From contig NZ_JACJPO010000066.1 of assembly GCF_014696105.1 (NCBI RefSeq), forward strand, positions 310,001-374,000: a DNA stretch of 64,000 nt, given 5' to 3'. Both the position numbers and the translations under genes were made by a program. Below are positions 1-64,000 of this stretch, in pieces; the stretch's first letter is position 1; every line of letters starts with the position of its first letter. The DNA comes from Microcoleus sp. FACHB-1515 (GTDB taxonomy: Bacteria > Cyanobacteriota > Cyanobacteriia > Elainellales > Elainellaceae). The notes beneath the pieces are model-generated. The model did no database searches. It was not told the DNA's origin and saw nothing but the letters and a program-made list of their open reading frames with translations.

Positions 1-519
1 CCCGATCAGCCTGTTTCGTGGCGAGGTCCGATGCTCGACGCTCGTATCCGCCAGTTTCTCTACAAGGTGATGTGGGGCGAACTGGATTATCTCTTGGTCG
101 ATATGCCGCCCGGAACCGGAGATGCTCAGCTTACCCTCATCCAAGCCGTACCGCTGGCGGGTGCAGTAATTGTGACCACACCGCAAACCGTCGCCTTGCA
201 AGATGCCCGTCGCGGCCTGCGGATGTTCCAAAATATGCATGTTCCGGTCTTGGGCATTGTTGAAAACATGAGCTACTTTGTGCCGCCGGACATGCCCGAT
301 CGCCAGTACGACATTTTTGGCTCTGGTGGTGGCGAACGCACTTCCAAGGAACTCGGTTTGCCGCTGCTGGGTCGTGTCCCGATCGAAATGGCATTGCGCG
401 AAGGCGGCGACGCTGGAATTCCCGTTCTTCTCGATCAGCCCGATTCGGCTTCGGCCAAAGCCCTGACCGCAGTTGCTCAACAGATCGCCGCTCGTGTCTC
501 GGTCTCCGCACTCATCTAA
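1..519 (+). CDS. mrp: Mrp/ApbC P-loop ATPase, Fe-S cluster carrier (5' truncated)
   Basis: C-terminal about 172 residues of an Mrp/ApbC/NBP35-family ATPase; the frame is already open at base 1, so the N-terminal part and the P-loop lie outside the window. Visible family motifs are the switch region VDMPPGTGDAQL, the segment VTTPQTVAL and GIVENMSYF. Family members carry iron-sulfur clusters and deliver them to apoproteins in the cytosol. It is followed 125 bp downstream by rodA on the same strand. Identification is firm; the truncation is only an effect of the window edge. Confidence 0.95.
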   Translation, partial: PDQPVSWRGPMLDARIRQFLYKVMWGELDYLLVDMPPGTGDAQLTLIQAVPLAGAVIVTTPQTVALQDARRGLRMFQNMHVPVLGIVENMSYFVPPDMPDRQYDIFGSGGGERTSKELGLPLLGRVPIEMALREGGDAGIPVLLDQPDSASAKALTAVAQQIAARVSVSALI

Positions 520-643
520 GGCGGCTCGCGCTGACTGTCAACATTCCAAACGGATGCAGCTTCGCGATACCGTACCGGAGGCGCTACGCGATCGCCGTAA
601 ATCCAGTTAGGATGAAAAACGATTTACTTCAACACTGGACTTC

Positions 644-1900
644 ATGCTGAACAAGTCGCTCGTTCGCTTCAACTGGAAGTCACTATTTGCACCCTGGCAA
701 GAGATCGACCCCTGGCTGTTTTTGCTGCCCGTTTTGCTCACCGTCATGGGCAGCGTGGCAATTCGCAGCACACAGCTACATGGTGGCCTGGTCGATTACT
801 GGTGGCAGCATTTGACAATGGGCGCGATCGGGCTGGTGATTGCAATCGCTTTGTCGCGCTGGCGCTATGAATTGCTGATTCAGTGGCGCTGGCTTGTGTA
901 TGCAATCACGAATATTTCGCTGCTGGTTGTGATCTTCTTGGGGACGAGCGCAAACGGAGCGCAAAGCTGGCTGACGATCGGCGGCTTCAACGTGCAGCCT
1001 TCGGAATTTGCCAAAGTCGGATTAATTGTGACGCTGGCAAGCATTTTGCAAGAGCGGACGGCTTCTACCCTGCTCGATCTGCTCAGAACCTTGGCGATCG
1101 CTGCTGTTCCCTGGGCACTCGTATTTCTACAGCCAGACTTGGGCACGTCGCTGGTTTTTGGCGCGATCGTTTTGGGAATGCTTTATTGGGCGAATGCAAA
1201 TCCGGGCTGGCTGCTGCTGCTGATTTCGCCATTGGTTTCTGCGATCGTGTTTAACGTTTACCTGCCTGCCTGGTTCGCCTGGGTTGCGCTGATGATTTTT
1301 ATCGGCTGGCGATCGCTGCCCTGGCCGATCTACGGAGCGCTTGGGGCAGCCGTTGTCAACTTGGTGTCAGGCAAGCTCGGTCAAATCGCTTGGGGATTTC
1401 TCAAGGACTATCAAAAAGACCGCCTGCTGCTGTTTTTGAATCCGGATAAAGACCCGCTGGGCGGCGGCTATCACCTGATTCAGTCGCGGATTGCGATCGG
1501 GGCGGGTGGCTTGTGGGGACGCGGCATCAACAACGGCACGCAAACGCAACTCAGCTTCATTCCCGAACAGCACACCGACTTTATCTTTTCTGCGATCGGC
1601 GAAGAACTCGGCTTTGTCGGAACATTTGCCGTCTTGATTGCGTTTTGGCTGATCTGTTTGCGGCTGGTGATTATTGCTCAGAATGCGAAAGATAATTTTG
1701 GTTCGCTGCTGGCGATCGGCGTGTTGACAATGATTGTGTTTCAAGTTCTGGTCAACATTGGCATGACGATCGGCCTTGCTCCGATTACCGGAATTCCGCT
1801 GCCCTGGCTGAGCTATGGGCGATCGGCTCTCTTGACTAATTTCGTGGCGATCGGGCTGGTTGAATCGGTCTACAACTATCGTCAACGCCTGAAATTCTAA
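644..1900 (+). CDS. rodA: RodA, SEDS-family peptidoglycan polymerase
   Basis: 418-residue polytopic membrane protein of the SEDS (RodA/FtsW/SpoVE) family, a glycosyltransferase that polymerises lipid II during cell elongation together with a class B PBP. About ten hydrophobic segments are visible. Diagnostic stretches are GAQSWLTIGGFNVQPSEFAK (around residue 110), the QPDLGTS motif and the C-terminal GIPLPWLSYGRS. The length is normal for RodA. RodA is preferred over FtsW because of the single polymerase-type architecture and the neighbourhood with mrp. The ATG at 644 precedes the first charged stretch and first helix without a stronger alternative. Confidence 0.95.
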   Translation: MLNKSLVRFNWKSLFAPWQEIDPWLFLLPVLLTVMGSVAIRSTQLHGGLVDYWWQHLTMGAIGLVIAIALSRWRYELLIQWRWLVYAITNISLLVVIFLGTSANGAQSWLTIGGFNVQPSEFAKVGLIVTLASILQERTASTLLDLLRTLAIAAVPWALVFLQPDLGTSLVFGAIVLGMLYWANANPGWLLLLISPLVSAIVFNVYLPAWFAWVALMIFIGWRSLPWPIYGALGAAVVNLVSGKLGQIAWGFLKDYQKDRLLLFLNPDKDPLGGGYHLIQSRIAIGAGGLWGRGINNGTQTQLSFIPEQHTDFIFSAIGEELGFVGTFAVLIAFWLICLRLVIIAQNAKDNFGSLLAIGVLTMIVFQVLVNIGMTIGLAPITGIPLPWLSYGRSALLTNFVAIGLVESVYNYRQRLKF

Positions 1901-1958
1901 TCGCTCTCCGCTTGGGAATGCTCTAAGCTAAAAAACAAACTCTAACCGTAAAATCACC

Positions 1959-2153
1959 ATGATTCTTCCCGGTGCTGCCGTTCGTGTGACGGACGTAAAC
2001 GATACTTATTACGCTTTTCAAGGATTGGTGCAGCGCATCAGCGATGGCAAAGCAGCCGTTTTGTTTGAAGGCGGCAACTGGGATAAGCTCGTCACCTTCC
2101 GCCTGTCACAAATTGAAGCGGTGGATGCCACAGCGGGTCGCACCAAAAAGTAG
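1959..2153 (+). CDS. ndhS: NAD(P)H-quinone oxidoreductase subunit NdhS
   Basis: 64-residue protein with the start [18 protein letters not shown] and the core [18 protein letters not shown], which I recognise as NdhS, the SH3-like ferredoxin-docking subunit of cyanobacterial and chloroplast NDH-1. The complex drives cyclic electron flow around photosystem I at the thylakoid membrane. The gene starts 58 bp after rodA. The length fits the cyanobacterial family. Assignment rests on remembered family sequence, not on a search. Confidence 0.85.
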
Positions 2154-2401
2154 GACGATCGAGCGGCTTTGACGAATTCTGTTCCACGCTCTCGATCGCC
2201 CTTCCTCAACTGACAGAGGGCGGATAGATCTTGGCGTCAGGTACGGTAATCTGGCTAAAATCTGCCCTTTGTGCGCTTCTGTTGTCGGAAAGAAGGCGAT
2301 AAAGTAGAAGAGTGATTTCAGATTGTAACGTTTATTAACAAGTGCGATCGCGATCACGTCCTTTGATCAGCATCTGCTGATTTCATAAAGAGGCATACGC
2401 C

Positions 2402-3379
2402 ATGCACAAAACCTTTCTACAAAAAATTAAACCGCTGCTGAAGCCACTGCTGGCCGTGACGCTGGCGATCGTGCTGGTCTTTGGTCATGCCGATGGCGCA
2501 CTAGCAGCCCGCAGCGGCGGTCGCATCGGAGGCGGCAGCTTCCGCGCTCCGACGCGCACTTACTCTCCGCCTTCGCGCACCTACGCGCCTCCAGGTGGCG
2601 GCTATGGCTACTATCCCAGCTACGGCTATCCGGGTGGTGGGTTTGGCTTCCCGTTCATCTTCCCGTTTGTTGGAATTGGTGGCTTTGGTAGCCTGTTTAC
2701 GATCTTGATCTTCTTGTCGATCGCCAGCTTCCTGTTTCGCAGCTTCCGCAATGCCGTGAGCAATGACGGAATCGACGGCAGCGGCTACGATTCGCCTGCT
2801 GTTTCCGTTGCCAAGGTGCAGGTTGGTTTGCTGTCTGAGGCGCGATCGCTCCAGACAGATCTCGATCGCATCGCGCAAACGGCTGACACCAGCACCTCTG
2901 CGGGTCTGACCCAAGTGCTGCAAGAAACGACGCTTGCCCTGCTGCGTCATCCCGAATACTGGGTCTATGCCGGAGGCGAAACGCAGCAAGCTCGTCTGGA
3001 AGCCGCTGAACTTCAATTCAATCGTCTTGCGCTTGCCGAACGCAGCAAATTTGCGGAAGAAACCGTGACGAACTACAACAATCAGCTACGCGGAACTTCC
3101 CCTGCTGGAACGCTGCCCGCAGCGGGCGGTGCGCTGGCGCAAACTTCTGATTCGCCGGGTGAGTTCATTGTTGTGACTCTGCTGGTTGCTGCCCAAGGCA
3201 AACTTCAGCTTCCTGCCATCAACGGTGCTGATGATGCCCGTCGCGCTTTGAGCCAGCTAGGTGCAGTCTCCAGCGATAAGCTGATGGCCGTTGAAGTCTT
3301 ATGGACGCCGCAGGCCCAAGGCGACACGCTTTCCTCGGATGATTTGCTGACGAACTACACAGATTTGCGTCGCATCTAA
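2402..3379 (+). CDS. DUF1517 family membrane protein
   Basis: 325 residues. An N-terminal secretion-type helix (LLAVTLAIVLVFG, then ALA-AR) is followed by a Gly/Pro/Tyr/Arg-rich stretch (about residues 40-80: GGRIGGGSFRAPTRTY, PPGGGYGYYPSYG), a second hydrophobic helix (about 90-115) and a soluble C-terminal domain. This layout is typical of DUF1517 proteins, which occur in cyanobacteria and plastids; their biochemical role is not established. The stop is followed by a good intrinsic terminator, so it is probably the last gene of its transcript. Confidence 0.8.
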   Translation: MHKTFLQKIKPLLKPLLAVTLAIVLVFGHADGALAARSGGRIGGGSFRAPTRTYSPPSRTYAPPGGGYGYYPSYGYPGGGFGFPFIFPFVGIGGFGSLFTILIFLSIASFLFRSFRNAVSNDGIDGSGYDSPAVSVAKVQVGLLSEARSLQTDLDRIAQTADTSTSAGLTQVLQETTLALLRHPEYWVYAGGETQQARLEAAELQFNRLALAERSKFAEETVTNYNNQLRGTSPAGTLPAAGGALAQTSDSPGEFIVVTLLVAAQGKLQLPAINGADDARRALSQLGAVSSDKLMAVEVLWTPQAQGDTLSSDDLLTNYTDLRRI

Positions 3380-3403
3380 TCTTGGGATATTCCATCATTT
3401 CTT

Positions 3404-3436
3404 GAAGGGGTTCTACAGCCGTAGCGCCCCTTTTTT
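3404..3436 (+). terminator. Intrinsic terminator after the DUF1517 gene
   Basis: Stem AAGGGG/CCCCTT (3405-3410 with 3427-3432) enclosing a second stem CTAC/GTAG around a four-base loop, followed directly by a T run. It lies 25 bp after the stop codon of the upstream plus-strand gene. Confidence 0.8.
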
Positions 3437-3570
3437 GTTTGAGTGCCGCTGCTAAAACTGTCGTCAAGCCGTAGCCTTGCTGTCACACCAGTGACAAATT
3501 CGATCGATAGATTAATGAATATCAACCTTGCAAATGCTTGCTTCACGACTTCTCTTCGATCGCCACTGCA

Positions 3571-4761
3571 ATGACTTCATATTCTTCCCCCAACCGTTCT
3601 GCTCAGTTTCTCTCACTTGTCCTGCTGGGTGCAGGCTTGGCAACAGGCGGCTCTTATCTCGCTTGGAATCCGAATTCACCGCTTCATTCGTCCTCAACTG
3701 CGGCGATCGCTCAAGTGCCGCCTGCGATCGTGCCTCAAGCCGATCCTAATTTTGTGACGAACGTGGTCGATCGAGTTGGACCTGCGGTTGTCCGCATCAA
3801 CGCGACGCGCACCGTTCAGACGGAAGTGCCAGACGTTCTTCGAGATCCGCGTTTGCGCCGCTACTTTGGCAACCAGATTCCCAACCTGCCTTCAGAACGA
3901 GTCCAGCGCGGCGTGGGTTCTGGCTTCATCGTTTCCGGTGATGGACGCATCATCACCAATGCTCACGTTGTGGACGGTTCAGACACGGTTCGCGTCACGC
4001 TCAAAGACGGACGCAGCTTCGAAGGCCAAGTTGTGGGTGCCGACCCGGTGACAGATGTCGCAGTGGTCAAAATCGACGCAAACGATTTGCCCACTGTGCA
4101 GATGAGCAATTCTGATCAGGTGCGTCCGGGTGAATGGGCGATCGCGATCGGCAATCCGCTCGGCCTTGACAACACCGTAACAGCCGGAATTGTCAGCGCC
4201 ACAGGGCGATCGAGCGGTCAGGTCGGTGTGCCCGATCGCCGCGTCGCCTTCATCCAAACCGACGCTGCGATCAATCCGGGTAACTCTGGTGGCCCCTTGC
4301 TGAACCAGCGTGGACAAGTGATCGGCATGAACACGGCCATTCGTGCGGATGCTCAGGGAATTGGCTTCGCGATTCCGACGAATACGATCGAGCGCATCGC
4401 CCAGCAGCTTGAAACTACTGGCAAAGCTCAACATCCCTACCTCGGCGTGGAAATGGTGACGCTTTCGCCCGAAGTGAAGGAGGAGATTAACAGCGATTCC
4501 AGCAGCGACTTGAACGTGACTGAAGATCAAGGTGTGCTGATTGCTCGCGTTGTGCCAAACTCACCCGCCGCCCAAGCAGGACTGCAAGCAGGAGATGTAA
4601 TTCGGCAGGTGAACGGCGAGGCGATCGCTCGATCGGAAGATGTTCAGCGCATCGTCGAAAACAGTCAAGTCGGTGGCAATGTGCAAATTGCGATTCGGCG
4701 CAACGGCCAAGACCAATCGATCGATGTGCGTCCGGGCGCTTATCCTGCCCCGACCGAGTAA
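3571..4761 (+). CDS. HtrA/Deg-family serine protease (trypsin-like domain plus PDZ)
   Basis: 396 residues from the ATG at 3571; a longer frame begins with TTG at 3538, but the ATG gives a normal N-terminus with a membrane/secretion helix at about residues 11-32. The catalytic triad is visible: His132 in TNAHVVDG, Asp162 in PVTDVAVVKID and Ser239 in NPGNSGGPL. One PDZ domain follows (about residues 300-390, ending GDVIRQVNGEAI and a C-terminal strand). Cyanobacterial HhoA/HhoB/HtrA enzymes degrade misfolded periplasmic and thylakoid-lumen proteins under stress. I cannot say which of the three paralogues this is. A terminator follows. Confidence 0.93.
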   Translation: MTSYSSPNRSAQFLSLVLLGAGLATGGSYLAWNPNSPLHSSSTAAIAQVPPAIVPQADPNFVTNVVDRVGPAVVRINATRTVQTEVPDVLRDPRLRRYFGNQIPNLPSERVQRGVGSGFIVSGDGRIITNAHVVDGSDTVRVTLKDGRSFEGQVVGADPVTDVAVVKIDANDLPTVQMSNSDQVRPGEWAIAIGNPLGLDNTVTAGIVSATGRSSGQVGVPDRRVAFIQTDAAINPGNSGGPLLNQRGQVIGMNTAIRADAQGIGFAIPTNTIERIAQQLETTGKAQHPYLGVEMVTLSPEVKEEINSDSSSDLNVTEDQGVLIARVVPNSPAAQAGLQAGDVIRQVNGEAIARSEDVQRIVENSQVGGNVQIAIRRNGQDQSIDVRPGAYPAPTE

Positions 4762-4796
4762 CCAGATTTGACCGCACACACCACGAAGAGAGACTA

Positions 4797-4826
4797 GCGG
4801 GACAGATTATTCTGTCCCGTTTTTTT
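4797..4826 (+). terminator. Intrinsic terminator after the HtrA gene
   Basis: Perfect 8-bp stem CGGGACAG/CTGTCCCG (4798-4805 with 4812-4819), loop ATTATT, then a run of seven T. It sits 36 bp after the protease stop codon. Confidence 0.9.
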
Positions 4827-4857
4827 CTATGCTGGTCATGTCCTTTCGGCTCGATCG

Positions 4858-5904
4858 ATGAAGCGTCGCCACGTCCTTTTGCTTGCCGCCGCCAGCTTGT
4901 CCGCCTGCATCCGCGACAGCAGCGACTCGATCGCCCAAGTTGCGCCCAGTCCCGCGATCGCGCCTGACACGATGCGGATTGCGGTGATTAGCGATCTCAA
5001 CAGCCAGTACGGTTCGACCGACTATGAACCGGAAGTCGATCGCGCCATTTCCTTAATTACCCAGTGGCGACCAAACCTCGTTTTGTGCGGCGGCGACATG
5101 GTGGCCGGACAGAAAACTAGCCTCACCACCGCTGAAATTCGCGCCATGTGGGAAAGCTTCGATCGCCACGTCGCCAATCCACTCCGACAAGCCGGATTGC
5201 CGTTCGGTTTCACTTTAGGAAATCACGACGCTTCCAGCGCGATCGCCAATGGCCGCTACACCTTCGAGCGCGATCGCACTGAGGCGAGAAACTACTGGAA
5301 CGCTCACGATCCCGGCTTGCGGTTTGTCGATCGCGCCAGCTTTCCTTTCTACTACACCTTTGAGCAGAACGGCATTTTCTTTCTAGTCTGGGATGCGTCT
5401 TCTGCCCAAATTCCGCCAGAGCAATTAGCCTGGGTCGATCGCAGCCTTGCTTCGCCTGCCGCCCAAGCCGCCAAGCTGCGAATTGCGATCGGACATTTGC
5501 CGCTGTATGCGGTTGCCGTTGGGCGCGATGCCCCCGGAGAATTTTTGAATTCGGCAGAAAGCTTGCGATCGCTGCTCGAACGTCACAACGTCCACACCTA
5601 CATCAGCGGCCACAATCACGCTTACTATCCGGGTCACGTGGGCAGGCTGGAACTGCTCTACTGTGGCTTACTTGGCAGCGGTGCAAGAGCTTTGCTGAAC
5701 GGCAATTTGCCGCCGCGCAAAACGCTAACAACGATCGATGTCAGGCTGGAAACGGCAGAAACAATCTACACGACGATCGATCCGCTCACGCAAGAAACGA
5801 TCGACCAGCGCACATTGCCGCGCCTGATTCGCTCGTCAACCGGAGTGGTGCTAAGACGCGACATCAGGCCAGAGGATTTGACGGCGGCAGAGCGATCGCT
5901 GTGA
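4858..5904 (+). CDS. Calcineurin-like metallophosphoesterase, exported lipoprotein-like
   Basis: 348 residues. The N-terminus has basic residues, a hydrophobic run and an L-S-A-C lipobox-like site, so the protein is probably exported and possibly lipidated. Metal-binding blocks of the metallophosphoesterase fold appear in order: ISDLN (about residue 45), GGDMVAG, GNHDAS, GHLPLY and SGHNHAYY. The family hydrolyses phosphoesters using a two-metal centre; the substrate here is unknown. It stands between two unrelated genes and points toward the convergent ycf23 homologue. Confidence 0.88.
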   Translation: MKRRHVLLLAAASLSACIRDSSDSIAQVAPSPAIAPDTMRIAVISDLNSQYGSTDYEPEVDRAISLITQWRPNLVLCGGDMVAGQKTSLTTAEIRAMWESFDRHVANPLRQAGLPFGFTLGNHDASSAIANGRYTFERDRTEARNYWNAHDPGLRFVDRASFPFYYTFEQNGIFFLVWDASSAQIPPEQLAWVDRSLASPAAQAAKLRIAIGHLPLYAVAVGRDAPGEFLNSAESLRSLLERHNVHTYISGHNHAYYPGHVGRLELLYCGLLGSGARALLNGNLPPRKTLTTIDVRLETAETIYTTIDPLTQETIDQRTLPRLIRSSTGVVLRRDIRPEDLTAAERSL

Positions 5905-5938
5905 AAGCAAATCGCCCTGCAAACTTGAGAGCCGTGAC

Positions 5939-6691
5939 TTAGCGCGGGTAGTTGTGAGCGGGTGCAGCCGCAAACCGCATCGACTCGACCAAACTCCGCA
6001 CAACAGCCACCATCGCCACTTCGCTGTTTAACTGATTGACCGCAGAACCCACGCCGATGCCCGACGCACCTGCGGCGATCGCCAGAGGAGCCGTCACGTT
6101 CGACAAGCCGGAGGCGCACAAAACCGGAACGCTGACGGCTCTAGAAATTTCGTAGGCAGCGGCTAATGTCGGTGCGGCTTTTTCGATCAGGCCAAGCGTT
6201 CCGGCGTGGGCGGGCGCACTGCTGGTTCCGCCTTCGGTTTGAATCAGGTCGGCTCCAGCTTTAACAAGCTGTTCTGCGAGTTGAACTTGGCGATCGAGCG
6301 TCAAAATGTGCGGTACGGTGACGGACAGCATGACGTTGGGCAGGAGCGATCGCGTTTCTTGCGTCAGCGCCAAAACTTCTTCGGCTTCAAATCTGCGCCC
6401 TTGTGCGTAGAAGGCATCGAAGTTACCGATTTCGATTAGGTCGGCTCCCACTGCAACAGCAGCGACAAACTGAGCTGGCTCAACCGCAGACACGCAGATT
6501 GGCAAATCGGTCAGCGACTTGGCAAGCTTGACCAGTTCAGGATCGGCGGCGATATCGACAAACGTAGCTCCGCCTTGGTCGGCAGCGCGAACAACGGCAG
6601 CGACGCGATCGGAATCGAAATTCGTCAAGCCGCTGATGATTTTGAGGGCGGTTTTTTCAGCCAGCGCGGTTTGGAGGGAGTGTAGGGTCAT
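5939..6691 (-). CDS. ycf23: Ycf23/DUF561 family TIM-barrel protein
   Basis: 250 residues, a predicted (beta/alpha)8 barrel. Recognisable stretches include LKIISGLTNFD, VVRAADQGGATFVDIAAD, GADLIEIGNFDAFY and the C-terminal phosphate-binding-like GASGIGVGSAVN. This matches the Ycf23 (DUF561) family found in cyanobacteria and red-algal plastids, whose function is unknown. The start ATG at 6691 gives the typical N-terminus. It converges on the phosphoesterase gene, with 34 bp between the stops. Confidence 0.85.
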   Translation of the reverse strand: MTLHSLQTALAEKTALKIISGLTNFDSDRVAAVVRAADQGGATFVDIAADPELVKLAKSLTDLPICVSAVEPAQFVAAVAVGADLIEIGNFDAFYAQGRRFEAEEVLALTQETRSLLPNVMLSVTVPHILTLDRQVQLAEQLVKAGADLIQTEGGTSSAPAHAGTLGLIEKAAPTLAAAYEISRAVSVPVLCASGLSNVTAPLAIAAGASGIGVGSAVNQLNSEVAMVAVVRSLVESMRFAAAPAHNYPR

Positions 6692-6917
6692 GGGTGTTGT
6701 GCCAAATTGCCAGCATTCATTCTACCAACCTGGGCACTTTCGGTTTTGGAATCGACAGCCCTGATTTGAAACCCGTATGTGACAATAGAGCCATTGCAAA
6801 TCTGTCGCTTCAGCGAGAAGCGCTGCCCGCTCAAAGGTAGTGTTTTCAAAAACGGGTACTTTCGATACAAATTTCATCCGCAGATTTGCCACAAGATAGA
6901 TAGTTCACCACCTGCCA

Positions 6918-7109
6918 ATGCCGACTTCTCAACGCCCAATTCCCAATGAAATTTTGCTCAGTCTTGCAACTGCACCGCTGCTAATCGGTTTGCTGGCGGG
7001 CAAAACGATCGCCAATCTCGTCAAATCCGCCAGCGAAGCAAGTGAAGAAATTTTGCGGGGCGATCGCCTGCCGTTTCTCGATTCCTCCACTGATTTCGAT
7101 CGCTCTTGA
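6918..7109 (+). CDS. Small one-helix membrane protein
   Basis: 63 residues: a hydrophobic segment (about residues 12-32, ILLSLATAPLLIGLLAG) followed by an acidic tail with GDRLPFLD. I have a loose memory of similar short cyanobacterial proteins, but no function. It lies 72 bp upstream of ppc on the same strand and could share its transcript. Codon use (HIP1-containing) is like that of its neighbours, which supports a real gene. Confidence 0.6.
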   Translation: MPTSQRPIPNEILLSLATAPLLIGLLAGKTIANLVKSASEASEEILRGDRLPFLDSSTDFDRS

Positions 7110-7181
7110 TTTGCCGCTCCGTGCCATCTTCTGATTTGCTCAAACCCCTCCATCTACGCATATTTTTGTCAGGACAGATTC

Positions 7182-10100
7182 ATGAGTTCTAGCCTCCACT
7201 CGTCCGATGAAGCATTTCTTTCTGACACGGCGATCGAGAAAGAATCGGCTGATGACCTTTCCACTGCTGCATCTGATCTGTTCCTGCGCCACCGTTTGAA
7301 GGTCGTTGAAGATTTGTGGGAAGCGGTTTTGCAGCAAGAGTGCGGCCAGTCGCTGGTGGATTTGCTTAAGCAGTTGCGATCGCTCTCCTCCCCCGAAGGT
7401 CAAGCCCCCGACTCGATCGAAAATGAAGCTGTCAAGCTAATCGAAAATCTCGATTTGAACGAAGCGATTCGCGCCGCCCGCGCCTTTGCGCTTTATTTTC
7501 AACTGATTAACATCGTCGAGCAGCACTACGAACAGCGCGGCCAGCAGCAGCAATATCGCGCTGCTTACGAAGCCGCCAGCGACATGAATCCGATCGAGCA
7601 AATGCTGTTCTCGTCAGACGTTGAACCGCAGGGCAGCGGCCTTCAGGTCGATATGCTGGAGAAAAGTTTGCAAAATCCGCCCCGCCGCGAAGCTGGAACT
7701 TTTCACACGCTTTTCCCCAAGCTGGCACACCTGAACGTGCCGCCCGGACAAATCCAAAATTTAATTGACAATCTTGACATCCGCTTGGTCTTCACCGCCC
7801 ACCCGACCGAAATCGTCCGCCACACGATTCGCGACAAGCAGCGGCGGATGGCAAAAATTCTGCGGCAGTTGGATCAAGCAGAAGAAAGTTTGCGGGCGAT
7901 CGGCCTCTCGTCGTCTTGGGAAACTGAATCGCTGCAAGACCAACTGACCGAGGAAATTCGCCTCTGGTGGCGCACAGATGAACTGCACCAGTTCAAGCCG
8001 ACCGTTTTGGATGAAGTCGATTACACGCTGCACTATTTCCAGGAAGTGCTGTTCGACGCGATCCCTGAGCTTTACTATCGACTGCGGCGATCGCTGCAAA
8101 GCACCTTTCCGCGCCTCCGCCCGCCCAGCTACAACTTCTGCAAGTTCGGATCGTGGGTGGGCAGCGATCGCGACGGCAATCCATTCGTGACGCCCGACGT
8201 GACCTGGAAAACCGCTTGCTATCAGCGCAATCTCGTCGTCGGCAAATACATCGACTCGGTGAAGCATCTCTCGAATCTGCTCAGCCTTTCGCTGCACTGG
8301 AGCGATGTCCTACCGGAACTGCTCGAATCGCTGGAGCAGCAGCAGATGCAGATGCCCGATGTCTACGAGCAGCACGCCATCCGCTTCCGCCAAGAACCCT
8401 ATCGGCTGAAGCTGGCCTACATTCAAAAGCGGCTGGAAAACACGCTCGATCGATCGCAGCAGCTTTTTCGGGGCGACATTTTGCAAGAATCGATCGATCC
8501 CAATCCCGCTACGCACTTCATGTCGGGTGCAGAATTTTTGGCCGAGTTGCGCCTGATTCAGCGCAGCCTCGAAGAAACCGGATTAAGCTGCAAAGAACTC
8601 GACAAGCTGATTTGTCAGGTCGAAATTTTTGGCTTCAATCTGGCGCACCTCGACATTCGCCAGGAAAGCAGTCGCCACTCGGACACGCTCAACGAAGTCG
8701 TCGAGTATCTGCAAATCCTGCACAAGCCGTACAACGATCTCACTGAGGAGGAGCGATCGCTCTGGCTGGCAACCGAACTGCAAACCCGCCGTCCCTTGAT
8801 TCCGGCTGAGCTACATTTCTCAGACAAAACGAACGAGGCGATCGAAACCTTCCGCATGGTGCGCCGCCTGCATCAAGAGTTTGGCGTCGAAATCTGCCAG
8901 ACCTACGTGATCAGCATGAGTAATTACAGCAGCGACCTGTTGGAAGTGCTGCTATTGGCAAAAGAAGCCGGACTCTACGATCCGGCAACGGGAGCCAGCG
9001 CCATCCATGTTGTGCCGCTGTTTGAAACGGTCGAAGACCTCAAACGCGCTCCCACCGTGATGCGGAATTTGTTTGAGCTACCGTTCTACCGCGCCTATCT
9101 GTCCGGCGGCTATTCGGGCGGATCGGAACCCGCGCTGCAAGAAATCATGCTGGGCTATTCCGACAGCAACAAAGATTCGGGTTTCTTAAGCAGCAATTGG
9201 GAAATCCACAAAGCCCAGCAAGCCCTTCAGCAGCTTGCCGACGAATTTGGCATTTCGCTCCGCATCTTTCACGGTCGCGGCGGCTCAGTTGGTCGCGGCG
9301 GCGGCCCCGCCTATGAAGCGATTCTCGCCCAGCCCGGACGCAGCATCAGCGGTCGCATCAAAATCACCGAGCAGGGGGAAGTTCTCGCCTCGAAATACAC
9401 GCTGCCGGAACTGGCGCTGTATAACCTGGAGACGATCGCCAGTGCCGTGATTCAAGCCAGCGTCCTCCGCAACGGCTTTGACGACATCGAACCCTGGCAT
9501 CAGGTGATGGAAGAATTGGCAGCGCGATCGCGCCAGCACTACCGCGCCTTGATTTACGAACAGCCCGATTTTATCGATTTTTTCCATCAGGTGACGCCGA
9601 TCGAAGAAATCAGTCAGCTACAAATCAGTTCGCGTCCCGCCCGTCGCAGCGGCGGCAAAAAAGAACTCTCTGGCCTCAGAGCGATCCCCTGGGTGTTTAG
9701 CTGGACGCAGACGCGCTTCTTGCTGCCCTCTTGGTATGGCGTTGGCACGGCGATTCAGGCATTTCTGGACGAAGACCCGGAAGAAAATCTGAAGCTGCTG
9801 CGCTACTTTTACTACAAGTGGCCGTTCTTCAAAATGGCGATTTCTAAGTGCGAAATGACGCTTTCCAAAGTCGATTTGCAAATCGCCAATCACTACGTCC
9901 GCGAACTGACGCCCGCTGAAGATGTCGATCGCTTCGATCGCCTCTTCGCCCAAATCTCCGACGAATTCCACCTCACCCGCGATCTCGTCCTCACGATCAC
10001 CGGACACACGCGCCTCTTGGATGGCGACCCGGACTTGCAGCGATCGGTTCAGCTTCGCAACGGCACGATCGTCCCTCTGGGATTCCTGCAAGTCTCGCTG

Positions 10101-10235
10101 CTGAAGCGACTGCGGCAGCACAAATCCAGTGCGGCAACGGGCGTGGTGCGATCGCGCTACAGTCGCGGCGAACTGCTCAGAGGCGCACTGCTGACGATCA
10201 ACGGCATCGCAGCCGGAATGCGAAATACAGGCTGA
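7182..10235 (+). CDS. ppc: Phosphoenolpyruvate carboxylase
   Basis: 1017 residues, full length for the cyanobacterial enzyme. It carboxylates phosphoenolpyruvate with bicarbonate to oxaloacetate, the anaplerotic C4 entry into the incomplete TCA cycle. Catalytic signatures are intact: TAHPTE (His207), [10 protein letters not shown], the glycine-rich [14 protein letters not shown] loop and the C-terminal RNTG that closes the active site. The N-terminal extension before the first conserved block is ordinary for cyanobacteria. It is probably transcribed alone or with the small gene upstream; a 9-bp hairpin lies just after its stop. Confidence 0.98.
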
Positions 10236-10252
10236 CGAAGCTGAAGCGGGAT

Positions 10253-10278
10253 GTGGAGTGATGCGTTTGTCACTCCAC
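10253..10278 (+). terminator. Hairpin after ppc (possible terminator)
   Basis: Perfect 9-bp inverted repeat GTGGAGTGA/TCACTCCAC with an eight-base loop, 17 bp after the ppc stop. No T run follows, so an attenuator or an mRNA 3'-end stabiliser is as likely as a classic terminator. Confidence 0.5.
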
Positions 10279-10327
10279 CTTCACACGCAGATGTTAGAAC
10301 TGAATTACTTCTTGTCAGAGGGATGCC

Positions 10328-10924
10328 ATGAGCAGCGGTGAAATGAAAGCGATCGCCCGTGAGTTCAAGCTGCATGTTGCGATCATCGGCGGACTGGTTG
10401 CCCTCGCTTGGGCGATCGAAATTGTCGATTTGTTTTTGGGCGGCTGGCTGAATCAGTTCGGGATTTTTCCGCGCACGATCATCGGACTGCGCGGCATTTT
10501 GTTTGCGCCCCTTCTGCACGGCAACATTCCGCATCTGATTGGCAACACGATTCCGTTCATCATTTTGGGCTGGCTGGTCATGCTCAGACGCACCAGCGAT
10601 TTTTTCATCGTGACGGCGATCGTGGCTCTGCTGGGCGGCCTGGGAACCTGGCTATTTGGCGCACCCGCTTTGCACATCGGCGCCAGCGGCGTTATTTTTG
10701 GCTACTTTGGCTTTCTGTTGGCGCGGGGCTATTTTGAGCGCAGCTTTGTGGCGATCGGATTTTCCGTCCTCGTCGCCATCCTCTACGGCGGCATGATCTT
10801 TGGCGTCCTCCCTGGTCAGTACGGCATTTCCTGGGAAGGCCACCTCTTCGGCTTCTTGGGCGGCATCTTTACTGCAAGACTGCTGGGGAAGCGTCCAGCG
10901 GCAGCAGACAAATACCTGCTTTAG
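10328..10924 (+). CDS. Rhomboid-family intramembrane serine protease
   Basis: 198 residues with six hydrophobic segments. The catalytic pair of rhomboids is visible: Ser in the GASG motif (HIGASGVIFGYFGF) and His in SWEGHLFGFLGG. The upstream loop residues HGNIPHLIGNT fit the family N-terminal HxxxN element. Rhomboids cleave single-pass membrane substrates within the bilayer; the substrate is not predictable from context. The ATG at 10328 lies 6 bp after an AGAGGG ribosome-binding site. The gene is the last ordinary one before an AT-richer patch. Confidence 0.9.
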   Translation: MSSGEMKAIAREFKLHVAIIGGLVALAWAIEIVDLFLGGWLNQFGIFPRTIIGLRGILFAPLLHGNIPHLIGNTIPFIILGWLVMLRRTSDFFIVTAIVALLGGLGTWLFGAPALHIGASGVIFGYFGFLLARGYFERSFVAIGFSVLVAILYGGMIFGVLPGQYGISWEGHLFGFLGGIFTARLLGKRPAAADKYLL

Positions 10925-11047
10925 TCACGACATAAATTGTTTGTTAGACCGTTCAGATTGTGATAGTGTCGAAGACATACTTAGTTTTTTAAATAACTCG
11001 GTACGATTTGAGCAAGTGCTGGAAATTCTATCTATGAGGTTTTGTTT

Positions 11048-11380
11048 GTGAAGGCGCGAAATTTTATAAAGCCTGGTGAAAAGGTGATAGTTATTTTTAC
11101 TCGTGGTATCGATCTGGAAATTAATTCAGATAACACAGGTTCAACAGGAAACTGGGATCTTAATCCAAACCATTCAATAGATCGCGTAATCATTTATCGC
11201 CGCGATGATGAAGATAATACAAATTCGTTGTACATAGCAACCCATGCTGGGGTGGAGGCTACAGAATGGGAAGGAAGATACAAAATCTACCTAAACCATA
11301 TTCAGTACGTGGGAGTCACGGATGAAAATTGGAAGGAATTTGCTGAATGTGGCGCCAATCCCATCAGGTATTTTCCTTAG
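11048..11380 (+). CDS. Unrecognised 110-residue protein
   Basis: I do not recognise this protein. It is soluble, mixed acidic and basic, with motifs NWDLNPNHSIDRVIIYRR and GRYKIYLNHIQYVGV that suggest a small beta-rich domain. The GTG at 11048 is the more natural start; a TTG two codons upstream is possible. Base composition is clearly more AT-rich than its neighbours and HIP1 sites are absent, pointing to acquired DNA. It ends 13 bp before the DUF433 antitoxin gene, so it may be a third member of that accessory module. Confidence 0.6.
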   Translation: MKARNFIKPGEKVIVIFTRGIDLEINSDNTGSTGNWDLNPNHSIDRVIIYRRDDEDNTNSLYIATHAGVEATEWEGRYKIYLNHIQYVGVTDENWKEFAECGANPIRYFP

Positions 11381-11393
11381 AAGGTTGTATCAA

Positions 11394-11633
11394 ATGTCAA
11401 ATTATCAGATGTCACAACTGCTTGAACGAATCACGGTCAATCCAAAACAGTGTGGGGGTCGTCCCTGTATTCGAGGAATGAGAATTCGCGTGTCTGATGT
11501 TTTAGATTTGTTTGCAGCAGGGTTAAGCGCTGAACAAATTCTGGAGGAACTACCCGATCTAGAAATGGATGATTTAAAAGCGTCGCTTGCTTATGCTTCA
11601 CGGAAACTGAATCATCCCGTCTTGGTTGCGTGA
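11394..11633 (+). CDS. DUF433-family antitoxin
   Basis: 79 residues from the ATG at 11394. The sequence carries the DUF433 signature: RITVNPKQCGGRPCIRGMRI, then a helix-turn-helix-like segment VSDVLDLFAAGLSAEQILEE and YPDLE-type ending (here LPDLEMDDLKASLAYA). DUF433 proteins are DNA-binding antitoxins usually paired with DUF5615 PIN-like toxins, and exactly such a frame follows with a 4-bp GTGA overlap. The antitoxin looks intact although its partner does not. Confidence 0.88.
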   Translation: MSNYQMSQLLERITVNPKQCGGRPCIRGMRIRVSDVLDLFAAGLSAEQILEELPDLEMDDLKASLAYASRKLNHPVLVA

Positions 11634-11971
11634 CCACAATTTGGATTGATGCCCATTTGTCGCCTGCGATCGCAACTTGGATTACAGACACATTTGGAAT
11701 TACCGCAGTAACCCTGCGCGCCCTTGGATTGAGGGATGCTGAAGATCTAGAAATCTTTGAGGCGGCAAAAGCCCAAGCAGTTATCTTTTTGACGAAAGAT
11801 AGCGATTTTGTAGATTTGGTTGAACGGCTTGAAGCGCCCCCATAAATTATTTGGTTGACTTGTGGAAATACGTCAAATGCTCGACTGCGCGAAATTCTCA
11901 ACTCGACTTTACCGGACGCATTAGCGTTCCTGCAATCTGGCGAGAAATTGGTAGAAATTCGCGGAGATTAA
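11630..11971 (+). pseudogene. DUF5615 PIN-like toxin interrupted by an in-frame stop
   Basis: The frame starts at a GTG overlapping the antitoxin stop and reads as a DUF5615 toxin (TIWIDAHLSPAIATWI, GLRDAEDLEIF, FLTKDSDFVDLVERL). At 11843-11845 it meets TAA. Reading through in the same frame gives IIWLTCGNTSNARLREIL and ends at a TAA at 11969-11971, which restores the family's normal length of about 113 residues. In relatives the position after Pro-Pro is typically Gln, so one CAA-to-TAA change explains the break. The product would be 71 residues and lack the C-terminal third. A sequencing error cannot be excluded. Confidence 0.85.
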
Positions 11972-11977
11972 CGATTC

Positions 11978-12020
11978 AGCGATCGGGTGGAGACGCAACT
12001 TGCGTCTCCACCCGATCGCT
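11978..12020. repeat. 21-bp perfect palindrome beside gatA stop
   Basis: Arms 11978-11998 and 12000-12020 are exact reverse complements around a single centre base. The inner part, GTGGAGACGCAA with its complement, resembles the short 'GAGACG...CGTCTC' palindromes scattered in many cyanobacterial genomes. It overlaps the gatA stop codon and lies 6 bp after the end of the toxin frame. There is no T run. Confidence 0.85.
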
Positions 12021-13473
12021 ACTCGATCGCCGCCATCTGTTTATGCCACTCGGTCGCCTGCTCATAGGCATAAGCAACCTGCAACAGCTGCTCTTCTTGC
12101 AGCACATTTCCAATCAGTTGCAGACCGATCGGCATTCCCTGAGCGTCAAATCCGCAGGGCACACTCAGCGCAGGCAGTCCCGCCAAGTTCACCGGAATCG
12201 TCATCAGGTCGGTCAGATACATACTGATCGGGTCTTCCGTCCGTTCACCCGCCTTGAACGCCGTATTCGGTGCAGTCGGGCAGACGAGGACATCGACTTG
12301 CTCAAATGCCCGCTCAAAATCTTGCTTGATCAGCGTCCGCACCTTTTGCGCCTTCAGGTAGTAGGCATCGTAGTAGCCCGCTGAAAGCGCATACGTGCCG
12401 ACCATGATTCGCCGCTTTACTTCAGCGCCAAAGCCTTGAGCGCGAGTTTGCGTGTACATCGACATGAGGTTGTCGGCTTCCTCGGTGCGAAGGCCGTACT
12501 TCACGCCGTCATAGCGGGCGAGATTCGCGGATGCTTCAGACGGGGCGATGATGTAGTAGGTGGGCAAGCCGTAGCGAAAGCGGGGACAGGAGATTTCTTG
12601 CACTTCTGCGCCCATGCTGGCGAATTGCTCGATCGCCTTCCGCACTGCATCCTCAACCGCGCCCTCCAAGCCTTCGCCAAAGGTTTCGCGAATCACGCCA
12701 ATTCGCAATCCCGGTTTCAGGTCGGGCTTCAGGTTGGCGGCATAGTCGGGAATTTCGACTTTGAGGCTGGTCGAATCTTTCGGGTCATGTCCGGCGATCG
12801 CGCCCAGCAAAATCGCCGCATCCTCAACGCTGCGAGCAAATGGGCCAATTTGGTCGAGCGATGAGGCGTAAGCCACCAGTCCGTAGCGCGACACTAGGCC
12901 GTAAGTGGGCTTCATGCCGACCACGCCGCAGAACGAGGCAGGCAGACGAATCGAGCCGCCTGTGTCGGAACCGAGCGCGATCGCACATTCGCCCGCTGCC
13001 ACTGCCGCCGCCGAACCGCCCGACGATCCGCCAGGAATGCGTGTGAGATCCCAAGGATTTGCCGTTGTTTGAAAGGCCGAATTCTCGGTTGAACTGCCCA
13101 TCGCGAATTCGTCCAGGTTCGTTTTGCCGACCATGACTGCGCCTGCGGCATTGAGCTTTTGTGTCACCGTCGATTCATAGGGCGGCACGAAGTTTTTGAG
13201 AATTTGTGAGGCGCAAGTGGTGGGAACGCCTTGCGTACACATGTTGTCTTTGATTCCGATCGGAATTCCCGCCAAAAGTCCGATCGCCTCGCCTGCGGCA
13301 ATTTGGGCATCCACCTGTTTGGCCTGCTCGATCGCCCGCTCTGCCGTGACGCACAAAAAGCTGTGCAGCTTCGGTTCAAGTGCCTGAATGCGATCGATCG
13401 CGGCTTGAGTAATTTCCACCGCAGAGCGCTCTTTTGTCAGGAGTTGTTGATGCAACTCGCGAATCGATCCCAT
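12019..13473 (-). CDS. gatA: Glutamyl-tRNA(Gln) amidotransferase subunit A
   Basis: 484 residues, an amidase-signature enzyme. GatA supplies ammonia from glutamine to the GatCAB complex, which converts Glu-tRNA(Gln) to Gln-tRNA(Gln) in the cytosol. The Ser-cisSer-Lys triad elements are present: Lys in [10 protein letters not shown], the [15 protein letters not shown] block and [35 protein letters not shown] is the classic GatA stretch. The gene is monocistronic here; gatB and gatC are not in the window. The stop lies inside a long palindrome. Confidence 0.97.
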
Positions 13474-13734
13474 CTGGCAACCTCAATGCTTCAACAAATA
13501 CACCTTATTGCAGCCAAATTCTGCTATGCTCACGCCTTAATGCTTCACACTACGGTCAAATCCATCCGAGGCGGAGTCGTTTTGCTGCGTCATTTTCACC
13601 CTTTACTCTAGTGGATTTTGGCTGGCTTTTCCGATCGTCCAATGGTTTTCCAGGCTTTTCGCCCGTTTATCGTGAGATACACTTGCGAATTTTGAAAATC
13701 GCCGTATATTGAGTTTGATTAAGCTGACTGAAAC

Positions 13735-15108
13735 ATGCTACTACACCGCCTGCATCGCCGTCCGGTTCATAAGCGCCGCACTCGCCTTCAGAAGCGTCGC
13801 AACTATTGGCCGCTGCTGCTTGTTCCGGCCAGCTTGGGTATGCTAGTCGCCGTATTCTTTCCTACCAAGCGTGCTTTTGCGCCGCCGATCGAAACGCCGT
13901 ACACATCGCTGCCGCAGGTTCCGCCAATTCAGTCGCTGGATGACCTCTACCAAATGCGCGATCGCCTCCAGGCTGAACTGAGACAGCCCGGATCGATTCC
14001 CAGTCTCACCAGCGCAGGGGTGTTTTCAACGCCCACGAAAACGCTGCAAATGCTGCAAGCGATCGAAATTCGCATCGGTGTCGAAGAAACGGCAAAAGAA
14101 AATTGGAACCAAGCCTTTCAAGCTTCCGAGCAGGCGCAAGTCCTGACGCAACAGGCGAATGCAGCCGGAGACGAATCGGAAAAAACGCTAGGCGACATCC
14201 ATGCTCAATGGCAGCAGGCGGTCAATTCGCTTGAGTCAGTCACGCCGAGTTCGCTGCTCGCAGATGACGCCAAAGCGAAGCAGGCAGAATATCAAACGTA
14301 CCTGAATCACGCTGCTTACAATTACGACACGGCACGATCGAGCTTTTTGGAAGCGATCGCCGAGAAAACCGGACTGCCGATCGACAGCGTTCACATTACC
14401 GTTTGCCATTTGGAAGGTGAGTGCCGCCGTCTGAATGGAGGCGTTCCGCCTGCCAGCCCTGCCAGCTTAATCAAAGTTCCGGTTGCCGTCGCGCTGATGG
14501 AGAAAATCCACGCGGAAAATATCAATCTCGATAACAAAATTCTCGTGGCTCGCGGCAACTATACCGAGGACGCTTCGGATATCTGGGTCGGAGCAGAATA
14601 TCCGCTCCGACGCATTCTTCAGCGCATGATTAATCAAAGCAGCAACATCGCCACCAATCAACTGATTGAATATGTTGGCCGCGATCGCATCAACGAAATC
14701 ATGAGCGATCGCGGCTTCGACATCACTCGCGTCAATACCAAGCTAGTCGGGGAATCGACCTATCCCGCTAATGCTGGCGTTGGCCCCAACGAAATTTCAA
14801 TGGACGAATTGACCGAGATGATGCGCCAAATTTATCAGCAGCAGCATCCGGGTGATGAAGTGCTGATCGATGCGATGGCAAGTCAAGAAGATTTGGTTCT
14901 CGGCCACGACGGACTAAAGCCCACATCGGCAATTTGGCTGGGTGAAAAAACCGGACAAAACTCCAAGGTTTTGGGAACCACGCTGGCGATGAAGATTGCT
15001 GGTGAAACCTACGTGATGAGCATTTCGCTGGACTACAGCGGCAATGAACGGGCGATTCGGCAGTGCGTCCGCGATGTTGCCAATCACATTGCCAAAAACG
15101 GACTGTAA
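13735..15108 (+). CDS. Class A beta-lactamase-related serine hydrolase, membrane-anchored
   Basis: 457 residues. A basic N-terminus and one helix (about residues 24-42) anchor it with the bulk outside. A coiled or helical region with Gln/Ala repeats (about 80-190) precedes a penicillin-binding-type domain in which all three motifs can be read: S-x-x-K in SPASLIKVPVA, the SSN equivalent of SDN in NQSSNIATNQ, and KTG in LGEKTGQNS. The family includes class A beta-lactamases and DD-peptidase-like enzymes; without the omega-loop analysis I would not claim resistance. It converges on the SSB gene. Confidence 0.85.
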   Translation: MLLHRLHRRPVHKRRTRLQKRRNYWPLLLVPASLGMLVAVFFPTKRAFAPPIETPYTSLPQVPPIQSLDDLYQMRDRLQAELRQPGSIPSLTSAGVFSTPTKTLQMLQAIEIRIGVEETAKENWNQAFQASEQAQVLTQQANAAGDESEKTLGDIHAQWQQAVNSLESVTPSSLLADDAKAKQAEYQTYLNHAAYNYDTARSSFLEAIAEKTGLPIDSVHITVCHLEGECRRLNGGVPPASPASLIKVPVAVALMEKIHAENINLDNKILVARGNYTEDASDIWVGAEYPLRRILQRMINQSSNIATNQLIEYVGRDRINEIMSDRGFDITRVNTKLVGESTYPANAGVGPNEISMDELTEMMRQIYQQQHPGDEVLIDAMASQEDLVLGHDGLKPTSAIWLGEKTGQNSKVLGTTLAMKIAGETYVMSISLDYSGNERAIRQCVRDVANHIAKNGL

Positions 15109-15156
15109 TTGTTCTGTGGCTGTGGGCTTGGCTCAATCAAGGATGGTCTGATGCTC

Positions 15157-15534
15157 CTACACGGCGATCGCCTCACCTGCTTCCGCCTCGCTGCCGTCGC
15201 GCACAATGTCGAGATCGATGTCTAGCACGTTCATTTCTAAGCCTGCTTTAGGAAGGTTGCCTTTGCTGGAAATGTAGGGATTGATGTCGATGCTGCCTGT
15301 GCAGATGATCAGCGAGCCTTTCTTGAGGTATTGCAGTTTGCGCCACGCGATCGATCGCTCCCAAATGCTGAGCGAAACCGTAAAGGATTCTTTGCGATCG
15401 CGCACTCGGCGCACGTAGAGCGTTGCTTTTGCCACCTGTGCCGTTTCACCGCTGCGTAACTCAACCGTTCTCACTTCTGCATCTGCCGCCAAATTGCCGC
15501 TCACGATCCACTTGTTCAGCCCTGCGCTTGCCAT
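15157..15534 (-). CDS. Single-stranded DNA-binding protein (SSB family)
   Basis: 125 residues forming one OB fold. The start ASAGLNKWIVSGNLAADAEVR and the stretch ATLYVRR, SIWERSIAWRKLQYLKKGSL match cyanobacterial SSB-type proteins. It binds ssDNA in replication and repair, or in a secondary process if it is a paralogue. The tail (GSEAEAGEAIAV) is acidic but lacks the DDDIPF-type end that recruits partners in standard SSB, so it may not be the housekeeping copy. Confidence 0.8.
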   Translation of the reverse strand: MASAGLNKWIVSGNLAADAEVRTVELRSGETAQVAKATLYVRRVRDRKESFTVSLSIWERSIAWRKLQYLKKGSLIICTGSIDINPYISSKGNLPKAGLEMNVLDIDLDIVRDGSEAEAGEAIAV

Positions 15535-15602
15535 TTAATGCTCCCCTTTGAGAATGCTGCTCTTAACATTCCCATCACCAACTTGCGGCTAACACGCAGA
15601 AA

Positions 15603-16790
15603 CTACCAATCGATTTGCGATCGCTCATGCAGCACTCGACCATACACCGCTTCGGTTTGCTGCGCGAGTTTGTCCCAGCGGAAGCGGCGATCGAGGTCTT
15701 CGTAGGCATTTTCGACGAGCCACTGGGCATAACTCGGATTTTTGAGGACTTCGAGGATGCCCCAGGCGATCGAGTCGGCGTTGCCCGTCTGCGTCACGAT
15801 CCCTGTTTTGGTGTGGCGCACAACTTCCGGTAAACCGCCTGCATCCGAAACGACGACGGGGACGCGAGCCGCAAAACTTTCCAGGGCAACGATGCCAAAC
15901 GGTTCATAGAGGCTGGGGAAAACAGCGCAGTCCGCGATCGTCTGAAATTTGTCGAGATCCGAATCGGACATGAAGCCTGTGAAGAAGCATTTTTCCCAGA
16001 TGCCGAGAAACCCCGCTTGCCGCCTCAGCGATTCGGTATTGCCGCCACCGATGATCACAAACTTTGCGGCTCCGTTCATTTCGCGCAAAACGCGAGGAGC
16101 GGCATTGAGCAAAACTTGAACGCCTTTTTCATAGGTCATGCGTCCGACGTAGTAGATGATTTTTTCGGAATCACTGGCAAAGCGGCGGCGAAACTCCCAG
16201 TAGTCAAAGTCGGGATGACGCTGTTTTTTCTGGGCGAAGATGCCGTTGTAAACCACATCGATTTTGTCCCAGGGACATCGCAACACGCGCTCGACTTCCA
16301 AGCGCATGTAGTTTGTGCAGACGATGACGCGCCAAGCTTCGTGGGCAAGCTGCATTTCTTTGCCGTGAATGTAGCGCTGAATGTCCGTGTGAATGCCGTT
16401 GTGTCGTCCACATTCCGTCGCGTGAATCGTGGCAACCAGCGGCGTTTTGAAAATGTGTTTAAGGGCGATCGCGGCATCTCCGACCAGCCAGTCATGTGCA
16501 TGAATCATGTCGAACTGGCCTTCTTCTTGCAGCAGTTTTCCGCCGTGTCGCCCCATGCTTTCGTTCATGTTGCCGATCCACTGCCAGAAGTTTGAGCTGC
16601 CCACGACCGGAACGCGATGAACGCAGATGCCATCAACTTCTTCGTAGGCGGGGGCTTGCCCAAATTCGATCGTCAGCAGGTGAATTTTGTGGCCTAGCTT
16701 CACCAGTTCCGGATATAGCTCGGCGACATGTCGCGCAATGCCGCCGACAATGCGCGGCGGAAACTCCCAAGCTAGCACCAGAATTTTCAT
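15603..16790 (-). CDS. Glycosyltransferase family 4, starch/glycogen synthase-like
   Basis: 395 residues with a GT-B fold. The N-terminal domain shows MKILVLAWEFPPRIVGGIARHV-type glycine-rich binding loop (first 20 residues are diagnostic) and DMIHAHDWLVG; the C-terminal domain carries YVGRMTYEKGVQ and the E-x7-E nucleotide-sugar motif in PSLYEPFGIVALES. Such enzymes transfer a sugar from an NDP donor to glycan or lipid acceptors in the cytosol. It is close to archaeal/cyanobacterial 'glycogen synthase-like' GT4 proteins, but the acceptor cannot be inferred. An exceptional 19-bp inverted repeat lies 37 bp upstream of its start. Confidence 0.88.
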   Translation of the reverse strand: MKILVLAWEFPPRIVGGIARHVAELYPELVKLGHKIHLLTIEFGQAPAYEEVDGICVHRVPVVGSSNFWQWIGNMNESMGRHGGKLLQEEGQFDMIHAHDWLVGDAAIALKHIFKTPLVATIHATECGRHNGIHTDIQRYIHGKEMQLAHEAWRVIVCTNYMRLEVERVLRCPWDKIDVVYNGIFAQKKQRHPDFDYWEFRRRFASDSEKIIYYVGRMTYEKGVQVLLNAAPRVLREMNGAAKFVIIGGGNTESLRRQAGFLGIWEKCFFTGFMSDSDLDKFQTIADCAVFPSLYEPFGIVALESFAARVPVVVSDAGGLPEVVRHTKTGIVTQTGNADSIAWGILEVLKNPSYAQWLVENAYEDLDRRFRWDKLAQQTEAVYGRVLHERSQIDW

Positions 16791-17111
16791 GTCTCTCTCG
16801 CCAAGCTAGGACTCAATGCTTTATGCGGCGGCTCGCTCCTTCGCCCAGAGGAGGCGAAGGAGCGAGCCGCCCGACTACATTATCGCGCTACGCCGAACGG
16901 CAATTCTGCACCACCTTGTTACATAAATTTCAACATTGTCACACAGCTTAGCCTACTTGCTGCACAGTGAAGAAACGGAACGGCTTGAATCGCTGATCTA
17001 TCAGGTGATTGAGTCAATGTCGATCGATGCCAGTTCATTCGCTTTGTTCGATCGCAGTGTCGAACGGCAATCCGCCTGCTGAAAACTAAATTTCGACCCC
17101 CTGTCACTGCT
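16791..17111. other. Intergenic region between divergent genes
   Basis: Holds the 19-bp inverted repeat and the presumed promoters of the glycosyltransferase (minus) and the WD40 gene (plus). The undecamer CGAACGGCAAT occurs twice, at about 16894 and 17062. No convincing small gene is visible. Confidence 0.6.
16827..16871. repeat. Perfect 19-bp inverted repeat with 7-base loop
   Basis: Arms 16827-16845 and 16853-16871 are exact reverse complements (GGCGGCTCGCTCCTTCGCC type), loop CAGAGGA. It lies in the leader/promoter side of the minus-strand glycosyltransferase and 240 bp before the plus-strand WD40 gene. No T run follows on either strand. Confidence 0.9.
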
Positions 17112-18122
17112 ATGAAAACTCAACGCTTGGGGCAACTCTGCTTGTTGACCGCTCTGCTGGGACTGGCACAACCCGCCATCCTGCCGCAAAGCGCTCGATC
17201 GCAGCCTGTTCCCGCCACGCCTGTTGCTGCTCGTCCGCAGCTTGTTCGCACCGTACTTGCCCATGATGGCCCGATCGCCAGCTTTGCCTTCAGTCCCAAC
17301 AGCCGCACGCTCGTTACGAGCGGACGCGATCGCACGGTTCGCGTTTTTCAAGACCTCGGACTGGTGCAAGACCTCCGCATCGATTCGGATGTTGATAATA
17401 CCTGGTTTAGCTGGGTGGCCGTGTCGCCGGATGGACAAACGCTTGTCACCAGTCGATCGGACGGCACGATTCAACTGCGCGACTTTGGCGGAACCGTGAA
17501 AACCACGCTGTCCTATCCGTCGCGCGGCGAGGGACGAGTGGCGATCGCCGCCAACAACCGCACCTTGATCGATGCGACGGGCTTCAACGGCAATTTTGGC
17601 ATTCGCCTGTGGGATCTCACCACGCAGCAGCACCGCTATATCGGCGGCAATTGGGCGACGCACACAGCAATCACGCCGGACGGCTACATTCTCGTTGCTG
17701 GAAGCAGCACGGGTACGGCGACGGTTTGGAATTTGAACAGCGGTCGGCGGATCGTCACGTTTCCGGCTGGTGCAACCGAGCGAATGACTGCGATCGCCAT
17801 CAGTGCCGATGGATTGCGCGTTTATGTTGCCAAGCGAAATCGTTTGGAAGAGTGGAACGCCCGCAGCGGCACACTCACCCGTAACTTACTGCAAACGCCC
17901 GGAACGGCTCAGATTCAGTCACTCGCCGTTCATCCCGACGGACAGCGGATGGCGATCGGCTTTCGCAACTACATTCAGCTTCGCGATCTGAGAACAAATC
18001 GCCCGCTGCATAATCTCGCTGCCAATTCTTCATTCCCGCCGTTGCTCAGCTTCAGCCCGGACGGACGCTATTTTGTGAATACGGACTGGCTGAACGATCG
18101 CCTGCGCGTTTGGCGACTGTAG
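17112..18122 (+). CDS. WD40-repeat protein, exported
   Basis: 336 residues. A signal peptide-like N-terminus (LCLLTALLGLAQPAI, then cleavage near Ser-Gln-Pro) is followed by about seven degenerate WD40 blades, each with a turn of the type FSPNSRTLVTSGRDRTVRVF, VSPDGQTLVTSRSDGTIQL or ITPDGYILVAGSSTGTATVW, ending in NDRLRVWRL. The family makes beta-propellers used as binding platforms; no catalytic residue is expected. Likely periplasmic. Its 3' end overlaps the convergent GNAT gene by 71 bp. Confidence 0.85.
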   Translation: MKTQRLGQLCLLTALLGLAQPAILPQSARSQPVPATPVAARPQLVRTVLAHDGPIASFAFSPNSRTLVTSGRDRTVRVFQDLGLVQDLRIDSDVDNTWFSWVAVSPDGQTLVTSRSDGTIQLRDFGGTVKTTLSYPSRGEGRVAIAANNRTLIDATGFNGNFGIRLWDLTTQQHRYIGGNWATHTAITPDGYILVAGSSTGTATVWNLNSGRRIVTFPAGATERMTAIAISADGLRVYVAKRNRLEEWNARSGTLTRNLLQTPGTAQIQSLAVHPDGQRMAIGFRNYIQLRDLRTNRPLHNLAANSSFPPLLSFSPDGRYFVNTDWLNDRLRVWRL

Positions 18123-18642
18123 TTGAGTCGATCGCCTCACGGTGAATTTGCGTGTCGTAAAGCTCAAAGCCACGAGCCTGATAGTTTTTCAGCGCAAATT
18201 CACCGTCGAGCGAGCAGGTATGCACCCAGACGCGCTGCGCCCCCATCTGCCAAGCTTTTTGAATGCCAACGGTCAGCAAATGCCCGCCAATGCGCTGACC
18301 GATGAATGGGGGCAGCAAGCCGAAATAAGCAATCTCGACGCTGCCTTCGGCTTGCGCCTCCAGTTCGATATATCCGGCTGGCGTTCCCGCCACATATGCG
18401 ACCCAGGTTTGCAGGGCGGGGCGATCGAGATATGCCATCCATTTGTCCTCGCTCCAGCCGAGTCGATCGCGCCAGTGCCATTGTTCGCCGACCGTTGCAT
18501 ACAGCCAGCGGCTAAAGGCAGGCAGGGGAATTTGCGATCGAATGATCGTCAGATCCGGGCGATCGACCAAAGCCGCACGCAGTTGAGCGGGTGACTTCAT
18601 TTCCAAATACCAAGTGGTGACTTCAACCTGCGGTTTTTCCAT
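18052..18642 (-). CDS. GNAT-family N-acetyltransferase
   Basis: 196 residues. The acetyl-CoA binding core of GNAT enzymes is readable: VAYVAGTPAGYIELEAQ, EIAYFGLLPPFIGQRIGGHL (R/Q-x-x-G-x-G/A motif) and the C-terminal ALKNYQARGFELY. The substrate is unknown. The C-terminal about 24 residues (Thr-Thr-Val-Ala-Lys onwards) are encoded antisense to the WD40 gene and look non-conserved, so a readthrough extension of the domain is likely. Confidence 0.85.
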   Translation of the reverse strand: MEKPQVEVTTWYLEMKSPAQLRAALVDRPDLTIIRSQIPLPAFSRWLYATVGEQWHWRDRLGWSEDKWMAYLDRPALQTWVAYVAGTPAGYIELEAQAEGSVEIAYFGLLPPFIGQRIGGHLLTVGIQKAWQMGAQRVWVHTCSLDGEFALKNYQARGFELYDTQIHREAIDSTTVAKRAGDRSASPYSQNSVRPG

Positions 18643-18697
18643 CGATCGCGCTCCACGTCATAATTTTGAACAATAGCGATTTTTGGGAGCGGAAACG

Positions 18698-19150
18698 ATG
18701 CAAATATCATCTACGTTGGCGATCGGCATGTTGCGGCGGGTGCATCACATCGCGCTGAACGTCAAAGATATGCAGGCATCGCGTCATTTTTATGGGGAAG
18801 TGTTGGGACTGCGAGAACTGCAAGGTGAAGAAGTTCCCGAAACGTTAAAGGAACTGTTTGAAGCGGGAAAAGCAGCGAATTTTGTCACGCCTGATGGCAC
18901 GGTGATCGATTTGTTTTGGCGACCGGAATTGCAGCCGCCTGATCCTAATCCAGACAAAGTGTTTACACGGGCAGGACATTTAGCCTTTGATATTGATCCA
19001 GACTTGTTTGATGCGGCGGTTGAAGTGCTGCGATCGAATCAGATTGCGATCGATCATGGACCTGTCAGCCGACCGACCGGACGCGGCATTTATTTCTTTG
19101 ATCCGGATGGCTTTTTGGTGGAGATTCGTTGCGATCCCAAAGCGGATTGA
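18698..19150 (+). CDS. VOC-family (glyoxalase/dioxygenase fold) protein
   Basis: 150 residues from the ATG at 18698, which follows a GGGAG ribosome-binding site; a TTG at 18683 is less likely. The vicinal-oxygen-chelate fold is shown by RRVHHIALNVKDMQASRHFY, the middle GHLAFDID and the terminal RGIYFFDPDGFLVEI, with metal ligands at His (about 17), His (about 93) and Glu (about 144). Members include glyoxalase I, fosfomycin-resistance enzymes and ring-cleavage dioxygenases; I cannot choose among them. Confidence 0.85.
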   Translation: MQISSTLAIGMLRRVHHIALNVKDMQASRHFYGEVLGLRELQGEEVPETLKELFEAGKAANFVTPDGTVIDLFWRPELQPPDPNPDKVFTRAGHLAFDIDPDLFDAAVEVLRSNQIAIDHGPVSRPTGRGIYFFDPDGFLVEIRCDPKAD

Positions 19151-19267
19151 GAATTTGCGAATTGTTACGTGAAATTTGCGCGATCGAGGGTATAGTGCCT
19201 TGAAGTGAATGGCTTGCGTGAACGAAGAATAAGCCATTTCTGAGTGAGGAGTGAAAAGTTAGGCAGA

Positions 19268-20251
19268 ATGGCAGAAATTATCGGCAACGAAAACGACAAC
19301 GTCCTGCAAGGAACCTTTGAACCTGATCGAATTTTTGGCGTTGGTGGCAGGGATGTGATTCGCGCTGACGCCAGCGATGACATTGCCGATGGCGGGGCGG
19401 GCGATGATGTTGTCTTTGGCGATGACGGCAATGACACGCTTACGGGTGATAGCGGCAATGACACGCTCACGGGCGATAACGGCAATGACTTATTAGATGG
19501 CGGTGACGACAATGACACGTTGTTCGGTGGAAACGGCAACGACACGCTGTTTGGCGGCAATGGCAGTGATTCGCTGGATGGGCAAGCGGGAATCGACAGC
19601 TTGTATGGCGGGGCAGGGGATGACGTTTACACCCTCACCAACCGCGCTGACAGCATCATTGAAGCACCTGACAACGGCATCGACACCGTGCGATCGCCTT
19701 TTAGCATTCAGCTTTCGCGCGATCTGGAGAATCTGACGCTGATTGCTGATCGGCGGCTGAACGCTCGCGGCAACAGCGTCGATAATATTTTGCGCGGCAA
19801 CAGTTTCCGCAACCGCTTGTTGGGCTTGGGCGGAAGCGATCGCCTGGTGGGATTTAGCGGCAATGATGTTCTGTTGGGCGGCAACGGTGAGGATGAACTG
19901 TTGGGCGGCAGAGGCCGCGACACGCTGATCGGTGAGGCTGGGCGCGATCGCTTTAGCTTTGAGTTTCGCGACGAAGGTCCCGATCGCATTCAAGATTTTA
20001 GCGTCGGCCAAGATACAATCGGCGTGTCGCAGCAAGGGTTTGGGCGCAATCTCGGTCGTGGAACGCTCAGCGCTCGTCGCTTTCATGTTGGCGCAAGTGC
20101 CTCCGATCGCAGCGATCGCTTCATCTATGACCCCAATCGCGGTGCGCTGTTTTTTGACTCAGACGGATCGGGCAGAACGCGCCAAACTCAAATCGCCAGC
20201 CTCGATCGCAACCTCAACCTGACGCGCCGAGACATCTTTGTATTTGCCTAA
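19268..20251 (+). CDS. RTX (hemolysin-type Ca2+-binding) repeat protein
   Basis: 327 residues from the ATG at 19268. Two blocks of GGxGxDxLx nonapeptides (about residues 45-110 and 195-230; e.g. GGNGNDTLFGGNGNDTLF) form Ca2+-binding parallel beta-rolls. The rest includes a YTLTNRADSI-type linker and the terminal DRIQDFSVGQDTIG region seen in RTX C-termini. There is no signal peptide, as expected for type I secretion through a C-terminal signal; no secretion genes are nearby. The repeat block is also a tandem repeat in DNA (about 19430-19580). A strong terminator follows. Confidence 0.9.
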   Translation: MAEIIGNENDNVLQGTFEPDRIFGVGGRDVIRADASDDIADGGAGDDVVFGDDGNDTLTGDSGNDTLTGDNGNDLLDGGDDNDTLFGGNGNDTLFGGNGSDSLDGQAGIDSLYGGAGDDVYTLTNRADSIIEAPDNGIDTVRSPFSIQLSRDLENLTLIADRRLNARGNSVDNILRGNSFRNRLLGLGGSDRLVGFSGNDVLLGGNGEDELLGGRGRDTLIGEAGRDRFSFEFRDEGPDRIQDFSVGQDTIGVSQQGFGRNLGRGTLSARRFHVGASASDRSDRFIYDPNRGALFFDSDGSGRTRQTQIASLDRNLNLTRRDIFVFA

Positions 20252-20274
20252 TCATTCGCCTCATCAACTGCTGT

Positions 20275-20326
20275 AAAAACCGCCCCTTCAATCTTCCGCA
20301 GATGGAGAATTGAAGGGGCGGTTTTT
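20275..20326. terminator. Bidirectional intrinsic terminator
   Basis: Perfect 18-bp stem (20275-20292 with 20309-20326), with A5 at one end and T5 at the other, so it can work on both strands. It separates the convergent RTX gene and the minus-strand membrane protein gene. Confidence 0.93.
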
Positions 20327-20354
20327 GAATCAAATTCTGGCGATCGCCAGCAAT

Positions 20355-20852
20355 TTAGCCCTGTGTGCGATAGTAGAAATTCAGCAAAGCACCGCAGGCA
20401 AATAGCTTCAGCGCTTCTAGCGACCAGTAGCCTTCGTGCAGTTGATTCATTGCAGCGGGAGCCTGCGTCGCCGGATTAAACAAATCCAGTTCCAGCCCCA
20501 GCGAACTCATCGCCGGAGTGAGCGCGTAGGTGTAGAAGGCCGCGATCGTCAGCAGCAACAGCGGTAGGGCGATCGCCCAAACAACACCGGGACGATGCAG
20601 AACGCGCGTGCGATGCAGGATCAGTGCACCTGTCAGCACAACGGCAGCGCACAGCAGTTCCAGCCGATTGAACAGCCAGAAGATCGAGTAGCTTGCGGTG
20701 GCGAAATTGGGGTCTGCACCCATGCCAGATACCAGCATTGTGGGCATCACAATCAAATCCAAAAATAAGCTGCTGCTGAACCAGAAACCTAAAGCAAAGA
20801 TGATGACAGTTTGCCAGCGAGGGCGATCGAATGTAAGGGATGCAGCGGTCAT
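20355..20852 (-). CDS. Four-helix membrane protein, DUF4149/TMEM205-like
   Basis: 165 residues with four hydrophobic segments (about 15-38, 57-78, 88-112, 142-160). The first segment, FWFSSSLFLDLIVMPTMLVSG, resembles the DUF4149/TMEM205 group, which has no established function. A 15-base palindrome, TTAACAAATTGTTAA, lies 114 bp upstream of its start. Confidence 0.65.
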   Translation of the reverse strand: MTAASLTFDRPRWQTVIIFALGFWFSSSLFLDLIVMPTMLVSGMGADPNFATASYSIFWLFNRLELLCAAVVLTGALILHRTRVLHRPGVVWAIALPLLLLTIAAFYTYALTPAMSSLGLELDLFNPATQAPAAMNQLHEGYWSLEALKLFACGALLNFYYRTQG

Positions 20853-20965
20853 AAATCATCCTGGGGAAGTATTCTTCCAGCTTAGCCAAGCTCGTCCAGA
20901 ATTACTGTGAATGATTGTTGCGAAGAAATCTGCGTTTCGCTATTAGCAAAAACGGCCAAAATCAA

Positions 20966-20980
20966 TTAACAAATTGTTAA
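20966..20980. promoter_or_regulatory. AT-rich palindrome TTAACAAATTGTTAA
   Basis: Seven-base arms around one centre base, between the stop of the solute-binding protein gene and the start of the downstream membrane protein gene, both on the minus strand. It could be an operator for the latter; no known regulator site is matched. Confidence 0.35.
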
Positions 20981-20991
20981 ATTTACGGATG

Positions 20992-22758
20992 TTAATCTTG
21001 TTGCACCCGTAACTCATAAATGTTCCACAGTGAACCGCCCAGCGCCGTGTAGCGCACTCCCTCGACGCGATCGCGCACGGCACTCATCGAAATCGGGTTG
21101 ACCAGGTAGATAAACGGCACTTGTGTCAAAATCAGCTTTTGCGCTTCGGCATAAACTGCTTTGCGCTTGTTCTCGTCGAGCTGCTGACTGCCTTGCACGT
21201 AGAGTCGATCGATCTGCGCTTCCCAATCGGCCACGACCCGACCTTCGAGCGGTGCTTGACCTTCACCGGGACTTTGGTTGAAGGCGTGCAGGCGACCGTT
21301 CACCGACCAAACGTTGCGTCCGCCATCCGGTTCGATGCCTGCCCCGCTGAAGCCCAAGAGGATCATGTTCCAGTCGAACGTGTTGCCCATCTTGTCTACC
21401 AAAGTGTTAAAGGCGATCGGCGTAAAGTTGACATCAATGCCAATTTTTGACAAATCCTGCTTAATTTGTGCGGCCATCGCGACGCGCAAACTGTTTTCAG
21501 CATTCGTCGTGAGCGAGAAGCTGACGCGGTTATTGTCTGCATCCAACAGTTGTCCTTGCGCGTTGTATTTGAAGCCTGCTTTTTGCAACAGTTCTTTCGC
21601 TTTGGCCTGGTTAAATTCGTATACAGGCAAGCCTTCTTCTGGTGAAAGATAGTAAGGACTTTGAACTGGAATGGGTGAAGTTTGCGGCGTTCCTAAGCCT
21701 TGGAAGGTGTTGTTAATCATGCGGGGACGATCGATCGCATAGGCGATCGCCTGTCGAAATTCCAGCGTGTTAAACCAGCGCGATTTGATTGGATCAACAA
21801 CGGGAACATTGTTGCGCCGACCTTGGTTGAGATTGAACATCACGAAGTTAGAACTCAGCGAGGGGCCACCTTCATAGATTCTGAAGCCGCCACGTCGTTC
21901 TTCCCGCTTCATTAAAGCGAAATAGTTGGCTGAAACGCCGATTAAATCCAGTCCACCCGATCGAAACTGCACCAATCCAGCATCTACTGATTCCACAATT
22001 TGCACGACGTATCGATCGATATACGGCTGTTGGTTTCCCTGAGCATCTTTGCGCCAGTAAAACGGATTTCGCTCTAAAACAATGCGCTCGCTCGAAGTAT
22101 ATTCCACCATTCGATATGGTCCCGTCCCGACAATTTGTGAAGGTGGCGTATCGGTTCCCAATGCGCTGACAAAGCGCGGCGCACCCTGAGCATCCGTTTG
22201 AGTCACCAGCGGTTCAACAATGTGTTTGGGCAGAATTTCAATGCCGCCCACAAAGCGAACGATCGGTGCAAACGGTTCGGGCGTAATCACTTCAAATCGA
22301 CGGTTATCCAGCTTGCGAATTTGCGGAAACTGTCCCTGCTCACCAATCCGCAAAATATCCGCCGAACTGCTGGGAATCTTCGGATTGAAGTAGATGTTAT
22401 TGAACGAATAAACAACATCATCAACCGTAAACGGCTCGCCGTCCGACCACTTCAAATTCTCACGCAGCGTAAACACAATCCGAAGCTGATTGGGCGACAC
22501 GTCCCACGCTTCGGCCAATCCCGGTTCTAGCTCGCCCGTCTCGCCATTCGTGGACAGCAACCCGTCATAAATCAAGCCAAACACATCGCTGACTTCAGTA
22601 CTTGTCACCGGATTAAACGTGCTGGGATCAGACAATCCGCTGACCACCAAGCGCGGAATCTGCGCGGCCTCGGTGCGAAATGCAGCCGGACTACAGCCGC
22701 TCAGGGCGATCGACACGATCAGCAGGCAGGTTAAGAGCAGGCGACGGAGGCGAAGCAT
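20992..22758 (-). CDS. Peptide/nickel-type ABC transporter solute-binding lipoprotein
   Basis: 588 residues, SBP_bac_5 (DppA/OppA) family. The N-terminus has a lipoprotein signal ending L-S-G-C at about residue 22. Family blocks are visible: GLSDPSTFNPVTSTEVSDV, YDGLLSTNGETGELEPGLAE, WSDGEPFTVDDVVYSFN and the FRQAIAYAIDRPRM region. It would capture oligopeptides or other solutes in the periplasm for import. No permease or ATPase gene is adjacent, so the partner genes lie elsewhere, as is common in cyanobacteria. Confidence 0.92.
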   Translation of the reverse strand: MLRLRRLLLTCLLIVSIALSGCSPAAFRTEAAQIPRLVVSGLSDPSTFNPVTSTEVSDVFGLIYDGLLSTNGETGELEPGLAEAWDVSPNQLRIVFTLRENLKWSDGEPFTVDDVVYSFNNIYFNPKIPSSSADILRIGEQGQFPQIRKLDNRRFEVITPEPFAPIVRFVGGIEILPKHIVEPLVTQTDAQGAPRFVSALGTDTPPSQIVGTGPYRMVEYTSSERIVLERNPFYWRKDAQGNQQPYIDRYVVQIVESVDAGLVQFRSGGLDLIGVSANYFALMKREERRGGFRIYEGGPSLSSNFVMFNLNQGRRNNVPVVDPIKSRWFNTLEFRQAIAYAIDRPRMINNTFQGLGTPQTSPIPVQSPYYLSPEEGLPVYEFNQAKAKELLQKAGFKYNAQGQLLDADNNRVSFSLTTNAENSLRVAMAAQIKQDLSKIGIDVNFTPIAFNTLVDKMGNTFDWNMILLGFSGAGIEPDGGRNVWSVNGRLHAFNQSPGEGQAPLEGRVVADWEAQIDRLYVQGSQQLDENKRKAVYAEAQKLILTQVPFIYLVNPISMSAVRDRVEGVRYTALGGSLWNIYELRVQQD

Positions 22759-23131
22759 TTTTGGGGATGTCGGGGGTCGGGGAGCGGGTGTTGGGGGCAG
22801 TTTAACCTTCCTAACACCTTGTTGATCGCCATGCTAGCTGCTTTTGGTAACGATTTGCTGCAATCTGATTGGTGCGGCGATCGCGCTCTTAATCTCATGT
22901 TCGGTCAACAGGCAAATCTAGAGAGCAATGCGGTTTCTGCCATTGAGTTTGCAGCCGACATTGCCTGTGATTCTGGCCGCTTGGCTGAATTTTGCAAAAT
23001 TTGCGGATTTCTCTCATGCTTTTTGACAATTCAGTGCTAAATTGCTGTCATTTGCGACGCCTTCTAAGGCATTCTCTGTCTAATTTCTGTAAAAACTGAC
23101 CACGAAACTCGCTTCAACCGTTTGAACTGCA
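22759..23131. other. Intergenic region without a convincing gene
   Basis: A 73-codon open frame (22819-23040, Cys- and Leu-rich) starts at a non-ATG codon without a ribosome-binding site and I do not support it. The region otherwise contains the divergent promoters of the solute-binding protein gene and the coiled-coil protein gene. Confidence 0.5.
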
Positions 23132-23647
23132 ATGAAATCTCAACCTCAGTCTGATGCCGTCGCCCAAACTACCGCTCGATCGACTGCGAGCGCAGGCTAT
23201 GCCCCCTCGGTGCCCATCACGGTGTATCGAGAACTTGCTGCCGAACTGCAAGCGACCAAAACGCTGCTCGATTCGATGAACACGCAAAATCAGCAGCTTG
23301 CTCGCCACAATCAGCACTTGCGGCAGGAAATTGAGCAGCTTGCTCAGTCGGCCATCAATTTGCGACAGTCTGCCGAAGCGTTTCAGCCAAGCTGGAATTT
23401 GCCGCCGCAGTCGCCCGAAGCCGCCAACGCGCGATCGCCGCGATCGTGGCGTCCCGAAACCGCATCGCCTGGGGGAGAGCGGGGCTATGTGATTGAGCAG
23501 GCGGAACCGCGATCGCGCAATCGATCGCAACCGTCCCAGCGCGAAATGAGCGGAGTGTGGTTGGTGTTGATTATTGCAGCGATCGTGATTACGGCGTTTG
23601 GGGCGGGCTTTTTGGTCGTGCGTCCGCTGCTGTCTCAAGACCGCTAG
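23132..23647 (+). CDS. Coiled-coil protein with C-terminal membrane helix
   Basis: 171 residues, not assigned to a named family. Order: polar N-terminus, a heptad-rich coiled coil (about residues 30-85; TVYRELAAELQATKTLLDSM, then NQQLARHNQHLRQEIEQL), a Pro/Arg/Ser-rich linker, and a single helix near the C-terminus (about 144-163, VWLVLIIAAIVITAFGAGF). It is probably tail-anchored with the coiled coil in the cytosol. Normal HIP1-containing codon use supports it being resident. Confidence 0.7.
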   Translation: MKSQPQSDAVAQTTARSTASAGYAPSVPITVYRELAAELQATKTLLDSMNTQNQQLARHNQHLRQEIEQLAQSAINLRQSAEAFQPSWNLPPQSPEAANARSPRSWRPETASPGGERGYVIEQAEPRSRNRSQPSQREMSGVWLVLIIAAIVITAFGAGFLVVRPLLSQDR

Positions 23648-23767
23648 CCTGCCAAACTCTAAAATATTTTGCAGCCAGCCGCAGTGCAAATTGGAGCAAA
23701 GCGGCTTCGGCTGTCGTCACTTTTTTCGGCTGTCGTTATTTTTATAGATTGAATTGCTAAACGGTTC

Positions 23768-24478
23768 ATGAAACTGATTCGTCAAACGATCGACTTTTTG
23801 CAAGCGCAGGTGCCGCACTATTCCAAAGTCGGCAACTCCACTTTTTTCACGGTTGAACAGTTTCCTTGGGCAAACGATCTCGAAGCAAACTGGCACGTGA
23901 TTCGCGCCGAACTCGATCGCGTCATGCCTCACGCCAAAGACCTGCCAAATTTTCAAGATATTTCGCCACGTCAAGCCAATATCGCGGATGACGATCGCTG
24001 GAAAACCTATTTCTTTTGCGCGTTTGGGTTTCGATCGCAGCACAATTGCGATCGCTGTCCGGAAACGACCAAGCTGCTCGAAAAAATTCCGGGTCTCAAG
24101 GTGGCCTTTTTCTCAATTCTTGCGCCCGGAAAGCACATTCCTGAACACTGCGGCAAGCACAAAGGCTTGATTCGCTATCATTTGGGTCTAAAAGTTCCCG
24201 AACCTAAAACCGCTTGTCGCATCCGCATCAACGGTGAAATGGCCTATTGGGAAGAAGGCAAAAGTTTAATATTTGATGACACATTTCCACATGAAGTTTG
24301 GAATGAAACGAACGACTACCGCGTTGTTCTGTTTCTCGATATCGCTCGTCCAATGCGCTTTCCAATGTCGTTTGTCAACTGGGCGGTTTGCCAAATCATT
24401 GCTCTGTCGCCGATCGTGCAGGTCGCCAAAGGCAATCAGACCGCTTGGGAAAAGCAGTTTGAGGCGATCGCCAAATAA
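23768..24478 (+). CDS. Aspartyl/asparaginyl beta-hydroxylase-like dioxygenase
   Basis: 236 residues. The 2-oxoglutarate/Fe(II) dioxygenase core of the AspH/LpxO group is visible: the first iron His in LAPGKHIPEHCGKHKG (His127), the second in FDDTFPHEVWNET (His175) and the 2-oxoglutarate-binding Arg in NDYRVVLFLDI (Arg185). LpxO-type bacterial relatives hydroxylate lipid A, others hydroxylate peptides. A C-terminal hydrophobic stretch (about 200-222) suggests membrane contact, which would favour a lipid or membrane substrate. Confidence 0.85.
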   Translation: MKLIRQTIDFLQAQVPHYSKVGNSTFFTVEQFPWANDLEANWHVIRAELDRVMPHAKDLPNFQDISPRQANIADDDRWKTYFFCAFGFRSQHNCDRCPETTKLLEKIPGLKVAFFSILAPGKHIPEHCGKHKGLIRYHLGLKVPEPKTACRIRINGEMAYWEEGKSLIFDDTFPHEVWNETNDYRVVLFLDIARPMRFPMSFVNWAVCQIIALSPIVQVAKGNQTAWEKQFEAIAK

Positions 24479-24664
24479 GTCAGTTGAACCGATCGCGCGA
24501 TTCAGCAAAATGGCTGAATTTTCCGGTCGTCTTGCCTTGAGAACCTGACAAAACTGGAAAAGCGTGTAAAGATCTGAGAAATTTTGCGATCGGAGCGTTG
24601 ATCGCCTCGGCACTTTGGGAATGCTGAGGCAGACCTCACAAACTTTGCTGCTGCCAATCTTTCC

Positions 24665-24732
24665 ATGAGCCAACAGCCATGAGAGCCAACAGCCATGAGA
24701 GCCAACAGCCATGTTTCTGACGGTTTCTGACG
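24665..24732. repeat. Two adjacent short tandem repeats upstream of the Hpt gene
   Basis: Three copies of ATGAGAGCCAACAGCC (the first lacks two bases) at 24665-24710, followed by two exact copies of GTTTCTGACG at 24713-24732. They end 10 bp before the start of the Hpt gene, so they sit in its leader or promoter. Confidence 0.85.
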
Positions 24733-24741
24733 ATACGTGAA

Positions 24742-25230
24742 ATGACAATTGGACAAGACCAAACGCAGGCGATCGCTACTGGGATGACAGAAAATAATCA
24801 TCCTGCTTCGCGCCCCAACTCCCGCGCTTGGCAGGACTCTACCCGCCCGCCCGATGCCGCTCCGTCTAAGCAGCCACCTGACCTCGACGCGCTGCGGCAG
24901 CAAATTGACTGGGAACATTTGCACCGCCTTTCAGACGACAGCACTGAATTTGAATGGGAACTGCTGCAAGTATTCGCTGAAGATAGCTCTGCCTATCTCG
25001 CGCACCTAAAGCAGGCGATCGCTCAAGAAGATTTTTGGCAGATCGAGCGCGACGCTCACCACATCAAAGGGGCAAGTGCCAACGTTGGCGCGACCTCAAT
25101 TCAAACTGCCGCCGCTGCCCTAGAGCAGCAAGCCCGCGCCAAACGGCTTGAGGATAGCGATCGCTGGATTGCCATGCTGGAAAGTGCGCTGGATCAGCTG
25201 ATCATGCTGGTCAGACTCGCTCCAAGCTGA
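24742..25230 (+). CDS. Free-standing Hpt (histidine phosphotransfer) protein
   Basis: 162 residues: a disordered Pro/Ser/Gln-rich N-terminus (to about residue 48) and a four-helix Hpt domain. The phosphorylatable His lies in DAHHIKGASANVGA, with the Lys and Gly residues of the HxxKG consensus. Hpt proteins shuttle phosphate between receiver domains of phosphorelays. There is no kinase or receiver in the same transcript, but a degenerate kinase lies 2 kb away and the hybrid kinase at 34.6 kb has its own Hpt. An ATG at 24784 is an alternative start. Confidence 0.85.
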   Translation: MTIGQDQTQAIATGMTENNHPASRPNSRAWQDSTRPPDAAPSKQPPDLDALRQQIDWEHLHRLSDDSTEFEWELLQVFAEDSSAYLAHLKQAIAQEDFWQIERDAHHIKGASANVGATSIQTAAAALEQQARAKRLEDSDRWIAMLESALDQLIMLVRLAPS

Positions 25231-25251
25231 AGCAAAGTGGCTGTTCGGTAG

Positions 25252-27150
25252 ATGACAAGTCCAGCGATCGATCGGCACACTGCTGATATGAATCAGCTTT
25301 CTCTCCTTCAATCGTTGCCCTACGGCTGGATGGGCACGATCGCTCAGTTTCTCGATACGGATGAAGCCGATTGGCTGGCGGCGATCGAAACGAACTACCA
25401 GCAGCTTTACCGACAGCGATCGACCGCAACGCAGCAGCAGGCCTGGCAAGATTGCTATCAAATTTTGCGATCGCAACTGGTCAACTTACGTGATAGAAAC
25501 TGGACGTTGATTTTTGAATACGAATTGCCCAGAGAAGGCGGCAGGCGACCGGATTTAGTATTGCTGGCGGACGATCGAATTTTCGTTTTTGAGTTTAAGC
25601 AAAAGTCAACGGCAAGCGCGGCGGATTTAGATCAGGTGGCGGCTTATGCACGAGATTTAAGTCAGTATCACAGCCAGTCGGTGGGCTGTCCCATTCAGGC
25701 GATCGTTGTGCCGACTCGTCGCCAGAAACCGAGCGAACAGCGCGGCGATATTTTGATGCTCAATCCCAATGAAATTGCGAAACTGCTGAATGATTTGAAT
25801 GGGAAAGGCGCAATCGCGGCGTCCGGCAACATCGATCCGCAAGCTTGGGTGCAGGCGGACTATGAACCCTTGCCGACGATTATTCAGGCGGCGAAATCCA
25901 TTTTTGAGCAGGAACCGCTGCCAAATATTAAACGCGCTCACAGTGCCAGAATTCCTGATTTAATCGCGTATCTCAATGAAGTCGTCGATCGCGCCCAAGC
26001 GAACCGAGAGCGGCATCTCGTTTTGGTTACGGGCGTACCGGGAGCAGGAAAAACGCTGGTCGGCCTTCAGTTTGTTTATCAAACTTCGATCGATCAAAAA
26101 GCCGTCTTTTTATCTGGCAATGCGCCGCTGATTACCGTGCTGCAATATGCCTTGAAAAGTCGCGTTTTTGTGCAGTCAATTCGCAATTTTTATATTGATC
26201 ACGAAGTCCGTAAACAAAAAGCACCCCGCGAACAAATTATCGTGTTTGATGAAGCACAGCGGGCTTGGGATGCCGATCGCATGGCCGAGAAATACGGCAT
26301 TACCAGCGCGGCTGCGGGGGCGGTTTTGCGAATTGCCGAACGAACTCCAGACTGGTGCGTTGTCCTGGGTTTAATTGGGGAAGGCCAAGAAATTCATGTG
26401 GGTGAAGAAGAAGGCACAGAGCAGTGGAATCGCGCCCTCGAAGTGGCTGCTTGCCCTTGGCAGGTTCACTGTTCGCCGCAGCAGGCGGGCTACTTTACTT
26501 CAGTTCCGGATGCCAACCTGCACACTGATGATCTGTTTAATCTCACGACTTCCCTGCGTACCCATCTCGCCCAAGATTTGCAAACTTGGGTGGCGCAGTT
26601 GCTGACAGGCGACATTGCTGCCGCTGCCGCAACCATGCCGCGACTAAGCGCGACCGGATACAACGCTTACCTAACTAGAGATTTAGAGGCGGCAAAGGCA
26701 TACTGCCGCGATCGCTACTTGTCTCAACCGGATAAGCGCTATGGTCTGCTGGCCTCTTCTCGCGCCCGCAATCTGGTTCATCACGGCATTGCCAACGACT
26801 ACATGGCAACGCAGCGCCTCAAAGCGGGGCCTTGGTACATTGATCCGCCGGATTCCCCGTTGTCCTGCCGTGCGCTCGATAGCGTGGTGACGGAGTTTGC
26901 CTGTCAGGGTTTAGAGGTGGATTTTGCGATCGTCGGCTGGGGCGATGATCTGCTGTGGTGCGAAGGTCAGTGGCGCACGAGTTCTCGTCAGAAAAATGTG
27001 CGCGACCCGCTGCGGCTGCGGCTGAACAGCTATCGCGTTTTGCTGACCAGGGGGCGAGATGGATTTGTTGTGTTTGTGCCGCCAGAAGCGAAGATGGATG
27101 CCGTGTTTGACCTGCTGCGATCGAGCGGATTGCCACTGTTGGTGGACTGA
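25252..27150 (+). CDS. DUF2075 helicase-like P-loop protein with N-terminal PD-(D/E)XK-like domain
   Basis: 632 residues. N-terminal region (about 60-160) carries a restriction-endonuclease-like pattern: Glu89, then R-P-D101 and, twelve residues on, E114-F-K116 in FVFEFKQKS. The middle is a DUF2075 (Schlafen group 3-like) ATPase: Walker A GVPGAGKT (261-268), Walker B VFDEAQRAW (332-340). The C-terminal end has DFAIVGWGDDL and the helicase-like RVLLTRGRDGFVVFVPP. It starts 21 bp after the Hpt gene, so co-transcription is possible; an ATG at 25288 is an alternative start. Such fusions are plausible DNA/RNA-processing or defence enzymes; function is inference. Confidence 0.8.
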   Translation: MTSPAIDRHTADMNQLSLLQSLPYGWMGTIAQFLDTDEADWLAAIETNYQQLYRQRSTATQQQAWQDCYQILRSQLVNLRDRNWTLIFEYELPREGGRRPDLVLLADDRIFVFEFKQKSTASAADLDQVAAYARDLSQYHSQSVGCPIQAIVVPTRRQKPSEQRGDILMLNPNEIAKLLNDLNGKGAIAASGNIDPQAWVQADYEPLPTIIQAAKSIFEQEPLPNIKRAHSARIPDLIAYLNEVVDRAQANRERHLVLVTGVPGAGKTLVGLQFVYQTSIDQKAVFLSGNAPLITVLQYALKSRVFVQSIRNFYIDHEVRKQKAPREQIIVFDEAQRAWDADRMAEKYGITSAAAGAVLRIAERTPDWCVVLGLIGEGQEIHVGEEEGTEQWNRALEVAACPWQVHCSPQQAGYFTSVPDANLHTDDLFNLTTSLRTHLAQDLQTWVAQLLTGDIAAAAATMPRLSATGYNAYLTRDLEAAKAYCRDRYLSQPDKRYGLLASSRARNLVHHGIANDYMATQRLKAGPWYIDPPDSPLSCRALDSVVTEFACQGLEVDFAIVGWGDDLLWCEGQWRTSSRQKNVRDPLRLRLNSYRVLLTRGRDGFVVFVPPEAKMDAVFDLLRSSGLPLLVD

Positions 27151-27155
27151 CTGCG

Positions 27156-28556
27156 CTATTCTTCGATTCGGCGAGTTTCCAGCGGCAAAAAGATCGTCAT
27201 CACTTCACCTTGCTGCGGACGTTCGCGGACAATCAGCTTGCCGCCCAATGCCTGAAACAAATTTTTGGTGACGCTGAGGTTCAAGCTGAGATTTCCGGTT
27301 TCCGGCTGAAACATCAGCAGTTGGCCGATCGATTTCAGCGTCGGCGTCCACTTCGATTTGCCATTTGTCGTGGCGATATCAGGCTGCGACTGGAATTGCA
27401 GCTTTAACTGGTGTCCGGCCAAGGTTGCTTCAAGCTGAATGTGGCCGCCGGGCGGCTGCGTCTGCGTGATGCGATCGATCAGGCCAGTCAACACCTGATC
27501 CAGCATGGCGGAATCGCTGACCACGAGGGGCAGCTTTTGCGGCAGCGACACATCAAGCGTCAGGCCGCGCTGCATAGCGGTTTGCTGCCAGCGGGCGATG
27601 TTTTGCTCAAACACCTGCGTCAGCGAAATTGCACCGAGCGGCGCGATCGATTGTTTGTGAGGCGTGGTTTCCAGTTCGACGGCGCGGAAGATCAAGCCAA
27701 AGCGATCGATCTGCTTGGTGCATTCTTGATCGATCAGCTTGAGGCGCTTGAGGACATCGGGGCTGAGGTCTTGCCGCTTCAGCAAAAGGCGCGTCAGCGT
27801 GCGAATGGTAGCGAGCGGCGTGCGGACTTCGTGCGCGATCGCCTGCAACAGTTCGACATCAGCCGCCGAGTCGAGCGGATCGGAATTGGTTTCAACCGCA
27901 GGTGCGGCGGATGCTGGCGTTGATTCCCACTCGATCGCGTCGGGCAGGCAGGTCAGCAGCAAATGGCTAAAGCGCGTGACGAGTCGATAGTCGGGTGCGA
28001 TCGGCTGAAACTGATCGACCAGCACATCAAGACGGCTGACGCTTTGCGGCTGGGCGAGCAGCAGGCGCGACCGCAGCGATCGCCATGCCTGCCACACCAC
28101 ATCTGGGTCAAACGAAAAGCGAAAAGCGGGCGCATTCGTCACTCCTTCCCCAAACGCCAGCGCGACGCTAAAGCTCGGTGTCAGAACGACGCAAAACTGT
28201 TCGCCTGCCTGCGGATCGTCGGCCAGCAGCGGCAGCGTTGCAGGGGTGGCGGCGACTTCTGAGCAGCGATCGGCGGGCGGCAAAAACGGCATCCAGGTCG
28301 CCAAGCTCAGCGGCTCAGGCGTGAATGTCCAGCACGAGAGGCGATCGAGCAAAGCACCCTGCTCCAAGATGGGAACGGGACCAGCCAGCAAAACGCCTGC
28401 TTGCGTTTCTTGCAGCAAAATATGCAGGGCAGCGATCGCGCTATACCAGCGGCGTTCGGCCTGCACCTGCTGCTGTAAAGCAGGCTTGACGGCGATCGAC
28501 AGCGGTTCGCTTTGCTCGATCAGTTCACTTAGCGTTGGCAAATACCACTTGTACAC
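27156..28556 (-). CDS. Atypical sensor histidine kinase with degenerate ATP-binding domain
   Basis: 466 residues, no membrane helix. Residues 1-230 form a sensory part I cannot name with confidence (possibly DICT-like). The dimerisation domain is normal, with His242 in LQAIAHEVRTPLATIRTL. In the ATPase part the N-box (residues 353-367, DQVLTGLIDRITQTQ) lacks the catalytic Asn and no D-x-G-x-G box is present before NLSLNLSVTKNLFQALGGKL. It may still bind ATP weakly, or act as a phosphatase or as a phosphoacceptor. It converges on the DUF2075 gene with 5 bp between the stops. Confidence 0.75.
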   Translation of the reverse strand: MYKWYLPTLSELIEQSEPLSIAVKPALQQQVQAERRWYSAIAALHILLQETQAGVLLAGPVPILEQGALLDRLSCWTFTPEPLSLATWMPFLPPADRCSEVAATPATLPLLADDPQAGEQFCVVLTPSFSVALAFGEGVTNAPAFRFSFDPDVVWQAWRSLRSRLLLAQPQSVSRLDVLVDQFQPIAPDYRLVTRFSHLLLTCLPDAIEWESTPASAAPAVETNSDPLDSAADVELLQAIAHEVRTPLATIRTLTRLLLKRQDLSPDVLKRLKLIDQECTKQIDRFGLIFRAVELETTPHKQSIAPLGAISLTQVFEQNIARWQQTAMQRGLTLDVSLPQKLPLVVSDSAMLDQVLTGLIDRITQTQPPGGHIQLEATLAGHQLKLQFQSQPDIATTNGKSKWTPTLKSIGQLLMFQPETGNLSLNLSVTKNLFQALGGKLIVRERPQQGEVMTIFLPLETRRIEE

Positions 28557-28651
28557 AGCAAATTGCGCGATCGCGCAGGGCAGCTTGATATCTATGACGA
28601 TACCGGGAGAACTCGATCGACGAACAGCTTAGAACCGTACCTTTTGGGTCG

Positions 28652-28689
28652 CGATGTCCGACAGGAGGGGTGATAAATGTCGGACATCG
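28652..28689. repeat. Perfect 12-bp inverted repeat, 14-base loop
   Basis: CGATGTCCGACA (28652-28663) and TGTCGGACATCG (28678-28689) between two minus-strand genes: about 95 bp after the BON-like gene stop and 96 bp before the kinase start. The T-poor surroundings argue against a terminator, so an operator or leader hairpin for the kinase is possible. Confidence 0.8.
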
Positions 28690-28781
28690 GCAGTTGAAGC
28701 TAAAAAGTAGCGTGTGGGAAAAGCGAACGAGGATCAAGTTGCTACCGCTGGTGTAAGCACCGCTGAATTTTCAACACTCAA

Positions 28782-29216
28782 TCAGCAGGCAAACGACTGA
28801 GAGGAAAATTCACAATCAGGTTCGATCGCAGAAACGCACAGCGATCGAATCATGCTGACGCCGTTAATTTCGACATCGGCAGCGCCACGCACAGCAAGGG
28901 CAGCACTGACCAACCGCGCCATCAAGCGCGGACTGGCAATTTTGCCCACAATGACAACCACCGTTCCGCGCTGTGAAATTCGCAGGTGTGCAACTTCGGC
29001 TGGCTGAAACTGTTCGCTCAGCAAACGAGAAACTCGCTTAGCAAGGCCGCTGTGGTCATATTCTCCATGTAGGCCAACTCGTTCGGGGGGAATCGTTCCC
29101 AAAATTCTTAGCAGCGGCATCAACGCTGCCGGACTGGTGCTGAAGCAGTCTGAGGAAGCTGCGGCACTTTCCGCTTCAGCACGAATTTTCTGCGAAAAAG
29201 CGTTTGAGGAATCCAT
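28782..29216 (-). CDS. BON-domain-like protein
   Basis: 144 residues from the ATG at 29216 (a GTG four codons upstream is possible). The second half resembles a BON domain: DHSGLAKRVSRLLSEQF, then RISQRGTVVVIVGKI and a helix ARLVSAALAVRGAADVEI. BON domains bind membranes or large ligands. The N-terminal 60 residues are polar and low in conservation signals. No signal peptide is evident. The family call is based on pattern only. Confidence 0.55.
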   Translation of the reverse strand: MDSSNAFSQKIRAEAESAAASSDCFSTSPAALMPLLRILGTIPPERVGLHGEYDHSGLAKRVSRLLSEQFQPAEVAHLRISQRGTVVVIVGKIASPRLMARLVSAALAVRGAADVEINGVSMIRSLCVSAIEPDCEFSSQSFAC

Positions 29217-29370
29217 GTGCCCGTTCACCCCTTGTCACCAAAGACGATCGATCTCAAGTGTAATGATTTCTTAAAGTTTAAGCCGATCGATCTCAAGACA
29301 GTTGTGCTACCAACTACAGTAACTCCTGGTTCGGTTCACACAGTCTTCATCGATCGCCCGTCCTTCTTGA

Positions 29371-30801
29371 TTACAACTTCATGTGTGACGATCGATCGGG
29401 CTGCCAAGTTCCATGAAATCCGAGGGGAATTTTTTCGGGCAGTCCAAGGCGGCAAATCGGCTCAGCACCCAGGCGGTTGTCGTCCCAAATCCACACTTCA
29501 CTTTTATCTAACCGACCGTCATACACCAAGCTCAACACCCAAGTTTGAGCAGGATCGAGCATATCCGCAGCAAACAGCGCCTCACTCGGATAGCGATTTT
29601 CGCCGCAGTCTGCCTCAACGAGTTCGCCCGTGTTCAGATTCAGCCGCCCGATACAGCCAAACACATCGCGCTGCACGTCTGCGTTCGATCGATGCAGCGT
29701 CAAATACGTGAGCGGGTTCGCATTTGGGGCGATTTGCGTGACGGGAAATTCGCAGGGGCGATCGAGCAGCACTTCTTGCGATCGCAACTTTCCCGTATGC
29801 GGCTCGATGCACAGTCGCCACAGCGCTCCGGGTGCTTTCGTGCGCGTTTCTCCGGTCGCCACTTCCTGAAGATATTGATTCGTCGCGAAGTCGGCATAGC
29901 GCACCATCGTCAGAGCAATTTGTCCATCGCGATCGATTTCGGCATGACCAAAATGCCACTGATACCAGGCGGGCGCTTCGCTGCGGCTCACCAGCGTCAG
30001 CGTGTGGCGATCGACCACCAAAATTTGCGTCCCCAAATTCGGCTTCCACTCCAGCGCATCGCTAAAGCTGCTCATGCCCAGCAGAACGGGAATCGCGTTA
30101 AGACGGACGGGCGGCACACAGAAGACAAGATAGGAGCCTGCGATCGCGAAATCATGCACCAGCGGCACACCGTCCAGCGTAATTTCACCCTTTTGCAAAA
30201 TTTTTCCATTCGGCGCACTGCGGTAGAGATGCAGAACCGCATTCACGCCCGGACTAACGCCAAAATTGAACCACTCGCCCGTCTGCGAATCCTGCTTTGG
30301 ATGGGCGGAATAGCCCCAAGTCGGCTCCAATCCGTCCAAATTATCCACACCGATCGTCTTGAGACTGTGCAGATCGATCGCGTGTGGATTGCCACCTTCC
30401 CACAGGGCTAGGAGGCGATCGTCCAGGGCAATCACCGAGGTATTTGCGACATTTTTGATCGATCGCAACCACTGATTCCAAAACGCCCCCGGAGCCTTCA
30501 TCCCATAATTGCCATACAGCAACTCACCCGCTTCCGACTCCGCCAAATACCCCGAAGTTTGCACGTAGCGATAGGTCGCCTGCGCCCCCGTCTCGCCAAA
30601 ATGCACCGCCAAAATTGCTCCATCCCCATCAAACCAATGCCCGACCGACATGCCGCCGCGCCCCAACCGCCCCGGTCCATTGCGGTAAAGCGAGCCGCGC
30701 AATCCCGCAGGCAGTTGACCAGAGAGAATCGGTAGCGGTGTTAAGGGAAATTCAGCAGCAGGCTGAGCGATCGATCCAGCCCAAGCAGGAGCAGCAGTCA
30801 T
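29371..30801 (-). CDS. Carotenoid (apocarotenoid) cleavage oxygenase
   Basis: 476 residues from the ATG at 30801 (GTG at 30804 also possible), RPE65/CCD family. The N-terminal GSLYRNGPGR-type motif and the four iron-ligand His residues are visible: GYSAHPKQ, LVHDFAIAG, WHFGHAEID and the last in PLGFHGTW. These enzymes oxidatively cleave conjugated double bonds in (apo)carotenoids to give retinal-like products. Length and the absence of a signal peptide fit the cyanobacterial apocarotenoid 15,15'-oxygenase group; actual substrate is inference. Confidence 0.92.
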   Translation of the reverse strand: MTAAPAWAGSIAQPAAEFPLTPLPILSGQLPAGLRGSLYRNGPGRLGRGGMSVGHWFDGDGAILAVHFGETGAQATYRYVQTSGYLAESEAGELLYGNYGMKAPGAFWNQWLRSIKNVANTSVIALDDRLLALWEGGNPHAIDLHSLKTIGVDNLDGLEPTWGYSAHPKQDSQTGEWFNFGVSPGVNAVLHLYRSAPNGKILQKGEITLDGVPLVHDFAIAGSYLVFCVPPVRLNAIPVLLGMSSFSDALEWKPNLGTQILVVDRHTLTLVSRSEAPAWYQWHFGHAEIDRDGQIALTMVRYADFATNQYLQEVATGETRTKAPGALWRLCIEPHTGKLRSQEVLLDRPCEFPVTQIAPNANPLTYLTLHRSNADVQRDVFGCIGRLNLNTGELVEADCGENRYPSEALFAADMLDPAQTWVLSLVYDGRLDKSEVWIWDDNRLGAEPICRLGLPEKIPLGFHGTWQPDRSSHMKL

Positions 30802-30954
30802 CACAAGCAGAAATTAATGCAACTCCTTTATTTAAGCGAGGTTTTGAGCGATCGAGTATTCGCCCAGGAGAGGAGTTCGCGATTGGGAGCAGGCACGAGC
30901 GACGAGTCGCACCAGAATTACTCCCTCACCCTCAATGATTCCAAAAATCGATCG

Positions 30955-32010
30955 TTAAACCGCCAGCTTCATCTGCTGCTGAAGTTTCTCCGGCTTCACC
31001 GCCCCTCGCTCCGTAATAATTGCCGTAATCAAATCCGCAGGCGTCACATCAAACGCCGGATTATAAAAATCCACTTCCGGCGGGCAAATCCGCGTTTCAC
31101 CAATTTGGTAAACCTCGATCGCATCGCGCTCCTCGATCGGAATTTCACTGCCATCCTTGAGATTAAAATCTACAGTCGAAAGCGGAGCTGCCACAAAAAA
31201 CGGAATGTTGTGTGCCTGAGCCACGATCGCCAAACTGTAAGTGCCAATCTTATTTGCCGTATCGCCATTTGCCGCAATGCGATCGGCTCCCACAACCACC
31301 ACATCGATCAATCCCTGCCGCATACAGTGCGCCGCCATGCTGTCTGTAATCAGCGTCACGGGAATGCCTTCCTGCACACATTCCCATGCCGTCAGCTTTG
31401 CCCCCTGCAAGCGCGGTCGCGTTTCATCCGCATAGACGCGATCGAGCCGATGATCGCGCCAAGCCGATCGCACCACACCCAACGCCGTTCCATAGCCCGC
31501 CGTTGCCAATGCCCCCGCGTTGCAGTGAGTCAAAATCCGGAGGCGATCGGGCGAGGACGGCAGCGCAGCCAAACCGTGATCTCCGATCGCCCGACAAGTT
31601 TGCAAATCATCTTCCTGAATTTCCTGCGCCGTTGCCAGCAACGTTTGCTGCAAATATTCGACGGAACCGAGCGTTCGTCGAGCCGTTTTGAGCATTCGAT
31701 CGATCGCCCAAAACAAATTCACCGCTGTCGGGCGCGTCTGCCGTAATTTCTGCGCCACGATGTCAAGCTGACTGAGAAATTCGTCTCGATCGTCCGTTTG
31801 AATTTCTCTCGCCCCCAAGTACATCCCGTAAGCCGCTGCCACCCCGATCGCTGGAGCACCCCGGACAATCATCGTCCGAATCGCCTCGGCCATATCGTCA
31901 CAGCGGCTAATCTGCACCACATCGTATTCTTCAGGCAGGCGCGTTTGGTCAATCAGCACGGCATGATCGCGAAACCAACCGACAGGAAAAACCGGATTGC
32001 TAGGATTCAT
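30955..32010 (-). CDS. mtnA: S-methyl-5-thioribose-1-phosphate isomerase
   Basis: 351 residues, eIF2B-like fold. It converts methylthioribose-1-phosphate to methylthioribulose-1-phosphate in the methionine salvage pathway. Signature segments are [34 protein letters not shown] (catalytic Cys) and [20 protein letters not shown] (catalytic Asp). Complete and of normal length. No other salvage gene is in the window. The leader region upstream (32011-32239) holds a 10-bp imperfect inverted repeat at 32159-32188. Confidence 0.96.
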
Positions 32011-32239
32011 CGCTTTGGCGTGAAAGGAACTCGTTTTAAAGGTATCAGCTAGGGGTTAGGAATTGCGAGCTACAGGCAATATCGATCGAACTGCTCTGAA
32101 ACCCCTTGTGGAAGCATGGCATGACGTGCCCCACACCAAATCATTCATCTGCAAACGGAGGAGGAGTTCAGCAAATGCAACTCCGCCTTGCTCACCCCGA
32201 ACCCCTATGATCGAAAAATAGCGATCGATCGAATCCATC

Positions 32240-33130
32240 ATGGCAACCACTTGGGAATTAGATTTTTATTCATGTCCGGTTTTAGACGAACAGCAAAAAA
32301 AGCTGTGGGAAGTTTTGATTTGTGAATCGCCGCTGGATATCAAAGCCGAAACGGATTCGCTGTTTCGCTATGCCCAGTTTTGCCCCAGCAATCAGGTAAA
32401 TTCGGCCAGCTTACGCAAAGCGATCGAGGATGCGATCGAGCAGGCTCCGCAGCCGCCCGACAAAATCCGCTTCTTTCGCCGTCAGATGACCAACATGATT
32501 ACTAAGGCTTGTGAAGATGCCGGAATTCCGGTTTACGGCAGTCGGCGCACCTTTGCCTTACACCAATGGATGCAAGAGCGCCAGCAAAATTACTACCCAA
32601 CGCTGCCCAACTACCAGTCAACCGCTACGAATCCCTCGGTCGTCATGCCGTTTCCCAATCCTGCCCAACTGCCGGACGCACTCATTGGTCAGCGCTGGGC
32701 ATTCGTAACGCTGGAAGCCAGCGCGTTTACGGATTTTTCCGAGTGGGACATTGGCTTTGGCGAATCGTTTCCGCTGGACATGGCAGGTGTAACGCCAGAG
32801 ATGCGAATTCCGGGCGTGATTATTTTCTCGCCGCGTGCGTTGCCCCTAGCAGGCTGGATGTCTGGTCTGGATGTTGCTTATCTGCGGTTTGAAACCGAAA
32901 GCGGCGGCAATTCCTATCGCGCTCCGATTCCGCGTCTGCTGCTGGAAACTGGAGCAAGCGAGTCGTGGGTGCTGGCAAATCTGACGAGTGCCGCACAGCA
33001 AACCGAGGCAAAAAACTTCGAGCAGGCGAAGCGCGACGCGCAAAACGTTCATTTCCTGGCTGTGCAATCTGATCCCAACTCCGAATCGTTTGCAGGATTT
33101 TGGCTGCTGCAAGAGCTAAACCTGGCTTAA
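32240..33130 (+). CDS. Tab2/Atab2 family RNA-binding protein
   Basis: 296 residues (DUF1092). The start TTWELDFYSCPVLDEQQKK and the segments RRQMTNMITKACEDAGI and FALHQWMQERQ are typical. In algae and plants Tab2/Atab2 binds psaB or photosystem mRNAs and promotes their translation; the cyanobacterial role is assumed to be related. ATG at 32240 matches the family N-terminus. It is transcribed toward the TldD/PmbA gene 146 bp downstream. Confidence 0.85.
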   Translation: MATTWELDFYSCPVLDEQQKKLWEVLICESPLDIKAETDSLFRYAQFCPSNQVNSASLRKAIEDAIEQAPQPPDKIRFFRRQMTNMITKACEDAGIPVYGSRRTFALHQWMQERQQNYYPTLPNYQSTATNPSVVMPFPNPAQLPDALIGQRWAFVTLEASAFTDFSEWDIGFGESFPLDMAGVTPEMRIPGVIIFSPRALPLAGWMSGLDVAYLRFETESGGNSYRAPIPRLLLETGASESWVLANLTSAAQQTEAKNFEQAKRDAQNVHFLAVQSDPNSESFAGFWLLQELNLA

Positions 33131-33276
33131 TGTCCCCGCGATCCCCGAAGATAGGGAGGTCGAATCAAGTTTGTGTTTTGCGCTCAAGCAATTGAGTTCG
33201 ATCGATCGTGACAGGCGATCGATTGGTTTTTGCACAAACTGCGTTAATGCCCTGCGCCTCCTCACATTTTGCACTT

Positions 33277-34584
33277 ATGGGTTTGGACGATACCCTGGCA
33301 GCGCTGCCAGAGCAACTGCTGGATCTCGCGCTCAAGTCAGGAGCCGAAGCCGCCGAAATTTTTCAGTCCCAATCGCTGGCGCGGCCAGTTTTTTTTGAAG
33401 CCAATCGCCTCAAGCAGCTTGAAAGCTCACAGTCGGAAGGAACCGCCTTGCGACTGTGGCGCAGGGGGCGTCCTGGTTTGGCCGTTGCCTATGGTCCGGT
33501 TGACGCGCAAGCCTTGGTCGATCGTGCCCTTGCCCTGAGCGAACTGAATGCGCCCGAAACAATCGAACTAAGCGATCGCGGCCAGTTCGTTTACCCTGAC
33601 CTGGGTGCTTCCGTTTCAGTCGAGCAACTGCTGGAATGGGGGCAAGCAGCGATCGCCCTTGTGCGCGATGCTTATCCTGACATTCTTTGCAGCGCCGAGT
33701 GGGAATGCGATGTTGAAACCACACGGCTGATCAATTCCTGCGGGCTGGACTGTCACCACACGGACACGACGCTAAGCTGCTTTCAGTCGGCGGAATGGGT
33801 GCGCGGCGAAGATTTTTTGAGCGTTGGAGATGGACAGATCGATCGCGATCGACTCGACCCCCACACCCTGGCTCAGCACATTTTGCAACGGTTGGACTGG
33901 GCACAGTCGAACACCACTGCCCCGGTGGGGCGCGTGCCCATTTTGTTTACGGCCAAAGCTGCCGATATGCTGTGGGACACGATTCAGGCGGCGATGAACG
34001 GCAAGCAGGTGATCGAACGGGCTTCGCCCTGGAGCGATCGACTGGGCGATCTCGTCACCTCAACGCATCTGACGCTCTCGCAACAGCCGGACGCAGGCCC
34101 GTTTAGCTGTCCGTTTGATGACGAAGGCACACCAACCCAGCGAATTACCTTCATCAAAGACGGCGTACTGCAATTGTTCTACACCGATCGCACGATCGGA
34201 CGCTTGCTGACGAGCGGCACGACCGGAAACGGCTTTCGCCCCGGCTTGGGCAGCTATCCGACACCCGGACTGTTTAATCTCTTGGTTCAGCCGGGGTACA
34301 AATCACTAGACGACCTGATCGGCTCGATCGACTCTGGCCTGATTGTCGATCAAATGTTGGGTGGCGGCGCGGGCATATCGGGCGATTTTTCGGTCAATGT
34401 GGATTTGGGCTATCGGATCGATCGCGGTCAAGTTGTTGGGCGCGTCAAAGATACGATGGTTGCAGGCAATGTCTATACCGCACTGAAAAATCTGGTCGAG
34501 TTGGGCGGCGATGCAGACTGGAACGGCTCTTGCTATACACCTTCACTGATTGTTGAGGGCTTGTCGGTGACAGGTCGCAGTTGA
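33277..34584 (+). CDS. TldD/PmbA family protein (PmbA/TldE-like)
   Basis: 435 residues from the ATG at 33277, which begins the family-like MGLDDTLAALPEQLLDLALK; the open frame extends upstream to a GTG at 33208. Family features: RLKQLESSQSEGTALRLW near residue 45 and the C-terminal DGVLQLFYTDRTIGRLL with VEGLSVTGRS. The HExxxH zinc motif of the catalytic TldD subunit is not present, so this is PmbA/TldE-like. TldD-TldE complexes process peptides such as modified natural products and CcdA. A second such gene lies at 43.3 kb. Confidence 0.88.
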   Translation: MGLDDTLAALPEQLLDLALKSGAEAAEIFQSQSLARPVFFEANRLKQLESSQSEGTALRLWRRGRPGLAVAYGPVDAQALVDRALALSELNAPETIELSDRGQFVYPDLGASVSVEQLLEWGQAAIALVRDAYPDILCSAEWECDVETTRLINSCGLDCHHTDTTLSCFQSAEWVRGEDFLSVGDGQIDRDRLDPHTLAQHILQRLDWAQSNTTAPVGRVPILFTAKAADMLWDTIQAAMNGKQVIERASPWSDRLGDLVTSTHLTLSQQPDAGPFSCPFDDEGTPTQRITFIKDGVLQLFYTDRTIGRLLTSGTTGNGFRPGLGSYPTPGLFNLLVQPGYKSLDDLIGSIDSGLIVDQMLGGGAGISGDFSVNVDLGYRIDRGQVVGRVKDTMVAGNVYTALKNLVELGGDADWNGSCYTPSLIVEGLSVTGRS

Positions 34585-34625
34585 GTCAGTCCCCTTGGTT
34601 AAATTTGAGCGGCGAAAACGGCTGG

Positions 34626-37600
34626 CTATACGGCTCGATCGCGCTCTTGAATCAAAGCAGGCTGGACGCGATCAACTTCTTGCAAAATGGCAGTGGCGAT
34701 CGCTGCGGCTGTGGTGAGATCTTCAGTTTCGCCGAGCGTTTCAAGCTGCTGGCACAAATCGGCAAGTGCGGTTGCACCCAGCGAAGCGCTCATCGACTTG
34801 AGCGAATGAGCGGCGAGTTCCAAAGTGCGACTGTCGGATTGGGCGATCGCCTCGTTGATGTCGCTCAGCAGGCGGGGCGCAACTTCGCTGAAGGTTTCGA
34901 CCATCTGGCGGACAAATCCGGTGACGCCTTTTGCTTCGACGCTGCGGAGGTTTTGCAGCACTTGCGGATTAAGCAGCGGCTCGATCGACGGGCGGCGCGG
35001 GTAGCGATCGAGCAGTTGGGCAAGGTCTTGCAGGCGAAATGGCTTTGCCAGATAGTCATTCATTCCCACTGCCAAGCATTTGTCGATATCGCTCTTGGTG
35101 GTGCTGGCAGTCAGGGCAACGATGATTGGGCGATGCGAGCAAAGCTGGTGAATCTGTTCGGTGGCGCGAAAGCCATCCATAATCGGCATTTTGATGTCCA
35201 TCAGCACCAGATCATAAGGCTGCCGCTGCAACGCTTCGAGCACTTCAATTCCGTTGGTTGCAACATCGGCTCGATAGCCCAACACTTCAAGCATTTGCAG
35301 CGCCACCATCTGATTCATCGCATTGTCATCGGCCAGCAAAATCCGCAGTGAATTGGGCGCAGATTCCGGTTCGATCGCTGCTTCGGGCGCGAAATTGATC
35401 GCCTCGACAGGGGCGATCGCTTCCCTGAGCGCATCGGGCGATGGCGCGGACGGCACATCGTCGGCATAGGTGTAGCGGATGCTGAGATGTTCGGCTATTT
35501 TGTCGAGAACCAGCGTTTCTTCAAACGGTTTACGAATAAAATCATCACAGCCGATCGACAAAGCCACCAGCCGCTCTTCTTCAAACGCATTCGCGGTTAG
35601 CGCCAGAATAACAGGCGGATCGGCAGCAGAATTGGCTTTGATTTGGCGCGTCGCTTCATAGCCGTCCATCACGGGCATTCGCATATCCATCCAAATCAAA
35701 TGCGGCTGCCAGCGCTGATAGATTGCGATCGCTTCTTGGCCGTTTTGTGCCGACTCGACCTGAAAGCCAACCGATTCGAGCAGTTTCACCAAAAGTTGAC
35801 GATTTGCCCATTGATCTTCCACGACCAAAATTCGATAGCTCGGCTGGTCGGCAGCCAAGCCGACGACTCGATGCGCCGATCGCGGACAGGGCAGTTGCGG
35901 CGGCAGAGTCGATCGCGCTACCTCAATTTCAAACGCAAACACTGTCCCCACGCCGACTGTGCTGGAAACGGTAATGTCGCCGCCCATCAACTGCACAAAA
36001 TTGCGGCTGATCGGCAGTCCCAGGCCTGATCCTTCCTGCGAATTGCGGCCAATCTCCGTTTGCGTAAACGCCTCGAACAAATCCGCAAGTTCGGTCGGGT
36101 GAATGCCAAGGCCAGTATCTTCAACTTCAAAGTGGAGGGTGAGAGATTGGGCGTCGGCTGTTTTTTGAACCTCTAGCTGCTGATGCTTCACTTCTACACG
36201 CAGCGTCACGCTGCCGGACATCGTGAACTTGATGCCGTTGCCCACGAGATTGATCAGGACTTGGCGGAGTTTGCTTTCGTCAGTGCGAATGAACTGCGGC
36301 AGATCCGGGGCGCGATCGAAAATCAGGTCAAGCTGTTTCGAGGCGGCTTTGAGGTTGAGCATCGCTTCGATCGAGTTGAGCAGGCGATAAAGATCAACGT
36401 CGCTTTCATTGAGGCTGCTTTGTCCGGCTTCGATTTTGGACATTTCCAGCACGTCGTTAATCAGCGTCAGCAAATGCTCACCGCTACGGCCAATGATGTC
36501 GAGATATTCGTGCTGGGCGACTGTGAGGCTGCGATCGCGGCTCATCAGTTGGGCAAAGCCCAAGATGGCGTTGAGCGGCGTTCTTAGTTCGTGGCTCATG
36601 TTGGCAAGAAACAAGCTTTTGGCTTGGTTGGCGCGATCGGCGGCTTCCTTGGCGATTTGCAGTTCTGCCGATTGCCGCTGCACCTGCGACAAAAATTCGG
36701 CTTGCTGCAAAGCGACGCCAAGCTGTGCGGCGATCTGCATGACAAATTCAATTTCCTGCACGCGCCACTGGCGCGGGGCGGCGCACTGGTGAATGCATAG
36801 CAAGCCCCACAGCAGTTCGCCCTGAAGCAGCGGCACAACCAGATTGGCGCGGACTTGAAACCGACTCAAGATCGAGATGTGGCAGTCGAGCAAATCGGCA
36901 GCGTAGATGTCTTCAACGACTTGTACGCGGCCTTTTTGGTACAGTTCCGCAAACTGATCGCCAAAGCAGTAGTCGTGAATTCGGGTGGCGATCGCCGAGT
37001 CATATCCGTCCAAAACGGCTTCCGAGACAAATTCGCCATCCTTCCAGTCCGAATCGGGATCAAAGCGAAAGACTGCCACGCGATCGGCTTCGAGCAACTG
37101 CCGCACTTCGGTTGTGGTGGTTTCAAAAATCGTTTGAATATCGAGCGTGCGGCGAATTTTGTCGATCACTTTGGCGATCGCTCGTTCGCGATCGGCTTCT
37201 TGTGCGAGTTCGCTGGCTCGCTGCCGCAGTTGCGTTTCCAGCGTTGATTGCAAAACGGTCGATTTGGCTTCAGCCTGAGTGAGCAGTTCTGCCTGCTGCA
37301 CGGCGATTCCCAAGTGGCTGCTGATCTGCACAAGAAACTTGATATCTTCGTTGCACCACTGCCGAGGCCGATCGTTTTGATAGGCTCCGAGCAATCCCCA
37401 AAGCTGTTGGTTGCGATAGATCGCGACGATCGCATAGGCTTTGGCCTGAAGCAAACTGATTAAACGAAGATAGCACGGGGATAAATTCGCGCGATCGACA
37501 TCGTTGACGACGCGAAACAGTTCGCCTCTGGTGAACGCGCCGCCCTTGGTGTCGCGCAGGTGCGTATCGGTGAGCTTGGGCGCAACTAACAGCTTGACGC

Positions 37601-38954
37601 TGCAATCAGTAATGTTTTCGTACAGATCGCGATAGTCCATGTGGGAATCGAGCATCGATCGCCAGCCAGCCGTTTTCGCTTCCACAACATATTCTCCGCT
37701 CCAGTCAGAATGAAAGCGAAATACCAAGACGCGATCGACTTGCAGCAAATGCAGCGCTTCATCGACTGTCGTTTGAAAGATCGTTTGGATGTCTTGCGAT
37801 CGCCGAATTTTGTCGATAATTTCGGTAATTGTCTGCTCGCGCTCCAGTGCGCCCCGTAGCTGCTCGGACTGGACGCGCAACTGCATCACCGCGTTGACAT
37901 GAGCGAGGGCAACGCCCAACTGAGCGCCAATTTGCCGCAGCAAGCTGATTTCGCTAGCTTCCCACTGGCGGGGGCGATCGTTTTGATAAGCACCCAACAG
38001 TCCCCACAGCGTTTCGCCCACCAAGATAGGCACGACGCAGTAAGCTCGCGCCTGAAATCGCTCTAGGCTTTCGATGTGGCAGGGCGACAGGTAGTTCCGA
38101 TAGATGTCATGAATTGCATAGAAATCTTTGTAGCGATATTTGCCGCCGAAATTTTCTTGCAAATAGGTGTCGTTCCAGCTTGTGTTGCCCTCGCTCACCA
38201 ATCGTTTCCAGCCATCGCCAACCGATTCATACACCAAATCGCCGCTCCAGTCGGAATTGAAGCGGTACAGCAGGACGCGATCGCATCCCAGCACATAGCG
38301 CAACTCTTGCGTTGTCGCACGAAAAATTGTGGGAATGTCGAGCGTTTGCCGAATGCGCTCGATCACGCTGGCAATGATGTGGCTGCCATCCCGCAAGGCT
38401 GCCGGAACGGACTCGCGCCCTGCTGCCTGGGGAGCGGCAAACAGCCGTAGGGCAATGCCAATGAGTTCTGCCGCCTGCATCACCATGTCAATTTCGGTCG
38501 GCAGCCAGCTTCGCTCGGTGCTGTGATGCGCCTCGATCAAGCCCCAAGCTGCCTGATTTGCAATGGGCACGGCCAGCCAAGCGCGGACGGTCTGAGACCG
38601 CGAACAGTTGGAAACGGCTTGATAGCTCGCTCCGGCGACAAGCTGCGACAGCGGCACGACTGCATCTGGCTGCGCTTGCGAATCAGCGATCGCATCGCTT
38701 TGCGCTTCCAAAACGATATCGATCGCTTTTTCTGTTCGCCAAATCAGGACGCGATCGACCTGCAAAAGCTGCTGTATCTGACTGGCAACATTGCTCAAAA
38801 ATTCTGGCAAGCTTTGTGCTTCGCGCAGGCAGCGCAGCAAGTTCAAAGAAGAAAACGACGGTTCTGATGAAATTGAAGCGGGCGTTTGCTCTAGCTGGGC
38901 GACTCGCTGAGCAAGGCGGGCTAGCTCTTGGCGCAGCAGTTGATATTCACTCAC
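34626..38954 (-). CDS. Hybrid histidine kinase: four GAF domains (cyanobacteriochrome-type), HisKA/HATPase, two receivers, Hpt
   Basis: 1442 residues, GTG start. Domains: GAF1 about 40-170; GAF2 about 190-350 with Cys292-His293; GAF3 about 378-555 with Cys494-Tyr495; GAF4 about 595-750 with a DXCF motif (Asp661-Tyr-Cys663-Phe) and Cys691-His692; HisKA with His788 in [10 protein letters not shown]; HATPase with intact N and G boxes ([21 protein letters not shown]); receivers with Asp1090 and Asp1253; Hpt with His1383. The 28-residue spacing of the two GAF4 cysteines is that of DXCF cyanobacteriochromes. The protein is probably a soluble light-responsive phosphorelay hub. No output regulator is adjacent. 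Confidence 0.92.
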
Positions 38955-39188
38955 GCGATCGGTGGAGGGAAAGCATCACTATATATTTCCCTTAATATAG
39001 GCTGGGATTGATCGCGCTTGCTGATGGAAATTTGCGATGATTCGATCGAACTGAGATTGCCCCAGATGCAAAGCCAAAAGGTAGAGCGCATCGAATAACA
39101 GGCGCTGACTTCATAACTTGTTGCCGTTTGACTCAACCTTCAGCACCACATCGCCTAAACTGAAGTAGATTAACGTTCCAGACTTGCT

Positions 39189-39581
39189 ATGCGCGTGTAT
39201 GTTTTGCTGTTTAATGCTCGCACCGACAATGAAGGAATTCACTCGCTGCACATGAACGATCGCGACGTGGTTTTGATGTTTGAGTCTGAAGACGACGCCA
39301 CGCGCTTTGGCCTGATGCTGGAAGCTCAAGATTTTCCGACTCCCAGCGTCGAAGCGATCGACTCAGAAGAAATTGAAGAATTTTGCGAATCGGCAGGCTT
39401 TGACTGCAAGCTGGTTCCGATCGGTTCGCTGTTTATGCCGCCCGAAGCCACTGTCGAAGAAACCGACTGGCAAGTTGATCGTCCCGTCAATCCGGAAACT
39501 GCCGATTCAGAAACAGAAATCACGGAATTGACCAGCAGCGAACTCGATCGCATCCGCAAACAGCTTGAGGGACTACTTTAG
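39189..39581 (+). CDS. DUF3110 family protein
   Basis: 130 residues. The core MRVYVLLFNARTDNEGIHSL, then DRDVVLMFESEDDATRFGLM and IDSEEIEEFCESAGF is the DUF3110 pattern of cyanobacteria and plastids; function unknown. A small alpha/beta domain with an acidic C-terminal tail. It is 3 bp upstream of murQ and probably co-transcribed with it. Confidence 0.85.
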   Translation: MRVYVLLFNARTDNEGIHSLHMNDRDVVLMFESEDDATRFGLMLEAQDFPTPSVEAIDSEEIEEFCESAGFDCKLVPIGSLFMPPEATVEETDWQVDRPVNPETADSETEITELTSSELDRIRKQLEGLL

Positions 39582-39584
39582 GCG

Positions 39585-40496
39585 ATGACTTCAATCGATC
39601 GCGGCCATCTGCTCACCGAGCAAATCAATCCCAACAGCATCAACCTTGATCAGCTTTCGACGCTGGAACTCGTCGAACTCTTTAACCGCGAAGATGCCCG
39701 CACGATCGAAGCGATCGCGGCTGTAAAATCCCAACTGGCCGAAGCGATCGATCGCACTGCTGCCGCGCTCAGCCAGGGCGGACGCTTGTTCTACATCGGG
39801 GCAGGAACCAGCGGACGCTTGGGCGTTTTGGATGCGGCAGAATGTCCGCCCACGTTTTGCACCGATCCCGACCTGGTGCAGGGCATTCTCGCGGGAGGAG
39901 CGGCGGCTTTAGTTCGCAGTTCAGAAGGGTTAGAAGATCGAGCCGATGACGGAGCACAGGCGATCGCAGATCGATCGATCGGCCAAACCGATGTTGTGGT
40001 GGGAATCACAGCGGGCGGCACAACGCCCTATGTGCATGGCGCACTGAAAGCTGCCCGTCAGCGTCAGGCAACCACGATTTTCATGGCCTGCGTCCCTGCC
40101 GATCAGGTGGCCGCTGAAGCGGATGTGGATATTCGCTTGATTGTTGGAGCAGAAGTGCTGGCAGGTTCAACGCGCCTCAAGGCGGGAACCGTCACCAAAC
40201 TGGCACTGAATATTCTTTCAACAGGCGTGATGGTGAAGCTGGGCAAGGTTTACGGCAATCGCATGGTGGATGTTGCCGTCACCAATCAAAAGCTGCACGA
40301 TCGCGCCCTCCGCATCCTGCAAGACCTCACCGACCTCGATCGCTCTGCTGCTGCTGAACTGCTGGAGAACAGCGATCGCCAAGTCAAACTCGCGCTGCTG
40401 ATGCACTGGGCAAATGTCGATGCAAAAACGGGACGGCAACTGCTCAAGCAGCATTACGGACAGTTGCGATCGGCACTGCAAGCCGTCAATCCTTAG
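39585..40496 (+). CDS. murQ: N-acetylmuramic acid 6-phosphate etherase
   Basis: 303 residues, SIS-domain lyase. It cleaves the lactyl ether of MurNAc-6-phosphate to GlcNAc-6-phosphate and lactate in peptidoglycan recycling. Conserved blocks: LLTEQINPNSINLDQLSTLE, FYIGAGTSGRLGVLDAAECPPTF (split here in two pieces), GITAGGTTPYV, VGAEVLAGSTRLKAGT and NRMVDVAVTNQKL. Full length. Its stop codon overlaps the stop of the convergent gene by two bases. Confidence 0.96.
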   Translation: MTSIDRGHLLTEQINPNSINLDQLSTLELVELFNREDARTIEAIAAVKSQLAEAIDRTAAALSQGGRLFYIGAGTSGRLGVLDAAECPPTFCTDPDLVQGILAGGAAALVRSSEGLEDRADDGAQAIADRSIGQTDVVVGITAGGTTPYVHGALKAARQRQATTIFMACVPADQVAAEADVDIRLIVGAEVLAGSTRLKAGTVTKLALNILSTGVMVKLGKVYGNRMVDVAVTNQKLHDRALRILQDLTDLDRSAAAELLENSDRQVKLALLMHWANVDAKTGRQLLKQHYGQLRSALQAVNP

Positions 40497-40834
40497 AAGT
40501 TGAGGCGGCCAGTTGTAATCAGCTTGTAGCCGCCAACAAGAGAAATAAACGCCAGGAAAAACGTCCATAGGCTGGTCGGTCGCAAAATAACGCTGCCGTT
40601 GATAAAGACGAGGGCAATTCCCAAAATCACGAGAATCCAGCCGAGTTCTCTGGTTCCGCGTCCGTGCAGCAGCATGAGGATTCCGGCGATCGTGGCGATG
40701 ACTGCACCTGCGGCGGAAACATCGCGCCACCAGTAGCCGACAATTCGAGTGGTAAAAATAATGTTTTCACCTAGAAAATAAATTCCCGCTAGCACTAGCA
40801 GCAGACCAACCAATTTACCCAGTAGCCGCATCAA
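40493..40834 (-). CDS. Small polytopic membrane protein
   Basis: 113 residues with three or four hydrophobic segments (about 5-25, 38-55, 64-82, 88-105). No family recognised. Residues between helices are short and polar. It converges with murQ so closely that the two stop codons share bases 40494-40495. Confidence 0.6.
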   Translation of the reverse strand: MMRLLGKLVGLLLVLAGIYFLGENIIFTTRIVGYWWRDVSAAGAVIATIAGILMLLHGRGTRELGWILVILGIALVFINGSVILRPTSLWTFFLAFISLVGGYKLITTGRLNF

Positions 40835-40976
40835 GTTACTCCCGATCGAGCATCAGTTACTCTTTTGTTCTACAGGCTGATTGGTCAATCTTCCCGGACA
40901 CTGCGCGGAAATTGAAGCGGCTAGTGCAAAAATTTAAAGTGAACAGGCGGTTCGTGCAAATTTTTACCAAAAATTA

Positions 40977-42494
40977 ATGATTACTATTTTAATTTTGCTG
41001 GTGGCGATCGCAATTTTGGGCTGGGGCTTTGTCCGCGCTCGATCGTTTGGCAAGCTTGGCATCCTCGCTTGGCTTCAGTCGGCTGTGCTGATGCTGCCCT
41101 GGCTGTTATTTTTCAGCTTGTTTGCAGCCGGAATCTACCTCAACTTGGCGGGCGCACTGCTGCTGATTGTCGTTTCGGCCAGCATTTACATCTTCCTCGG
41201 TCGGCAGTTGCGAATTGCTGCCCAAGATCCCGCTTTGGCAGAAAAATTCGCGGCGATGGCGGCTCAAAAAAGCGCGGCCAGCCAGCCAGTGGCGACTCAA
41301 TCTCCGACCGAATCGATCGAAACTCCAGACGCGCCCGACGGCAGTAGCGCGATCGTGTCCTCCTCGCTGACCGATGCTGCGACCATTCCCGCTGAAGATT
41401 TGCAGGCGATGCGCTCCATTTTCGGCGTTGATACGTTTTTTAGTACCGAGTCGATTCCATACGGAAACGGCATGATTTTTAAGGGCAATTTGCGCGGCGA
41501 TGCGGCGATCGTGCGCGATCGCTTGGCGGCAAGTTTGGCAACGAGTTTGGGCGATCGCTACCGTTTATTTCTGGTGCAAGACCCGACTGAAAAGCGTCCG
41601 GTTGTGATTATTTTGCCGAGCGTGGACGATCCTGCACCGACTTCGATCGCGCAGTGGATTTTGGCGGCAGGGCTGGCAGTGGCAACGATCGCGACTTGTC
41701 TGGAAACGGCAGGACTGTTGCAGGGATTTGACTTTTTTGGCGAACCGTCGCGCTGGCGAGAAACCACGTCGATCGCGCTCGGAATCTTAACGATCTTGGC
41801 CGCGCATGAAAGCGCCCATCGCGTTTTGGCACAGCGGCATCAGGTTCGCCTCAGTCCGCCGTTTTTCATTCCAACCTGGCAAATTGGCTCGTTTGGAGCG
41901 ATTACGCGGATTCAGTCTTGGCTAAAAGATCGATCGGTGCTGTTCGACATTGCGTTTGCTGGGCCTGCTGCCAGCGGAATCGTTTCGGTCGTTATGCTGC
42001 TGTGGGGTTTATTATTATCTCATCAGGGAAGTCTCTTTCAACTGCGATCTGAATATTTTCAAGGATCGATTCTTGTGGCGGCGCTTGCTCGGATTGTTCT
42101 GGGCGATCAGCTTCAACAGCCGTTTGTTGGAATTCATCCGCTGGTGATGGTGGGCTGGCTGGGGCTGGTCGTCACAGCCATCAACCTGTTGCCTGCGGGA
42201 CAGTTGGACGGAGGACGCATCGTTCAAGCCATTTATGGCCGCAACGTCGCGAGAGTTACGACGATCGCCACCCTCATCGTTTTGGGACTGGCTGCCCTCG
42301 TCAATCCGCTCGCGATCTATTGGGCGATCGTCATTTTGTTTTTGCAGCGTGACTTGGAGCGTCCTGCCCTCAATGAACTCACTGAGCCGGACGACACGCG
42401 AGCAGCACTAGCGCTATTAGCTTTGTTTCTAATGGCGGCGACGCTGCTTCCCTTGACTCCAAGTTTGGCTGGTCGCCTAGGAATTGGAGGATAA
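40977..42494 (+). CDS. EGY1-like site-2 protease (M50 metalloprotease)
   Basis: 505 residues. Two N-terminal helices (about 1-75), a disordered Ala/Gln/Ser stretch (90-140), a soluble domain with the chloroplast EGY-like LQAMRSIFGVDTFF and RLFLVQDPTEKRPVV, then a membrane domain with the zinc motif HESAH (His277-Glu278-His281) and the second M50 motif NLLPAGQLDGG. It is likely an intramembrane protease in the plasma or thylakoid membrane. It is followed after 2 bp by the PIN gene. Two related 19-base leader segments (TGCAAAAATTT and TGCAAATTTTT types, about 40925 and 40955) precede the start. Confidence 0.9.
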   Translation: MITILILLVAIAILGWGFVRARSFGKLGILAWLQSAVLMLPWLLFFSLFAAGIYLNLAGALLLIVVSASIYIFLGRQLRIAAQDPALAEKFAAMAAQKSAASQPVATQSPTESIETPDAPDGSSAIVSSSLTDAATIPAEDLQAMRSIFGVDTFFSTESIPYGNGMIFKGNLRGDAAIVRDRLAASLATSLGDRYRLFLVQDPTEKRPVVIILPSVDDPAPTSIAQWILAAGLAVATIATCLETAGLLQGFDFFGEPSRWRETTSIALGILTILAAHESAHRVLAQRHQVRLSPPFFIPTWQIGSFGAITRIQSWLKDRSVLFDIAFAGPAASGIVSVVMLLWGLLLSHQGSLFQLRSEYFQGSILVAALARIVLGDQLQQPFVGIHPLVMVGWLGLVVTAINLLPAGQLDGGRIVQAIYGRNVARVTTIATLIVLGLAALVNPLAIYWAIVILFLQRDLERPALNELTEPDDTRAALALLALFLMAATLLPLTPSLAGRLGIGG

Positions 42495-42496
42495 AC

Positions 42497-43309
42497 ATGA
42501 CGGCGCTTCCCCCCGTCTCACTTGTATTAGATATCAGTGCGCTATCTGCCGCGTCTCCAAGAGAGTGGCTGGAGTTTTCGCGGGTCGGCACAAGTCATGT
42601 GCCGCAGGTGGTGTACGAAGAAATGAATTTTTTGTTCGATCGATCGCCCGATCCCGATCTAGAACGAGTTGCCCGCGCCTTTAAGCGCTTCTATGCAAAC
42701 AGCGGCTGGCAGATCACCGACGAAACTGGACACCATCCCGCTTTACGAGCGGCAAGCGGTCAGGCGATGACCAAGCGCAGTCGAGTATCGCTTGCCGTTG
42801 CTCGCTGTGCGTATGGACTAGCTCAAAATCATCCGGCCAATCTTGTCGTGCTAGTCAGTTCCGATCGCGCCCTGCTTCAGCGGCTCTACGATATTCAGTT
42901 GCCCAATTTGTGCGGCATCACGGGGGCGGCCTTGCTGCAATGGTGTCGATCGGGTCAACGTCCGATCGCGGTCAGCCAAAAGCTTCAGCAGATGCGATCG
43001 ACGGCAAAAGCCGAAGCCGCACCTGCCCGCAGCGCGATCGGCGGCAAAGCAACTGCCATCCAAACGAAAACTGCCATTCAGCAAACGACCAAAGGCCAAT
43101 CCACGAAAGGGCAATTGACCAAAGGGCAATCGACGAAAATTCAACCGTCTGTGCCGTCCCTGAGCAAACGATCGATTCCGCTGTGGGGGGTCGCCGCGAT
43201 CGCCGCTGCCGCCTTGCTGATCGTTTGGGCAATCTTGGCGCGACCCAACAACCAGCCCGCAGGCCAGCAGTCGAGTCAGCGCTCTTCGATCGCCGCTATT
43301 CGCCAGTAA
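42497..43309 (+). CDS. PIN-domain protein with C-terminal membrane anchor
   Basis: 270 residues. Residues 5-155 form a PIN-like nuclease domain with acidic positions Asp12 (LVLDISAL), Glu41/42 (VYEEMNF) and Asp123 (VSSDRALL). A Lys/Thr/Gln linker with TKGQS-type repeats (about 198-215) leads to one hydrophobic helix (about 229-247) and a short polar tail, so the nuclease is probably cytosolic and tail-anchored. PIN domains cleave RNA; no antitoxin gene is next to it. It is 2 bp downstream of the site-2 protease gene, a spacing that indicates one operon. Its end overlaps the convergent TldD/PmbA gene by 14 bp. Confidence 0.8.
   Translation: MTALPPVSLVLDISALSAASPREWLEFSRVGTSHVPQVVYEEMNFLFDRSPDPDLERVARAFKRFYANSGWQITDETGHHPALRAASGQAMTKRSRVSLAVARCAYGLAQNHPANLVVLVSSDRALLQRLYDIQLPNLCGITGAALLQWCRSGQRPIAVSQKLQQMRSTAKAEAAPARSAIGGKATAIQTKTAIQQTTKGQSTKGQLTKGQSTKIQPSVPSLSKRSIPLWGVAAIAAAALLIVWAILARPNNQPAGQQSSQRSSIAAIRQ
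43088..43147 (+). repeat. Four imperfect 15-bp tandem repeats in the PIN gene
   Basis: Units of the type ACCAAAGGGCAATCG encode Thr-Lys-Gly-Gln-Ser (TKGQS, TKGQL, TKGQS, TKIQP) in the linker between nuclease domain and membrane helix. Such units can expand or contract by slippage. Confidence 0.85.
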
Positions 43310-44639
43310 TCGACAGGTTCTCCACCCAGACGCGAGGGCAAACGCCCGAAGGCGTCAGTTCCGCTTCGGGTTCAACATACACGATCGACTTGAGCAAATC
43401 GCGAATGTCTCCGGCGATCGTGGCGGCGTCAACGCTCACTTTTTCGCCTTTGTTGACGAGCCAGCCGTCGAACGGAAGCGAGAACGATCCTTGCAGCGCG
43501 TTCACTCCGGCGTGAAGGGCAGAAAGATCGTCAATCAAAACGACATTCTCAGCCGTATCGAGGCTGAAGGTTTGATCTGGTTCTACTTCGCTAAAGACAT
43601 GATAGAAATGCGGACTGACCGAGACTTTTGCGCCGATGCTGGCGTGTCCGGTCGGCTGAGCGTTGAGCCGCTTGGCCGTTCCCGCACTGTGCAGAAATCC
43701 GGCGAGTTTGCCTTGGCGAATCAGATCCACTCGGCGGGTCGGTGTACCTTCGCCGTCGAAGCGGACTTCGGCAACGTTGGCTTCGTGCATCGCGTCGTCT
43801 GCCAGCGAAAGGAGCGGCGAGGCGATCGCTTCACCGATCGATTCTGGCGTCGAAAGGCTCTGCCGATCGAGAATGCTTTGTGCGTTGAACAGATTTGAGA
43901 ACGCACCCAGCAAGCTCAAAAATGCTTCTGCTGAAAAGACAACCAAATATTTACCCGACTTGATTTTCTGATAGTTCAAGTGGCTAATTGTCTTGTCAGC
44001 GGCTTCTTGAACGCAGCCTTGCAGATCGATGCGATCGAGACTGCGATCGATGCGGAACGCTCCGGCACTGCGCGGCTTTTTGCCTTCTTGCTCGGTTTTG
44101 CTGTAGAGATACAGCGACGTGTAGGCGCGGCCATCTGTGCGTTTTGCACCATCACTATTGACGTAGAACTGGTCGATGCTGCGCTGCGATAAGCCGTTGT
44201 AGGGAACGCCCACGATCGCCTCGTGGGAATCAAGCAGTTCGCGTTCGGCTCCGGCCAAGGTTTGAATCAGTTGGTCAACGGGAGCGAGGGGATCGCGGGT
44301 TGGATGGCGCGTCTCAGCGATCGGAGCGGTCGCCTCTGGGCTGAAGTCCGGAACATTTTCTTTTGCGCCAAAGTAGCTCGCTTCCAGAGCGGTTTTGAGC
44401 GCGAGTTCGATGCCTTTAGGATCAACGTCGGTTGTGGAAGTGACGCCCAGAGTGTTGTTTTCATTCCAGACGCGAACGATGACGCTGGCGCGGTTGGAAG
44501 CTTTCACCTGCTTGGGTTCGCCTGTATCGACTTGGACGCTGGTTTCGTCAACGGTCGAGCCGTAGATGTCGTATTTGGTGATGCCAAGCTGACGCGCGAT
44601 CGACTCGGCAGAATTGGAAATTTCAGAAACGCTAGTCAT
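43296..44639 (-). CDS. TldD/PmbA family protein, second copy (PmbA/TldE-like)
   Basis: 447 residues. N-terminal KYDIYGSTVDETSVQVDTGE with the basic VKASNRASVIVRVWN, the central GVPYNGLSQRSIDQFYVNSD and the C-terminal GKLAGFLHSAGTAKRL and RVWVENLSITGE are typical of PmbA/TldE. As in the copy at 33.3 kb there is no HExxxH zinc motif. The two are diverged paralogues rather than a TldD/TldE pair; the zinc-bearing partner must be elsewhere in the genome. Confidence 0.9.
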   Translation of the reverse strand: MTSVSEISNSAESIARQLGITKYDIYGSTVDETSVQVDTGEPKQVKASNRASVIVRVWNENNTLGVTSTTDVDPKGIELALKTALEASYFGAKENVPDFSPEATAPIAETRHPTRDPLAPVDQLIQTLAGAERELLDSHEAIVGVPYNGLSQRSIDQFYVNSDGAKRTDGRAYTSLYLYSKTEQEGKKPRSAGAFRIDRSLDRIDLQGCVQEAADKTISHLNYQKIKSGKYLVVFSAEAFLSLLGAFSNLFNAQSILDRQSLSTPESIGEAIASPLLSLADDAMHEANVAEVRFDGEGTPTRRVDLIRQGKLAGFLHSAGTAKRLNAQPTGHASIGAKVSVSPHFYHVFSEVEPDQTFSLDTAENVVLIDDLSALHAGVNALQGSFSLPFDGWLVNKGEKVSVDAATIAGDIRDLLKSIVYVEPEAELTPSGVCPRVWVENLSITGE

Positions 44640-45019
44640 AATTTTTCAGTTGCCGTCTCTTTCAATAATGAAGCTTTCTAAATTTTCTGGTGGAATTGCG
44701 CTGGTGAGAAGAAATCGCGATCGTCTAAGCTGCTTTCAGACACAGGTTGTTCGCCATTCACTGCAATGATCCGCCTTGAAATTGATTGGAATGTGAAGCT
44801 GCCGGACGCAGCAGGAGTGACCGAGATCACTGGGCGGCGATCGTGTTACCAGTAAAGTAACTACACCACAAGAGCGATTGTTAGTCATTTTTTAGCCGAT
44901 CGCGCTAGGATTGAAGTATAAGCAGTAATAATCTGATTGATAACTTCCACTGTTATATCTGATTGCTGCTGAAGTACCCACGCTCGCTTTTGGGTGCTTG
45001 TTGTTTACCCCCCTTTTTT
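44640..45019. other. Intergenic region with a hairpin and T run
   Basis: Contains the promoter side of the minus-strand PmbA-like gene. At 44972-44999 a 9-bp stem (AAGTACCCA/TGGGTGCTT with one G-T pair) is followed 15 bases later by C6T6 directly before the next ATG. This resembles a terminator of a short upstream RNA. No tRNA or longer gene is visible. Confidence 0.5.
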
Positions 45020-45193
45020 ATGGAACCTGGTAGTAGTAGAGCCGCTCACTCATCGCAATCGAGCCGCCTAACTGTTTCAACTGTGATTGGTACGCTCATT
45101 GCGCTGCTCACGCTAACCCTTCCAATTTTTGCCACTACATATTTCCCTTCGGTTTCCAGTCTGCCTGCATCAGTCGGACAGGATAATAAATAG
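45020..45193 (+). CDS. Small single-helix membrane protein
   Basis: 57 residues: a Ser-rich basic N-terminus, one hydrophobic helix (about 21-40, TVIGTLIALLTLTLPIFATT) and a short Ser/Pro tail. I recall short cyanobacterial proteins with this IALLTLTLP helix, of unknown role. There is no clear ribosome-binding site: the ATG follows a C6T6 run, so the start or even the gene is uncertain. Confidence 0.45.
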   Translation: MEPGSSRAAHSSQSSRLTVSTVIGTLIALLTLTLPIFATTYFPSVSSLPASVGQDNK

Positions 45194-45351
45194 TCTGACT
45201 GGAGCCAGTGAAGTTTCAGCCTGGATTTCCCAGTACCGAACGGATTCGCATAAAATGCATTGCAGCAGGTCGATCGATCGCAACGTTCAGCGTTGCTCAA
45301 TCGATTTGGCTGGCTGTTCTTTTTGGCTATTCTTTTCTTGGAGAGACGCTT

Positions 45352-45885
45352 GTGGATTTATCGCGCATTCCCGCCCAACCAAAACCCGGACTGATCAATG
45401 TTTTGGTCGAAATTCCGGCAGGCAGCAAGAACAAATACGAATTTGACAAGGATTTGCAGGCGATGGCGCTCGATCGCGTCTTGTCTTCTTCGGTGCAATA
45501 TCCCTATGACTATGGCTTTGTGCCGAACACCTTGGCGGACGATGGCGACCCGCTCGACGGCATGGTGATCATGGATCAACCGACGTTTCCCGGCTGCGTC
45601 ATTGCCGCCCGCCCGATCGGAATGCTGGAAATGATCGACGGGGGCGATCGCGATGAAAAAATCTTGTGCGTTCCCGATAAAGATCCGCGCTTTGCTCACG
45701 TCACTTCGCTGCAAAACATCGCTCCGCATCGGCTAGATGAAATTGCCGAATTCTTCAGAACTTACAAAAACCTGGAGAAAAAAGTAACCGAAATTCTCGG
45801 CTGGAAAGATGTCGATCACGTCATGCCCTTGGTGGAAGCCTGCATTCGAGCGGGTCAACCCGGACGCGACAGTCTTGCCGTTTAG
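45352..45885 (+). CDS. ppa: Soluble inorganic pyrophosphatase (family I)
   Basis: 177 residues from a GTG at 45352, preceded at seven bases by GGAGAG; this ribosome-binding site decides the start. A longer frame from 45208 would add a 48-residue hydrophobic extension unlike the family. Active-site stretches: [34 protein letters not shown] and [18 protein letters not shown]-type region with Asp ligands (DGGDRDEKI). It hydrolyses pyrophosphate to phosphate and so pulls biosynthetic reactions forward. A weak 6-bp hairpin lies just after the stop. Confidence 0.96.
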
Positions 45886-46132
45886 TTCAACGGGGGTTGG
45901 ATCGCTCTTCTAACCCCTGATTTGCAATCGTTCCCGAAAGAGTTCATTGCCAACGTATAAAGAAACGATGCAGGCCGTACAGGTTTGATTGGCACTCGAT
46001 CGCGGGCACTCTCAGAGAGTTGCTTTGAGTCGATGAGTGCAGCGATCGCCTGTACCATTTTGAGTAAAAGCTGGCTGTTGCTAATCTCTGTCGATACAAT
46101 AATTGCTAGACCAAAGGTTGATCCAGTGCGTG

Positions 46133-47080
46133 ATGTCAAGCTTTGACGCTCCAATTTACCCCACTGACGATTCGCGACGGGTGAGCAGCGCGAGTCAGCC
46201 TGTCTTGCGGTTAGCGCCTGCTCCCGCCGCTCCGCCCGAATTCGCCGTTCGCTTTTGGGGCGTGCGCGGCAGCGTTCCTTCTCCAAGTCAAGCGACGATG
46301 CGCTATGGCGGCAACACAGCTTGCGTTGAACTGCGGGTCGGCGGCAAACGCTTAATCTTCGATGCCGGGACGGGTCTGCGTGTCCTAGGCGAGCATTTGG
46401 TGCAAGAGCAAAAGCCGATCGAAGCTCACCTATTCTTTACGCACACGCACTGGGATCGGATTCAAGGATTTCCGTTTTTCGTTCCAGCCTTTATGGAAGG
46501 CAACTGCTTTCACATCTACGGTGCAGCCAGCCTCAACAACGCTTCCATCAAGCAGCGGCTCTATGAGCAAATGCTGAGGCCAAATTTTCCAGTGCCGCTT
46601 CAGGCAATGCGATCGAACCTGAAATTTCACGATATCGCTCCGGGCAGCACGATCGCGATCGAAGATGTCGAAATTGAAACGGTTTTGCTCAACCGCCACA
46701 GTCGTGCCTTGGGCTATCGCGTCACCTGGAATCGCTGCACCGTCGTTTACGCTACCGATGCGGATTTGCACGATCCCCACGACCCGACGTTCTTGCACTT
46801 CGCCCAAGATGCCGATCTGCTGATTTTTGATACGGCATTTGCCAATCACGCCTATTTCGATCCGTGCGCGGCTGCCGAAACGCGCAATCCCGACACTTGG
46901 CGAGCCTGCGTCGATTTGGCGATCGAAGCGAAAGTTAAGCAGATGGTGATGTTTCATCACGACCCGACGCACGAAGACGATTTTCTCGATCAGATTGAGA
47001 CGGAAGTGCAAGCCATTTATGCGAATGCACAGTTGGCTCGCGAAGGTATGGTGCTGAATTTGCCAGTGGGCGATCGCTAA
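46133..47080 (+). CDS. MBL-fold metallo-hydrolase
   Basis: 315 residues from the ATG at 46133. After a disordered start, the metallo-beta-lactamase fold appears: FWGVRGSVPSPSQATMRYGG, TPCVEL-like NTACVELRVGGK, the metal motif THTHWDRIQGFPFF, later HSRALGYRVTW, TDADLHDP and FHHDPTHEDDF. This looks like the RNase Z/PhnP-type phosphodiesterase subgroup common in cyanobacteria. The metal-dependent hydrolase role is clear; the substrate is not. Confidence 0.88.
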   Translation: MSSFDAPIYPTDDSRRVSSASQPVLRLAPAPAAPPEFAVRFWGVRGSVPSPSQATMRYGGNTACVELRVGGKRLIFDAGTGLRVLGEHLVQEQKPIEAHLFFTHTHWDRIQGFPFFVPAFMEGNCFHIYGAASLNNASIKQRLYEQMLRPNFPVPLQAMRSNLKFHDIAPGSTIAIEDVEIETVLLNRHSRALGYRVTWNRCTVVYATDADLHDPHDPTFLHFAQDADLLIFDTAFANHAYFDPCAAAETRNPDTWRACVDLAIEAKVKQMVMFHHDPTHEDDFLDQIETEVQAIYANAQLAREGMVLNLPVGDR

Positions 47081-47117
47081 ATTCTTGCTAGGAAATTCTG
47101 TGCGGGCTAAGTTGGAG

Positions 47118-47489
47118 CTAAGACTGGTTCACCCGATCCGAAGCCGTCACGAAAAATTCGTAGGCCATCATCACAAACGGAAACAAAATTCCACCAATAC
47201 CCAGCCAGCCGCCAATCTGCCCCAGCCGCATTCGCGAATTACGTTTAGCGCGATCGCTGCCGTCGTCTAAATCGGCGAGTCCCAGCAGCCGAGAGCTGAC
47301 GGCCACCAGAAACGCGCCAATCACACCGAGCGGCACACTAATCCAAAACCAAGTGTTCAGGCGGGCGTTGGGTTCGATCAAACCCATGCGTGGAAACAAA
47401 ACAAAGCAGGCAAATTCGATCACCAGCCAAATGCCCAAGCTTGTCAGAAAATCGCGCTTTGTCAGTTCATCAGCCGCAGACCTACGCAT
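47118..47489 (-). CDS. Small polytopic membrane protein downstream of phytol kinase
   Basis: 123 residues with three hydrophobic segments (about 14-32, 46-66, 90-110). The loop ARLNTWFWISVPLGVIG and LGQIGGWLGIGGILFP repeat motif are suggestive of a conserved but unnamed cyanobacterial protein. It lies 37 bp downstream of the phytol kinase gene on the same strand and is likely in its operon. Confidence 0.65.
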   Translation of the reverse strand: MRRSAADELTKRDFLTSLGIWLVIEFACFVLFPRMGLIEPNARLNTWFWISVPLGVIGAFLVAVSSRLLGLADLDDGSDRAKRNSRMRLGQIGGWLGIGGILFPFVMMAYEFFVTASDRVNQS

Positions 47490-47526
47490 AGTTTCCGGTA
47501 GATAGAGAGGGTAGAAAACTTTTATC

Positions 47527-48225
47527 CTATCCTAGCCACAGCCGATCGAGCACAAACGCGATCGCCGCACTGCCGATCGGCACAGTGAGATTGTCTACGC
47601 CATACTTTGAGCAAGCTTCGAGTAAGGTAGCAATGATTGCGATCGGAATTGGAATCAGCCAGGTCGCTGGACTATTCCCCTGAAGCCCGAAAAAAATTAG
47701 ACCGCTCATCGTGTAGCTCACCAAGGCCATCGCGATCGAGCCTTCCCAGCTTTTTTGCTCGTCCCACAGCTTGTAGCGGTGCTTGCCGAAGCGCTGCCCG
47801 ACGATCGCCGCTAGTCCATCCCCCCAGGTCATCACCAGCAGACCCAACGCGGCATATTGCGGGCGATCGATCGACCAGAACCAAGCAATCAACACGCCAA
47901 AGCTAATCGCATAAAAGAAAGTACCGTAGCTTTTGCGTCCCACGCTGTTGACGCTCCGCAAAATGGTGAATCGGTAGGAGAGCAAGGCGATCGCACTTGC
48001 TAAAAGCGAGGCAATCACGCCCAGCCACAGCGGAATGTGCAGCCACCAAGCCAGCAAAATCACATTGCCAACGCCGATGTGAACAACTTTGCGGACAATT
48101 TCCGGTTCTGCTTTGACAAAGCGATCGAGACCTTCAGCCGCCAGCACGATCGCACCAAGCCACAAGGCAACAATGCCAATTTGCTGCCAAAGCGCAAAGG
48201 TCAATTCAGGCCAAGCTGCCGTCAC
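47527..48225 (-). CDS. VTE5-type phytol/polyprenol kinase
   Basis: 232 residues with seven hydrophobic segments. EIVRKVVHIGVGNVILLAWW, the CTP-binding-like TWGDGLAAIVGQRFGKHRY and KSWEGSIAMALVSY match the dolichol/phytol kinase family. In cyanobacteria and plastids VTE5 phosphorylates phytol released from chlorophyll, feeding tocopherol synthesis. Acts in the membrane. Complete. Confidence 0.88.
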   Translation of the reverse strand: MTAAWPELTFALWQQIGIVALWLGAIVLAAEGLDRFVKAEPEIVRKVVHIGVGNVILLAWWLHIPLWLGVIASLLASAIALLSYRFTILRSVNSVGRKSYGTFFYAISFGVLIAWFWSIDRPQYAALGLLVMTWGDGLAAIVGQRFGKHRYKLWDEQKSWEGSIAMALVSYTMSGLIFFGLQGNSPATWLIPIPIAIIATLLEACSKYGVDNLTVPIGSAAIAFVLDRLWLG

Positions 48226-48447
48226 GATCGCACCATTTCCAACGTTAATTTTCTTTCACTCTACTGGATTTTTCGAGTGCTCGGAGTGCGGTATGCCTGA
48301 CTTTCATTCGGATCGATTCCTCCGGACAGCGCTTTGCGGCCAGCAAAGCTGATCCAGGACGGATTGCCCATTGACTTGAGTTGCACCAGCGGATGTGGTG
48401 GAATAATTGTAAAGGAATGTTGTTTAGCGCACGTAGGTGAAATCGAT

Positions 48448-48783
48448 ATGGCTGAAATTCAATTCGCGAGAGGCGTCACCGAAGATACGATTCCGGATGT
48501 GCGCTTGACGCGAGCAAAAGATGGCAGCAATGGGACAGCAACGTTTTTGTTCGAGTATCCAAAAGCGCTTGCCAACGATAGCACCGACGACATCACGGGC
48601 ATGTACATGATCGACGAGGAAGGCGAAATCACCACTAGAGAAGTCAAGGCCAAATTCATCAACGGTCAGCCTGCCGCCCTCGAAGCGACCTACATCATGC
48701 GTAGTCCGCAAGAGTGGGATCGCTTCATGCGCTTTATGGATCGCTACGCTGAAGAAAACGACCTTGGCTTCAAAAAGTCCTGA
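48448..48783 (+). CDS. psb28: Photosystem II assembly factor Psb28
   Basis: 111 residues from the ATG at 48448, preceded by AGGTGA; an upstream open extension (from 48334) is not supported. [31 protein letters not shown] and [13 protein letters not shown] are the Psb28 signature. Psb28 binds CP47 transiently on the cytosolic face during photosystem II assembly and also affects chlorophyll synthesis. Its stop overlaps the moaB start in TGATG, so the two genes are translationally coupled. Confidence 0.95.
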
Positions 48784-49286
48784 TGGCGCTTCCGCATCCA
48801 GATCGGGAAGCGACGATCGTGCGATGTGCGATCGTGACCGTCAGCGATACGCGCACAGCGGAAACCGATCGCAGCGGCCAACTGATTCGTCAACTGCTTG
48901 AAGCAGAAGGACACGCGATCGGTTTCTATCACATTCTGCCGGATGAATATGACCAGATTGGCGATCTGCTGCAAACGCTGGGTCAGCGACTCGATCTAGA
49001 TGCGATCGTTTTCAACGGCGGCACAGGAATTGCACCGCGAGATACAACTTACGACGCGATCGAGCAGCTTTTAGAAAAAATCCTTCCTGGTTTTGGCGAA
49101 CTGTTTCGCGCCCTGAGCTTTGAAGAAATTGGGTCGCGAGCGATGGCGTCGCGGGCGGTGGCAGGCGTGTATGCAGGCAAGCTGATCTTTTCGCTGCCGG
49201 GATCTTCTAATGCCGTTAAGCTGGCGATGGAGCGATTGATTTTGCCGGAACTGGTGCATCTGGTCAGCCAGATTCAAGGCCAGTAG
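48783..49286 (+). CDS. moaB: Molybdenum cofactor biosynthesis protein MoaB
   Basis: 167 residues, MogA/MoaB family. Key residues: [56 protein letters not shown] and [17 protein letters not shown]. The family adenylates or prepares molybdopterin for molybdenum insertion. It overlaps psb28 by one base, an unusual pairing that could reflect local operon assembly rather than function. Confidence 0.93.
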
Positions 49287-49342
49287 GCTTGTGCCCAATT
49301 TGGCCGATCGCGAAAATTAAGTTCGGGTCGTCAGCCATGAAG

Positions 49343-49402
49343 TTCCTTTGAGCGATCGCAACGGCAGCTTAAACTCGTCGCGATCGCTTCGGTTCAAAGG
49401 AA
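49343..49402. repeat. Inverted repeat at the 3' side of tRNA-Met
   Basis: TTCCTTTGA (49343-49351) and TCAAAGGAA (49394-49402) are perfect complements, with a GCGATCGC near each arm that can pair as well. It lies 7 bp past the 3' end of the minus-strand tRNA and may help processing or termination. Confidence 0.6.
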
Positions 49403-49408
49403 TGAAAG

Positions 49409-49481
49409 TGCGCCGTGCTGGAATCGAACCAGCCTGAAGGCGAATTATGAGTTCGCTACCTCCCCAATCGGTCAACGGCGC
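49409..49481 (-). tRNA. tRNA-Met (anticodon CAT)
   Basis: 73 nt, all four stems fold: acceptor GCGCCGT/ACGGCGC with discriminator A, D arm ACC/GGT, anticodon arm GCGAA-CTCATAA-TTCGC, T arm GCTGG-TTCGATT-CCAGC. The 3' CCA is not encoded. CAT can also be tRNA-Ile (lysidine-modified) or initiator; absence of the initiator-type C1-A72 mismatch favours elongator Met. Confidence 0.93.
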
Positions 49482-49720
49482 AAATGTTGCCGATGTAGAT
49501 TGCTCCACATCAATAGCGTAGCGGCTGAATCACGATTTTGAGAATATGATGAGCGAAAATAATTGTGTTGAATAGTTTGGCAGGTAGGTCGATCGCTTGA
49601 ACTTTGTTTGAATTGCTGCTGAGCGATCGACATTTCGCGCTATGGTGATTGGTCAATTGCCAACCTTGTCAGGCTTTGGCGAGGACTGCTAACTTTAAAT
49701 TCTTCATTCTTTAGCTTGCT

Positions 49721-50404
49721 ATGAAAGTCAACTCAACGCTCGCGCTCACTTTGGTATTGCTGACGGCGATGGTCGGAGCCGGAGTCGTCAGCGCAGCGTG
49801 GGGATATGCGGTCGGCGGTGAAGCGCTCAAAGGCGTCACGCAGCCGAATGGCCGAGTGGGACACAATTTAGCCGGACGCGACACGCCGCAGCGCCAGCCG
49901 ATCGCCCTGCTCAAGGAAACAGATATCTTGCGGAGTGTGCGGGCGCAGATGTCAGGAGATGCCGAGCCAGAGCCGGATCGAAGCAGCAGCGAGCAGAACA
50001 AAGCGGCGATCGAAGTGGCGACGAATCCTGCTGCCGAGCCGTCTGCTGCTCCGACGGCTGGCTTTCCGCTCATGAGCCAAACAGAAGGCGTGACGCTGGC
50101 CGTGCAATCGACTCGCGAAGAAAACGGCTACCTGCTGCTTAACGTCAGCCTGCAAAATAGCAGTTCCAAAGCCGTGCAGTTTCTCTACAGCTTCATGAAC
50201 GTCACGGACGACCAAGGCCGCGCTTTTAGTGCAAACACTGAGGGACTGCCCGGACAGTTGCCGTCCAATAGCGAATCGTTTACGGGAACGGTGAGCATCC
50301 CAACGGCACTGCTGGGCGATGCCAAGTCGTTGTCGTTGACGCTGACCGACTATCCCAATCAGCAGCTTCAGCTTCAAGTCACCAACATTCCGATCGCGAG
50401 GTGA
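49721..50404 (+). CDS. Exported or signal-anchored hypothetical protein
   Basis: 227 residues. N-terminal helix (about 5-25, LALTLVLLTAMVGAGVVSAA), a disordered Glu/Pro/Ala linker (80-115) and a C-terminal beta domain with GYLLLNVSLQNSSSKAVQFLY, reminiscent of DUF4352-type immunoglobulin-like folds. Function unknown. Its stop overlaps a possible GTG start of the next gene. Confidence 0.7.
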   Translation: MKVNSTLALTLVLLTAMVGAGVVSAAWGYAVGGEALKGVTQPNGRVGHNLAGRDTPQRQPIALLKETDILRSVRAQMSGDAEPEPDRSSSEQNKAAIEVATNPAAEPSAAPTAGFPLMSQTEGVTLAVQSTREENGYLLLNVSLQNSSSKAVQFLYSFMNVTDDQGRAFSANTEGLPGQLPSNSESFTGTVSIPTALLGDAKSLSLTLTDYPNQQLQLQVTNIPIAR

Positions 50405-50427
50405 TCTTCCTTTTTGGCTTTTCGCGC

Positions 50428-51831
50428 ATGTTTCCTTTTTTGGCCGCTGCTCCGGCTGCAACACTTCCGACTCAAGCCGTTTTGACGCGCATATTAGCCG
50501 TTCTGCTGCTGATTGCGATCAACGCTTTTTTTGTCACTGCGGAATTTTCGATCGTGTCTGTCCGCCAATCGCGGATCAATCAGCTTGCCGCCGAAGGCGA
50601 TTTGCAGGCGAGTACTGTGCAGTCGCTTCAGCAGGGAATCGATCGCTTGCTTTCTACGACGCAGCTTGGCATCACGCTGTCGAGCTTAGCACTAGGCTGG
50701 ATCGGTGAAAGTACGATGGCGGTTGTGCTTTCATCCTGGCTGGCTCAACTGCCGCTGCCGCCTAACGTGACGCAAATGCTGTCGCACTCTTTGTCTGTGC
50801 CGATCGCGTTCATTACGCTGGCCTACCTGCAAATTGTGCTGGGTGAACTGTGTCCCAAATCGGTTGCGCTCTTGTATCCCGAACAGCTTGCGCGAATTTT
50901 AGCGGAGCCAAGCTTGGCGATCGCTCGTCTGTTTAATCCGTTTATCTGGGTGTTGAATCAATCGACGCGCTGGCTGTTGCGCTTGGTGGGCGTGCAGTAC
51001 ACGGGTCAGGGCTGGTATAACCGCGTCACGCCAGAAGAACTGCAACTCATCATCAGCAACTCGACTGAGTCACCAGGACTGGAAGCCGAGGAGCGCGAAC
51101 TGCTCAGCAACGTGCTGGAATTTTCGGAAGTCAGCGTCAGTGAAGTGATGACGCCGCGCACCAATATTGTCGGAATCGATCGCGATGCCACGTTTCAAAC
51201 CTTGCTGACTGAAGTGGCCGATTCGGGTCATTCACGGTTTCCGGTGATCGGGGAATCGCTTGATGACGTGGTGGGAATTATCTATTTTAAGGAACTGGCC
51301 GAACCGCTTGCCAAAGGCGAACTTCGGCCAGAAACGGCGATCGCGCCTTACATGCGTCCGGCTCAGTTTGTGCCGGAATATGTGCCGCTGAAGGAATTGC
51401 TGCAACTGATGCAGCAGTCGGGTCAGGCGATGATGCTGGTTGTTGATGAGTTTGGCGGCACGGCAGGCTTGATTACGATCGAAGACTTGATCGTTGAGAT
51501 TATTGGTGAGACGCACGAACCCGAAGATCTAGAAGATGCCGATGTGCAGCGACTTGATTTGCAAACTTACCTGGTGCAGGCACAGCTTGATCTCGATGAA
51601 GTCAACGAGCAGCTAAAAATCAATCTGCCAACTTCAGAAGACTACCAGACGATCGGCGGATTTCTCATCTATAAACTCCAAAAAATTCCGGCTGTGGGCG
51701 AACAGTTTCAGTACGGCAATTTAGACTTTACCGTTGTTTCAATGGAAGGGCCACGCCTGCACCAAATTCAAATTCATCGCCGCCAATCGATCGAAGAATC
51801 TGCCCGTTCTGCGATCGAAGAATCGCAATAG
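50428..51831 (+). CDS. HlyC/CorC (CNNM-type) hemolysin family membrane protein
   Basis: 467 residues from the ATG at 50428; a GTG at 50401, overlapping the preceding stop by 4 bp, is possible. The DUF21 membrane domain (NAFFVTAEFSIVSVRQSRI, LGITLSSLALGWIGE) is followed by two CBS domains (VMTPRTNIVGIDRDATF, VVGIIYFKEL, MLVVDEFGGTAGLITIEDL) and a CorC/HlyC C-terminal domain. The family transports or senses Mg2+ and related cations; it is not a hemolysin in practice. Confidence 0.93.
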   Translation: MFPFLAAAPAATLPTQAVLTRILAVLLLIAINAFFVTAEFSIVSVRQSRINQLAAEGDLQASTVQSLQQGIDRLLSTTQLGITLSSLALGWIGESTMAVVLSSWLAQLPLPPNVTQMLSHSLSVPIAFITLAYLQIVLGELCPKSVALLYPEQLARILAEPSLAIARLFNPFIWVLNQSTRWLLRLVGVQYTGQGWYNRVTPEELQLIISNSTESPGLEAEERELLSNVLEFSEVSVSEVMTPRTNIVGIDRDATFQTLLTEVADSGHSRFPVIGESLDDVVGIIYFKELAEPLAKGELRPETAIAPYMRPAQFVPEYVPLKELLQLMQQSGQAMMLVVDEFGGTAGLITIEDLIVEIIGETHEPEDLEDADVQRLDLQTYLVQAQLDLDEVNEQLKINLPTSEDYQTIGGFLIYKLQKIPAVGEQFQYGNLDFTVVSMEGPRLHQIQIHRRQSIEESARSAIEESQ

Positions 51832-52072
51832 TCGCCCGTCAATTTGAACTTGTCGCCGAGCGCGATCAAATTTTATTCCAACGACGAAAAGCTGAGACAT
51901 TACGGCATCATTGCCGCCCAAATTTTGTGATGGCTGCCAGATGCTCGCTTTGAGATGGTTGACGACGATTTGGCAGAGAGAGAGTGAAATGCCCGTTCGT
52001 GCGTCGATTCGCGTCGATTCGGCCTCCCTTGCCATTAAAATATGTGAAGGAACACAAAGCAGGAACGCTTGA

Positions 52073-53542
52073 ATGAAAGTTGCGATCGTTGGGGCAGGAT
52101 TGGCCGGATTAGCCGCTGCGGTGGAATTGGCCGATGCGGGTCATCAAGTTGAGATGTTTGAAGCGCGATCGTTTGTCGGCGGCAAGGTCGGCAGTTGGGT
52201 CGATGCCGACGGCAATCACATCGAAATGGGTCTGCATGTCTTCTTCAACAACTACTACAACCTGTTTGCCCTGTTGCGGCGCGTTGGCGCGTTTGATGGT
52301 CTGCTGCCCAAAGAACACGTCCACACCTTCGTCAACAAAGACGGCGAAATTGGCAAGCTCGACTTTCGCTTTTTGCTGGGTGCGCCGTTTCACGGGCTGA
52401 AGGCATTTTTCACAACCGAACAGCTTACCGTGATCGACAAGGTGAAAAACGCGATCGCTCTGGGCACAAGTCCGATCGTACCCGGACTGGTCAGCTACGA
52501 CGTGGCGATGAAGTGGATTCGATCGCTCGATCGCGTCAGCTTTGCCGATTGGTTTCGCAGTCACGGCGGCTCGCAAAACAGCCTCGATCGCATGTGGAAT
52601 CCGATCGCGCTGGCGCTGGGATTCATCGACACCGAGCAAATTTCGGCTCGCTGTATGCTGACGATCTTCATGATGTTCGCCTCGAAAACTGAGGCATCCC
52701 GCCTGAACATGCTGGCCGGATCGCCCGATGAGTTTTTGAGCAAGCCGATCGTCCGGTTCATTGAAGAACGAGGCGCAAAGGTTCATACTCGCCGTCAAAC
52801 GCGCCGGATTGAGTTTGTGGAAAAGGACGGTCAGATCACGGTGACGGGCTTAGTGGTGGCAGATGGCGATCGCGAAGAAACGATCACGGCTGATGCCTAC
52901 CTCGCCGCCTGTGACGTGCCCGGAATTCAGCGACTTCTGCCGTCCGAGTGGCGCAGCATCAAGGAATTTGACAATATCTATAAGCTCGAAGCCGTTCCAG
53001 TCGTGACTGTGCAGTTGCGCTTTGACGGCTGGGTGACGGAAATGCAGAACGAGGCAGAGCGCAAACAGCTAGACCATGCAGCCGGACTCGATAATCTGCT
53101 TTATAGCGCCGATGCAGACTTCTCCTGCTTTGCCGATCTCGCCTTGACTAGCCCGAAAGACTACTACCGCGAAGGGCAAGGCTCGCTGATGCAGGTGGTT
53201 TTGACTCCGGGCGATCCGTTCATCCGCATGAGCAACGAGGAAATCGTTGAACACGCCCTCAAGCAGCTTCACGATCTATTCCCCTCGTCTCGCGATCTCA
53301 CCGTCACCTGGTCGAACGTCGTCAAGCTTGCCCAGTCGCTCTACCGCGAAAATCCCGGCATGGATCTCTACCGTCCTTCGCAAAAAACCCCTGTCCCCAA
53401 CTTCTTCCTCGCCGGAAGCTACACCGCTCAGGACTACATCGACAGCATGGAAGGCGCAACCATCTCCGGCAAGCAAGCCGCCGCCGCCATTCTTGAACCC
53501 ACAGGCTATCAAGTCCAAGGGCAAGGACTGTTCCGCTACTAA
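52073..53542 (+). CDS. zds: 9,9'-di-cis-zeta-carotene desaturase
   Basis: 489 residues, flavin amine-oxidase fold. N-terminal dinucleotide site [20 protein letters not shown], then [20 protein letters not shown], and the C-terminal [20 protein letters not shown] are typical for CrtQ/ZDS. It introduces two double bonds into zeta-carotene to yield lycopene precursor with plant-type CrtP. ZDS is chosen over phytoene desaturase because of the [20 protein letters not shown] region. The SRPBCC gene follows at 27 bp, a gene pair seen in other cyanobacteria. Confidence 0.95.
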
Positions 53543-53569
53543 TTCCCAATTCCTAACTCCGAATTCCTC

Positions 53570-54010
53570 ATGTCCGACTGGCTCGAACACAGCGTTCAAA
53601 TTGAAGTTCCGGTTCCGATCGATCGCGTTTGGAATCTTTGGGCAGACCTGGAACAGATGCCCCGCTGGATGAAGTGGATTGATTCAGTCAAAGTGTTAGA
53701 AGAAGATCCATCTTTGTCGCGGTGGAAGCTGTCAACAGGCGGTTTAGATTTTAGCTGGCAGTCTCGCATTCTGAAGCAAGTTCAGCATCAAATTATTCAG
53801 TGGGAATCGGTGGACGGACTGCCGAATCGGGGCGCAATTCGCTTTTACGATCGCGGCACAAACGGCAGCATCGTCAAACTCACGGTTGGCTATCTTCCGC
53901 CTGGTTTCCTGCGTCGCCTGCTCGATAATTCGTTCATCCGACGCGGCGTGGAGTCTTCGCTGCAAGCCGATATGGAGCGATTTCGCGACTATGCAACGCA
54001 AGCGAATTGA
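53570..54010 (+). CDS. SRPBCC (START-like) family protein
   Basis: 146 residues. The helix-grip fold is shown by EHSVQIEVPVPIDRVWNLWA, the GLDFSWQSRIL strand and QADMERFRDYA end, typical of SRPBCC lipid-binding-like proteins. It probably binds a hydrophobic ligand. Co-transcribed with zds; a link to carotenoid handling is context inference only. Confidence 0.85.
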   Translation: MSDWLEHSVQIEVPVPIDRVWNLWADLEQMPRWMKWIDSVKVLEEDPSLSRWKLSTGGLDFSWQSRILKQVQHQIIQWESVDGLPNRGAIRFYDRGTNGSIVKLTVGYLPPGFLRRLLDNSFIRRGVESSLQADMERFRDYATQAN

Positions 54011-54012
54011 GT

Positions 54013-54879
54013 TTAGATTGTTGCAGGTTCGATCGCCAAAAACCGCCGCACGTGCTGAAGATAGGTATCCGGATCTTCCAACATTGGGAAATGCGAAGTT
54101 TTGGGCATCACGATATGTTCGACGATCGAATTCAACGCCGCTGCCTGCCGCCCCATCTCAGCCGGAATAATTTGATCGTACTGCCCTGAAATTAACAGCG
54201 TCGGCACTTGAAGCTGAGCGAATTCTTTGGGCATCACTTCAACCGCGCGTTCGCTAACCGCTGTGTAGATCGTGCCCATCGCAGCGTCGTAGTCGGCTAC
54301 TAGAAAATCTTCCAGGAATGCCTGACGATCGCGCTGGGGAATCGATCGATGCAAAAACCGCGCCATAAAAATTCGATCGACAAACGGAATCCGACTCAGC
54401 CACTTTGGACGAAACGCCACGACATAGCCGCCAAATTTGTAGAATGCTTTGAACGCTTTCTCGTCGTACTCAAAAATGCCGCTACAGGTAAGGATGGCGC
54501 GATCGACTCGTTCGGGATAAAGGTTGAGAAAAAATACCGCGATCGAACTTCCAGTTGAATGCGCGTTCAGCACAATTTTCTGAATTCCAAGCGCATCCAA
54601 CAGCAAGGCGAGATCTTCAGCGTAGGTTTCGAGTTCATAGCCGATCGCCTTGACTTCTTCGGGGATTGGTTTCGGGAGGGGCGATCGCCCAAAGCCGCGC
54701 AAATCGTACAGCAGACAGTCGAATTGCTGCTTGAGGGCTTGAGCGGTGCTTTCCCAGTAGCGGTCAGACCCACCCCAGCCGTGCATGAAGACCATGACGG
54801 GCTTTCCCGAAGGTTGCCCGCCGTCTGCTGTGACCCACTCGTAATAGTGGTCAACGCCGCGAATTGAAACGTAAGCCAT
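54013..54879 (-). CDS. Alpha/beta-hydrolase
   Basis: 288 residues from the ATG at 54879; an upstream extension to 54927 is less likely. Oxyanion motif MHGWGGSDRYW, nucleophile in NAHSTGSS (Ser in A-H-S-T-G), Asp in SGQYDQIIP and His in KTSHFPML give a full triad. Substrate unknown; esterase, thioesterase or haloalkane-type activities are possible. Its stop is 3 bp from the convergent SRPBCC stop. Confidence 0.88.
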   Translation of the reverse strand: MAYVSIRGVDHYYEWVTADGGQPSGKPVMVFMHGWGGSDRYWESTAQALKQQFDCLLYDLRGFGRSPLPKPIPEEVKAIGYELETYAEDLALLLDALGIQKIVLNAHSTGSSIAVFFLNLYPERVDRAILTCSGIFEYDEKAFKAFYKFGGYVVAFRPKWLSRIPFVDRIFMARFLHRSIPQRDRQAFLEDFLVADYDAAMGTIYTAVSERAVEVMPKEFAQLQVPTLLISGQYDQIIPAEMGRQAAALNSIVEHIVMPKTSHFPMLEDPDTYLQHVRRFLAIEPATI

Positions 54880-54919
54880 GAATGCGATCGAACTTTGGTT
54901 TGCTACCCGATGAATTTTG

Positions 54920-55013
54920 CCCCTCATCCCCTAGCCCCTTCTCCCAAGATGGGAGAAGGGGAGCCGGATCTCAAAGTCCCTCTCCCTTGGGGAGAGGGAT
55001 TTAGGGTGAGGGC
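54920..55013. repeat. Dispersed double-hairpin repeat (CCCTCATCCC family)
   Basis: Outer arms CCCTCATCCCCTAGCCC and GGGATTTAGGGTGAGGG enclose two inner hairpins: CCCCTTCTCCC/GGGAGAAGGGG and CCCTCTCCC/GGGAGAGGG. This composite element is common as an intergenic dispersed repeat in cyanobacteria and other bacteria. It lies between the alpha/beta-hydrolase start and the clpX stop. Confidence 0.9.
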
Positions 55014-55028
55014 AGACAAAACTCGCAA

Positions 55029-56369
55029 CTAAGCAGATTCCGGTTTGGGAATCGAAGATGGGTGGAGGAGCAGTTCGGCAGTCGATCGCTTCTCGACCAT
55101 TTCTCGCGTGATCGTGCAGCGCGTCACGTCCTTGCGCGACGGCAGTTCGTACATCACATCGAGCATCAGTTCTTCGACGATGCCTCGGAGAGCGCGAGCG
55201 CCAGTTTTGCGACGGTAGGCTTCTTTGGCGATCGCCCGCACTGCATCCGGCTTAAACTCCAGATGCACATTGTCCATCTTCAGCAGTTTTTGATACTGCT
55301 TGACGAGGGCGTTGCGCGGTTCGGTGAGAATTTCCGCCAGAGCGTCTTCATCGAGCGGATCAACGACGGCCACGACGGGGACGCGACCGATGAATTCGGG
55401 GATCATGCCGAACTTGACGAGATCGTCGGGTTCAAGGTGCTTCAGTACGTCGGCGGCGCGTTTTTCCTTCGGCTGATTTTCTCCGGGCTGGATGAAGCCC
55501 ATTGATTTTTTGCCGATGCGCTGCTCGACGGATTTATCGAGTCCGACGAATGCGCCGCCGCAGATGAATAGGATGTTGCTGGTGTCGATTTGGATGCAGT
55601 CTTGGTAGGGATGCTTGCGTCCGCCTTGCGGGGGGACATTGGCGATCGTCCCCTCTAACATCTTCAGTAACGCCTGCTGTACGCCTTCACCCGAAACATC
55701 GCGAGTAATCGAGGGGTTTTCGCTCTTGCGGGCGATCTTGTCGATTTCATCAATGTAGATGATGCCGCGCTGGGCTTCTTCCACGTCGAGATCCGCGACT
55801 TGCAGGAGGCGCAAGAGAATATTTTCGACATCTTCCCCGACGTAGCCTGCTTCAGTCAGCGTCGTGGCATCCGCAACGGCAAACGGGACATCGAGCATTT
55901 CAGCCAGGGTTTGCGCCAGCAGGGTTTTGCCGCATCCGGTGGGACCGATTAGCAGAATGTTGGACTTTTGCAGTTCCACACTGTCGTCGAGCTTGCCGTT
56001 GCCTTTGCCCTGAAGGAAGCTCAGCCGCTTGTAGTGGTTGTAGACCGCGACGGACAGCACCTTTTTGGCTTCATCCTGGCCGATGACGTGTTCATCGAGG
56101 TGCTTTTTGATTTCGCGGGGTTTGGGGATTTGGTTGAGCGAGAGGGCGGGCGATCGCGCTGGACGCTGTTTTTCCGGCTGCTGTTCGCGGCGAGGGGACG
56201 GCTGAGGAACGGCAGCGCTTGAGTCAAACAACTCCTCATCCAAGATTTCGTTGCACAAGTCAACGCATTCGTCGCAAATGTAAACGCCTGGGCCAGCAAT
56301 TAGCTTACGAACTTGCTCCTGAGACTTACCACAAAAAGAACACTTGAGATGGGAGTCGTACTTTGACAT
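55029..56369 (-). CDS. clpX: ATP-dependent Clp protease ATP-binding subunit ClpX
   Basis: 446 residues, complete. An N-terminal C4 zinc finger ([19 protein letters not shown], then CDECVDLC) binds adaptors; the AAA+ core has Walker [13 protein letters not shown], Walker [10 protein letters not shown], the pore loop GYVGEDVEN and sensor region [12 protein letters not shown]. ClpX unfolds tagged substrates for ClpP. It lies 9 bp downstream of clpP and forms the operon tig-clpP-clpX or at least clpP-clpX. Confidence 0.98.
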
Positions 56370-56378
56370 AGTTGCCCC

Positions 56379-57068
56379 TTATTGAGCGGCGGTGACAGGC
56401 TCTCCCGGCATCGGAAGATTCTGCCGTGAGATCACTTGGTCAATCAGTCCGTAGTTTTTGGCTTCCTCAGCCGACATAAAGAAGTCGCGCTCGGTATCTT
56501 CAGAAATTCGATCGAGCGGCTGTCCCGTATGATAAGCCAACAGTTCATTGAGATTGCGCTTGAGATAGAGAATTTCACGCGCTTGAATCTCAATGTCAAC
56601 GGCTTGCCCCTGTGCGCCGCCGAGCGGCTGGTGAATCATGATTCGCGAAGAGGGCAGCGACATCCGCTTGCCTTTCGCGCCGCCTGCCAGCAAGAAGGCT
56701 CCCATGCTGGCCGCCAATCCGAAGCAGATCGTGGCGACATCCGGGCGCACCTGCTGCATGGTGTCATAGATTGCCATTCCAGCGTAAATCGAGCCGCCCG
56801 GAGAATTGATGTAAAGCTGAATGTCTTTTTCGGGATCTTCAGCGTCCAGATACAGCAGTTGCGCGACGATCGAATCGGCAACCTGGTCATTCACACCTGT
56901 TCCGAGGAACACAATCCGTTCGCGCAGAAGGCGAGAGTAGATATCGAAGGCGCGATCGCCCCGACCGGACTGCTCGACCACCATCGGAATCATGCTGTGG
57001 GGCTGCGTCGAAGCCAAATCAAATGAATTTGAATTCGGAAGCCAGAGAGAGGACTGGGAATGAATCAT
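56379..57068 (-). CDS. clpP: ATP-dependent Clp protease proteolytic subunit ClpP
   Basis: 229 residues from the ATG at 57068, with AAGGA upstream; the open frame continues to 57119 but without support. The triad is present: Ser in [14 protein letters not shown], His in [11 protein letters not shown] and Asp in the following helix region ([14 protein letters not shown]). Cyanobacteria have several ClpP paralogues; the copy next to clpX is usually called ClpP2. Here N-terminal extension (about 25 residues) is a paralog-like feature. Confidence 0.96.
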
Positions 57069-57232
57069 TAGAAATCGCGTCCTTTTGGAGGTCGATCGAC
57101 AGGTGTTTGCCCACATCAAGCGGCCTTATGGAAACATTATGCCTCAACTCGTTTGGGAGTGCTGGCAAGTGCTTCCACCTTGTTACAAACACCTGTCGGT
57201 ATTGTTCACTACTTTCATTCTAGCGATCGCCA

Positions 57233-58762
57233 CTAGGTCGCTTGAATTTCCTCAGAAGAAGCCGTTGCGGGCGTCGTTCCCTCCTCCGCCTCCGCAGGTT
57301 CGCTTACCTTAGTGGAATCTTCAGTTGTGGCTTCCGCAGCAACATCGATCGCTTCTTCAGAGCTAGCTTCAGCGGATACGTCGATCGTGGCGTCTGTGGG
57401 ATTGATCGCTTCCTCTTCCGACTCCTCTTCTTCAGGCGGCGTCAGTGAACCTTCGGGAACGAGTTCCACTGTTCCATGTTCTTCCAGCCAAGCGAGGATT
57501 TTTTCTTTGAGCAAATCTTCTTCGACCACTTGACGGAGGCGATCGCGATCGATATCTTCGTTCGCATATTCGGCCATCATTTCTTCCACTTTGGCGCTCA
57601 CCTCGTCCGGCTCGACCTTGATCGATTCGCGCTTGGCAACTTCGCCTAGAGCCATCGTGCGCTTGAGGCGGTTGATCGCTTCGGGGCGCGATCGCTCTCG
57701 CAACGACTCGACCACATCGCGAGTAAATAGCTGCTTGATGTCCATGCCCTGCTGCTGAAGCTGCATTGCCGTCTGAGTCAGCATATAGTCCGCTTCGCGG
57801 CGCACCAGCGTTTCCGGCAGATCGACCGTCACGTGCTTGACGAGTTCTTCGAGCAAAGCTTGCTCTTTGTTCGCCTTGGTTTTCTGCTCGGCTTCAGTTT
57901 GGAAGCGATTTTCCAGCGATTCGCGCAGTTCTGCTAGAGTTTCAAATTCGCTGACTTCCTGAGCAAAATCGTCATCCAATTCCGGCAGTTCTTTCGCCTT
58001 CAATTCCTTCAGCGTGATCGAGAAGACGGCAGGCGCACCCGCCAAATCCGGTTGCGGATAATCTTCGGGGAACGTCACTTCGACTTCTTTGGTTTCACCG
58101 ACATTCATGCCAAAGATGCCTTCGATGAAACCGGGAATGAACTTGCCTTCTTCGAGGTCAAGCTGAAAATCCGAGGCACTGCCGCCCGGAAATTCTTCGC
58201 CCGCTTCGCCGTCTTTGTCGGCATGGCGTCCGGTGAAATCGACGATCGCCACGTCGCCTTGCTGAGCCGCCCGACCTTCAACCGGAACTAAGGTGGCATT
58301 TTGATTGCGATAATTTTCGATCACCGTGTTGACGCGATCGGGGTCAGGCTTAATTTCTTCCGCCTGAACGGTCAAGCCCGTGTACGAATCAATCTCGACA
58401 TCCGGCGGCACATCGACCGCAGCCGAAAAAGTCAGCGGCGATCCGGGTTCAAACTGGCTCACCAAATCTTCAAAGCTGGTCTTTAGCTCAAACTCACCGA
58501 TCGCGTCGATTTTTTCCTGCTCAACGGCCTGCTTGAGACTGTCATTGATCAGCGTTTCCAGCACGGTCGCCTTGATGCGCGTCGAGCCAATGCGCTGAAT
58601 CACGACTTGTCTTGGCACTTTGCCCTTGCGAAACCCAGGAATGTTGGCATTGCGCGTAAAGTCTTGCACTGTCTTCTCATACGCCTGCTTCGACATCTCA
58701 GGCGGAACTTCGATTTCTAAGCCAATCTGACTGGCGGGCAGCTTTTCCTGGGTAACTTTCAT
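57233..58762 (-). CDS. tig: Trigger factor
   Basis: 509 residues, longer than the usual 430-470 because of an acidic Glu/Ser/Ala/Thr tail (about 440-509). Ribosome-docking signature GFRKGKVPRQVV, PPIase domain (GDVAIVDFTGRHADK, PGSASDFQL-like region with EFPGGSASDFQLDLEEG) and the C-terminal chaperone helices are in order. It shields nascent chains at the ribosome exit. Upstream of clpP-clpX, as in many bacteria. Confidence 0.96.
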   Translation of the reverse strand: MKVTQEKLPASQIGLEIEVPPEMSKQAYEKTVQDFTRNANIPGFRKGKVPRQVVIQRIGSTRIKATVLETLINDSLKQAVEQEKIDAIGEFELKTSFEDLVSQFEPGSPLTFSAAVDVPPDVEIDSYTGLTVQAEEIKPDPDRVNTVIENYRNQNATLVPVEGRAAQQGDVAIVDFTGRHADKDGEAGEEFPGGSASDFQLDLEEGKFIPGFIEGIFGMNVGETKEVEVTFPEDYPQPDLAGAPAVFSITLKELKAKELPELDDDFAQEVSEFETLAELRESLENRFQTEAEQKTKANKEQALLEELVKHVTVDLPETLVRREADYMLTQTAMQLQQQGMDIKQLFTRDVVESLRERSRPEAINRLKRTMALGEVAKRESIKVEPDEVSAKVEEMMAEYANEDIDRDRLRQVVEEDLLKEKILAWLEEHGTVELVPEGSLTPPEEEESEEEAINPTDATIDVSAEASSEEAIDVAAEATTEDSTKVSEPAEAEEGTTPATASSEEIQAT

Positions 58763-59103
58763 CGCTTCTCTCGTATTTTCCTTCTGGCGGCTGCCGCGTT
58801 CAGCATCACCGCAAATAGATATGTTAGCGGATTTGTGCTGCGGGCTGTGTCACTGCCTCGATCATGGCGCTAGGGAGGAGAAGCGATCGAGTGTGTCAAT
58901 GTTTTTTCACAATTGGGGGAGAGGGGCGATCGGGTTCGAGTTTTGAGGCAAACCCAATTGCAAATATTGCTTGTTTTGATGTACTTGCGTAAACGACGTT
59001 TTGGACAAGGAGAAAATCAGGCCGTAAAAAGATTACAATTTATGCCGCCTCCTAGAGTGAAGTCGTGATCTAAATAGTATATGAAGTGTGAGAATGGTAC
59101 TTT
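58763..59103. other. Intergenic region with a repeat fragment
   Basis: Divergent promoters of tig and the pentapeptide gene. At 58871-58914 it holds GCGATCGAGTGTGTCAATG followed by a T run, a partial copy of the element described at 60809-60904. No gene found; composition becomes AT-rich toward 59104. Confidence 0.55.
58871..58914 (+). repeat. Repeat element copy C (partial)
   Basis: Shares GCGATCGNGTGTGTCANTG and a following T-rich stretch plus CAATT/CAGTT with the second half of copy B at 60873-60904. Confidence 0.6.
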
Positions 59104-59517
59104 ATGGAAATAGAAGAACTGCTCAAGCGGTACGCTAATGGGGAAAGAGATTTTTCTGGGGCTAGTCTTTCAAAAGCTAATTTGGAACAAGCAAATCTTA
59201 CGGGCATTAATTTGAAAGAAGCCAATCTAAGTGATGCAAATCTCTCTAATGCTTGTTTCCTCGATGCAGATTTGAGTAAAGCGAATCTAGAGGGAGCGAA
59301 CTTGTCTAGTACAAGCTTCCACCGTGCTAACCTCATGGGCGCTAACTTGATGAGGGCTAGTATGTACGATACGACTATCAGTTTTGCTGACTTAACTCAA
59401 GCCAATCTTAGAGATGCTAAGTTCTTTCAGGTTGGTCTAAAGAGCCATGATCAAGGAACTGTTTTTGAGGATACTATTATGCCAGATGGCACAGTAGAAA
59501 CTCGTTATTGGGTTTAG
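59104..59517 (+). CDS. Pentapeptide-repeat protein
   Basis: 137 residues. After a short helical start (MEIEELLKRYANGERDF) about sixteen A(D/N)LXX pentapeptides (SKANLEQANLTGINLKEANL and on) build a right-handed quadrilateral beta-helix. Such proteins serve as scaffolds or DNA mimics; function here is unknown. Base composition is AT-richer than the chromosomal average and HIP1 is lacking, suggesting acquisition. Confidence 0.9.
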   Translation: MEIEELLKRYANGERDFSGASLSKANLEQANLTGINLKEANLSDANLSNACFLDADLSKANLEGANLSSTSFHRANLMGANLMRASMYDTTISFADLTQANLRDAKFFQVGLKSHDQGTVFEDTIMPDGTVETRYWV

Positions 59518-59677
59518 TAAACGCTGTATAACGATTCCATTGTCTGCCGATCGTAAAAAATTTGATGAACTTCATTTGATAAACTTCAAAAGATTACTAG
59601 CGGCGGGTTAACCAGGACGCTATAAACATTGAGCATTCTCCAGATTGCTTCAGAAGTTGTTTGGTTTGGGGAGGTTT

Positions 59678-59744
59678 GGAAGGGGGTTCGTTGGTGGGAA
59701 GCGATCGCGCTTTTCGATTGTTGGGGGTTGTTGGGAGGCGATCG
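59678..59744 (+). repeat. Repeat element copy A
   Basis: Starts GGAAGGGGGTTCGTTGG and contains GCGATCGC and GATTGTTGGGGG; colinear with the first half of copy B on the other side of the toxin-antitoxin genes. Confidence 0.6.
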
Positions 59745-59754
59745 AGTTCTACGC

Positions 59755-60228
59755 TCATTTAAACTTTTCCAACAGCGATTGAATCAGCATCGGGGAGGCT
59801 CGGAAAGTGGTTTCCTGAAGAAGAGCGATCGCTTGCGGAAAATCTGCAATTTCTAGATTAGCTGCTGCCTCTAAAATACCGAGTACGCCAACCACTTTGA
59901 TGTTTCTCGATCGAGCAACTTCTCTAGCCTGCCGCTCATCGACTAAAAGCAAATCTGCATTTAACTGTTCCACTAGCAAAATTGCCTGACGTTCACCCGG
60001 ATCTAATTCTTCCAGCACTGCATCAGGTTCAACCGTAACGGTTTGAATTTCTAGCCAGTCAGGAGGAGTTTCTATCCATTGCTTGATGAGGTGGGGCGAT
60101 CGATCATTTGTCAACTCATCGCGTACAGTTTGTGGAATGATGACTCGATCGTACAGCCGAGGCAGTAAATTAATTTGATTAATTAGCAGCAAATAGCAAA
60201 GCGGCGAAGTATCAGAAACAACCAGCAT
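59755..60228 (-). CDS. DUF3368 PIN-like toxin
   Basis: 157 residues. VVSDTSPLCYLLLINQINLL, IIPQTVRDEL, LDPGERQAILLVEQL and LLLVDERQAREVARSRN mark the DUF3368 (PIN-like) family. Acidic residues Asp6, Glu and Asp positions fit a metal-dependent RNase. It starts one base before the end of the UPF0175 gene (TAATG), a typical toxin-antitoxin coupling. Third gene of a three-gene operon. Confidence 0.88.
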   Translation of the reverse strand: MLVVSDTSPLCYLLLINQINLLPRLYDRVIIPQTVRDELTNDRSPHLIKQWIETPPDWLEIQTVTVEPDAVLEELDPGERQAILLVEQLNADLLLVDERQAREVARSRNIKVVGVLGILEAAANLEIADFPQAIALLQETTFRASPMLIQSLLEKFK

Positions 60229-60509
60229 TAAATCTTTAGCTTTCCTTCCTGGCTGAGTTGCTCTACTGTTTGTCGGTCTTGTTCAAGATCAGCAATATCA
60301 TAGTGCAAATACACCTCTCGCGCTTTGAAGAACGCATCGAGTTCAAGTCGAGTTGAAAATCCTAATAGTTCTCTTGCCTTTCCTCCGCCGATCAATTCAC
60401 TGCGGTAAGCTTCAATGACCCAAAGTTCCAGCAGTTTGCGCTCTAGGTTCCCCCACTTTGCTTCTAATTCGTCAGCTAACGCATTGGGAATTTCAACTGT
60501 AATCTTCAT
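60228..60509 (-). CDS. UPF0175 family antitoxin
   Basis: 93 residues from the ATG at 60509 (longer starts exist but are not needed). KITVEIPNALADELEAKWGN, IEAYRSELIGGGKARELLGF and the terminal LEQDRQTV match UPF0175. The family members are antitoxins for DUF3368. The gene is 4 bp downstream of the Phd-like gene, and its stop codon overlaps the toxin start. Confidence 0.85.
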   Translation of the reverse strand: MKITVEIPNALADELEAKWGNLERKLLELWVIEAYRSELIGGGKARELLGFSTRLELDAFFKAREVYLHYDIADLEQDRQTVEQLSQEGKLKI

Positions 60510-60513
60510 GTGT

Positions 60514-60726
60514 TTATCCTGGTAGTGGCGCATTAAAGTCATCTGGCATAGTGAAGCGGCCTTGATCTTGACCTAAGCTATTACGGCGATTAGAAGAAGG
60601 GTGAAATAGAACGAGTTTGGCGATCGGAACACCTTGATTAGAAATAATCACTTCTTCTCCCAGTTCGACTCGTTCTAGAAGTTGCAAAAGATTAACTTTT
60701 GCTTGGTGAATGCTAACTGTCTCCAT
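60514..60726 (-). CDS. Phd/YefM-type antitoxin, cognate toxin absent
   Basis: 70 residues: METVSIHQAKVNLLQLLERVE, GEEVIISNQGVPIAKLVLF and a disordered C-terminal tail typical for Phd/YefM antitoxins. Normally a RelE or PIN (VapC) gene follows directly; here the next gene is the UPF0175 antitoxin. It may have lost its toxin, or may regulate the downstream pair as a shared repressor. Confidence 0.85.
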   Translation of the reverse strand: METVSIHQAKVNLLQLLERVELGEEVIISNQGVPIAKLVLFHPSSNRRNSLGQDQGRFTMPDDFNAPLPG

Positions 60727-61167
60727 ACTTCTACATCAGCATGAGGATTAAGCTCAGCTTAGTACAATTTATCAAACACAGCGCAAACCTTGAATGAGGT
60801 GGAGGCGCGGAAGGGGGTTTGTTAGAGGAGGGCGATCGCTTCTCTAACGATTGTTAGAGGATTGCTATGTATGCGATCGCGTGTGTCACTGTTTTTCGCA
60901 GTTACTAGTTTCCCTTCTAAAATTCATGCAATCTGTTCGAGCGGACGCATCAAACTCGATCGCTTTAACCATGTATTAGCGCACCCAGCACGACCAGCTT
61001 GAGGGGTTAGTGTTCATTAAGAGGAGACTATAACGACTCTTGAAGAAGGCGAAACTTCAATCTATGCCATCGGAAAGAGGCGACTTCTAACTTTTGATAG
61101 GGTCGAGGTGGCGATCGCGCTTGCTATTTTGACTGCATAGCAAAAAGGGAAGAAAAAAGCGGATAAG
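60727..61167. other. Long intergenic region without recognised gene
   Basis: No coding frame I support. It holds repeat copy B (60809-60904), including a 10-bp hairpin 60821-60848 with HIP1 in the loop, and ends at a strong hairpin. A small RNA gene is possible upstream of that hairpin. Confidence 0.55.
60809..60904 (+). repeat. Repeat element copy B (long form)
   Basis: GGAAGGGGGTTTGTTAG, an internal stem GTTAGAG/CTCTAAC around a HIP1 site (60821-60848), GATTGTTAGAGG and a second half GCGATCGCGTGTGTCACTG plus T run. First half matches copy A (59678), second half copy C (58871). Confidence 0.65.
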
Positions 61168-61210
61168 CAGCAAAAAGCCTCCAGTTGAAGGGTCTGGGGG
61201 CTTTTTGCTG
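61168..61210. terminator. Very strong hairpin, probable terminator
   Basis: A 16-bp stem with one T-G pair (61168-61183 with 61195-61210), 11-base loop; A5 in the left arm and T5 in the right arm. It could end a short RNA transcribed from about 60.9 kb, or isolate the adhesin gene. Confidence 0.65.
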
Positions 61211-61504
61211 TTTGGGCGATCGAGCCACGACCCTCATCTGCTAGAGCAGATCATTCAGCACGAAGCCCAACAATCCAAGTGGAACGGCACATATCTACAT
61301 AAAAGCGCCAAGAACATTAAAGAAACTAAGTTTTTTTGTGGTGCTCATGCTGATAGCTTCGTCATTTTGGGCACTCTGTTGAAGAAACCCGATTTGGATT
61401 TGTGCGGCTAGAGAGCAGCCTTGTTGCTGCCTGCTCATTTTGCCTGTTCGTCTCGATCGCACCTGTGTCCTCTTCTTACTGCCGTTGATTCCGGCGATTT
61501 TGCT

Positions 61505-64000
61505 ATGTCGCAATTTAGTCATCCTGCCACCTCTGATGTTCGCGTCAACGCTACACTGCCCGACGAGCAAACACTCGCAAGCAGTCGCCGATCGATCGCC
61601 ATGCGAAGCACCGGGGAAGCGGTGGTTGTTTGGCAAAGCTTCGGCCAAGACGGAGATGCAGAAGGAATTTATGCACGGCTCCTGGATGCAGCCGGACAGC
61701 CGCAGGGCAGTGATATTTTGGTCAATCAAATCACCGGGGGCAAACAGCAAAATGCAGCGCTGGCGATCGATGCGCTGGGCAATTTCGTGGTCGTGTGGGA
61801 AAACTTCACGCTCGCTGCCGGATCGGACATTGTGGCTCGCCGCTTCAATGCAGACGGCACACCCAACGGCGATCAATTTCTGATCAACGTGCCGGACGAT
61901 GCGCTGTATGACCAGCAGTTTCCCAACATCGCCATGAGCGCGGATGGCAACTTTGTCGTCACCTGGACAAGCAACAACCAAGACGCGATCGATTCAGAAG
62001 AAGAAGGCAGTTTGGGCGTTTATGCCCGTCGCTTTGATCCGGCTGGCACTCCGATCAGTGGCGAAATTCGGATCAACAACACGACGGTAGACGATCAGCA
62101 AGAGGCGAGCGTCGCGATCGCCGCAGACGGCAGCTTTGTCGTGGCTTGGACTAGCCAGGGACAAGTCGATGGCGCAGATGTTTTCTTGCGCCGCTTTCGC
62201 TCAAACGGCACACCGATCGATGGCGCGGATGTGGTTGTCAATCAGCAGACGATCGGCCAGCAGCAAGACGTGAGCATGGCGATCGCACCGGACGGCAGCT
62301 TTGTCGTGGCCTGGTCAAGTACGGGCGGTTTGGTGTTGGCGCGTCAGTTCAATGTCGACGGCACGCCAAAAGCGAATGAATTTTTGGTGGCGGATGTTGA
62401 CAATGCTCGACCCGTTCCCAGCGTCGCGATCGATCCGCAAGGCGGATTTGTGATTACCTGGACGCGAACTAACACTCAGGGCAACGACGACATCTTTGCC
62501 AAACGCTTTAATGCCGCAGGAGTAGCGCAAGAGCAAGCCTTTCAGGTGAACGCAACCGCAGCGGGAAATCAGCGCAACGCCGCGATCGCGATCGATGCGG
62601 ACGGCGATGCGGCGATCGTTTGGATGGATGTGGAAGCGACAGATGTGGAAACTCGTCGCTTTAACCTTGGCGATCTGCCCACGACAACGGGCATTCCAAA
62701 TTCAACGCAGGTCGATACCGCTCCGGACTTGACGATCGACCTAAAGCCGCTGTTTGCCGATCGCCAAACGCCTGCTGCCAACTTGACCTACAGCGTTATG
62801 GAGGTTAGCAATAGCACGCTGTTTGAAGTGGGCGCACCCAGCATCGGCTCAAATGGCATCTTGACGCTCGATTTTGTGCAGCAGATTTGGGGCGAGAGCA
62901 ATGTGACAATCCGCGCCACTGATGCTGATGGCTTCTCGGTCGAAACAACGTTCAAAGTGACGCGAACGGCCAGTGGAGCGCCGCCGATCGTTACGCCAAT
63001 CACTGACGCGATTTCCTATGTGGAAAATGCCAGTCCCACGCAACTCGATCCAACGCTGGAGATTACTGATGCGGATAGCAACGATCTCGTCAGCGCGACG
63101 GTTACGATCGTCAATCCCCAAGTGGGCGATCAGTTCAGCGTCGATTCTGCTTTGGCACAAGGTTTGGGGCTGACGGTCACATCCAGCAGTAACGGCCTGA
63201 CGATTACAGGACTTGCCACTGTCGAGCAATACCAATCGGTGCTGCGAACGCTGGCCTACAGCAGCAGCAGCGAAAATCCGATCGAGGGCGATCGCACTGT
63301 TCGCCTGCAAGTCAACGATGGCGCACTCAGCAGCAACATTGCCACCTGGACAGTGACGGTTTCAGCGGTCAACGATGCGCCCGCTGTTTCGATCGCCACT
63401 GCTCCACTCACCTACACCGAAGGCAACGCTGCGGTCGCGATCGATCCGCTGCTGACGGTTGCAGACATTGACAATCCACGCCTCGATCGAGCGACGGTGA
63501 CGATCGCCACTAACTTTGCTGCCGATCAAGATGAACTCAGCGTTGATACTGATCTTGCTGCCAGCATTGGCCTGACGGTGACGAATGCAGGTGGCGTGCT
63601 GACCTTGAGCGGACAGGCGACGATCGCGCAGTATCAAACTGTCCTGCGAACGGTGGCCTACCGCAACACCAGCAGCAATCCGACGCTGGGCGATCGCACC
63701 ATTCGGATTGTGGTTCGGGATGAAGCGCAAGCAGAAAGTGAACTGCGCGATCGCACGATTCAAGTTGCGCCTGTGAATGCGGCTCCGGTCGTGACGCTGA
63801 GCAATTCGCCGATCGCGTTCACGGAGGATCAGGCAGCTATCTCGATCGCCAGCGGACTCGGCATCACAGACGACGGCTCAACGCTAACGGGCGCGATCGT
63901 GGAGATTACGAATCTGGCCGCAGGTGATTTGCTGGAGGTCGCGATTGCGAACGGCTCGTCGGTTAGCCAAACCTTGAATAACGGCGTGCTGACCTTGAGC
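61505..64000 (+). CDS. Large repetitive adhesin, cadherin-like (3' truncated by window)
   Basis: 832 codons without a stop to the window end. ATG at 61505 chosen; the frame is open to 61412. No signal peptide, as in type I-secreted adhesins. Residues 1-390: about seven repeats of roughly 50 residues around GNFVVVW/GSFVVAWTS, ARRFNADGTP and VN. Then several cadherin/Ig-like repeats of about 125 residues: YVENASPTQLDPTLEITDAD, EQYQSVLRTLAYSSSS, and in the next copy IAQYQTVLRTVAYRNTS with AVNDAP-type joints (SAVNDAPAV). The family mediates surface attachment or cell contact; RTX domains may be downstream. Confidence 0.88.
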   Translation, partial: MSQFSHPATSDVRVNATLPDEQTLASSRRSIAMRSTGEAVVVWQSFGQDGDAEGIYARLLDAAGQPQGSDILVNQITGGKQQNAALAIDALGNFVVVWENFTLAAGSDIVARRFNADGTPNGDQFLINVPDDALYDQQFPNIAMSADGNFVVTWTSNNQDAIDSEEEGSLGVYARRFDPAGTPISGEIRINNTTVDDQQEASVAIAADGSFVVAWTSQGQVDGADVFLRRFRSNGTPIDGADVVVNQQTIGQQQDVSMAIAPDGSFVVAWSSTGGLVLARQFNVDGTPKANEFLVADVDNARPVPSVAIDPQGGFVITWTRTNTQGNDDIFAKRFNAAGVAQEQAFQVNATAAGNQRNAAIAIDADGDAAIVWMDVEATDVETRRFNLGDLPTTTGIPNSTQVDTAPDLTIDLKPLFADRQTPAANLTYSVMEVSNSTLFEVGAPSIGSNGILTLDFVQQIWGESNVTIRATDADGFSVETTFKVTRTASGAPPIVTPITDAISYVENASPTQLDPTLEITDADSNDLVSATVTIVNPQVGDQFSVDSALAQGLGLTVTSSSNGLTITGLATVEQYQSVLRTLAYSSSSENPIEGDRTVRLQVNDGALSSNIATWTVTVSAVNDAPAVSIATAPLTYTEGNAAVAIDPLLTVADIDNPRLDRATVTIATNFAADQDELSVDTDLAASIGLTVTNAGGVLTLSGQATIAQYQTVLRTVAYRNTSSNPTLGDRTIRIVVRDEAQAESELRDRTIQVAPVNAAPVVTLSNSPIAFTEDQAAISIASGLGITDDGSTLTGAIVEITNLAAGDLLEVAIANGSSVSQTLNNGVLTLS

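Follow-up and report, generated by a model that had tools for sequence, protein, structure and literature searches.

A cyanobacterial PD-(D/E)XK nuclease joined to a Schlafen-type helicase: a PDC-S41 family member with a β-clamp-binding-like N-terminal tail

The window analysed here is a stretch of 64,000 nucleotides from Microcoleus sp. FACHB-1515. Its ORF at 25252-27150 on the forward strand was confirmed as real and encodes a protein in which an N-terminal PD-(D/E)XK nuclease is joined to a complete SF1 helicase on one chain. The gene product is most likely a clamp-tethered DNA helicase-nuclease, with a role in defence or genome maintenance. The family to which it belongs, PDC-S41, is already catalogued; the clamp-like tail and the resemblance of the nuclease domain to the linker of the Schlafen proteins appear to be new. 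The features on which the argument draws are the following.

25252-27150, + strand: CDS, PD-(D/E)XK nuclease plus SF1 (SLFN-g3/DUF2075) helicase, 632 aa
25294-25308, + strand: Q15-L-S-L-L19, β-sliding-clamp-binding-like pentapeptide in the disordered N-terminal tail (motif scan, model, precedent in PMC4703070)
25315-25863, + strand: PD-(D/E)XK nuclease domain, about residues 22-204 (alignment, AlphaFold2 model, structure comparison, Pfam scan of the family)
25516-25518, + strand: E89, invariant acidic residue that closes strand 85-89 (alignment and model)
25552-25554, + strand: D101, invariant, the predicted catalytic aspartate of the PD motif (alignment)
25591-25599, + strand: E114-F-K116, invariant (D/E)XK (alignment)
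25633-25647, + strand: Q128xxxY132, invariant RecB/Cas4-like QxxxY motif (alignment)
25951-27081, + strand: SF1 helicase domain, residues 234-610, PF09848 SLFN-g3_helicase (Pfam and structure comparison)
26032-26055, + strand: motif I/Walker A, GVPGAGKT (261-268) (alignment)
26242-26262, + strand: motif II/Walker B, VFDEAQR (331-337) (alignment)
26371-26394, + strand: motif III, LIGEGQEI (374-381) (alignment)
26890-26922, + strand: motif V, TEFACQGLEVD (547-557) (alignment)
27025-27063, + strand: motif VI, NSYRVLLTRGRDG (592-604) (alignment)
24742-25230, + strand: upstream gene for an Hpt-domain protein, ending 21 nt before the CDS (Pfam; adjacency shared only with the congener G001)
27156-28556, - strand: downstream, convergent histidine kinase gene (Pfam; not a conserved partner)

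The gene is under purifying selection, with a whole-gene dN/dS of 0.13 against the congener G001 (nuclease domain 0.19, helicase domain 0.10). An alternative start at ATG 25288 (M13) would still leave the clamp-like motif inside the shortened product. Base composition lends no support to a recent acquisition, with a GC of 0.536 against 0.539 for the window and a GC3 of 0.562, where the mean is 0.617 (sd 0.040). A promoter and terminator scan around the gene gave nothing above chance level, and the only other PF09848 match in the same genome, located elsewhere, is weak and falls below the cut-off. Searches of the protein against PHROGs and NCBIfam returned essentially generic P-loop matches only. 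Family assignment by sequence comparison with solved structures had to be set aside: queries with the protein alone and with family profiles gave only P-loop matches or E values of at least 0.05. The AlphaFold2 model of the whole protein, built from a 12-sequence alignment, has a pLDDT of 77.7.

The sequence-only reading had picked out E89, R99-P-D101, E114-F-K116, GVPGAGKT and VFDEAQ (331-336) as signs of a PD-(D/E)XK domain fused to a DUF2075 ATPase, and all of these residues are present where it placed them. In a set of 36 sequences, made up of the window protein and homologues down to about 30% identity, E89, R99, D101, E114 and K116 are identical throughout, as are Q128 and Y132, which that reading had not recorded; SF1 motifs III-VI and the Q15-L19 pentapeptide likewise go beyond it. 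A QxxxY motif following the (D/E)XK marks the RecB/Cas4 nucleases. In an earlier 23-sequence alignment just 13 columns before residue 200 were invariant, with the active-site residues among them. Whereas a single-sequence Pfam scan of the N-terminal part gave only sub-threshold NERD and HSDR_N matches, scanning the nuclease domains of 26 members one by one recovered NERD in 17, HSDR_N in 12 (best 7e-5), PDDEXK_9 in four and VRR_NUC in three; the recurrent matches are thus to models of the PD-(D/E)XK type. The structure prediction that the same reading had proposed as a check gives a nuclease-like fold. The AlphaFold2 model of this domain alone (pLDDT 83.9, pTM 0.78) runs strand-strand-strand-helix-strand (strands 85-89, 102-105 and 110-116, helix 123-139, strand 148-154), with E89, D101, E114 and K116 on or beside strands. 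The predicted domain accordingly shows the alpha-beta-beta-beta-alpha-beta core of the PD-(D/E)XK fold, with the aspartate and the (D/E)XK on or beside strands and the catalytic residues conserved. Compared by VIA-align, on which the structural claim for the domain rests, the model has mostly PD-(D/E)XK nucleases as its neighbours: Can2 (Z 8.2 over 128 residues), Cdn1 (7.4), VC1899 (7.1), EndoMS/NucS (6.8), McrC (6.6) and Hjc (5.0). Foldseek with the nuclease domain alone gave no match below 1e-3 (best 4.2e-3). From the invariant site and the predicted fold we infer a catalytically active nuclease, with DNA as its probable substrate.

Fusions of a PD-(D/E)XK nuclease with an SF1 motor are common (PMC5704561), and RecB/AddB, Dna2 and UvrD-Cas4 share with the window protein the combination of the two on one chain. 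They differ from it in that the nuclease here is N-terminal and minimal, the alignment holds no conserved Fe-S cysteines of the Cas4/Dna2 type, and the motor is of the Schlafen type and not of the UvrD type. With the CRISPR ancillary nucleases Can2, Cdn1 and Card1, with McrC and with EndoMS/NucS the likeness is confined to the nuclease fold (Z 4.6-8.2); the window protein has no CARF sensor match and no partner ATPase gene, its motor being on the same chain.

The helicase is recognized by PF09848 (SLFN-g3_helicase, formerly DUF2075) on residues 254-610 with an E value of 1.9e-61 and 208.7 bits against a cut-off of 24, and SF1 motifs I, II, III, IV, V and VI are all present. The tested residues of Walker A and B, motif III, R436, QGLExD and NxYR/RxRxG are identical in all 36 sequences, the exceptions being the threonines at 547 (motif V) and 599 (motif VI), replaced by serine in three. 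Among solved structures the best match of the domain is human SLFN11 (Z 18.6, 279 residues, rmsd 3.9), followed by Dda, RecD2 and Pif1. Foldseek with the full model likewise puts SLFN11 (2.9e-10) at the top and SLFN14 second, with the matches after them falling to 6e-6, so that the Schlafen-type P-loop domain of the sequence-only reading is borne out by structure. Several homologues depart from the common layout. In the Elainella homologue (L008/G005:C62) the Walker A helix is directly followed by some 90 extra residues of low complexity, inserted in frame (INSSINLSINSSINLP...), and a second, smaller insertion lies near residue 495. Another (L007/G016:C262 3061-4956) is frame-shifted over residues ~191-273, before and into Walker A, by sequencing error or decay; L007, the same locus as G016, was left out of the alignments for the tree and the model. 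A third (G033:C176) is split in two frames.

The proximity of the helicase to SLFN11 and SLFN14, proteins with RNase activity, raises the alternative that the enzyme acts on RNA as the vertebrate Schlafens do, with the motor loading on RNA and the nuclease working as an RNase. We consider this very improbable. The RNase of the Schlafens resides in the Slfn core domain, and the Pfam scan of the window protein has no AlbA_2 (PF04326) match, the PD-(D/E)XK domain holding that position; nucleases of the latter kind are usually DNA-specific, and the structural neighbours found here include DNA nucleases. Moreover, the helicase domain of SLFN11 itself binds ssDNA (PMC9482658).

The residues that precede the first conserved segment (YGWxG) are little conserved in either sequence or length, and the model leaves them disordered, with a pLDDT below 50 for residues 1-19. 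It is within this stretch that the pentapeptide QLSLL occurs, a relaxed form of the QL(S/D)LF-like peptide that β-clamp ligands are expected to carry in flexible stretches. The cyanobacterial clade has 17 distinct tails, of which 12 carry Q[LM]x[LMVIF][FL], a pattern fixed after the tails had been read, against 0.15 expected. In 20,000 tail shuffles the mean was 0.15 with never more than four motif-bearing tails, a comparison that ignores shared ancestry, the tails being homologous and not independent events. The variants found are QLSLL, QLDLF, QLSLF, QLGLF, QLPLF, QLSVF, QLSMF, QLNLF and QLSFF. As a precedent, E. coli Pol III and its exonuclease have been equipped with QLDLF and QLSLPL as motifs that bind the clamp more tightly (PMC4703070). 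Judging by this sequence pattern, the tail probably docks the enzyme on the β sliding clamp (DnaN), and the presence of the motif in most of the tailed clade members suggests an action at replicating DNA. The motif is nonetheless missing from the eight species of genus g168 and from the distant homologues, and it is degenerate (QLPLQ) in the congener G001, the nearest relative; hence, the docking would be a trait of only part of the clade. These gaps, together with the common descent of the tails, would also fit a by-product of ancestry or of chance devoid of clamp function. We regard that explanation as doubtful, since the motif has been kept while the surrounding residues and the tail lengths vary, which argues for function; its variation resembles that of known clamp ligands (QLSLF, QLDLF, QLNLF, QLGLF, QLSVF), and just two of the 131 ORFs of the window have such a motif within their first 30 residues.

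Nine of the 36 genomes of the order carry the gene, as do 25 of 390 in the class sample and eight of 291 in the phylum sample. As the sequence-only reading had noted, it stands alone: no partner gene recurs across genera. The signalling genes reported beside it are indeed there, but a signalling partnership with the Hpt and histidine kinase genes was rejected, and the Hpt neighbour is probably incidental, because the adjacency is common only to the one congener and the gene lies elsewhere in other genera. Also in the window, at 19244-20251 (+), the translation reads as a haemolysin-type calcium-binding protein with GGxGxDxLxGG repeats. The neighbours in other clade members encode cyclopropane synthase, peptidase S13, Tab2, DUF554, RodZ, sigma-70, TPR, HhH-GPD glycosylase, glyoxalase and GHL5 proteins; shared synteny accounts for the neighbours conserved in g168 and within the pairs L006/L009, L035/L008 and L038/L039. 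In genus g168 the gene is present in all eight species beside the same sigma-70 factor, with pairwise identities of 72-93%, and is therefore core and vertically kept.

When 91 neighbours of clade members were scanned with PADLOC, no restriction family came up, and the families matched were mostly PD-T4-6-type, TPR or other generic models; here, as in the scan of 72 neighbours of distant members below, the tally is of matched families and not of genes. The window itself has no defence neighbours save one PIN toxin-antitoxin pair more than 30 kb away. Read from its translations, this is a likely type II toxin-antitoxin cluster at 59755-60726 (-), comprising a PIN-domain protein (59755-60228), a small UPF0175-like protein (60228-60542) and a Phd-like antitoxin ORF (60514-60726). 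The PIN protein is most likely the single window protein with a PDC-S70 match, the PADLOC tally naming no member.

These surroundings lend themselves to a reading in which, at the level of the clade, the enzyme is a housekeeping DNA repair or replication-restart factor, a Dna2/RecB-like processor of ends or flaps on the clamp, and only the distant relatives are linked to defence. The clamp-like tail, the strong purifying selection, the syntenic core status in one genus and the housekeeping neighbours, which in two genomes include an adjacent gene for a base-excision glycosylase of the HhH-GPD type, all fit it. Against this, homologues with 30-36% identity sit clearly in defence contexts, and the enzyme is not generally needed, being absent from 27 of the 36 genomes of the same order. 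We see such a purely housekeeping role as a credible possibility that falls short of probable.

The family as a whole presents a different picture. The window protein matches the PADLOC model PDC-S41 over its whole length (1.1e-142, 474.6 bits, residues 27-617 against model positions 7-631 of 657). According to PMC12988326, which cites Payne et al. 2024, the PDCs are candidates of one gene each that came out of a guilt-by-embedding screen and have mostly not been tested; in the literature searched we found no published test of PDC-S41 or of its anti-phage activity. Relatives with 30-36% identity on an Exiguobacterium plasmid and a Niallia megaplasmid neighbour HsdRMS, HNH and McrBC genes, and other distant ones adjoin genes for a SIR2 protein, Uma2, NB-ARC, HipA and a BglII-type enzyme. 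The scan of 72 neighbours of distant members recovered type I and type II restriction subunits, PDC-S05 and PD-Lambda-5. The defence islands that the sequence-only reading had proposed to look for are thus found around distant members (restriction genes, McrBC, SIR2, HipA) but not around the window gene or its clade. In the tree, which has long branches, the window clade joins a Bacillota plasmid and prophage group, and the members from other bacteria, plasmids and phages form a mixed group apart.

Further members turned up in particular settings. In another class of the same phylum, the gene in L040 adjoins those for a SIR2_2 protein of 1006 aa and for two Pfam-less proteins of 241 and 469 aa. 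L041 has counterparts of each alongside its own copy, of which two are shorter pieces; with these neighbours the gene possibly forms a small multi-gene defence system. Five related viral contigs of 44-65 kb (L049-L052 and L055) encode a nuclease-helicase that is 33-34% identical. In L055 the gene is close to an amidase gene with an endolysin-like look, and the vicinity of the endolysin is a usual place for accessory genes. A third viral scan, run with the Bacillota pair, gave no match.

Because the PDC-S41 family is found in defence islands, plasmids and prophages, it most likely acts in defence against invading DNA. One could then suppose that here too the enzyme is purely an anti-phage or anti-plasmid nuclease, idle until invading DNA is sensed. 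The full-length model match, the contexts of the family and the patchy occurrence in cyanobacteria speak for this, but the window clade differs from the catalogued family in its clamp-like tail, in having no defence neighbours and in being core in one genus, where its syntenic retention suits housekeeping better than defence. For this gene we therefore hold a purely defensive role to be unlikely. The stand-alone defence or repair function put forward in the sequence-only reading remains plausible in its first part, while defence as the sole or clear role does not fit the clade.

The family contexts favour defence and the clade contexts a constitutive role, be it intrinsic defence or fork maintenance, to which we give about equal weight for this gene. 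With modest confidence we favour a mechanism in which a single protein serves as an ATP-driven DNA helicase-nuclease docked by its tail on the β sliding clamp. The Schlafen group III-type SF1 motor would translocate on DNA at the expense of ATP and feed or position it at the N-terminal metal-dependent DNase with its RecB/Cas4-like QxxxY motif. The flexible QLSLL tail would anchor the enzyme on DnaN and so site it at replicating or recently replicated DNA, where it may cut aberrant or foreign replication intermediates. In the cyanobacterial clade, a stable stand-alone chromosomal gene would provide this activity constitutively, for defence or genome maintenance.

The comparison with the Schlafens extends beyond the motor. 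Aligned by VIA-align with the human linkers, the nuclease model matches SLFN14 400-554 (Z 6.5) and SLFN11 404-561 (Z 6.2) over 131 residues each, and as a Z near 6 may reflect a common arrangement, we take this match as a lead and not as proof. In SLFN11 the linker (354-576) is followed by the helicase (577-901) (PMC9482658), an order matching that of nuclease and helicase in the bacterial protein. The linker, also called the 'M-domain' (PMC9256597), is a mixed alpha/beta domain whose function is described as unknown (PMC8789055), and in the SLFN literature searched we did not find it named as a PD-(D/E)XK fold. Nor does PF21026 (SLFN_GTPase-like) match the gene, so that the relation to the linker is without sequence support here. 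On the basis of the model and of the closest solved helicase fold being that of SLFN11/SLFN14, the bacterial protein appears to correspond to the Schlafen linker plus helicase. It differs in having an intact PD-(D/E)XK site, the linker being known only as mixed alpha/beta, and in having neither the Slfn core RNase domain nor the SWAVDL motif, a string not found in its sequence. Since the core domain is missing, the gene product is not a strict Schlafen, though its motor is still of the Schlafen type.

SLFN11 is recruited to stalled forks. We tentatively raise the possibility, which we think more doubtful than not, that the linker and helicase of the vertebrate Schlafens descend from such a bacterial nuclease-helicase, the linker being a decayed PD-(D/E)XK nuclease in front of which the Slfn core RNase was added, and that the clamp-docked cyanobacterial variant is a fork-directed counterpart of SLFN11. 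Within the cyanobacteria, the gene offers a case of a defence-type gene that has turned core and syntenic in one genus, and the PDC-S41 defence candidate is given a concrete, testable enzymology, with two predicted active sites and a likely docking partner. If the linker is indeed a relic nuclease, a domain of 'unknown function' in clinically important human proteins would be explained, and the antiviral Schlafens of vertebrates would be linked to bacterial nuclease-helicases.
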